From a virus, in the IMG/VR virus record IMGVR_UViG_3300022752_000286, positions 1-29,518 of that record: DNA of 29,518 nt; one strand, 5' to 3'. This document shows, piece after piece, positions 1-29,518 of the stretch. A program made the translations under genes and the position numbers. Each line of letters starts with the position of its first letter. Position 1 is the stretch's first letter. The notes below the pieces were generated by a model. It made no database searches. It saw only the letters and a list, made by a program, of their open reading frames with translations, and had not been told where the DNA came from.

Positions 1-18
1 TCAAGAAATTTTTTAAAA

Positions 19-438
19 ATGTCAAAAATTGTTACAACAGAGGATAAAACAGAAATTGATTTTACAAAAAAATTTAATAAAGAATACATAAATATTTATA
101 TTCCATCGTATTTTATGAATACAACCTCTGATACATTTTATTTAAAAATATCTTTTTTTAATTCAACAAATGGTAGATTAAGATTTTTTGAATGTTCTAG
201 TAATGAAAATGGTTCTTTAAAAAATTATTTTAAATTAAAAATAAATAAAAGTAATAAAACATATGAAATTTTAAATGGTAATCTTTTAACATCTTTAAAT
301 ACATTTTATTACTACAAACTTATAGAAGTTATAGAAAGTAATAAAGAAGCGTTACAAACATTTGGAAATACATTATCCGGTGTTTTACCAATAATAAAAG
401 AAAAAACAATTATAACAACAAGAGGCAAGCTAATATGA
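19..438 (+). CDS. Hypothetical phage protein, 139 aa
   Basis: I do not recognise this protein. It is rich in Asn, Lys, Phe and Tyr, lacks a membrane segment or signal peptide, and alternates short hydrophobic strands with polar stretches, which suggests a small beta-rich soluble domain. The first ATG is preceded by an A-rich tract rather than a Shine-Dalgarno sequence. Its TGA stop overlaps the ATG of the next gene by four bases (ATGA), so the two are probably translationally coupled. It sits upstream of neck-protein genes on the same strand, so a structural or assembly role is possible but unproven. Confidence 0.6.
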   Translation: MSKIVTTEDKTEIDFTKKFNKEYINIYIPSYFMNTTSDTFYLKISFFNSTNGRLRFFECSSNENGSLKNYFKLKINKSNKTYEILNGNLLTSLNTFYYYKLIEVIESNKEALQTFGNTLSGVLPIIKEKTIITTRGKLI

Positions 439-638
439 TTGAAATATTAATATTTTTTTTAAAAATTTTCATTCCAAAATTTTTATTTTCCGCATCAATT
501 CTTTTTATTATAAGAATAATTTATACATTTTTAAAATGTATAAGAAAACAAGAAAAATTATCAGATAATCTAACAAAAAAAGATAATCTTTATTTTTTCT
601 TATCAATAACTTATATATTTACATATATTTTAATTTAA
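435..638 (+). CDS. Small membrane protein, 67 aa
   Basis: Function unknown. Residues 4-33 form a long hydrophobic stretch rich in Ile, Leu and Phe, followed by a basic polar loop (residues about 34-50) and a second hydrophobic segment at the C-terminus (about 52-67). This predicts a two-helix membrane protein with a positively charged, probably cytoplasmic, hairpin. The start overlaps the preceding stop. The next gene starts 5 bases after the stop, so it lies in a tight operon. It could be a holin-like or superinfection protein, but nothing specific supports either. Confidence 0.55.
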   Translation: MIEILIFFLKIFIPKFLFSASILFIIRIIYTFLKCIRKQEKLSDNLTKKDNLYFFLSITYIFTYILI

Positions 639-642
639 AATT

Positions 643-1110
643 ATGAAATTTAAAAAAATAATCGAAGAACTTAAAAATTACATTGTACAAATAAACTTTG
701 ATGATTTTGTTGATATTTACATGTCATTTCCATCTGATTGGGATATAACACCATTTTATGATGATAATGATGTTTACATATTGGAAAATCCTAAAAAAAC
801 ATTTGAAGACAATGGAAGAAAATATAGTATTTATCAGTTTATTTTAAAAACAACTGAACAAACTGATGAATTATTCAATATTTTAGTTCAAATAAAAAAT
901 ACTTTTCTTGAAAGAGAAAAAATGCTTTTTGAATTGAACGAAAAATTACAACAAGAAAAACAACAACTTGAAGAAAATATTAATAAAAAAATTAACTCAC
1001 TTCGTGGGGCTAATTCAAATAAAAAAACAAAAAATGAAATAATTGAAAATATTCAAGAAGTTAGTGAAATGAAGAACATAGATGACATTATGACTATTTA
1101 TAATAAATAA
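643..1110 (+). CDS. Hypothetical protein with C-terminal coiled coil, 155 aa
   Basis: Not recognised. The N-terminal two thirds (residues 1-85) is a mixed domain with conserved-looking aromatic and acidic residues (SDWDITPFYDDNDV). Residues about 85-120 are a Glu/Gln/Lys-rich heptad-like helix that probably forms a coiled coil, and the tail is polar. The last codons (MTIYNK) are written by a copy of the promoter-like motif described at 1093-1107, so the end of this gene doubles as the probable promoter of the neck gene that follows. It is probably cotranscribed with the two upstream genes. Confidence 0.6.
   Translation: MKFKKIIEELKNYIVQINFDDFVDIYMSFPSDWDITPFYDDNDVYILENPKKTFEDNGRKYSIYQFILKTTEQTDELFNILVQIKNTFLEREKMLFELNEKLQQEKQQLEENINKKINSLRGANSNKKTKNEIIENIQEVSEMKNIDDIMTIYNK
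1093..1107 (+). promoter_or_regulatory. Putative late promoter motif (CTATTTATAATAAA)
   Basis: The core CTATTTATA at 1094-1102 ends 14 bases before the ATG at 1117. The same core, followed by an A/T-rich tail, recurs upstream of many other genes in this window on both strands. Here it lies inside the last codons of the preceding gene. The role as a promoter is inferred from recurrence and position. Confidence 0.45.
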
Positions 1111-1116
1111 ATCATA

Positions 1117-2241
1117 ATGATTTTTAAAGATTCACAAGAACAAATAAAACTCTTTAAACAAATTAGAGTCTCATTGGGTGAACCTGTCCGTGACTATGGT
1201 GATTGGGTAACAGATGATGTTATCGAAACATATGTGGAAATGGCTATAGAAGATTATATATCTTATTTAGATAATTGGTTAATTGAACAACAATGGTCTT
1301 CATTAGAAGGTTTAAATATAAGCACATCCAATTTTGTTGAAGCTTTTACAACAAAAAGTCTTGACTTTGAAAAATCATTTGCAATAGCATATGGAAAACA
1401 AACAGGTATATCAACACTAGGAGAATGGGAACTTAAAAGCGATTATGTTACAATATCAGCAGATACACAAGTATATACAATTCCATCAGGTAGAGAAATA
1501 AACGAAGTATTATGGTATACACCACCTCAAATTGCAACTAATATACTTGACCCCATTGGTATGGGAGGTGGATGGTTTGGCGCACCTACAGGTTGGTATT
1601 ATGCAAATGTTCCCGCACAAGCAATGTTACCATCTTTTTCTTTGATTCTATCCACAATGGATAGATTGCAAAAGAAAAAAATTATACAAAGCGAACTAAC
1701 ATATAGAATAGCACCAGGACCAAATAAAACAAAAAAACTTTTTTTATATCCTATACCCGGAACTAGAGAAGAAATTGTTGGTAAATTCGGTAAAACACAA
1801 GAAGGTGCTAAAGTTTGGTATTTTTATTATGATACATTTGATGCCAAAGAAAGAGATTTATGTTTAGAAGAAAATGAAGATGTGGTAAAATTACCATCAG
1901 ATGTGCCAATTAGAATCAAAAAATGGGATAACTTAAACGCACCATCTAAAAATAAAGTAAGAAGATTATCAGTAGCATATGTAAAAAAATATTTGGCAAC
2001 TATTTGGGCAAAAACATCAGGTAAAGTTAAATTACCACAAAGAGATGAAATGATTGAAATAGATTATAAATATTTTTCAGATGATTATGATAAAGAAAAA
2101 GATGCAATATTTAAAGAACTACAAGAAGATTTGCTTGAATTTACATATCAAAAAATTATGGAAAAAAGAGCATCAATTGGTGAAAATTTAAATAAGGTAT
2201 TACAATATACACCTGCTTTAACTCAAGTAATTTGGAAGTAA
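1117..2241 (+). CDS. Neck / head-completion protein (T4 gp13-like), 374 aa
   Basis: The N-terminus (residues 10-60) has the pattern of T4-type neck protein gp13 homologues: a Leu-Gly-(Glu/Ala)-Pro-Val segment (LGEPV) followed by an Asp-rich stretch and a helix with regularly spaced acidic and aromatic residues (DDVIETYVEMAIEDYISYLD). In T4, gp13 joins gp14 at the portal vertex after packaging to close the head and receive the tail. The following gene resembles gp14, which supports the call. The middle (about 130-200) is Gly/Pro/Trp-rich, suggesting loops in an assembled ring, and no enzymatic motif is visible. An alternative is a different head-tail connector. The family call is motif-based and moderate. 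Confidence 0.6.
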   Translation: MIFKDSQEQIKLFKQIRVSLGEPVRDYGDWVTDDVIETYVEMAIEDYISYLDNWLIEQQWSSLEGLNISTSNFVEAFTTKSLDFEKSFAIAYGKQTGISTLGEWELKSDYVTISADTQVYTIPSGREINEVLWYTPPQIATNILDPIGMGGGWFGAPTGWYYANVPAQAMLPSFSLILSTMDRLQKKKIIQSELTYRIAPGPNKTKKLFLYPIPGTREEIVGKFGKTQEGAKVWYFYYDTFDAKERDLCLEENEDVVKLPSDVPIRIKKWDNLNAPSKNKVRRLSVAYVKKYLATIWAKTSGKVKLPQRDEMIEIDYKYFSDDYDKEKDAIFKELQEDLLEFTYQKIMEKRASIGENLNKVLQYTPALTQVIWK

Positions 2242-2244
2242 AAT

Positions 2245-2739
2245 ATGGCTAGAACTTCATATTATAATCAAAAAGACTATCAAGTTGACCTTAGAATGTC
2301 AAAAGATTATATCGATGAAGATATGGGTCTTTTTATTTACTTGTTCTCAATTAATATAACAGCTTCTAAAAAAGATATATATGGAGAAAGTCTACCATCA
2401 GAAAAAGAATTTGCTGAACCAATTAAATTAAATGCATTCGTCTCTCTATCTAAATCAGAAACATCAAAATTGAGTGGCCCTATGCTTGTTAATGAAAATA
2501 TGGAAACTGTTAAATTCGGTGTATTTTTAGATGAACTTGAAAAAACAAATACAGAACCAAAAAGAGGTGATTTCATACTGTATGATGATAATCAAACAAA
2601 AAGATTCTTTGAAATAAATACAATAACTAACATTACTAGCAGTAATCAAATGTATAATTATAAAGCATTCTTTAAAGAAATTACTTCTACTTATGTTAAA
2701 GATTATAGACTACCACCAAACCTTAAAAATTATGCATAA
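2245..2739 (+). CDS. Neck protein (T4 gp14-like), 164 aa
   Basis: The protein resembles T4 gp14-type neck proteins in the order of its short motifs. An (Asp)-Ile-Tyr-Gly-Glu segment occurs at residues 44-48, followed by a region rich in Phe and Leu, then Gly-Asp-(Phe/Leu)-Ile-Leu-Tyr (about residues 108-113), and an Arg-Phe-Phe-Glu-Ile strand shortly after. T4 gp14 has YGED, GDLIYF and LFEI in the same order. It starts 3 bases after the gp13-like stop, matching the 13-14 pairing in T4. It probably forms part of the head-tail neck ring. Confidence 0.6.
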   Translation: MARTSYYNQKDYQVDLRMSKDYIDEDMGLFIYLFSINITASKKDIYGESLPSEKEFAEPIKLNAFVSLSKSETSKLSGPMLVNENMETVKFGVFLDELEKTNTEPKRGDFILYDDNQTKRFFEINTITNITSSNQMYNYKAFFKEITSTYVKDYRLPPNLKNYA

Positions 2740-2797
2740 ATGTGGATGTAATGGTACAAAAAAACCATCAGTAATTATAAAAAGACCTAGAAAATAA
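2732..2797 (+). CDS. Cys-containing basic micro-ORF, 21 codons
   Basis: An ATG at 2732 opens a 21-codon frame that begins MHKCGCNGTKKP and ends with the basic run IIKRPRK. The start overlaps the last codons of the gp14-like gene. The stop (TAA, 2795-2797) shares its last A with the ATG of the membrane-protein gene at 2797. Start/stop overlaps at both ends, with no other gene in the gap, argue that it is translated. The CxC pair plus basic tail could bind a metal or nucleic acid, but no family is assigned. Confidence 0.45.
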   Translation: MHKCGCNGTKKPSVIIKRPRK

Positions 2798-3129
2798 TGG
2801 AATATTTATTTTTATCATTATTAATTGGGTTTTGTTCAGCCCAATTAACTAAAGTATTGGATTTTTCCTTCAATGAAGGAAATATTCTTGATTGGTATTA
2901 TATATTTTTATTAAAATATGTAGAACCAATATCTAAAAAATTAGCAAAACCACTTGGAACTTGCATTAAATGCTTTTCCGTATGGGTTTGTTTTCTTGTT
3001 TTTGGAATTTTTTTGATTTTTACAAACATTCCTTGGTTCTATATATTTCTATCTCAAGGAATTAGTGCTTATATAATTTACATATGTGAGCGTAAAGCCC
3101 ACTCATCACGAAGTGTGGGTGGGATGTAA
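2797..3129 (+). CDS. Membrane protein with PLGTCxxC motif, tail altered by an IS insertion
   Basis: Residues 1-15 are hydrophobic, and two further hydrophobic segments lie at about 60-78 and 79-96, predicting three membrane helices. A conserved-looking PLGTCIKCFSVW segment (residues 52-63), with paired cysteines facing a Trp, resembles small phage membrane proteins of unknown function. The native protein probably ended two residues after Tyr95 (...AYIIY-RE, 97 aa). The mobile element joined after codon 95 (base 3081) replaces that end with a 15-residue foreign tail encoded by the element's left end (ICERKAHSSRSVGGM). It may still function, because all predicted helices are retained. Confidence 0.65.
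   Translation: MEYLFLSLLIGFCSAQLTKVLDFSFNEGNILDWYYIFLLKYVEPISKKLAKPLGTCIKCFSVWVCFLVFGIFLIFTNIPWFYIFLSQGISAYIIYICERKAHSSRSVGGM
3090..3125 (+). repeat. Left-end subterminal hairpin of the IS element
   Basis: The sequence folds into a CCCA/TGGG stem enclosing an unpaired CTCAT and a CAC-GAA-GTG mini-hairpin. IS200/IS605 transposases recognise such imperfect palindromes near each end. The hairpin is read through by the end of the upstream membrane-protein gene. Confidence 0.6.
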
Positions 3130-3214
3130 GCGACCATTTATTCTAATAATTTAATAAAATGTAGAGAAATTTTATATTTTCTTTAAACTTTTTAATTTTT
3201 CTGACTATTTATAT

Positions 3215-4396
3215 ATGATGTTGAAAGCTTTTAAATATAGACTTAACCCTAATGAAGAACAAATTGTTCTTCTTAATAAACATATTGGTGCAAGTAGGTT
3301 TATATATAATTTAGCTTTGGAAACAAAACAAATTGCTTATGCTAGTAATAAACATAATTTATCTTGTTTTGAATTACATTCACAACTTAAAGATTTAAAA
3401 GAAGAATGTCCTTGGTTAAAAGAACTAAATTCACAATCATTACAACAAGCAATAACTAATTTAGATAAAGCTTATACAGCTTTCTTTAAAGGTTTAAACT
3501 CATTTCCTAAATTTAAAAAGAAATCTAATAATGGTAGTTTTAATATTCCACAAAGAGTTATAGTAGAAAATGGTAAATTAATTATACCTAAATTCACAAA
3601 GAAAAATGGAATTGATATAATCTTACATAGACCAATTAAAGGTGAAATAAGGCAAGCTACCATTAGTAGAACACCTACAGGAAAATATTTTGTATCTATT
3701 CTTTGTGAAACTGGTGACCAAAATAAAGATAAATCTAAGATAAAGGAAGAAACCACGATAGGTATTGATTTAGGGATTAAAGATTTTGCTATAACATCTA
3801 ATGGTGAAATATTTTCTAATCCAAAATATTTAAGAAAGGTACAGGATAAATTAAAATATCTACAAAGTAAATATTCTAAAAACAAAGGAAAAAAAACAAA
3901 ACAAAAATTAGCAAAACTACATGAAAAAATAGTAAATAAAAGAAAAGATTTTTTGCATAAAGTATCTACTAAACTAGTTCGTGAGAACCAAACGATTTGT
4001 TTAGAAAATTTGAATGTATCAGGAATGTTACAAAACCATAAATTAGCACAAAGTATTAGTGATGTAAGTTGGTCAACATTTGTATCTATGTTAGAATATA
4101 AAGCTGAATGGTATGGTACGAATATACTTCGTATAGGTAGATTTGAACCAAGTTCAAAAACCTGTTCTGTTTGTGGTAATATTAATAAAGAACTATCTTT
4201 AAAAGATAGAGAGTGGACTTGCACTAAATGTAATACTACGCATGATAGAGATGTAAATGCTGCAATAAACATTAAAAATTTTAGTTTAAGAAATATCTTG
4301 TCAGGAACTGACAGGAAAAATCATGACGAACTGCCTACGTTAGTAGGAGTGATGACTCATGAAGCCCATCCCATCGGCTATGCCGTGGGTGGGTAG
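3215..4396 (+). CDS. tnpB: TnpB RNA-guided endonuclease (IS605 OrfB family), 393 aa
   Basis: TnpB proteins are RNA-guided DNA nucleases related to Cas12. They help IS200/IS605 elements persist by cutting the donor or empty site. The N-terminus has the family signature (KAFKYRLNPNEEQ). The RuvC residues appear intact: Asp185 in IGIDLG, Glu264 in CLENL, and Asp346 in DRDVNAAINI. The zinc-ribbon cysteines are Cys317, Cys320, Cys336 and Cys339. Its 393 residues fit an intact family member. Two ATGs occur in tandem at 3215 and 3218, and family starts (MLKAF) favour the second. The C-terminal codons run through the right-end hairpin, as expected when the omega RNA overlaps the 3' end of the gene. 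It appears functional, not decayed. Confidence 0.93.
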   Translation: MMLKAFKYRLNPNEEQIVLLNKHIGASRFIYNLALETKQIAYASNKHNLSCFELHSQLKDLKEECPWLKELNSQSLQQAITNLDKAYTAFFKGLNSFPKFKKKSNNGSFNIPQRVIVENGKLIIPKFTKKNGIDIILHRPIKGEIRQATISRTPTGKYFVSILCETGDQNKDKSKIKEETTIGIDLGIKDFAITSNGEIFSNPKYLRKVQDKLKYLQSKYSKNKGKKTKQKLAKLHEKIVNKRKDFLHKVSTKLVRENQTICLENLNVSGMLQNHKLAQSISDVSWSTFVSMLEYKAEWYGTNILRIGRFEPSSKTCSVCGNINKELSLKDREWTCTKCNTTHDRDVNAAINIKNFSLRNILSGTDRKNHDELPTLVGVMTHEAHPIGYAVGG

Positions 4397-4420
4397 TTCA
4401 CAGAGAATAAATATCTCTAG
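4290..4420 (+). ncRNA. Probable omega RNA (reRNA) with guide from downstream flank
   Basis: The 3' end of tnpB contains a chain of hairpins: a perfect 6-bp stem TGTCAG-GAA-CTGACA (4299-4313), CCTAC/GTAGG (4334-4338 with 4342-4346), and the right-end palindrome (4365-4393). This arrangement is typical of the omega RNA scaffold that TnpB processes from its own mRNA. The guide is known to come from the sequence just past the right end, which here begins at 4402 with AGAGAATAAATATCTC. The 5' boundary is uncertain, and the guide length (about 16-20 nt) is taken from the family. Confidence 0.55.
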
Positions 4421-4796
4421 CATCATATTTTTTTACATACATCTTAACTAGTCTACCTGCAATAGCATTTGCAGTATCCTCTATCTCACCACCAATATCA
4501 GGTATATTACCCTTAATTTTACCTTGTAAATCTTGTTTCTGATGAACAAGTTCATGTGCTATTGTTCTAATAACATCAGCTATCTGTCTACCCTCATATA
4601 TAACATATATACATTTATCCGATGGGTTATAACCACCTGTTGTTATTTCTAACTTGTTTTTTCTTGTTAATAAAAATACTCTTATGTCATTTGTTATTTT
4701 TAAATTGCTTCTACAAAATTTTAAAAAATTTGATAAATGCTTGAACTTTAAAGGACTCAAACTGTCTATCTTTTTTGAATAAGAAATCTTAATCAT
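4398..4796 (-). CDS. Small HExxH metallopeptidase-like protein, 132 aa
   Basis: The protein carries a zinc-metallopeptidase motif HELVHQ (His81, Glu82, His85) and a downstream GGEIEDTANA segment (residues 102-110) in which Glu104 or Glu106 could be the third zinc ligand, as in gluzincin-type enzymes. There is no signal peptide, so it probably acts in the cytoplasm or in the virion. Its stop codon (TGA) is now supplied by the end of the IS element. In the reconstructed empty site the same last codon is followed by TAA, so the protein is unchanged. A promoter-like motif lies 6 bases upstream of the ATG, and a terminator separates it from the capsid gene. The substrate is unknown. Confidence 0.75.
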   Translation of the reverse strand: MIKISYSKKIDSLSPLKFKHLSNFLKFCRSNLKITNDIRVFLLTRKNKLEITTGGYNPSDKCIYVIYEGRQIADVIRTIAHELVHQKQDLQGKIKGNIPDIGGEIEDTANAIAGRLVKMYVKKYDARDIYSL

Positions 4797-4800
4797 TTTT

Positions 4801-4812
4801 ATTATAAATAGT
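4801..4812 (-). promoter_or_regulatory. Putative late promoter motif for the metallopeptidase gene
   Basis: On the minus strand the core CTATTTATA (4811-4803) is followed by ATAAAA and then the ATG at 4796. It follows the capsid-gene terminator, so the peptidase gene would be an independent transcript. Read on the plus strand, the core is TATAAATA, the T4 late-promoter sequence, but no gene follows in that direction. Confidence 0.45.
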
Positions 4813-4852
4813 TAAAAAAAAGGGGTGGAATAAATCCACCCCCTTTATTTTT
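4813..4852 (-). terminator. Rho-independent terminator after the major capsid gene
   Basis: An 8-bp perfect GC-rich stem, GGGGTGGA (4822-4829) with TCCACCCC (4835-4842), encloses a 5-base loop. On the minus strand it is followed by a run of eight T. It lies 26 bases past the capsid stop codon. An AT-rich tract also follows on the plus side, so it may terminate in both directions. Confidence 0.88.
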
Positions 4853-4867
4853 TTAATTTAAGTTAGA

Positions 4868-6619
4868 TTAGTTAATCGTATCTAACATAAATTCAGCAGG
4901 TGAAGCAGTTGGTAAACCATTTACAAGCACCTTACCATAGAACCTGTTGTTAACGACTTTCTTCGCATAACGAGTCATAATACCCATTACAGGCTTGAAG
5001 TCAGCAGGGTTAATGGTTTTTGGCATAAGCATCAACGGTACATATGGAGCGTAGATGTAACCTGCGTGGAAGATTGAATCACCTTTGTGTCCTACAAGAA
5101 CAACACCACTAGGAGCATAAGCATCAACATATACTGTGTATCTGTTAGCTACAGAACCAACTTTCTCAATACCTAAAGAGAACTTAGTTTCTTCAGCAGA
5201 AGCATCAGAAGCATGGAAGTACTCAAGGTCATTAAAAACAGCAGCAATTTCAGGAGAACATACAACCCAGTTTGCACCACCACGAAGAGTGAATTTCATG
5301 ATACGAGCAGAGATTTGGTTAATCTTAGTGATTAACTCTTGGTTGTAATCTTTACGAGTAATTGCAAAACCTGCACCAACATTGTTAAATCTTCTGTCAA
5401 ATGCAGCATAATCCCAATATTCAACATGTGAAGCAGACTTGCGAAGGTCACGAAGGATTTCACGGTCAATTTCACCTGATACAACCTCAGAAAGAAGTGC
5501 AGTTAATTCAGCTTCAACATCAATTGAGTGGAAAGCATTAACGTCTTGCTGAAGTTCAGGAGTGAAGGTAGCACCTAACATTCTTTTATCAACAGACACA
5601 TCGATAAAGTCGAAAGTGAATGTTACTTGAGGAATTTCAGCATCTTCTTCTAAGTTAGAATATTCTTTCCAACTAGCAATAAGGTTAGCAGCAGTAAATT
5701 GAGCAGCAGACCTTAAACCTGTAGTTGTACCTGTAGCATAAGGATTGTTTCCATATACAGTACCACCACTTACAGGTGAGTTAAGAATTAAGTCAACAAG
5801 GATGTAATCATTTCCTTTAGCAACCAATTCTTTTCCATAAGCTTGCATTGGAAGTCTAAAAGGAATTGGGTCACCTGCTGCAATGATAACAGAACCATCA
5901 GCTTGAGAAGTTAAAGCAGAAGATGCGGTAACTTTCAAACTCATTAAGAATGTTTCAGTATCAATGATTTGACCTGAAGGACCTTGTAATTTACCTTCGT
6001 TAGTAGTGCTAAATCCTGATATTTTAATCAAACATCTTTGAGAACCATTTGCACCACCTGGACTACCTGAAAGGATTTGAGCAGCAGCAAAAGACCTATT
6101 AGTAATTCTACCTTTAGTTCTATCAAAAAGACCACCAATATCATCAAAATCACTTCCGTTATTGTAGAAAGAATCATACAATGAAGTGGTTTGATACGTA
6201 GTTTTGTTAAGATTTGTAGCAGCATTACTGTATACACCATCAAATGTGGTATGAGCAGAAAAGTTAGTACCTGTTCTAACAGAGATTTTAGGGTTAATGA
6301 AATACAAACGACCAATCGGCATGTTCATAGCCTGAACAGAAACGATTTCATTTGCAAGTAATTTTTGGAAAACACGTCTAATGATTGGGAAAGCAACTGT
6401 CTCAAATGAACCTGAAGATGTAGCATCTGTAGATTCGTTAATGAGATAAGAAGCTTGGTTCTCATACAATTGAGCAATGTTTTCAGCCATGTGACCTTCA
6501 AGGCCATCAAGCAAGCCAAATTGATTCCATTTTTCAGTAATCAATTCACGCTGTTCACGAAGTTGGCGGTATTCCTGACCAACTTTTCCTGAGTTAAGGA
6601 TTTCGGTAATTCCGTACAT
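4868..6619 (-). CDS. gp23: Major capsid protein (T4 gp23-like), 583 aa
   Basis: This is the main shell protein of the head. The N-terminal third carries the gp23 pattern: MAENIAQLYENQ (about residues 44-55), a Ser/Thr/Gly-rich stretch, then FPIIRRVFQKLLANEIVSVQ (about residues 77-96), which matches the RRV-PKL-ANE-VSVQ signature of T4-type capsids. T4 gp23 has an N-terminal propeptide removed by gp21. A similar cut could fall near LINE-STDATSSG (about residues 58-69). Codon use and base composition are less AT-biased than in the neighbours, as expected for a highly expressed gene. It is the last gene of the head operon and is followed by a strong terminator. Confidence 0.95.
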   Translation of the reverse strand: MYGITEILNSGKVGQEYRQLREQRELITEKWNQFGLLDGLEGHMAENIAQLYENQASYLINESTDATSSGSFETVAFPIIRRVFQKLLANEIVSVQAMNMPIGRLYFINPKISVRTGTNFSAHTTFDGVYSNAATNLNKTTYQTTSLYDSFYNNGSDFDDIGGLFDRTKGRITNRSFAAAQILSGSPGGANGSQRCLIKISGFSTTNEGKLQGPSGQIIDTETFLMSLKVTASSALTSQADGSVIIAAGDPIPFRLPMQAYGKELVAKGNDYILVDLILNSPVSGGTVYGNNPYATGTTTGLRSAAQFTAANLIASWKEYSNLEEDAEIPQVTFTFDFIDVSVDKRMLGATFTPELQQDVNAFHSIDVEAELTALLSEVVSGEIDREILRDLRKSASHVEYWDYAAFDRRFNNVGAGFAITRKDYNQELITKINQISARIMKFTLRGGANWVVCSPEIAAVFNDLEYFHASDASAEETKFSLGIEKVGSVANRYTVYVDAYAPSGVVLVGHKGDSIFHAGYIYAPYVPLMLMPKTINPADFKPVMGIMTRYAKKVVNNRFYGKVLVNGLPTASPAEFMLDTIN

Positions 6620-6634
6620 AGTTTTTTAATTTTT

Positions 6635-6649
6635 TTTAATTAAGTAGTA
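6635..6649 (-). promoter_or_regulatory. Weaker variant of the late motif upstream of the capsid gene
   Basis: The minus strand reads ACTACTTAATTAAAA, with the core CTACTTAAT at 6647-6639. It ends 19 bases before the ATG. It differs from the common core at the fourth position (C) and near the end, so it is less certain than the other copies. Confidence 0.35.
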
Positions 6650-6664
6650 AGAATTTTTTTATTT

Positions 6665-8764
6665 TTATTTTTTCTTACCAAAATTATAGTTAAGTAATTG
6701 TTTAAACCTATTAGATTCATCATTTTCGTTCATCAAGTTCTTTTCTGTAACAATTGCATTGTCAGTTTTATGAACTCTACTAACTTTATTTTGTACTGAT
6801 TCATTCAACATTGAACCATCTTTAGCTGTTTGCCCTTTTGCAAACTCATTTGTTAATGAAATATAGGTCTCTTTAATTTGTTCTTTAGTTTGTGCATTTG
6901 AAAAGCGATGAATAATTTGTAATTTTTCATTCTCTCTTAAAGGATGTTCAAGTAAAAACTTGTTTACAAATCCTGCTTTTAATGCACTAATTGTTACATC
7001 ATAGACTTTATTCTCTAATGATTTAACTTTATTTGTAAAACCTTCCTGAAGTTTTTTATTCTCCATTTCAAGCTTTTTAACTTTCTCATGTAATGAAGTC
7101 ATTTCTTCTTCATCTATTTCTTCACCAAGAATTCCTGATTGGCGATGAGGTCTACCACTAGGTGGCATTGCACCTCTATTTCCACGATTTTTCTTAGTAG
7201 CATCATTTCTTAAACTTGATTCTTCAATTTCTTCTTCTTCTTTGATTGAATCAAGCATTTCAGCAATTTGTTCTTCAGTTAAGTTAGAATAATCTTCTTT
7301 AGCACTTGTTTTAAATCTAACATTGTTAGTTGAACCAGCACCACCTTGACCATCTTGAGTTGACTCTTCTTCACCACCCATATCACCATCTTCTTGAAGC
7401 ATATCTTCCATTTCTTGGAGTTCTTCTAATGACATTTCATTAAACATTTCTTCAAGTTCAGACTCTTCAGCAGCATGATGACCACCAAGACCATCTTTTC
7501 TATACTTATCTCTAATATCAGTTGCAGCAGATTCTTTTTCTAAGTCTCTTAATCCACTTGTTCTTCCAACATCACCAACAATTCTTGAATCTCTTCTAGA
7601 ACGTGGTTGAGAAAAATCAGTTTCAGCATCCATTTCAGCAAGCATTTCACTAATTTCATCATCAGTTAATTCTTCATTATACATTGGTTGATTTTCCGGT
7701 GTATTCATATCGATTTCATACATTACTTCTTCATCCATATCAGGATTTAGACCAATCCCAGATTCATATCCATCATATCTACTATCACCACCACTCAATA
7801 CATCTTCATCATCACCATAATAATTACCTTCATCATCAGTATCATCATAACCTTGAATATATGGTTTTTCAAATTCTCTTCTATCTCTTCTCCATGATTT
7901 TTCATCTTCATAGTCAGAATGCATAGTTTCTTCACTACCATAACCTTCATCATACATTTCTTCTTCCATATATTCATTTTCTTTAATAATGAAAGAATCA
8001 TTATCTCCCATGTTATAATATGCCTCAACCAATTTATTAAAGCTTACATCTCTTAAATCTTTTAAGACTTGTTTTTTTGTATTTCTCATTTTAGTATTAT
8101 TTCTTTTAAAATTTTCATTTATTTTTTCATAGCTTTCTTCCTCATCATCTTCTTCATCATTTGGTCCTGCTAAAACTTTATCATCAACATCAACATCATT
8201 AAATTCAATATCATCATCATCTTCTTCAGAATCCATTTCTTCTTCATCAGAGTCCATTTCCATTTCTTCCTCATCAGAGTCCATTTCCATTTCTTCCTCA
8301 TCAGATTCCATTTCTTCTTCATCTGAATCAGCTACTAATTTAAATCCATGTTCTTCTGCTGCTTTTCTTAAAGCATCTAAAGACATTTCTTCTTCTTCCT
8401 CATCCTCTTCATCAGAATACATATCATCTTCTTCCTCATCTTCCTCATCTTCCTCATCTTCTTCATCGGAATACATATCTGATAATTCATTTAAAATTTC
8501 GCTTATATTTGATGATTCTTCTTCACTTTCTTCTCCTAATTGTTTTAACATTTCACTCATTTTTGATGGTGATTCTTCTTCGGTTGTTTCTTCTTCTTCC
8601 ACATCTTCACCTGCAATTAATTTTTCAAATAAAGCGGAAGATTTTTTTTCAAGTAAATCAGCACTTTCATTAATCAATTGCTCTTTGGCAAGTTCCAAAG
8701 ATTCATTCTTGATATTTTCTAGTTCTTGCAAACTATCTTGTAATAAAGATTTTTTATTATTCAT
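6665..8764 (-). CDS. Acidic prohead core / scaffold protein (gp22-like), 699 aa
   Basis: The protein lies between the prohead protease and the capsid gene, exactly where T4 encodes the scaffold gp22. Residues 50-215 are almost entirely Glu, Asp, Ser and Met, including a 9-residue unit (MEMDSDEEE) repeated in tandem. The C-terminal third (about 555-640) is helical and coiled-coil-like and ends with a basic KKK. Scaffold proteins are typically acidic, helical and degraded by the prohead protease. Residues 245-248 (LVE-A) fit the gp21-type cleavage rule (Leu or Ile, any residue, Glu, then Ala or Gly). It is longer than T4 gp22 (about 270 aa), mainly through the acidic disordered regions. Function is inferred mostly from synteny and composition. 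Confidence 0.7.
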   Translation of the reverse strand: MNNKKSLLQDSLQELENIKNESLELAKEQLINESADLLEKKSSALFEKLIAGEDVEEEETTEEESPSKMSEMLKQLGEESEEESSNISEILNELSDMYSDEEDEEDEEDEEEDDMYSDEEDEEEEEMSLDALRKAAEEHGFKLVADSDEEEMESDEEEMEMDSDEEEMEMDSDEEEMDSEEDDDDIEFNDVDVDDKVLAGPNDEEDDEEESYEKINENFKRNNTKMRNTKKQVLKDLRDVSFNKLVEAYYNMGDNDSFIIKENEYMEEEMYDEGYGSEETMHSDYEDEKSWRRDRREFEKPYIQGYDDTDDEGNYYGDDEDVLSGGDSRYDGYESGIGLNPDMDEEVMYEIDMNTPENQPMYNEELTDDEISEMLAEMDAETDFSQPRSRRDSRIVGDVGRTSGLRDLEKESAATDIRDKYRKDGLGGHHAAEESELEEMFNEMSLEELQEMEDMLQEDGDMGGEEESTQDGQGGAGSTNNVRFKTSAKEDYSNLTEEQIAEMLDSIKEEEEIEESSLRNDATKKNRGNRGAMPPSGRPHRQSGILGEEIDEEEMTSLHEKVKKLEMENKKLQEGFTNKVKSLENKVYDVTISALKAGFVNKFLLEHPLRENEKLQIIHRFSNAQTKEQIKETYISLTNEFAKGQTAKDGSMLNESVQNKVSRVHKTDNAIVTEKNLMNENDESNRFKQLLNYNFGKKK
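8244..8320 (-). repeat. 27-bp tandem repeat coding MEMDSDEEE
   Basis: Three near-identical 27-bp units start at 8244, 8271 and 8298 within the scaffold gene. They encode the acidic tandem repeat and stay in frame. They probably expanded by slippage, and copy number may vary between related phages. Confidence 0.7.
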
Positions 8765-8782
8765 TTTATTTTATTATCTACA

Positions 8783-8792
8783 TTTAATTAGT
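8783..8792 (-). promoter_or_regulatory. Variant late motif upstream of the scaffold gene
   Basis: The minus strand reads ACTAATTAAATG, with the core CTAATTAAA at 8791-8783, 18 bases before the ATG at 8764. It lies between the protease stop and the scaffold start and could raise scaffold expression above the upstream operon. Confidence 0.35.
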
Positions 8793-8799
8793 AAAAAAA

Positions 8800-9210
8800 T
8801 TAACCACCAATTATTTTTCTTATTGAATCATCATATTTTTTTACATTATTGTTTTGAATATTTACTGATTCTTGTAAATTATCATTTTTAGTTTCCAAAA
8901 ACAAATATGCATTTGGTGTAGAAGGTGTAGCAACGAGGTCAAAACAAATAAGTTCAAAATCATCTTGAACAATATTTTTTCCACCTACTTTTTTAACACT
9001 ACCTAAACCTCTTGATGAAATACCAAGTTTAAGATTTCTTTGTAGATATAAAGCAATTTTATCACCAACACACCAACCAATACCATCTCTCATGAATGAA
9101 TCACTAACGATAATATCAAGAGTTCCATAAACTGCGTTACCTGACCACCATGTTTTTGCAATTCTATGGGATATGTTTTGTAAGGAGATTGTAACCGAAT
9201 TCCATTCCAT
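8800..9210 (-). CDS. gp21: Prohead protease, C-terminal extein (frame-shifted fragment)
   Basis: This frame encodes the second half of the gp21-like maturation protease. Conserved gp21 features include SVTISLQNISHRIA near the start, the presumed catalytic-Ser segment LGISSRGLGS, and the downstream DLVATPSTPNA. The first four codons (MEWN) are the end of the intein plus duplicated sequence. The real C-extein should begin at the Ser of codon 5 (9198-9196). It is out of frame with the upstream N-extein/intein ORF by a 5-bp tandem duplication at 9201-9210. The ATG at 9210 could in principle start an independent polypeptide, but that would lack the presumed catalytic His encoded upstream. Confidence 0.85.
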   Translation of the reverse strand: MEWNSVTISLQNISHRIAKTWWSGNAVYGTLDIIVSDSFMRDGIGWCVGDKIALYLQRNLKLGISSRGLGSVKKVGGKNIVQDDFELICFDLVATPSTPNAYLFLETKNDNLQESVNIQNNNVKKYDDSIRKIIGG

Positions 9211-9956
9211 AATGCATATCCATTATCTCTGACCAAAAACGTGCTATTTGGTGTTTCAATACATACAACCTTACCATTATAATTTTGTTTTTCTACTTTA
9301 ATAGTTTCAATATCTATTTGATTAATTTCAAATTCATTATCCCATAAAGAATTATTAGGAATAAATAAAGAATTGGTATTATTATCTAAAATTTCTTGAG
9401 CAGTAATGAAGAACTTTTCTTTTTTATTATTATTTACATAAAATCTGTGATTTGGTGTTACCAAAAGGTCCATATATCTACCTTTTAATGAAATCATTTC
9501 ACCATTATATTCTTCATTTATTACTGTTAATACAGGTTGTAATTCAATTTGATTAGTTTCTGTATTTAATGTAAAAACTTTTTCACCTACGACAACATCT
9601 TTAATTAATTTCCAACCCGATTCAGTAAAAACTTCTGCTGTTTCACGATGACATTCAGGATGGTCAGCTTCATTAAGTGCTGCATAGTCATTAATAAGTT
9701 TTTGATATTCATCTATTTGTTTTGCTAATATTTCTCTTGGATAAACTCTACCATTACGGTTTAGAACATCGGCTTCTTGAAGTTTACAATCAATATAAAA
9801 ATGACCATCAAAATCATTTCTTCTATATTTTGAATTTAAATCTTCAAATATTTTTTTATTATTTATGGTTAAATCATTTGAAATAATACCTGCATCAGTT
9901 TCTACCAATAAACCATATCCTTCTTGTCCTTCTTTTAGTAGTTGTATTTCATTCAT
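9090..9956 (-). CDS. gp21: Prohead protease N-extein plus mini-intein, then frameshift
   Basis: Residues 1-101 are the N-terminal half of a T4 gp21-type prohead protease (DVLNRNGRVYPREIL, then a NEADHPE segment containing the presumed catalytic His99). Cys102 to Asn251 are an intein. In T4, gp21 degrades the core and trims capsid proteins. The reading frame leaves the extein after Asn251 and runs 37 unrelated residues to a stop at 9090, overlapping the true C-extein in another frame. The start ATG overlaps the stop of the upstream gene (TAATG). After frame correction and splicing the protease would be about 233 residues, close to T4 gp21 (about 212). Confidence 0.88.
   Translation of the reverse strand: MNEIQLLKEGQEGYGLLVETDAGIISNDLTINNKKIFEDLNSKYRRNDFDGHFYIDCKLQEADVLNRNGRVYPREILAKQIDEYQKLINDYAALNEADHPECHRETAEVFTESGWKLIKDVVVGEKVFTLNTETNQIELQPVLTVINEEYNGEMISLKGRYMDLLVTPNHRFYVNNNKKEKFFITAQEILDNNTNSLFIPNNSLWDNEFEINQIDIETIKVEKQNYNGKVVCIETPNSTFLVRDNGYALWNGIRLQSPYKTYPIELQKHGGQVTQFMELLILSLVIHS
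9200..9210 (-). repeat. 5-bp tandem duplication causing the protease frameshift
   Basis: The plus strand reads TTCCATTCCAT, two copies of TTCCA/TCCAT in direct tandem. On the coding strand this gives TGGAATGGAAT. Removing one 5-bp copy yields ...Ala-Leu-Trp-Asn|Ser-Val-Thr..., the expected intein/C-extein junction in one continuous frame. Confidence 0.85.
9204..9653 (-). other. Mini-intein (150 aa) inserted at the protease active-site motif
   Basis: The segment starts with Cys102. Block A follows (CHRETAEVFTESGWKLIKD, then VVVGEKVFTL). Block B contains VTPNHRFYV with the TxxH motif (Thr167 to His170). Blocks F/G read VVCIETPNSTFLVRDNGYALW and end at Asn251, with Ser as the expected +1 residue. 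The penultimate residue is Trp rather than His, which is tolerated in some inteins. There is no homing-endonuclease domain; 150 residues is a typical mini-intein size. It sits two residues after the HP of the conserved protease motif, the usual intein habit of occupying invariant sites. Confidence 0.9.
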
Positions 9957-10720
9957 TATTTATTTGAATTTAAGTTTTTAATCTCAAAAAGTTTGGACAA
10001 ATTATTAATTGCTGTTTCTGAATTATATTCTAGTGAATCTATAAAATCAAATGTTTCTGTTAATACTTCAGAACTAATGTTATCTTTTTCATTTAATAAA
10101 TAATTTTTAGTTGATTTTTTATAGTTTTCAAAAACTGTTTTTTTCTTTTTTTCATCACCTTTAATAAAAGAAGAAATAATTTCCATTTCATCAGGTTGAA
10201 GATTTGAGAATTTTTCTTCTAATTTCTTTTTAGCTAAATGAAAAATATGACTAACTTTAAATCTATTTTCTGTCTTTTCTAATTTTGTTTCATCTTTTTT
10301 AGTTAATGACTCAATCAAAAAATTAACAGATTCATGAAGTTTATTAACATTAGTTATTTTTTTGTATACACTTTCACTAATAACATTTTCAATGTTTTGA
10401 TTTAATTTAATTTTATCTTCTGATAATTCTATTTCTTTTAAATCAAACTTTTCAAGTTTTTTATTTTCTTTTAGTAATGTATTTTTTTCAATTTTAGATA
10501 AAGCAGCAATATTAGTCTCAATGAATCTTAATGATTCATTATATTCAAGATTATGCTTCTTTAAATTCTCATAAATTGTATATTCTAACATTAGAACAGG
10601 TGATGATTTAATTGTTTTTAAAAACTCTTCATATAGTTTTTTATACTTGCTAGTATTTTCAATTAAATCTTGAGAATAAGCTTTATTTAATTTTGACTTG
10701 ACATTACCAAAATTTACCAT
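9956..10720 (-). CDS. Helical head-region protein, probable prohead core component, 254 aa
   Basis: The protein lies between the portal and prohead protease genes, the position of the small core proteins gp67 and gp68 in T4. It is highly charged (Lys and Glu), almost Gly- and Pro-free, and predicted to be helical throughout, with heptad-like Leu and Ile spacing in several stretches. No enzyme motif is visible. No sequence similarity to gp67/gp68 is recognised, so the role is inferred from place and composition. It may serve as an additional scaffold for the inner core. A promoter-like motif precedes it, and its stop overlaps the protease start. Confidence 0.55.
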   Translation of the reverse strand: MVNFGNVKSKLNKAYSQDLIENTSKYKKLYEEFLKTIKSSPVLMLEYTIYENLKKHNLEYNESLRFIETNIAALSKIEKNTLLKENKKLEKFDLKEIELSEDKIKLNQNIENVISESVYKKITNVNKLHESVNFLIESLTKKDETKLEKTENRFKVSHIFHLAKKKLEEKFSNLQPDEMEIISSFIKGDEKKKKTVFENYKKSTKNYLLNEKDNISSEVLTETFDFIDSLEYNSETAINNLSKLFEIKNLNSNK

Positions 10721-10733
10721 TTTTTTTAGTGTT

Positions 10734-10746
10734 TAATATAAATAGT
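10734..10746 (-). promoter_or_regulatory. Putative late promoter motif upstream of the core-protein gene
   Basis: The minus strand reads ACTATTTATATTA, with the core CTATTTATA at 10745-10737, ending 16 bases before the ATG at 10720. It lies just past the portal stop codon, so the core, protease and scaffold genes may have their own transcript. Confidence 0.45.
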
Positions 10747-10754
10747 AAAAATTA

Positions 10755-12566
10755 TTATTCTTTTATTAATCTGTTTAATTCATCAGTTTTTTTAAATATT
10801 TCTTCACTTAAAAAACCTGCACCGCCACCTTCAGGAGGACCACCGCCACCTAGTTCAGGACCACCGCCCATAGGAGGAGGACCACCGCCCATAGGAGGAG
10901 GACCACCGCCACCTAGTTCAGGACCACCACCCATAGGAGGAGGACCACCCAATCCACCGCCAAGCGAATTATCTATTTGTTGTTGTTCACCACCTTGACC
11001 CTCTACTTTAAATCCTGCATTTTTGTATTTAATCATTTTATCCATCACACCGGATGTTTTAAGAAGCATTCCCGCACCTTTAACTTCTTCACCAATTTTT
11101 GATTCAAGCATTTGTTCTTGAAGGTCATTAATAATATCTTCTTCGGACATATTGAAGAATTTTTTTCTTGCCATTAACTCTGACATTGGTTTTAACCCTG
11201 TATTTTGGTTTGGTGTTGTTGCTTGAGCATATACTTCAAATTTAGATTTCCAAATCTCAAGTTGTAATAAATCAGAAGCAGTTGATGGATTATTAAGCGA
11301 TAATTTAAAATCATCAATATATGATTCATAATCACCACCAAGTAAACCTAAATGAATAATTGCTATTTTATTGAGTTCAGCAAGCAATGCTTGTTGAATA
11401 CGATTTACTTTTCTTGCAAAACGAATATCAAGCATTGATAAGTTTTTACCTTCTCCTGATGCTTGGTCAGATGAAAAACCAAGTAATGTCTTATGAATAC
11501 CTAATCCGGTAAACAGATTATCACGAAGATATGTAATATCAGAAATTGCTTCAAGATTAGATGCACCAGGAAGTGTATCAACAAATTGACCTGAAGTATT
11601 ACCCCTATCAGCAATAAAAATATCTTCATCCATTGAAGCGATATTATATTTAAAATTAATATCACCTGTTTTAGGGTCAACTAATTTCTTTTTCTTTACA
11701 TTGTTAGCAAATGCCTCAAGAATTTGTGGAACATCTTCAGGTGGAACATTACCAACAGGTACTTTATAAATTCTTCTTTCTGCTGCTCTTGTGATACGAT
11801 ATACCATCATCGCATCTTCCATCATAAAAAGTTGTTTATATGTTCTTCTTACTTTTTCATATACGCTACAACCATATGGAAGTCTATCACCTGTACCTAA
11901 TAATCTAAAGTGAGCAACTTGATAATCCATATACTCTTCTTCACCTCCTGAATTTGGGTCTTTATATTTGAAGAATGCTCTGAATCTATTTTTATTATCG
12001 TATTTTTCATTTCTTTCAACAAATTGAGATGCAAGTTGTCTAAAGTCTACAATACCATTTTCTTTTGAAAGTTCTAGATAAACAAAATTATCACCATATT
12101 GGCACATATTTCTACACCAATAAAATAAATTGGTATTAACATCCATAACTTTATAAAAGAATCTTTCAAGTTCTTTTTTTACTTTATCAGATGAGCAATA
12201 AATATTTAAAATTTGTCCTGTATCGCTTTTAGTTGTTGTCGCTTCTTCAGATAACAAATCTAATGCAGCACCTAAAATCGGATAACCATCCATTGATAAA
12301 TAATCGTAGTAGAGCATCATTCTACTAGATTCATACATCAACTTGCGTTGGTCATTTCCTCTATCAATTTTGGTGCTTTGTTGTCTATAAAACTTTATAG
12401 CACCATCTTCAACTGCTGTTTTAATTGCATCATCTTGCGAAGAAGCCTTAATAAATTCTTTTTCTAATGGTGCTTCAAGTCTACCTTGAGTACTATCTAA
12501 TGCATCTGTTGCTCTTCTAAAGAAAGTATTAATATTTGAGAATAAACTCTTTTTATCTTCTGCCAT
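10755..12566 (-). CDS. gp20: Portal protein (T4 gp20-like) with Gly/Pro-rich tail, 603 aa
   Basis: The portal forms the 12-subunit ring through which DNA enters and leaves the head. Residues about 60-470 match the gp20 pattern: the YYDYLSMDGYPILGAALDLLSEE segment, WCRNMCQYGDNFVYLEL, the LLGTGDRLPYGCSVYEK-like core, EDAMMVYRITRAAERRIYKVPVGNVPP, and LPGASNLEAISDITYLRDNLFTGLGI. The C-terminal 90 residues are unusual: a low-complexity tail of repeated Gly, Pro and Met units (GGPPPMGGG and GGGPELGGG) followed by a short charged helix. T4 gp20 is 524 aa, and the extra length is mostly this tail. It starts 40 bases after the terminase stop, with a promoter-like motif between. Confidence 0.93.
   Translation of the reverse strand: MAEDKKSLFSNINTFFRRATDALDSTQGRLEAPLEKEFIKASSQDDAIKTAVEDGAIKFYRQQSTKIDRGNDQRKLMYESSRMMLYYDYLSMDGYPILGAALDLLSEEATTTKSDTGQILNIYCSSDKVKKELERFFYKVMDVNTNLFYWCRNMCQYGDNFVYLELSKENGIVDFRQLASQFVERNEKYDNKNRFRAFFKYKDPNSGGEEEYMDYQVAHFRLLGTGDRLPYGCSVYEKVRRTYKQLFMMEDAMMVYRITRAAERRIYKVPVGNVPPEDVPQILEAFANNVKKKKLVDPKTGDINFKYNIASMDEDIFIADRGNTSGQFVDTLPGASNLEAISDITYLRDNLFTGLGIHKTLLGFSSDQASGEGKNLSMLDIRFARKVNRIQQALLAELNKIAIIHLGLLGGDYESYIDDFKLSLNNPSTASDLLQLEIWKSKFEVYAQATTPNQNTGLKPMSELMARKKFFNMSEEDIINDLQEQMLESKIGEEVKGAGMLLKTSGVMDKMIKYKNAGFKVEGQGGEQQQIDNSLGGGLGGPPPMGGGPELGGGGPPPMGGGPPPMGGGPELGGGGPPEGGGAGFLSEEIFKKTDELNRLIKE
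10838..10948 (-). repeat. GC-rich coding repeats of the portal tail (GGPPPMGGG / GGGPELGG)
   Basis: Blocks such as CCACCGCCCATAGGAGGAGG and CCACCGCCACCTAGTTCAGG alternate here and encode Gly/Pro tracts on the minus strand. They are conspicuously GC-rich in an AT-rich genome. The plus-strand frame full of Pro codons is a by-product. Confidence 0.75.
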
Positions 12567-12582
12567 AATTAATAAAATACGT

Positions 12583-12596
12583 TTTTAATAAATAGG
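12583..12596 (-). promoter_or_regulatory. Putative late promoter motif upstream of the portal gene
   Basis: The minus strand reads CCTATTTATTAAAAACG, with the core CTATTTATT at 12595-12587, 20 bases before the ATG. The 16-base string CTATTTATTAAAAACG is identical to the copy ahead of the 848-residue protein gene at 22106, which strengthens both. Confidence 0.5.
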
Positions 12597-12606
12597 ATTA
12601 AATATT

Positions 12607-14385
12607 TCACCTAACAAATATGTATGGGTTGTTATTTATTTTTGGTGTTTGTCTTTCAGGCACATCTATGCTATTACCATTTGTATACCAATCCTTTCCT
12701 TTAATAGTATCATTCTTTCTTTCGTAATTTACATCTTGACTATCTTGTGATATCATTTTCTTTTGGAACTCAGTATTCATATCTGTAAATTCATCACCCT
12801 TTCTAATTATTGCTGATTTAGCATAATTCAAATAAATATTGAATTCATTTCCAATAGTTTTTGAAAACATATAAACTGCAAATAACATACCTGTTGCAAT
12901 TAACAAGTCATCATGTGCTGAACGCATATGGTCATATCTATTTGTATTATCATTAAAAACAAATGTTTTAATCTCACTTAATAATCTTATTGAGTATATT
13001 ATCGCTTCACCTTCTCTTAATCTTCTTTCAAATTCTCTAATAACATAATCACGAATAGCACCATTTTTCATTGTGAATCCGGGTTGTAATTCACCTCTTT
13101 GTAAATTTTTTAATTGAACTTTTACATCATTTTGTCTTGGTCTATCATAATGTATTTTTTTATATTTTTTATTAACCAAATATCTAATAACTGATATACC
13201 CCAACCTCCTGTAACATCTATAATAACATAAGCATTATTATATTTTTCACCATATTGTAAACATAATTCACCCATTACTTCAAGTGGAACTCTAGCTTGA
13301 TATTCAGCTACTTGAACAAGTAACATATTTACAGCATCATTTTTAAATATTTGAATAGTAGAATAGTCACCATCACCACTTCCTTTTGCAACGTCACAAG
13401 CTAAATAATAATCATAACCAAATATTGGTTCTTCCCAAATCCAAAAATGATTATCAAATTCAGTTTTAATTGGTTCTTTACAAGTTTTTTCTATTCTCAT
13501 AATTGTTTCTTCATCAACAAGGTTTCCACCTGAACCTAAAAACTTGTTTTCTAACTCTTGAGCAATTTTTCTTGGGTCATTGTTAAATGTTTGACACATA
13601 TCTCTAAACCAAGAAGAGGATGGTCTATAACCATTAACTCTTAATTGCATATATTTTTCAGGGTCTTTTTCTTCAACAAATTCATCACCCCTAATCCAAA
13701 TTAAATCTTCATTATAACGAGGGTCTTCAAACCAATTGATTTCAACAACTTTAAAGTTATTTTTACCTGTTCTAGCACCTTCATAACGAGCATAATATGT
13801 TGGGTCAAGACCTCTTGGTGTGGAGTTCAATATAATCTGACCACCTGCTGACATTGTACCTGATGCAGAAGACATAAATTCTTCACCTTCTTCAAGGAAG
13901 GCTGCTTCATCTATAAATAATATATCAGGTGTAAAACCACGAAGACCATCAGCAGATGCTGCGAAAGCCTGTAGTGTTGCACCATTATTATAAATCTTGA
14001 TTTCTTTTGTATCTGAATCGGTTGGAATTCTATTAAATATTTCTTTTGGTAAATTATTAATAATTGATGCTATCTGATAAAAAATACTTTCTTTTGCAAG
14101 TTTTAATTTGTTTGCAGCAACACCAACTTTAATATCTTTTCTAAAAACAATTGAATGCGCTAAATAAAGACATGTTACTGTTGTAATACCACCCTGACGA
14201 TATTTAGCAACTAATACTCTGTTACTTTCTTTGTATTTATTTAATACTTGTATTTGTTGTGGTAACAATTCAAAAGAAACAAATTGTTGTTTTCTTTTAT
14301 CCCAAACCTTACAATACTTTTTTGCAAAGTACTCTATGTCAATAGCGCACTTGGCATATTCCATAATTAATTCTTGTTTGGTCAT
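12607..14385 (-). CDS. terL: Terminase large subunit (T4 gp17-like), 592 aa
   Basis: This is the DNA-packaging motor and headful nuclease. The ATPase domain has a deviant Walker A, AKYRQGGITT (residues 60-69), in which the lysine lies before the RQ rather than after the glycine. Walker B follows as ILFIDEAAF (Asp159, Glu160), and the coupling motif is NSTPRG (187-192). The RNase-H-like nuclease has acidic residues in ACDVAKGSGDGDY (Asp331), VIIDVTGG (Asp390) and the HDDLLIATG segment (Asp492 and Asp493). The length fits T4 gp17 (610 aa). It precedes the portal gene in the transcript. No small-terminase gene is recognised in the window. Confidence 0.95.
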   Translation of the reverse strand: MTKQELIMEYAKCAIDIEYFAKKYCKVWDKRKQQFVSFELLPQQIQVLNKYKESNRVLVAKYRQGGITTVTCLYLAHSIVFRKDIKVGVAANKLKLAKESIFYQIASIINNLPKEIFNRIPTDSDTKEIKIYNNGATLQAFAASADGLRGFTPDILFIDEAAFLEEGEEFMSSASGTMSAGGQIILNSTPRGLDPTYYARYEGARTGKNNFKVVEINWFEDPRYNEDLIWIRGDEFVEEKDPEKYMQLRVNGYRPSSSWFRDMCQTFNNDPRKIAQELENKFLGSGGNLVDEETIMRIEKTCKEPIKTEFDNHFWIWEEPIFGYDYYLACDVAKGSGDGDYSTIQIFKNDAVNMLLVQVAEYQARVPLEVMGELCLQYGEKYNNAYVIIDVTGGWGISVIRYLVNKKYKKIHYDRPRQNDVKVQLKNLQRGELQPGFTMKNGAIRDYVIREFERRLREGEAIIYSIRLLSEIKTFVFNDNTNRYDHMRSAHDDLLIATGMLFAVYMFSKTIGNEFNIYLNYAKSAIIRKGDEFTDMNTEFQKKMISQDSQDVNYERKNDTIKGKDWYTNGNSIDVPERQTPKINNNPYIFVR

Positions 14386-14393
14386 TGACTTTA

Positions 14394-14404
14394 GTTTAAG
14401 TAGT
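14394..14404 (-). promoter_or_regulatory. Variant late motif upstream of terL
   Basis: The minus strand reads ACTACTTAAACTAAAG, with the core CTACTTAAA at 14403-14395, ending 9 bases before the terL ATG. It resembles the capsid-gene copy (CTACTTAAT) more than the CTATTTATA group. Confidence 0.35.
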
Positions 14405-14406
14405 TA

Positions 14407-14841
14407 TTACTCAAACTTTATGTCATTGTTTCTCAATATTTCACGAACATCATAATAACTATCCCCATATTTAAAAACAATAAGATTTTTATTCAGTGAA
14501 GACATTTTTTTATAATCCTCAACATATTCCCATGCTAATGCAACCACACCAAATACAGCATCAAGCATTCTAAACTCACTTGAATCAACAATACAATCAA
14601 ATTCTATTGAATCTGATGTTACTTCCATAACTTTCTTTATAAATCCTTTTCTTGGTGGATATACACCTAAATCACATACATCCTCCCATTGAGGACCAAT
14701 ACAATCGTCAGGATTATTTGAAAATATAAACTCTAATTTCTGTGAACCATCATGTGTTTCACCAACAGGATTTATATAAACTAATTTTAAATCCTCTTCT
14801 TGAACCTTAATAGGTTCTACATTGATATACTCTTTTTCCAT
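14407..14841 (-). CDS. Conserved-looking T4-like phage protein of unknown function, 144 aa
   Basis: The protein has an N-terminal strand-rich domain with LVYINPVGETHDGSQKLEFIFS and a CIGPQWEDVC segment, then a central AVFGVVALAWEYVEDY helix and a short C-terminal tail. This general pattern (a YEFIFT-like strand, an aromatic-Trp-acidic segment and DAV-GIIALAWE) is one I associate with small proteins of unknown function in T4-like phages. No catalytic motif is visible. It lies directly upstream of terL with a 21-base gap, so it is probably expressed with packaging genes and could assist packaging or the neck. Confidence 0.6.
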   Translation of the reverse strand: MEKEYINVEPIKVQEEDLKLVYINPVGETHDGSQKLEFIFSNNPDDCIGPQWEDVCDLGVYPPRKGFIKKVMEVTSDSIEFDCIVDSSEFRMLDAVFGVVALAWEYVEDYKKMSSLNKNLIVFKYGDSYYDVREILRNNDIKFE

Positions 14842-14854
14842 GAAATAATAAAAA

Positions 14855-15265
14855 TTATTTTTTATCTAAAAATTTAGTAAAAAAATCGTCTAACTTTTTT
14901 GTATGTTCATTTAAATTTTGAAGCGTTGCTTCTAATTTTGTTATTGCTTCTGTATTTTTTTGAATCATTAATTGAAACTTGTCGTTATTTTCTTTTTCCG
15001 TGTCAAATAATTCATCAATTAATTTATTTATTTTTGTATCGGATGTTTCTAATATTGCTATTCTTGTTTTAATTTCTGAAATATCACTCCCTATTTTATC
15101 AAAATTTAACTTTTGATTCTTTTTTTCTTCTTCTAAAGAATTAATCTTATTCTGTAAAACAGGAATAACAAATACATACGTCAAAAAAGTACCAATTACT
15201 GCTGACAAAACAGCAAAAATTATTTGTGCGCTTGAAGGAAGTATTTGTAATATTATGCAAAACAT
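14855..15265 (-). CDS. Membrane-anchored coiled-coil protein, 136 aa
   Basis: Residues about 12-36 form one strong hydrophobic helix (IIFAVLSAVIGTFLTYVFVIPVL). The rest, residues 37-136, is a charged helical region with heptad spacing of Leu and Ile, ending in Lys-Lys. This predicts a single-pass membrane protein with a long soluble coiled coil. It resembles small phage membrane proteins near lysis or tail genes, but no family is assigned. The start is one base from the neighbouring stop, so it is co-translated with the next upstream gene. Confidence 0.55.
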   Translation of the reverse strand: MFCIILQILPSSAQIIFAVLSAVIGTFLTYVFVIPVLQNKINSLEEEKKNQKLNFDKIGSDISEIKTRIAILETSDTKINKLIDELFDTEKENNDKFQLMIQKNTEAITKLEATLQNLNEHTKKLDDFFTKFLDKK

Positions 15266-15266
15266 A

Positions 15267-16451
15267 TTAGATTAATTTTCTTTTAATGCTTTCTATTAAA
15301 ATATTTCTTTTCCTTTTTTCAATTTCTTGTTTTAATTGTTCTTTTAATAATCTTTTAGATTCCGATTTTAATTGTCTTAAAATATTCTCATCTAATTTCT
15401 CAGTAGATGGTTCTTCTTCAGCAGGTGCTTCAACAGGCTCTTCTTCAGTAGAAGGTTCCTCTTTATTAACAGGTTCTTCTACACTAGAACCTTTAATTTT
15501 TTGATAAAAACTTTCTTTTTCTTTATCAGATAATTGTTTAAAATCATCACCGATAGCAGTTATTAGACTATTCATGGCATTTTTAATGTCTTTTTTATCT
15601 AATAATTTCTTATCTTGAAGTTCATTTACAACTTGACCAAGTTTTCCAACAGTTTCCTGAAATTCTTTTTTAGGGTCTGCTTCTTCACCTTCAGAAGCAG
15701 CATCAGCAGCAGGTGCTTCTTCCCCACCTTCAGGAGCAGCATCAGCAGCAGGTGCTTCTTCCCCACCTTCAGGAGCAGCGTCAGCAGCAGGTGCTTCAGT
15801 CGCATCATCTCCAATACTTCCCAATATTTCATCTGATATTTCAGCAGGTGTTTCACCACTCGTTTGAGTAGTGTCTACAGCAGGAGCAGCACCCATATCA
15901 GTTGGCATTGCTTCAGGAGCAGCACCCATATCAGTTGGCATTGCCTCAGGGGTAGATGTCTTTTTATCTGTATCTAATTTTGTTAGAAGTGTATTTTCAG
16001 TTGAATCAGAACTTACAGGTTTTTCAACAGATTTGGTTTCTTTTGAATCTGTTGATTCTTCTGAATCATCAATAATATCCTCGTCTTTTTCAAGAAGTAA
16101 TCTTAATTTATGAGCATTATTTTGCGCTTCGCAAATAAAAGACATTTTATTTACAGCTTTTTCAAAAGAATTATGTTTTTCAATACCAAAAGTAGAATTT
16201 AAGCCATCTAAATGTTTAAAATCAGTTGGATTTGTACTCCCTTTTTTAGTGGTATATTTTAAATAATAAGTTTTATTTTCATGAATAATACCAAAAATAT
16301 TACCATCCAAAGTTTTTTGGATTTTTAATAGAGAAGGTTTTAATTGAACCTTTTTGTCACTATCAACTGCTAATCTTTTAAAGTTTTCAGCAATCTGTTC
16401 TTTAGTTGCTTTCTCTCTACTAATTTTACTTGCATCTGCTCTTTTAATCAT
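15267..16451 (-). CDS. Head-region protein with Ala/Pro/Glu tandem repeats, 394 aa
   Basis: Function unknown. The N-terminal 120 residues form a folded, basic domain (for example FGIIHENKTYYLKYTTKKG). The middle (about 120-270) is low-complexity, with two tandem repeats: an 11-residue unit EAMPTDMGAAP and a 13-residue unit EGGEEAPAADAAP in three copies. The C-terminus (about 340-394) is Lys/Glu-rich and helical (LRQLKSESKRLLKEQLKQEIEKRKRN). A folded-disordered-helical arrangement suits an internal or decorating virion protein. A possible gp21-type cleavage string, FICEAQ, is present, but such a short motif is weak evidence. It lies in the head operon. Confidence 0.55.
   Translation of the reverse strand: MIKRADASKISREKATKEQIAENFKRLAVDSDKKVQLKPSLLKIQKTLDGNIFGIIHENKTYYLKYTTKKGSTNPTDFKHLDGLNSTFGIEKHNSFEKAVNKMSFICEAQNNAHKLRLLLEKDEDIIDDSEESTDSKETKSVEKPVSSDSTENTLLTKLDTDKKTSTPEAMPTDMGAAPEAMPTDMGAAPAVDTTQTSGETPAEISDEILGSIGDDATEAPAADAAPEGGEEAPAADAAPEGGEEAPAADAASEGEEADPKKEFQETVGKLGQVVNELQDKKLLDKKDIKNAMNSLITAIGDDFKQLSDKEKESFYQKIKGSSVEEPVNKEEPSTEEEPVEAPAEEEPSTEKLDENILRQLKSESKRLLKEQLKQEIEKRKRNILIESIKRKLI
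15691..15798 (-). repeat. 39-bp tandem repeats coding EGGEEAPAADAAP
   Basis: Three near-perfect units begin at 15697, 15736 and 15775, a period of exactly 39 bp. Because the period is a multiple of 3, copy-number change keeps the frame. The third copy diverges at its end. Confidence 0.8.
15881..15949 (-). repeat. 33-bp tandem repeat coding EAMPTDMGAAP
   Basis: Two units begin at 15883 and 15916 and differ at only a few bases. Like the neighbouring 39-bp repeats they preserve frame and extend the Ala/Pro-rich linker. Confidence 0.8.
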
Positions 16452-16469
16452 TTTATTAAATTTTATTTA

Positions 16470-17057
16470 TTAATATCTTCTTCTTTTATTTTTTGACAAA
16501 CCTTTTCTTTTGAAGTTTTCAAAAATACCTTCTTGTGGTTGATTACCTGTACCGATTGCTTGAATACCCCTATCTAAAGAATCGTTAGCGAGGCCTTTTC
16601 TTCTTGCACTATCAAGAAATGTTATTGCTTGTGCAATTTTGGCATCAGTATCTAATGTTTTATCAGAAATAAATGATAATAAATAACGATAATTATCACT
16701 ATTTTTTCCTAATTGTTCAGCAATATCAGTTAATGTATCCATTGGATTACCAAAAAATTTTCCTAATTTTCTAAATGGTTTATCTAATAAACGAGAACCA
16801 CCACTACCTTTACCACCTTGAGGTCCAACAACTGCTTCTTTTCTAATTTGTTTTTGATAAAGTTTTTCTTTCAACATTTCATTTTCTCTTTGAAGAGATT
16901 TAAGTTTTTCTTCAAGCATTCTTTTCTTTGTTTGTTCAAAGATTTCATTGAAATCAACTTCATCTAAATGTCTTTTTCGGTATCCTTCTCTAATAAGTTC
17001 TCTTTTTGCTTGAACAAAGTTTTCAAAAACTAAATTGTATAGTTGTTTATTAGTCAT
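16470..17057 (-). CDS. Hypothetical head-region protein, 195 aa
   Basis: Not recognised. Residues 1-75 are helical and highly charged with a coiled-coil-like stretch (RMLEEKLKSLQRENEMLKEKL). A Gly-rich linker follows (VVGPQGGKGSGGS, about residues 76-88). The C-terminal part (about 89-170) is a mixed helical domain, and the protein ends in a very basic tail (KGLSKNKRRRY) that could bind DNA. A promoter-like motif lies 11 bases upstream of its ATG. The position between the nucleotidyltransferase fusion and the repeat protein suggests a virion role. Confidence 0.55.
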   Translation of the reverse strand: MTNKQLYNLVFENFVQAKRELIREGYRKRHLDEVDFNEIFEQTKKRMLEEKLKSLQRENEMLKEKLYQKQIRKEAVVGPQGGKGSGGSRLLDKPFRKLGKFFGNPMDTLTDIAEQLGKNSDNYRYLLSFISDKTLDTDAKIAQAITFLDSARRKGLANDSLDRGIQAIGTGNQPQEGIFENFKRKGLSKNKRRRY

Positions 17058-17060
17058 AAT

Positions 17061-17078
17061 AATTTTAATATAATTAGT
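17061..17078 (-). promoter_or_regulatory. Putative late promoter motif (ACTAATTATATTAAAATT)
   Basis: The minus-strand core CTAATTATA (17077-17069) plus the TTAAAA tail ends 11 bases before the ATG at 17057. It sits inside the last codons of the upstream 1177-residue gene, as the copy at 1093 does in its neighbour. Confidence 0.45.
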
Positions 17079-20000
17079 TAGAATTTATGGAAAAGACTTT
17101 ATTTAGTGTTTCTTTTTTATTATTCTTAATAATATCAAACACTTTTTTGTTTCTTAATATTTTAAAAACTAAATTATCTACAGAGAATTCACCTTCTTTT
17201 TTTGTTGCATCTCTACGTTTATCCTTTATTTTTTCAAAAACTTTATTAAAATTTTCTATTTTATTTATAGAATCTTTCATTGAATTTATTTTATTTAGTA
17301 TTTCTAAATATTTATTAGTTTTTTCTTTTATTAAATCTTTATCTATATCTGGTATTTTATATTTTGGTTTTTTTATCCATTTATTATTAATAATAGAATA
17401 GATTCCACTCATGCCTTTATGAGTTGAATCATTTAATTGTGAATAATCTTGTACATATATTTCAACAGGATAATCAAAAATTTTTATATCATTTGAATCA
17501 CCCCACAATGCTCTTTTATTAGTAAAAAAATCTTTAGCAAAATCTTCATTATCTGTTAGTTCTTTATAATCTACAACAATATGTAAATCAATATCAGATG
17601 TATCAGTGTAATTATAATTTGCTAAACTTCCTGTAAAAATTATATCTATTATTTTAATATCTAAATCTAATTGTTTAAAATAAAATTTAGCAAGTGCTAA
17701 TAATTTTTTTCTTATATTACTTTTTAAATGATTGTTTAACCAAAATTTAGGATTTAAACTTTTATGATATTCAATTTGAATATCTGATTTTAATTTAGAT
17801 GGAATTTTTTCTTCTTTTAAATTTTCATCTGCTTTTATTACACTAACAGCCCAATCAACATTTCCACTCTTACCCTTTTGTAATACTTTTAAAGTTGGAT
17901 TTTGATTTTTAATACTAGTCAATCTATTTTCTAATTGACCTGCATCATCATAAATTAAAGAAATTACTTTTATTTTTTGATTTCCAAGTTGATATGAAAT
18001 AGTATAGTTATTAATATCAATCTTAATACTATTTGGGTCAATAGAAATATCTTTTGTTTGTTCTTTTAATTTTTGTCTTAAATCACCAAAATTGTTACCA
18101 CTAATTGTTTGAGTTTGTTGTGATTGTTGTGTTTGTGATTTATTAGATTTCCCTGCAACAAAAAAACTTTGTCTGTATGTGATATCTTGACCTTCTAATT
18201 GAAATGTAATATCAAAAGTTTTACCAACTTGTTTAGCAACACCACCGTAATAATTTTCTAACCTATCAATTAATCCATTTACTTGTTTATCATGTCTAAT
18301 TTCATAATTATCACCAATTGAACCTCTTGTTGTAAAATGTGTATAAGCAATACCATCTTGAGATTTTATAATTTCACAAGAAGCCTCAGTTATAATTTGA
18401 TTACCTTGAATAAATGTTTTTACTTGTATATTAGATATATCAGGTATATTACCTTTATTTATTTGATTTGTTAATTCATCTTGAACTCTTTGTTCAAAAT
18501 CATCATTTAATCTTTTTGAACCCAACGCACCATGAACCAAATCTAAATCAGGGTTTGATATTGGTTCGGAACGACTAAAACTCACCTTTGCCAAAACCTT
18601 TTTAGTCTGTTGTTGTGATATTGGTATTGGTTGATTGGCTTTACTTACTGATGGATTTCCCATCAAACCTAAACCTAATGCTGCTGTTGCAAGAGATTTT
18701 CCAATTGCTTCTTCTAACTTTGCTTTTTTAATTTTTGTATAATATTTTGGGTCTTCAGATAAATGGTCCATTGCAATTTCTTTTGCTTGTTTTTTACTAT
18801 CAGTATGTTCCATTTCAGTCTTAATACCTAGTCTAAGTTGAGATGTCAAATCTTCAATTGGAAGTTTGTGTTTTTTAGCAATCTGAGGCAATGTTAATTT
18901 ATCTGCTTTACCACCTTTTAATTCTTGTTTTTCATTTAAACCACCCTTATCAATTGTTGAGAATTTTTCTAAATCAGAAAAACTAGGATGAGATTTTATT
19001 ACATCTTTTTTAACATCTTTCATAACATCCCAAGTGCTAGGCTTCATTCTCATGTGATTTTTTACAATATAATTTACAACTTCAGGATTACCACCTAATT
19101 CAGTAATAAAATCTTGATACTTATCAACAAGGTCAGCAGATATATTTTCATGCCCATAAGCAGTTGGTTGTCCTGTTTTAGGTGATATTTCATAAGTTGC
19201 CATTTTACCTAAATCATGAAAATAACCTGCTAATATCAAATTAATATTATATGGTTCTGTTTTAATTGCTCTGTTGGTTACAACAATTATATGTTTTAAT
19301 GTATTTCCTTCAGGATGCCATTTAGGATTTTGTTTTGCTTGCCAATTTGAATATAAAATGTCTTTTAGTTCTTTTGGTGACTTTTCAACTAACTCTCTAA
19401 ATGATGTTATTTTTGGTGTTTCCATTGATTCATTTTCATTTAAATTATCTTTTTTAAGATAATCAATTATTGCTTGTTTTTGATTTGGTATTTGGTCAGA
19501 AAAAATTGCTTTAAATATTTCAATTATTTTATCTCCAATATCCTTACCTTTAAAACCTAAACTCATAACATCCATACCTGTAATATCAAGTTGTTTAACA
19601 TCCATTGGATATTTTTGAGCCATTTGTTTTAACTCATTTGGAATCAACATTGAATTCTGAATTGTATCAGGAGAAAGTTTATACATCTTCATTAATGTAA
19701 AAAGATTCTCAACTTTATTTTGACCAAATAAATTTAAATTAGATAATGCTTCAATTTCTTTTTTTACTTTATCAGACAATGCTGAACCAAATCTTTTACG
19801 AAGCATTTCAAAGTTTTCAGATGTTAAAACACATAGATATAAAAATTCACCTATAGTTCTAACCTTATCAAAATTTTTAAACTTTCCATTATATGGAAAC
19901 CCAAATATTGATTCAAATAAATTTAAATCTACAAGTAATTTAATACCTTGAATTGGTTTACCTTTTGAAACTATTTTTTCGAATTCAATAATATATCTTT

Positions 20001-20607
20001 CAGGGGAAATTTCTTTTATTAGATTAGCATTTTGTTTTATCATTGATTCAGTTTGAGAATCAAGATTAAAACCAAATCTTGTTGCAAATTGAACAACACG
20101 CAACATTCTCAATGGGTCTTCGGAAAAACTATCATTTGAGGTTGCTTTAATAATTCTATTTTTAATATCATTAAGACCATTAAATGGGTCAACAATATTA
20201 CCATCACCATCCATTGCTAAACTGTTAATAGTTAAATCTCTTCTTTTCATTTCATCCTCAACAGACATATTAGGGTCAACAGTTACTTCAAATCCTTGAT
20301 AACCTTGACCTGTTTTTCTCTCTGTACGAGGAAGTGCTACATCTATTTCTTCACTAGTTGGTGTTTCTCTAAATTTAATTATACCAAATGATTTACCAAC
20401 TAAATCAGTCTTACCATAGTTTTCTAGAATACCTTGCAATAAATCATAATCAATTCCTGTAACAATAATATCCAAATCTTTAGATTGTTTACCTAAAATA
20501 AAATCTCTAACAGGTCCACCAACAGCATATATTTTACCACCCGCTTTTGTTACTTCATCGTAAAAAGGTAATGCTCTTAGTTTATATGATAGATAATTTG
20601 TTGCCAT
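17074..20607 (-). CDS. Multidomain fusion: CCA/PAP-type nucleotidyltransferase + HD + DUF5661-like + pol-beta nucleotidyltransferase, 1177 aa
   Basis: Residues 1-240 are a class II nucleotidyltransferase of the CCA-adding/poly(A) polymerase type. They carry GGPVRD (30-35), the metal-binding DLD (44-46), EEIDVA (87-91), RRDLTINSL (122-130) and EDPLRMLRVVQFATRFGF (163-180). Residues about 425-525 are an HD phosphohydrolase-like domain (His431, His464-Asp465, His486, His518). Residues about 565-628 match DUF5661 (GIKTEMEHT, IAMDHLSEDPKYY). A long unassigned part follows. Residues about 945-1055 are a pol-beta/MNT-type nucleotidyltransferase (GSLANYN at 993, SDIDLHI at 1004-1010). I start at the ATG at 20607 because the ATG at 20625 overlaps the promoter-like motif. 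Substrates are unknown; tRNA 3'-end repair or RNA tailing are possibilities. The location in the head operon hints at packaging in the virion. Confidence 0.85.
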   Translation of the reverse strand: MATNYLSYKLRALPFYDEVTKAGGKIYAVGGPVRDFILGKQSKDLDIIVTGIDYDLLQGILENYGKTDLVGKSFGIIKFRETPTSEEIDVALPRTERKTGQGYQGFEVTVDPNMSVEDEMKRRDLTINSLAMDGDGNIVDPFNGLNDIKNRIIKATSNDSFSEDPLRMLRVVQFATRFGFNLDSQTESMIKQNANLIKEISPERYIIEFEKIVSKGKPIQGIKLLVDLNLFESIFGFPYNGKFKNFDKVRTIGEFLYLCVLTSENFEMLRKRFGSALSDKVKKEIEALSNLNLFGQNKVENLFTLMKMYKLSPDTIQNSMLIPNELKQMAQKYPMDVKQLDITGMDVMSLGFKGKDIGDKIIEIFKAIFSDQIPNQKQAIIDYLKKDNLNENESMETPKITSFRELVEKSPKELKDILYSNWQAKQNPKWHPEGNTLKHIIVVTNRAIKTEPYNINLILAGYFHDLGKMATYEISPKTGQPTAYGHENISADLVDKYQDFITELGGNPEVVNYIVKNHMRMKPSTWDVMKDVKKDVIKSHPSFSDLEKFSTIDKGGLNEKQELKGGKADKLTLPQIAKKHKLPIEDLTSQLRLGIKTEMEHTDSKKQAKEIAMDHLSEDPKYYTKIKKAKLEEAIGKSLATAALGLGLMGNPSVSKANQPIPISQQQTKKVLAKVSFSRSEPISNPDLDLVHGALGSKRLNDDFEQRVQDELTNQINKGNIPDISNIQVKTFIQGNQIITEASCEIIKSQDGIAYTHFTTRGSIGDNYEIRHDKQVNGLIDRLENYYGGVAKQVGKTFDITFQLEGQDITYRQSFFVAGKSNKSQTQQSQQTQTISGNNFGDLRQKLKEQTKDISIDPNSIKIDINNYTISYQLGNQKIKVISLIYDDAGQLENRLTSIKNQNPTLKVLQKGKSGNVDWAVSVIKADENLKEEKIPSKLKSDIQIEYHKSLNPKFWLNNHLKSNIRKKLLALAKFYFKQLDLDIKIIDIIFTGSLANYNYTDTSDIDLHIVVDYKELTDNEDFAKDFFTNKRALWGDSNDIKIFDYPVEIYVQDYSQLNDSTHKGMSGIYSIINNKWIKKPKYKIPDIDKDLIKEKTNKYLEILNKINSMKDSINKIENFNKVFEKIKDKRRDATKKEGEFSVDNLVFKILRNKKVFDIIKNNKKETLNKVFSINSN

Positions 20608-20619
20608 AAATCGTATTTT

Positions 20620-20634
20620 ATACATATAATTAGA
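20620..20634 (-). promoter_or_regulatory. Putative late promoter motif, divergent pair (minus side)
   Basis: The minus-strand core CTAATTATA (20633-20625) overlaps an in-frame ATG at 20625 and lies 17 bases before the ATG at 20607. This favours the inner start for the fusion protein. A plus-strand copy starts 8 bases away, forming a back-to-back divergent promoter region. Confidence 0.45.
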
Positions 20635-20639
20635 AAAAA

Positions 20640-20655
20640 ACTATTTATATTAAAA
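20640..20655 (+). promoter_or_regulatory. Putative late promoter motif, divergent pair (plus side)
   Basis: The plus-strand core CTATTTATA (20641-20649), followed by TTAAAATAT, ends 10 bases before the ATG at 20660. The tail matches the copies at 10737 and 17069. Confidence 0.5.
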
Positions 20656-20659
20656 TATT

Positions 20660-21133
20660 ATGTTTAGATACGACAAAAAAAGAATCAACAAAGAAGTTGA
20701 TGAACTTAAAAAATTATTAGCAATAACAAAAGGTGCTAAAGCATCGAATAAATCTGTTTCAGCAACTTTTTTAAGAGAAGCAGTTGATATTACAGGTATT
20801 CCAACAACAACACCCACTCCCGAAGAAGGTAATCAAGAACCATTACCTCAAGATAGTGCTGAAATGACAAAAACTGATGATACAAAAGAAATTCAAAAAG
20901 CAATTTTAAATTCAACTATTACATCAATTGGTCCTGAAGGTGATGAACAAGTAGTTAAAGGTTATGTTTCAACAGCAGGTGAAGAAAAGGGGTTGTATTT
21001 TAAATTTTCCACGAAAGAAAATAGTCCAATGATTCAAACTAAAAAAGCAGTTGTCTTGGATGATAATTTAGCAAAATCAATTGAGCAAATTTCAACATAT
21101 TTTGATACTTGGAAAACTAATGCAGAAAAATAA
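20660..21133 (+). CDS. Hypothetical protein, possible virion protein, 157 aa
   Basis: Not recognised. The N-terminal 45 residues are basic and helical. They are followed by a Pro/Thr/Glu-rich linker (about residues 46-75: GIPTTTPTPEEGNQEPLPQ) and a C-terminal folded domain (about 76-157) with predicted strands (VKGYVSTAGEEKGLYFKFST). A gp21-type cleavage string (FLREA, about residues 37-41) sits before the linker, consistent with a processed head protein but weak by itself. It is the first gene after the divergent promoter, and its stop overlaps the start of the next gene. Confidence 0.55.
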   Translation: MFRYDKKRINKEVDELKKLLAITKGAKASNKSVSATFLREAVDITGIPTTTPTPEEGNQEPLPQDSAEMTKTDDTKEIQKAILNSTITSIGPEGDEQVVKGYVSTAGEEKGLYFKFSTKENSPMIQTKKAVVLDDNLAKSIEQISTYFDTWKTNAEK

Positions 21134-21501
21134 TGAAAAATAATTATTTAAAATTCTTGTTGAGCGTTACATTTTGTCTAAATTTATTTTTAGGTTATTA
21201 TTTTGTATATAATTTCTTTTTTAAGAAACCTGATAAAGTTGATGACAATACAGAATTACAAAATTTAATAAATCAAAAAGAAACAAAAATTGAAGAATTA
21301 GATAAAATAAACAAAGAAAAACAAATAGTAATTGATTCTTTATTAGCAAAAAATAATGAAGATGAAAAAACAACAATTACATTGAAACAAAAAATTAATC
21401 AAAATAAAAAAGATGAAACCAAAATCACTACACCTAAAACTCGTATTAATAATTCTGATGATGCTGAACTTATCAGCGAACTGTCAGCAGAAGAATTCTA
21501 A
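21133..21501 (+). CDS. Rz-like inner-membrane spanin candidate, 122 aa
   Basis: The protein has one N-terminal membrane helix (about residues 8-29, LLSVTFCLNLFLGYYFVYNFFF) preceded by a Lys. A long charged coiled-coil region follows (about 35-95). This is the N-in/C-out layout of phage Rz inner-membrane spanins, which link to an outer-membrane partner to fuse the envelope at lysis. The downstream gene starts inside its 3' part in the +1 frame, as Rz1 does in lambda Rz. No endolysin or holin is recognised next to it. The call rests on topology and gene overlap, not on sequence similarity. Confidence 0.5.
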   Translation: MKNNYLKFLLSVTFCLNLFLGYYFVYNFFFKKPDKVDDNTELQNLINQKETKIEELDKINKEKQIVIDSLLAKNNEDEKTTITLKQKINQNKKDETKITTPKTRINNSDDAELISELSAEEF

Positions 21502-21877
21502 TAATGGTTTTAAGGCTAGGACATTAAAACCTTATGATTATTTTGAAAAAAATAATATGTCTTTTTTTACGTTTGATTATTATCAAACAAGATTTTTATT
21601 AGAACAAAAAAAAATTAAAGATTTATACAACAAAAGATTATCTTTACAAGATTCTTTAATAATAAAAAATGATTCAATAATAAAAAATTATAAAACAGTA
21701 ATTGAATTAAAACAGCAACAGCTTGATACTACAAATAAAAGTTTGTTATATTATGTTAGCATTGTAAATATGCAAAAACAAATTATTTCAAATAATAAAA
21801 ATAAAATTAGAAGAAAAAATACGGTTATTATAAGTTTAATTGGTGCTATTGGTGCTACATTTCTTTTAACTCTTTAA
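21413..21877 (+). CDS. Overlapping lipoprotein/membrane protein, spanin-like, 154 aa
   Basis: The first 89 bases lie within the preceding gene in the +1 frame. The N-terminus is a signal-like sequence (KLVLIILMMLNLSAN followed by Cys24), resembling a lipoprotein signal, although the residue before the Cys is Asn rather than Gly, Ala or Ser. Residues about 60-125 are helical and coiled-coil-like. The C-terminus is a clear hydrophobic helix (VIISLIGAIGATFLLTL). An outer-membrane lipid anchor plus a C-terminal inner-membrane helix is the plan of unimolecular spanins such as T1 gp11, while the nested start recalls Rz/Rz1. The gene ends 4 bases into the convergent gene at 21874. Confidence 0.5.
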   Translation: MKPKSLHLKLVLIILMMLNLSANCQQKNSNNGFKARTLKPYDYFEKNNMSFFTFDYYQTRFLLEQKKIKDLYNKRLSLQDSLIIKNDSIIKNYKTVIELKQQQLDTTNKSLLYYVSIVNMQKQIISNNKNKIRRKNTVIISLIGAIGATFLLTL

Positions 21878-22068
21878 ACAGCATCACTCCAAGTTCCTTT
21901 TCTATTCCATAAAACCCTAAATAAATTTGTTAAAGTCTTTACTGTTACTTTTTTTATCTCATCCTCAGTAAACTTATCTTTAACAATATTTTTTATTTCT
22001 TTTTCAATAAAAGGTTTCAATTCTCTTATAATTTCTTTTTTAAGAGATTCTTCTTCTTTTTTGGTCAT
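21874..22068 (-). CDS. Small charged helical protein, 64 aa
   Basis: Function unknown. The protein is mostly Lys and Glu with a helical pattern up to about residue 45. The end is more aromatic (LTNLFRVLWNRKGTWSDAV). No known domain is recognised. It is encoded against its neighbours: its stop overlaps the stop of the spanin-like gene, and a promoter-like motif lies 18 bases upstream of its ATG in a divergent pair. That private motif supports it being a real gene. Confidence 0.6.
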   Translation of the reverse strand: MTKKEEESLKKEIIRELKPFIEKEIKNIVKDKFTEDEIKKVTVKTLTNLFRVLWNRKGTWSDAV

Positions 22069-22081
22069 TTAAATTGTGTAT

Positions 22082-22096
22082 TTTATTATAATTAGT
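22082..22096 (-). promoter_or_regulatory. Putative late promoter motif, second divergent pair (minus side)
   Basis: The minus-strand core CTAATTATA (22095-22087) followed by ATAAAA ends 18 bases before the ATG at 22068. It lies ten bases from the plus-strand copy at 22106, repeating the arrangement at 20625-20649. Confidence 0.5.
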
Positions 22097-22104
22097 TGTT
22101 TTTA

Positions 22105-22121
22105 ACTATTTATTAAAAACG
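22105..22121 (+). promoter_or_regulatory. Putative late promoter motif, second divergent pair (plus side)
   Basis: The plus-strand core CTATTTATT (22106-22114) followed by AAAAACG is identical over 16 bases to the portal-gene copy. It ends 11 bases before the ATG at 22126, which is preferred over the TTG at 22123. Confidence 0.5.
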
Positions 22122-22125
22122 ATTG

Positions 22126-24672
22126 ATGGAAAATCAACAATTACAACAGCAAACTGTTGATACTAGAGTAAAAGATGTTTCTAAGAAAACAAAAAAACGA
22201 GAATATAAAAATCGTAAAACATTTTCTTTGAAAGCTATGGAAGCTTTAGTTGATAAAGTTAGTTTTTTAGAAAATAAATATGATAGTTTAGCTATTAATG
22301 CAAAAGAAAAATTAGGATATCATTATAATGAAATCTTAAATATCCTTTTATTTCATAAATATGTTAAGTCAAATAAAAAATTATTTGAAATGTATAAAAA
22401 AATAAAAGATGCAATAAACAAAGGTTATGAATTTAAAAAAGAAAAAAGAAAAAAAGTAAATGAAAATACAATGAAAAATATGATGAAAAATAATAAAGGA
22501 ACACATTTTGCAATTAACAAAAAAACCAACAAGATTTTAGAGTCTTGGAATTATGATGGTTATGAGCATAATGAATTAAAAAATCATAAAGATGAGTATT
22601 TCACTAAAGATGTTAAAAGAAATTATCCATTTTTAAATGAAAATGATGTAGTTGTTGTCAATGCTCAAAATTTAGAAAAAAGACAATTAAACGAAAATAA
22701 TAAAAAAGATTGGCAAAGGTACAACTACTCTCATTTTGCTTTATTGAAAGAAACAAATCATATTCTATATGGTTATGATTATTCTGATGTAGATTCAAAT
22801 GAATTAACAAAAAATAAAAATAAATACTTTTTAAAAGTTTTATCCGAAACATATGGTTCTGAAATAACACCAAAAGATGTTGTAGTTGTTAAATCTAACA
22901 AACTTAAAAAATTAGGTATTAAAGATTATTTAAATGAATCTAATTGGGTTGGTTTAATCAATGAAGCATATTACGGAAGCAAAATGGATGAAGGTTATGG
23001 AATGTCATTTGAAGAAGCAAAAGCTGAAGCTAAAAGAATTTCTGATGAAGAAGGTGGTGTGGCTCAACATGTAAATAAGATTGGTGATGATATGTATGAA
23101 GTTTCTGATTGGTATGATTCTGACACAACAGTAGCTAGTTTTGGGATGGGTATTGATGAAGAAATGGATGATAATGTTTATGAATATGAAGTTCCTGATT
23201 GGGCATTACCTACTTTAATTAATGGTGATTCTAGCGGTATAAGTGATGAAGATGAGCAAAAAATAGAAAGATTTATTAATCAAGTTGTTAATGAAGTTGG
23301 TAATGCTAATTTTTATGGTGGTAGTGAAGAAGATGGTTTAGGTTTTAGAAGAAGTAATGATATTGATAATTTAGGTTCTGAAGTATACAAAGTCTATGTT
23401 AGAAAACATACTCTTGATGAGTCAAGTGATGTGGGTAGTGTATTTGGTGCTGAAGGTATGCCTGTTGCAAATCCATATATGAGACCTAAAAAAGGTTTTG
23501 ATTTATCACCAAATCAAGATATGTACAAAGCTAAAAATATGTTACCTTCTGTTAAAAAGGGAATTAAAAAATTTCAATCTGAATTTTCAAATCCTGTTTT
23601 TAAACAAACAACAGAACCTGAGTTTATTACACCTGTAAAAACAACACATTTTCAAGGTACTAAAAAGAAAGCAATGAAAGAAAACTATGATTTAGTTGAT
23701 TTAGATGCTTTAATGAATGATGATATTATTGAATATAAAAAATTATCCACAAATAATAATGTATTTAAAAGTCCTAAGATTGAATTAATCAGAGAAAATA
23801 ATAGAGATAGTATTTCTGAATTTATTATTAAATATCAGGGTCGTGAATTACCTGAAGTTTATAACAGAAAACAATTAGATAATTTAGCATTAAAAACTTT
23901 AAATGAATATTATAATAGATTAGTTCAAAGACTTGGTTTATTAGAAGAAGAAAAAAAGCATGATGCATTAGTTAGAATTGATGCACTTAAAAAACAATCT
24001 CAAAAAGATAGTAATTCTTATTACAAAAAAGATGCTAGTAATAAAACAACAACTATGCTAGTTCAAAAAGGTGAAGGTGATGGTTTAGTGTATGATAAAG
24101 ATTCTTTAGAAAAGAAAGATATCCCAAAATATCAATATCAATCTGAACATCAAAAACAATATCTTGAGAAAGGACATAGAGGATTAGAAGATTTTGTTCC
24201 TGAACCTAATCCAAATGGCGAAACTGACCCTGTATGGTTAGCAAGAAAAGAAGCATTAATGAGTACACAAGAAGTTGGCGCAAATGCTTTTAAAGCTGCT
24301 CAAAAAAGAATTCAATATAAGAAAGAACATGGACTTGGCAAAACAAGAGGCAGAACTGTTAAATTAACTCAGGATTTACCTAAAGTTGATAAAGCAGATG
24401 AACTATTAAAAGAAAATTCTTTTGATTTCATAAGTGAATCAAATATTTTAAATCAAATTCAATCTTATTATATTGATGAAGATAATAGAAAAAAACCTGT
24501 TATATTTGATGCAAACAATATTGTTGAAAAATTCAACAAAAATAAACTTATGGGCTGTAAAGAACTGACTTATAAGGGTTTGGGTCAAACTCTAACAGAA
24601 GATTTTAAAGATAAAGTCTTAAACAGGAAACTTCTTTACTCACCTGAAAGTAAAAAAGTTTACTTGGTCTAA
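22126..24672 (+). CDS. Large probable virion protein with tandem duplicated domain, 848 aa
   Basis: No function is assigned. The first 115 residues are basic and helical. Residues 125-187 and 200-265 are two copies of the same domain: THFAINKKTNKILESWNYDG aligns with SHFALLKETNHILYGYDYSD, and both continue through an NEL, a KYF-type segment and DVVVV. The string LINEAYYG (residues 277-284) fits the gp21-type cleavage rule and resembles LVEAYYN in the scaffold. A Glu/Asp-rich middle follows (about 285-430), then a Lys-rich helical part. The C-terminus is a small folded segment ending with Val. The size, promoter motif and possible processing site suit an internal head protein. I use the ATG at 22126. 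Confidence 0.6.
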   Translation: MENQQLQQQTVDTRVKDVSKKTKKREYKNRKTFSLKAMEALVDKVSFLENKYDSLAINAKEKLGYHYNEILNILLFHKYVKSNKKLFEMYKKIKDAINKGYEFKKEKRKKVNENTMKNMMKNNKGTHFAINKKTNKILESWNYDGYEHNELKNHKDEYFTKDVKRNYPFLNENDVVVVNAQNLEKRQLNENNKKDWQRYNYSHFALLKETNHILYGYDYSDVDSNELTKNKNKYFLKVLSETYGSEITPKDVVVVKSNKLKKLGIKDYLNESNWVGLINEAYYGSKMDEGYGMSFEEAKAEAKRISDEEGGVAQHVNKIGDDMYEVSDWYDSDTTVASFGMGIDEEMDDNVYEYEVPDWALPTLINGDSSGISDEDEQKIERFINQVVNEVGNANFYGGSEEDGLGFRRSNDIDNLGSEVYKVYVRKHTLDESSDVGSVFGAEGMPVANPYMRPKKGFDLSPNQDMYKAKNMLPSVKKGIKKFQSEFSNPVFKQTTEPEFITPVKTTHFQGTKKKAMKENYDLVDLDALMNDDIIEYKKLSTNNNVFKSPKIELIRENNRDSISEFIIKYQGRELPEVYNRKQLDNLALKTLNEYYNRLVQRLGLLEEEKKHDALVRIDALKKQSQKDSNSYYKKDASNKTTTMLVQKGEGDGLVYDKDSLEKKDIPKYQYQSEHQKQYLEKGHRGLEDFVPEPNPNGETDPVWLARKEALMSTQEVGANAFKAAQKRIQYKKEHGLGKTRGRTVKLTQDLPKVDKADELLKENSFDFISESNILNQIQSYYIDEDNRKKPVIFDANNIVEKFNKNKLMGCKELTYKGLGQTLTEDFKDKVLNRKLLYSPESKKVYLV

Positions 24673-24673
24673 G

Positions 24674-25114
24674 ATGATGGGTTTAAAAAATAAGGAAAAA
24701 ATATCAAAAGATAACTATTATCTTTTGTTTAAAGAAAATATTGATTATCAAAAAGTAGAAGTATGCCAAGAGTTTATGATTGACTACACAAAGTTATTCA
24801 TAAACTCTTTTTTGGGATTAGACGCATTTGAAAATGAAAATCAAATTAATGATTATATTAAATGGTGTTTTAATAAAACTTGCAATGAATACAAGGAAAT
24901 ATATAATTTTGATTTTTCTAAAAATGATAAATTACTTTTATATATTACCACATTTTCAAATGAAATAATATCAAAAGAACATGATTTAAATTTTTTATTA
25001 AAAAAACTTATAGAAGTTATAAAAGAAAGGTTTCATATTTATGAAAACAAAAACTCAGTTCAATTAAAAGAATTTTTAAATTTATATTTTTTATTTTTTA
25101 AAACAAACTATTAA
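24674..25114 (+). CDS. Hypothetical protein, 146 aa
   Basis: Not recognised. It is a helical, Lys/Asn/Phe-rich soluble protein with several Cys residues, and it has a strongly aromatic C-terminus (FLNLYFLFFKTNY). Two ATGs at 24674 and 24677 are possible starts. It begins one base after the preceding stop, and the next gene follows after 3 bases. It lacks the promoter-like motif, so it is probably read through from upstream or belongs to a separately timed operon with the polymerase gene. Confidence 0.5.
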   Translation: MMGLKNKEKISKDNYYLLFKENIDYQKVEVCQEFMIDYTKLFINSFLGLDAFENENQINDYIKWCFNKTCNEYKEIYNFDFSKNDKLLLYITTFSNEIISKEHDLNFLLKKLIEVIKERFHIYENKNSVQLKEFLNLYFLFFKTNY

Positions 25115-25117
25115 ATT

Positions 25118-25390
25118 ATGAAAGCAAGATATTTCACTTATGAAAAAACACCTAAGGCTGTTTATTATCTAACAGACATAAGACAAGAAATTTACCCTAA
25201 TCATACAATAGAGGAATTCTATAAAGAAATAGAAACCAAATGGACTAGTAATCCAAGTGTAATTATTGTTGATGATAGAGAAACATCATATTCAAGTGGT
25301 GAGATAGAAATTTCACAAATAGATAAATATTTAGAAAAATTGGAACAGATTAAAAAACAATTAGAAGATGATGATGATGAAAATGGATAG
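25118..25390 (+). CDS. Hypothetical protein with acidic tail, 90 aa
   Basis: Not recognised. The N-terminal half has alternating strands and helices (RYFTYEKTPKAVYYLTDIRQ, then a VIIVDD strand). The C-terminus is a helix ending in the acidic run DDDDENG. There are no membrane segments. The gene overlaps the start of the next gene by 23 bases through a run of GATGATGATG codons. Confidence 0.5.
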   Translation: MKARYFTYEKTPKAVYYLTDIRQEIYPNHTIEEFYKEIETKWTSNPSVIIVDDRETSYSSGEIEISQIDKYLEKLEQIKKQLEDDDDENG

Positions 25391-25586
25391 TGAAGAAAAA
25401 AAAGAAATTGAATCAATTAAACAAGAAGAGTTAAAAGAACAACTCTTTTGGGAGGGCTATTCAAATAAAATAAAACAACAGATAAAAAATGAAAATATTT
25501 ATCAAGAGGTTGAACATTTTAAAAAAATTAAAAATAAAGAGAATAAAAATTTTTTTAAGAAAATTTTAAAAACTTTAGGATTTTAA
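25368..25586 (+). CDS. Small charged hypothetical protein, about 67-72 aa
   Basis: A helical, Lys/Glu-rich small protein with a central FWEGYSNKIKQQ segment and a basic aromatic end (FFKKILKTLGF). The start is ambiguous: ATG codons occur at 25368, 25371, 25374, 25377 and 25383, created by the Asp-rich tail codons of the upstream gene read in another frame. The last one (MDSEEK) gives the most usual N-terminus. It is tightly linked to the upstream gene by overlap. Confidence 0.45.
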   Translation: MMMMKMDSEEKKEIESIKQEELKEQLFWEGYSNKIKQQIKNENIYQEVEHFKKIKNKENKNFFKKILKTLGF

Positions 25587-25615
25587 CTTATATTTATTGT
25601 ACAAATTTTAAAATT

Positions 25616-25780
25616 ATGCCTGTTTCAAAACAAAGAAAAAATCATAAGAAAAAAAGTTCTGCAAGAACAACAAGATTGGAAAATGATGCAAAAAGACTTT
25701 CTAAGAAGTTTTTAGAAAACTATAGTAAAATTATGGAAGCAAGAAATCAATCTTTAAATTCTCAAACAGAACAAAAATAA
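25616..25780 (+). CDS. Small basic helical protein, 54 aa
   Basis: An ATG at 25616 opens a 54-codon frame: MPVSKQRKNHKKK at the start, a basic linker, then a helix (ENDAKRLSKKFLENYSKIMEARN) and a polar end. Its stop shares the last base of TAA with the ATG of the purine enzyme gene at 25780 (TAATG), the coupling seen elsewhere here. The highly basic N-terminus suggests nucleic-acid binding, but no family is assigned. Without it, 193 bases between genes would be unexplained. Confidence 0.6.
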   Translation: MPVSKQRKNHKKKSSARTTRLENDAKRLSKKFLENYSKIMEARNQSLNSQTEQK

Positions 25781-26868
25781 TGACATTCTTTAATAATCAA
25801 GAATCACCTAAATTTGATTTTAATGACATTAGTTTAATTCCATCTATTCTATCAAAAATAGAATCAAGAAGCGAAATTAAATTACCGCCATTACTTCCTC
25901 TGATTGCATCTCCAATGAACTCTGTCCTTACTATAAAAAAGAAGGAAAGATTTCATGAAGAATTTTTGAATTCTTTACTTAAAGAAATGATGGTCTGTGT
26001 TCCAAGAAATTATGAATACAGTACATATACTGAACTCTTTAAATATAGTAGTCTTAATAAATCAATGTTTAAATCAATATCATTACAAGAATTTAAATTA
26101 ATTGAAACTGATTTTGATACATTTGAAAATTTAATATTACAAGATGATTGTGTATTAGTTGATATTGCTAATGGACATATATGGAAACTTTTAGATTTAT
26201 CAAAAATCTTTATTAAGAAGTTTAAAAATAAAAAATTAATGATTGGCAATATTGCTAATCCACATACATATGATGCATTTGCTAAAATAGGTGTACATTA
26301 TTGTAGAATTTCAATAGGTTCGGGAAGTGTTTGTACGAGTTCTAGCAATGCGGCCATTCATTATCCAATGGCATCATTGATTTATGAATGTAATCAAATT
26401 AGAATTGCTAATGCTCATAAATCTTTAATTGTTGCTGATGGGGGGTTTAAAAATTTTGCAGACATTATTAAAGGTCTTGCACTTGGAGCAGACTATGTAA
26501 TGCTTGGTGGAATTTTAAATAAATGTTTGGATTCTGATTCTTATCCTTATCTTTGGAAGAAAATTAAGATTACAAACATGTGTTTAGCTAAGTGGCTTTA
26601 CAGAAATAAATTTCCATTATACAAAAGACATGTTGGTATGTCTACAAAAGAAATACAAAAAATTTGGGGAAATAAAAAACTTAAAACATCTGAAGGAATT
26701 GCAAAATGGAATAAGGTTGAATATACTTTTGATGGATGGGTTGAAAATTTTACTGATTATTTAAAAAGTGCAATGAGTTATTTAAATTGCAATAAATTAG
26801 AAGATTTAAAAGAAAAAGCTAACTTTGTACATATTACAGAAAATTCATTCAAAAGATTTTATAAATAA
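25780..26868 (+). CDS. GMP reductase / IMP dehydrogenase family enzyme, 362 aa
   Basis: The protein has the TIM-barrel signatures of this family in order: FDFNDISLIPS (12-22), the VDIANGH strand (127-133), IGNIANPHTYDAFAKIGV (155-172), the catalytic loop GSGSVCTSS with Cys185, and VADGGFKNFADIIKGLALGADYVMLGG (218-244). A C-terminal part (GMSTKEIQ, then FDGWVENFTDYLKSAMSYL) follows the family pattern. It lacks CBS domains and the Arg-Tyr flap of IMP dehydrogenases, so GMP reductase (GMP to IMP plus ammonia, with NADPH) is the closer match. The loop reads CTSSS where enzymes usually have CTTR, so activity is uncertain. It is followed 5 bases later by the DNA polymerase gene, suggesting a role in nucleotide supply. 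Confidence 0.82.
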   Translation: MTFFNNQESPKFDFNDISLIPSILSKIESRSEIKLPPLLPLIASPMNSVLTIKKKERFHEEFLNSLLKEMMVCVPRNYEYSTYTELFKYSSLNKSMFKSISLQEFKLIETDFDTFENLILQDDCVLVDIANGHIWKLLDLSKIFIKKFKNKKLMIGNIANPHTYDAFAKIGVHYCRISIGSGSVCTSSSNAAIHYPMASLIYECNQIRIANAHKSLIVADGGFKNFADIIKGLALGADYVMLGGILNKCLDSDSYPYLWKKIKITNMCLAKWLYRNKFPLYKRHVGMSTKEIQKIWGNKKLKTSEGIAKWNKVEYTFDGWVENFTDYLKSAMSYLNCNKLEDLKEKANFVHITENSFKRFYK

Positions 26869-26873
26869 CAATA

Positions 26874-29518
26874 ATGGGAGTAAAAGAAAAAATTACCTAT
26901 AAAACATTTAAAGATGAAGAAGTTGAAAGGTTTTTAAATGGTAGAAATGTAAATCAAAAACATATTGTATGCATTGAAGGTAGTTCATATTCTAATACTG
27001 TTCAGTTATTTATTGATGACCCTGAAACAAAAAGAAAATATATAAAAATTGATGAATACAAACCTTTTATATATGTAAAAGATTTAAAAAAACTAGGTAT
27101 ACCATTCTATAAAGATAGAAAAGAAGAGTATAAAGAAAATATAGATAAATATAATATATCATTCAAAAAACTAAGAACAGCCGATAATAATGGTGCTTTA
27201 GTTGACAGACTTGAAAATGGTTATAAGTATATTTTTTATACTAATTCTGCATATGGAATGAGAGATTTGCTTACTTTCTTTAGAAAAGGAGGTTTGGATG
27301 TCTATTGGAAAAGCAATGAAACATTTACAAATAATTTATTTACACCTGATTTAAAAGAAAATAAACCATTTATTTTTGACCCTGATAATGACAGTATTAT
27401 TTATAATACAATTTCAGAAAATTATGAAATCATAATCAGAAATATTAATAAAGTAATATATAATTCAATACAAATAAAATATTCAGGTGATTTTAAAGAA
27501 GAAATAAATGATGATGAAGAAAATGATAATTTGGATGATTTAATTGAGGATGAAAATAAAGTAATAACTAAAACAAATACATTAAAAAAATTAAAACTTT
27601 TCACAAATTATGAAATATTTCATGATGAATCTGAAAATGTTTATAGGGTTATATTTAAAGATAAGTTAAAAGAAGGTGATAAAATAAATGTATATTATGA
27701 AATAAGTAATAAAAATCTTTTTTATACCGTTAAACCTGAAGAACAATATCTTATTCAAAAAGGTATTCGTATGTTTAATGGTTATAAAACATATGATGAA
27801 ATTCATAAATTTGTATTCGATATTGAAACAACAGGTCTTAATCCTAATAAAGATAGGATATTTGCTATTGGTTGTAAAGATAATCGAAAATTTGTTTCAA
27901 TTGATTTTGTCAATCAAATGGACAATGATGAACAAGAAAAACAATTAATAATAAAATTCTTTAATATTATAAAAAGATTAAAACCTGCAATAATATTTGG
28001 TTATAATAGTGAAGATTTTGATTTTAACTTTATATTAAAAAGAGCAGAATTATTAAAATTAGATATAGAAACATTAACCACAACTTATATTGATGATAAA
28101 ATAATTAAAAGAATTGAAAACTCAAGTCTTAAAGTTGGTAATGAAACAAAGTATTATACTAAAACTTCAATGTTTGGATATAATGTTTTGGATATTATTC
28201 ATTCTGTTTGGAAAACTCAAGCAATTAACTCTAACATGAAAGAAGCAGGTTTGAAATATGTCTGTAAATTTGCAGGTATTGCCAAACCTAATCGTATGTA
28301 TGTTAAAAATGGTGCTAAAATTTATGAAATGTGGAAAGAAGATAAGTTCTACATAAATAAATCTCAAACAAATGATTATGAATTAGTACCTGAAGAATAC
28401 CAAAATAATTCGGTTCAATATCTTAAACTAAATCCTGATTATGATAAGATAATAACAGGAAAAGAAATTATTGAACAATATCTTGAAGATGATTTATGGG
28501 AAACATTACAAGTTGACAAAGTATATAATGAATCAACATTCATGCTTTCAAAACTTCTCCCAACATCATTAGAAAGAACTGCAACTATTGGTGGTGCAGG
28601 TTCGTGGAATCTTATTATGACCGCTTGGAGTTATGAGAACGAACTTGCTATTCCTGTAACACCTAATAAAAGAGACTTTACAGGTGGTCTTTCAAGGACA
28701 TTTAAAGTTGGATATTTTGAAAATATTTATAAAGAAGATTATGCAGGTCTATATCCATCAATTCAACTTGAGCATTATGTATTTCCAAGACATGATGTAA
28801 CTAATATCTTATTTAGATTATTGAGTTACTTTAAATTTACAAGGGATAAATATAAAAAGTGGGCAAAAGATGAAACTCTTCCCGAAGAAGATAGAAAGTT
28901 TTATGATGCTTTACAACTTCCAATTAAAATTCTTAACAATTCAAATTTTGGTGCATTTGGTTCTGAATACTTTAATTGGGCTGACTTTGATTGTGCTGAA
29001 AGAATCACTTGTACAGGTAGACAATATCTTAGAAGAATGATTCATTACTTTATGCAATTTGGTGCTATTCCAATTACTGAAGATACTGATGGTTGTAACT
29101 TTTCTGTACCTGAATATACAAATGTTGATTTAAATTTTAATAAATTAGATACACCAATTAAAATTGATGATTTAGTTTATGAATATGAAGGTGTAACATA
29201 TAAGGGTGTTGATGCAATGGTTGAAAAGTTTAACAATGATATCATTGCAGGTCAATATATGAAACTTGATAATGATGGTATGTGGATTTCTGCTGCCAAC
29301 TTTGCAAGAAAGAACTATGCAAATCTTGAATATTCAACACTTGAAGATAAAAATATTAAAAAAATATTTAATATACCAAAGGAATACTTAGAAAATGAAA
29401 TTATTTATCTTGAGGAATACGCACAAAAGAATAATTATTCGGGAGAACATATCAAAAATCTTAAAATTAAGAAATCCAAACCAAAGGTTACGGGTAATAC
29501 AATAAAGTCTAAAACTAT
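26874..29518 (+). CDS. gp43: DNA polymerase, family B (T4 gp43-like), partial at the window edge
   Basis: The frame is open from the ATG at 26874 to the end of the window (881 codons) and continues beyond it. The exonuclease domain carries FDIETTGL (Asp316 and Glu318), the NxxxFD-type motif NSEDFD (Asn378, Asp383) and a plausible later motif. The polymerase domain has motif A DYAGLYPSI (Asp622), motif B KILNNSNFG (Lys685) and motif C EDTDG (Asp737 and Asp739), where most family members have DTDS. An acidic loop (about residues 205-225) interrupts the N-terminal domain. No intein is visible in the part seen. It replicates the phage genome, and the thumb region lies outside the window. Confidence 0.95.
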   Translation, partial: MGVKEKITYKTFKDEEVERFLNGRNVNQKHIVCIEGSSYSNTVQLFIDDPETKRKYIKIDEYKPFIYVKDLKKLGIPFYKDRKEEYKENIDKYNISFKKLRTADNNGALVDRLENGYKYIFYTNSAYGMRDLLTFFRKGGLDVYWKSNETFTNNLFTPDLKENKPFIFDPDNDSIIYNTISENYEIIIRNINKVIYNSIQIKYSGDFKEEINDDEENDNLDDLIEDENKVITKTNTLKKLKLFTNYEIFHDESENVYRVIFKDKLKEGDKINVYYEISNKNLFYTVKPEEQYLIQKGIRMFNGYKTYDEIHKFVFDIETTGLNPNKDRIFAIGCKDNRKFVSIDFVNQMDNDEQEKQLIIKFFNIIKRLKPAIIFGYNSEDFDFNFILKRAELLKLDIETLTTTYIDDKIIKRIENSSLKVGNETKYYTKTSMFGYNVLDIIHSVWKTQAINSNMKEAGLKYVCKFAGIAKPNRMYVKNGAKIYEMWKEDKFYINKSQTNDYELVPEEYQNNSVQYLKLNPDYDKIITGKEIIEQYLEDDLWETLQVDKVYNESTFMLSKLLPTSLERTATIGGAGSWNLIMTAWSYENELAIPVTPNKRDFTGGLSRTFKVGYFENIYKEDYAGLYPSIQLEHYVFPRHDVTNILFRLLSYFKFTRDKYKKWAKDETLPEEDRKFYDALQLPIKILNNSNFGAFGSEYFNWADFDCAERITCTGRQYLRRMIHYFMQFGAIPITEDTDGCNFSVPEYTNVDLNFNKLDTPIKIDDLVYEYEGVTYKGVDAMVEKFNNDIIAGQYMKLDNDGMWISAANFARKNYANLEYSTLEDKNIKKIFNIPKEYLENEIIYLEEYAQKNNYSGEHIKNLKIKKSKPKVTGNTIKSKT

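Follow-up and report, generated by a model that had tools for sequence, protein, structure and literature searches.

A tnpB-only IS200/IS605 element next to TTTAC in a T4-like phage fragment and its probable RNA-guided nuclease

A T4-like phage very probably carries a tnpB-only element of the IS200/IS605 type that transposed to a position 3′ of the pentamer TTTAC, encodes a probably active TnpB with an omega-RNA guide, and would be retained at its site by that nuclease. The window, i.e., the whole stretch of DNA analyzed, is a 29.5-kb virus record and represents a fragment of such a phage, as indicated by the gene for the major capsid protein Gp23 at 4871-6619 on the minus strand (Pfam E value 6.5e-68). 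Flavobacterium phages of the immuto group were among the best tblastn rows (36% identity), and among the matches listed (20 of 31 records), the nearest annotated phage DNA covered 18-31% of a 2-kb query at 64-68% identity. In the scenario that we propose, the element would have entered the phage by single-strand transposition directly 3′ of TTTAC, where two convergent genes overlap, with little damage to either. Its omega-RNA scaffold would overlap the 3′ end of tnpB, and the phage sequence to the right would serve as the guide. The features are as follows.

2797..3129, plus strand: left neighbor gene, 110 aa in its present state
3077..3081, plus strand: insertion-site motif TTTAC, presumed target-adjacent motif (TAM); read directly; 7 further independent insertions have this pentamer at their left border
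3082..4401, plus strand: whole element, 1,320 bp, IS200/IS605 type, tnpB only; based on empty sites in relatives and conserved ends in sister elements
3092..3130, plus strand: left-end hairpin (CCCACTCATCAC..GTGTGGGTGGG), DNA fold of -9 kcal/mol, z -2.2; left-end block conserved in sister elements
3215..4396, plus strand: tnpB, 393 aa, with the Pfam domains HTH_OrfB_IS605, OrfB_IS605 and Cas12f1-like TNB
4277..4401, plus strand: omega-RNA scaffold overlapping the tnpB 3′ end, with two stems, a long-range stem and a right-end hairpin, ending in UUCAC
4398..4796, minus strand: right neighbor gene, 132 aa, HELVHQ motif
4402..4421, plus strand: presumed guide AGAGAATAAATATCTCTAGC, taken from the flanking sequence and placed by comparison with SisTnpB7

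Joining base 3081 to base 4402 reconstitutes an empty junction that reads TTTAC followed by AGAGAATAA. On the plus strand, the left neighbor gene without the insert comprises 97 aa and ends in SAYIIYRE-stop, in agreement with the Ala-Tyr-Ile-Ile-Tyr-Arg-Glu-stop end of the initial annotation and with the tail found in relatives; the insert swaps its last two residues for 15 element-encoded ones. The minus-strand gene retains all 132 residues, as had also been claimed, and its stop codon, which now lies within the element, changes from TGA to TAA as read from the sequence. The two clean stops had been regarded as strong evidence for the borders. By themselves they are weak, and the argument is carried by the relatives and the sister elements. 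The left neighbor gene had no confident match in Pfam or PHROG. Its counterpart on the right is metallopeptidase-like by the HELVHQ motif only, and a Pfam search with it gave nothing above the cut-off.

An IMG/VR scan with the minus-strand gene yielded 35 loci, 13 of which (L001-L013, 53-86% identity) were used for the analysis of empty sites. The insert is absent and the left neighbor uninterrupted in 11 of the 13, with IIY/RE-stop (Ile-Ile-Tyr-Arg-Glu-stop) at the predicted point; L013 is counted among them, though its upstream frame is broken (8 of 80 residues in frame, 37 of 60 at the DNA level). The remaining two have an unrelated gene on the left (L004) or a different gene end (L005). 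These 11 uninterrupted relatives correspond to about 8 distinct junctions, as L002 and L003 are the same and L008-L010 are near-identical. L011 reads TTTACAGAGAGTAAATA / ATTTACAGAGAGTAAATA at the junction, a single difference from the reconstruction. Comparison with empty sites alone leaves three registers, 3080-3082 through 4399-4401, because AC is common to both borders.

The register was fixed by the ends of sister elements. We collected TnpB relatives from 45 viral loci and the best 80 of 100 bacterial or archaeal genome loci; right ends were compared for the window and 35 of the 125 loci. In 32 of these 36 rows the element ends in the same GTAGTTCAC, after which unrelated sequence follows, the exceptions being L071 (GTAGTCCAC), L073, L079 and L080. 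The register 3082-4401 was therefore chosen, which makes 4401 the last base of the right end (...GGGTAGTTCAC). For the left end we examined 32 loci and the window. TTTAC directly precedes it in 9 rows (window, L054, L058, L059, L060, L061, L062, L064 and L099), or 8 independent insertions including the window, as L059 and L060 are twins from one insertion; base composition gives a chance of about 0.0025 of finding TTTAC at one given place. TTTAT occupies this position in 7 rows (L063, L065, L066, L072, L079, L100 and L102), or 6 insertions given that L063 and L065 are twins, and additionally by eye in L080. The left end of L055 is truncated. The motif used for left ends, which may miss some of them, was unmatched in 15 rows (L056, L057, L067-L071, L073-L078, L095 and L101). 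The borders, the insertion motif and the start of the guide are well supported by the sequence. The initial annotation, which had placed the element at 3082-4401, with TTTAC on its left and the guide position at its right flank, and had proposed to look for related phages without the insertion, thus proved accurate to the base in its reconstruction.

The same joining rule applied to the flanks of L064 generated a 147-codon frame that spans the junction. Neither for L064 nor for L059 did we find an independent, uninterrupted relative of the reconstructed gene that extends across the junction; L193 was considered for this purpose and rejected, as it matches residues 14-67 only and has a different start. 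A number of copies (L056/L057, L067, L068, L069 and L071) have tnpB with a window-like right end and scaffold and no left end by the motif used, and they may be immobile. The tnpB of L056 has one internal stop.

Two features place the element in the IS200/IS605 group, namely, subterminal palindromes in the form of hairpins at both ends that are conserved in sister elements, and insertion 3′ of a fixed short motif with no target duplication, as seen from TTTAC/TTTAT and the empty sites. As sister elements use TTTAT, the specificity may be TTTAY, or it may have shifted. Ahead of the left-end hairpin stands GTAAA, a sequence complementary to TTTAC. Of the 8 TTTAC insertions, only three (window, L054 and L058) show perfect pairing between this left guide box and the motif. 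The box did not covary cleanly with the pentamer (TTTAC or TTTAT), and we make no claim of covariation.

The window record, a 29.5-kb fragment, contains no Y1 transposase. A divergent gene for such an enzyme (tnpA) lies upstream of tnpB in L063, L065, L066, L072 and L074. The clade thus contains elements with tnpA as well as elements with tnpB only, and their ends are similar. This makes it plausible that a transposase acting in trans moved the tnpB-only form. The tnpB-only organization is that of the IS1341 type. Where a divergent tnpA coincides with a recognized left end, i.e., in L063, L065, L066 and L072, the pentamer is always TTTAT. A further IS605-type element, L189 (contig IMGVR_UViG_3300004805_000021, 1400-3190), has TTTAT, the left-end hairpin and a minus-strand tnpA. 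In place of the N-terminal two thirds of tnpB it carries a 277-aa ORF with, by eye, Cys-rich repeats and a PD-(D/E)xK-like tail, for which Pfam gave nothing above the cut-off. The element retains its right end with TTCAC and, of TnpB, a C-terminal remnant of 132 aa. A TnpB element may thus have been invaded by a homing endonuclease.

The TnpB protein shows three Pfam domains with E values from 4e-25 to 3e-16, PF07282 and PF01385 among them. Its RuvC triad (D185, E264 and D346) is intact, and the zinc-finger cysteines are present. A phmmer comparison with TnpB of ISDra2 (8bf8, 8h1j) gave an E value of 1.8e-69 over residues 4-358, and the three residues of the triad align with the catalytic D191, E278 and D361 of that protein. 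The ISDra2 numbering of the last two was verified by counting in the alignment, and D191 is named in the ISDra2 report (PMC8612924). The closest TnpBs, those of L054 and L055, are 89% and 86% identical to that of the window. Over codons 1-355, dN/dS was 0.13 relative to L054 and 0.17 relative to L055, and it ranged from 0.10 to 0.17 across six comparisons. TnpB is therefore under purifying selection, as measured between elements, which is not proof for the window copy. The nuclease is probably active. TldRs are nuclease-dead relatives of TnpB, and a domesticated regulator of this type is almost certainly not what the window encodes: the intact triad speaks against a dead nuclease, and the element still has its left and right transposon ends.

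The 125 bases at the right end of the element have a folding energy of -46.2 kcal/mol, compared with -27.6 for shuffled sequences (z -5.6). Covariation was assessed in the 18 readily alignable right ends of 24, L072, L077, L080, L086, L098 and L102 having been left out before the count. The 29 pairs of the scaffold are formed in 96.9% of the cells, and 18 of them have changed on both sides. Such changes occur in 72 cells versus 21.8 in shuffles, none of 500 being as high; relatedness alone can exceed this control, although structures with slid partners also fall short, with pairing down to 36-48% and 3-7 cells with both-side changes. The number of further pair types, one of five measures, was unremarkable (106 of 500 shuffles as high). 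The stems lie within the tnpB reading frame, and dS in codons 356-393 is 0.12 relative to L054 and 0.16 relative to L055, compared with 0.51 and 0.63, respectively, in codons 1-355. The RNA scaffold is thus under selection together with the protein. No Rfam family fits the omega-RNA stretch of the element.

Passive insertion of a recent copy, whose TnpB is no longer useful in the phage and will decay, appears unlikely to us. This reading would account for a record that has no transposase and for the element being found at this site in one phage only, but it is at variance with the open reading frame, the intact catalytic residues and ends, the low dN/dS and the constrained scaffold.

A conserved, covarying scaffold that ends in UUCAC and is followed by variable sequence points to an omega RNA at the right end with a guide taken from the flank, as in other TnpB systems. 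After TTCAC, the sister elements have unrelated sequences. The guide would presumably be AGAGAATAAATATCTC..., starting at 4402, with a length that we infer. That this guide matches the adjacent empty site, as the initial annotation stated, is true, and it is so by construction for any TnpB element, which makes it no separate evidence. SisTnpB7, of an IS605-type element of Sulfolobus islandicus, has the same TTCAC right end, and its guide starts directly after UUCAC; a TTCAC-flanked target is left uncut (PMC11043419). Its TAM, TTTAA, is similar but ends in A and not in C, and it belongs to an archaeal chromosome, unlike the phage element. TnpB of ISDra2 (Deinococcus radiodurans; PDB 8bf8, 8exa and 8h1j), homologous over residues 4-358 with its RuvC residues aligned, likewise comes with a target pentamer left of the element and a guide from the right flank (PMC8612924). 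The pentamer there is TTGAT instead of TTTAC, whereas the element of the window is carried by a phage whose record has tnpB only and no tnpA. By analogy with both systems and from the insertion site, we regard TTTAC as the likely TAM.

TnpB would be expected to cut empty sites linked to TTTAC, i.e., those on sister chromosomes after excision and those of rare co-infecting relatives with the motif. Such cutting would keep the element at its site, and recombination could then produce further copies. At the position of the motif, 10 of the 13 relatives have TCTAT, and TTTAC, TTTAT and ACTAA are found in L011, L004 and L005, respectively. The 13 differ from the guide at 1 to 4 of 20 positions, L011 at 2 and L004 at 1, and only these two look targetable. 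The initial annotation had proposed that the nuclease would cut phages lacking the insertion, which fits few of these relatives, given TCTAT in 10 of them and ACTAA in one. For SisTnpB7, position -4 is of little importance and position -1 of more (PMC11043419); by analogy, a TCTAT target might be weak instead of dead. No stretch in IMG/VR contains TTTAC followed by the exact guide, and a scan for TTTAY with a near-matching guide, whose mismatch positions were chosen to admit L004 and L011, returned only the contigs of these two.

The main role of TnpB might alternatively be homing, in which empty-site phages would be cut in mixed infections and the element copied at the same site. We view this as possible but rather unlikely. 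Such a mechanism was proposed for ISDra2 by Karvelis et al. In their model, the empty site is cut and the element is brought back, as in intron homing (PMC8612924). A gene drive by TnpB was shown in plasmids by Mears et al. in 2025 (PMC11870625). The nuclease and scaffold of the phage element look maintained, and the near-matching L011 and L004 fit homing as well; TCTAT in 10 of 13 relatives argues against it. A search with the pattern of the right end and its flank found no second phage with the element at the same site; a match in L179, a GC-rich contig, was rejected as due to chance, with no element present. TnpB was found in none of 17 related records, which do not include the window's own and many of which are fragments. 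The nearest TnpBs, those of L054 and L055, are located elsewhere in other phages, and neither record (141 and 163 kb) has a match to Gp23. Transposition fits this situation, and the distribution of TnpB looks like transposition between phages with retention at the site, not like site-specific spread. Extending homing to phages in mixed infection is reasonable, and the sequence evidence for it is mixed. In a more elaborate version, a homing drive would operate between co-infecting T4-like phages, with TCTAT (synonymous, Ile-Tyr) as a drive-resistant allele lacking the motif and the TTTAC/TTTAT relatives as the remaining susceptible pool, which we find highly improbable. TAT is the usual Tyr codon (252 of 293 in 16 genes counted in the window), and thus TCTAT needs no selective explanation; we make no claim of selection on this state.

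Among the titles and abstract openings that we searched, none described TnpB homing or co-infection in phages. The plasmid gene drive of IS200/IS605 follows the same logic, with copies lacking the insertion being cut; it was demonstrated by experiment in plasmids (PMC11870625), whereas homing of the phage element is a prediction. A nuclease encoded by a phage and harmful to a relative in co-infection is also known from phage PhiPA3, in the form of the homing endonuclease gp210 (PMC11620839), but its specificity is encoded in the protein and it is associated with an intron, whereas the phage TnpB would be RNA guided. The parts themselves are known biology. What the element adds is a phage-borne TnpB for which about 8 distinct empty junctions allow the border, motif, scaffold and guide to be read to the base. 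The most useful new facts are these real empty alleles, most of them without the motif. With two relatives whose TTTAC or TTTAT targets nearly match, TnpB homing or exclusion between phages could be put to a concrete test.

A search of the window against Rfam, up to an E value of 1, gave four matches, all below the gathering scores and none on the element. Weak matches below threshold originate from a strong terminator-like hairpin at 4810-4857 (GGGGTGGA..TCCACCCC), which has T-runs on both strands and separates the capsid gene from the minus-strand gene.

Follow-up and report, generated by a model that had tools for sequence, protein, structure and literature searches.

The prohead protease gene of an uncultivated T4-like phage, carried on a 29.5-kb virus record (29,518 nt; hereafter the window), is split between two reading frames at the end of a mini-intein. 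We attribute this split, with a probability of roughly 0.9, to the loss of one base, seen in this contig alone and either an artefact or a private inactivating mutation, in an ordinary mobile mini-intein that lacks a homing endonuclease. The initial annotation had raised the possibility of translational recoding at this site. With that claim removed, the remaining finding is a modest one: in an uncultivated T4-like clade, the gp21 prohead protease carries a mobile mini-intein that is present in some close relatives and absent from others. Inteins in phage genes are known, and this one is a further case.

A gp21-type protease gene interrupted by a mini-intein

Two minus-strand ORFs, 9956–9090 and, in the −1 frame, 9210–8800, together make up one gp21-type prohead protease. 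As initially annotated, the N-extein and mini-intein share one frame, which is open to 9201, and the C-extein lies in another, with the frame lost at the intein/C-extein junction. The parts are listed below; here and throughout, a slash within a protein sequence marks an intein boundary.

9654–9956, minus strand: N-extein of the gp21-type prohead protease; Peptidase_S77 match; 101 aa ending ...NEADHPE and holding the predicted catalytic His
9201–9653, minus strand: mini-intein CHRETAEVF...GYALWNG; intein/Hint matches; 151 codons in the N-extein frame
9201–9202, minus strand: frame-break site; in the DNA alignment the window is 1 nt shorter than 3/3 intein-bearing relatives
9199–9209, minus strand: apparent 5-bp repeat TGGAATGGAAT, resulting from Trp-Asn-Gly-Asn coding together with the missing base
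8803–9198, minus strand: C-extein SVTISLQN...KIIGG in the −1 frame; matches Peptidase_S77, PHROG 207 and 5jbl; holds the predicted Ser motif GISSRGLG
9092–9222, minus strand: overlap of the two open frames, to which any −1 shift would be confined

The assignment to gp21, also made initially, holds for both halves of the gene. The N-terminal half scores 29.4 bits against Pfam Peptidase_S77 (cut-off 27) and the C-extein half 43.3 bits, likewise above the cut-off. The C-extein additionally matches PHROG 207, head maturation protease (E = 2.9e-24), and the structure of T4 gp21 (PDB 5jbl), to which an intein-less relative (L085) aligns over 150 residues (E = 1.3e-14). The gene lies between those for the portal (gp20) and the major capsid protein (gp23), within the usual T4-like head cluster: terminase (gp17), gp20 portal, a 254-aa ORF, gp21, an acidic 699-aa ORF at the scaffold position, and gp23. 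No isolated phage matches the window at the DNA level, and the nearest isolated phages at the protein level share less than 60% identity.

The 5jbl chain has Ala at the position of the relatives' His of DHPE and at the first Ser of GISSRG; from the numbering, we take these to be engineered changes at His85 and Ser140. The predicted catalytic residues are thereby distributed over both halves of the window gene, with the His on the N-extein and the Ser on the C-extein. Both exteins match T4 gp21 (5jbl, Pfam S77), but the window gene differs from that of T4 in having an intein inserted two residues downstream of the predicted catalytic His.

The insert is best read as an ordinary class-1-type mini-intein without a homing endonuclease, placed after His-Pro-Glu in a gp21 homologue and predicted to splice in its intact form. 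Its Cys1 (C102) directly follows HPE, and the T-x-x-H motif of block B is present as TPNH within VTPNHRF. Intein profile matches are significant, though below the curated cut-offs (Intein_splicing 23.2, cut-off 35.8; TIGR01445 19.7, cut-off 24.5). The initial placement of the intein after His-Pro-Glu, with the C-extein restarting at SVTIS, is borne out by these intein/Hint matches and by an intein-like C-terminus in three relatives. An AlphaFold2 model of the intact precursor of one of these (L082; 6 sequences) had a mean pLDDT of 29 and gave no usable structure.

Inteins occur in phage genes for terminase, RNR, PhoH, thymidylate synthase and others. The present one resembles them in its Cys1 and block B TPNH, in the FLVRDNGYALWNGN/S C-terminal end of the relatives' copies, in interrupting a conserved essential protein at its active-site region, and in its patchy distribution. 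It differs from them in its host protein, the gp21 prohead protease, in having no homing endonuclease domain and, in the window, in having its last Asn and the +1 Ser out of frame. The available portions of the literature on inteins in prohead proteases report none in a gp21-type protease.

One missing base at the intein end

The C-extein is found at 89–98% identity in 18 viral contigs, three of which also carry the intein (L082, L083 and L084, on the contigs of L002, L019 and L013, respectively). Across N-extein and intein, these three are 89–93% identical to the window, and the window N-extein is 92–98% identical to those of intein-less relatives. Each of the three encodes 385 aa in a single frame, reading ...NEADHPE/CHRETAEVF...FLVRDNGYALWNGN/SVTISLQN..., so that the C-terminal Asn and the +1 Ser (WNGN/S) are in frame. 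The remaining relatives read NEADHPE-SVTISLQN or a close variant; L085–L091 and others pass directly from HPE to SVTIS, an exact absence of the intein at the same site. All C-extein loci that we fetched (80/80) are open through the junction, intein present or not. A pattern scan of IMG/VR that allowed 0 or 1 base at the break returned only the contigs of the three intein-bearing relatives, all with the base (23-nt matches). The comparison of related phages at this junction, proposed in the initial annotation, thus finds an intact frame and no duplication, which disfavors programmed recoding.

Alignment of the DNA to the three intein-bearing relatives places the defect precisely: a single nucleotide is absent from the window between positions 9202 and 9201, within the codon of the Gly that precedes the terminal Asn, the second-last codon of the intein. 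In tblastn searches with each relative's protein, the match breaks off at 9201 and restarts at the same base in the other frame, and re-reading base 9201 restores ALWNGN/S, as in the relatives. As it stands, the intein frame of the window reads WNG-IRLQ, which leaves residue 152 of the intein, Asn, in the other frame. As written, the window thus carries a defective intein rather than a functional one.

The initial annotation had ascribed the break to a 5-bp tandem duplication. The letters TGGAATGGAAT do occur exactly at the junction, at 9209–9199, but the alignment, with its single missing nucleotide, rules out a duplication as the lesion. In the relatives, Trp-Asn-Gly-Asn is encoded by TGGAATGGTAAT or TGGAACGGTAAT (TGGAA[T/C]GGTAAT), and TGGAATGGAAT looks like a tandem repeat because one base is gone from this coding. 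The window is AT-rich and holds 36 period-5 repeats of 11 nt or longer, where a first-order Markov simulation gives about 23; the repeat alone is therefore unremarkable. Removing 5 bp, thought at first to give a perfect intein end, yields ALWN/S, two residues shorter than in every relative.

Origin of the frame break

In the normal state, the precursor would be translated straight through the intein, splicing being predicted for the relatives; Cys1 and the terminal Asn/+1 Ser would then splice the protein and rejoin the HPE-SVTIS active-site region. With one nucleotide absent from the second-last intein codon of this contig, the product as written would comprise the N-extein, an intein lacking its terminal Asn and the +1 Ser, and then a short tail read out of frame. 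Since the intein end is out of frame and the predicted catalytic residues lie on both halves, no protease is expected from the gene as written.

Selection on the gene bears on how old such a break could be. Compared with relatives, dN/dS is 0.05–0.16 for the C-extein (0.05 against L082, with 26 synonymous and 6 nonsynonymous changes) and 0.11–0.24 for the intein (0.11 against L082, with 25 synonymous and 13 nonsynonymous changes). These low values imply that both were functional and under selection until very recently, and the strong purifying selection on the C-extein argues that the break is not real or else arose very recently. Among the explanations listed initially was an assembly error or recent mutation, which, with intact relatives and one base missing, is the best supported. 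Two points weigh against this reading. The deletion is not plainly homopolymeric, as the relatives read GGTAAT and three consecutive A would arise only if this strain's Gly codon were GGA; it also falls within 4 nt of the splice junction, slightly surprising for a random event (about 2% of gp21 positions lie ≤6 nt from a junction).

The probable cause is an error of sequencing or assembly, the phage itself being healthy and its real genome having the frame intact. The lesion is an isolated single-nucleotide indel, the rest of the gene is strongly constrained, and gp21 is essential in T4 (PMC9026906). Moreover, intein-plus and intein-minus haplotypes coexist in the clade with near-identical exteins (97.4% and 99.5% for L084 versus L015), so that an assembler would meet a branch point at this junction. 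The likeliest cause is a mistake in assembly or consensus at the intein boundary, where the community's intein-plus and intein-minus phages diverge, and the closeness of the lesion to the junction appears to fit such a branch point. We also considered a switch of haplotype at the junction and rejected it, as the nearest relative varies stretch by stretch region-wide and there is no single breakpoint to blame. Against an error, we found no other window-specific frame break in the approximately 22.8 kb comparable with relatives' ORFs, so the contig is generally accurate. A second frame-shift match, at 1772–1989, was traced to an L115 ORF of 85 aa; the gene at that place in the window (1117–2241) is open.

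The same cleanness of the window would speak for the next likeliest cause, which is possible but less probable than error: a real, recent, private inactivating mutation that is carried by part of the population and entered the consensus, the variant being dead or complemented, for example through co-infection. That no relative has the lesion likewise speaks for such a change. However, loss of the protease should be lethal, so the variant should be rare among reads and the consensus would normally show the intact form.

Neither programmed frameshifting nor bypassing is supported. In a programmed −1 frameshift, the short junction would be real and fixed, and ribosomes would slip at the last codons of the intein, so that the protease was made only at a reduced rate; the spliceable fraction could then act as a dosage control on head maturation. 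A shift exactly at GGA/AAT would indeed yield the native end ALWNGN/SVTIS. The product initially suggested for a −1 shift, WNWN/S, is however not the native end, which in the relatives is ALWNGN/S. Within the overlap zone (9222–9092), there is neither a slippery X XXY YYZ heptamer nor a run of six, and no unusual, potentially stimulatory RNA structure, predicted stability being no greater than that of shuffled sequences (z +0.8, +1.2). Nor is the arrangement of frames conserved: the relatives are in frame and need no shift (80/80 loci). We consider both the frameshift and its regulatory extension very improbable. Recoding at an intein end, if ever shown, would be a new tie between protein splicing and translation; it has no support here.

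A natural split gene is still less credible. An ATG at 9210 lies in the C-extein frame and could start a separate C-extein protein beside an N-extein/intein protein, but that ATG overlaps intein codons, the second product would have no C-intein, the predicted catalytic His and Ser would sit on different chains, and no relative has a split.

Least likely of all is a gene 60-type translational bypass, with the ribosome hopping five bases from one AAT to the next: the AAT codons match as a consequence of the sequence itself, the product would end ALWN/S, two residues short of the native intein end of every relative, and neither a gene 60-type take-off hairpin or stop nor a conserved gap accompanies them. 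The window resembles T4 gene 60 and known −1 frameshifting genes only in having two frames that need joining, and differs from them in lacking a recoding signal or conservation, with relatives that need no recoding.

Apparent intein mobility and other elements

The intein is 90–96% identical at the DNA level among its four carriers, whose exteins are 81–92% identical. In L084 (3001–4155), the exteins are 97.4% and 99.5% identical to those of the intein-less L015; its intein matches that of L083 at 95% identity, although the exteins of these two are only 81–87% identical. This mismatch between intein and extein identity indicates that the 152-residue intein was recently gained or lost within the clade. 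The intein has no endonuclease domain, and the route was presumably recombination.

Further inteins and an IS-like element were also observed. In distant gp21 homologues (L026, L034, L041 and L053, upstream of 3001), we observed a different intein of about 380 aa, GE/CVPEG...WTHN/CDHPE, whose long insert may be a homing endonuclease. It lies a few residues upstream of the mini-intein position, so gp21 has two neighboring intein sites. Two close relatives carry inteins at one site in the portal gene gp20 (LPGA/CLSLDT...VNN/S), with an HNH-like insert in L113 (from 10001) and as a mini form without the insert in L112 (from 2234); gp20 of the window has no intein. Finally, at 3081–4401 the window holds a TnpB-bearing IS200/IS605-like element, with no obvious TnpA, that is absent from relatives at that position. 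It is placed after TTTAC, ends in TTCAC, and takes the place of the final residues encoded by the small membrane protein gene upstream of it (2797–3129).
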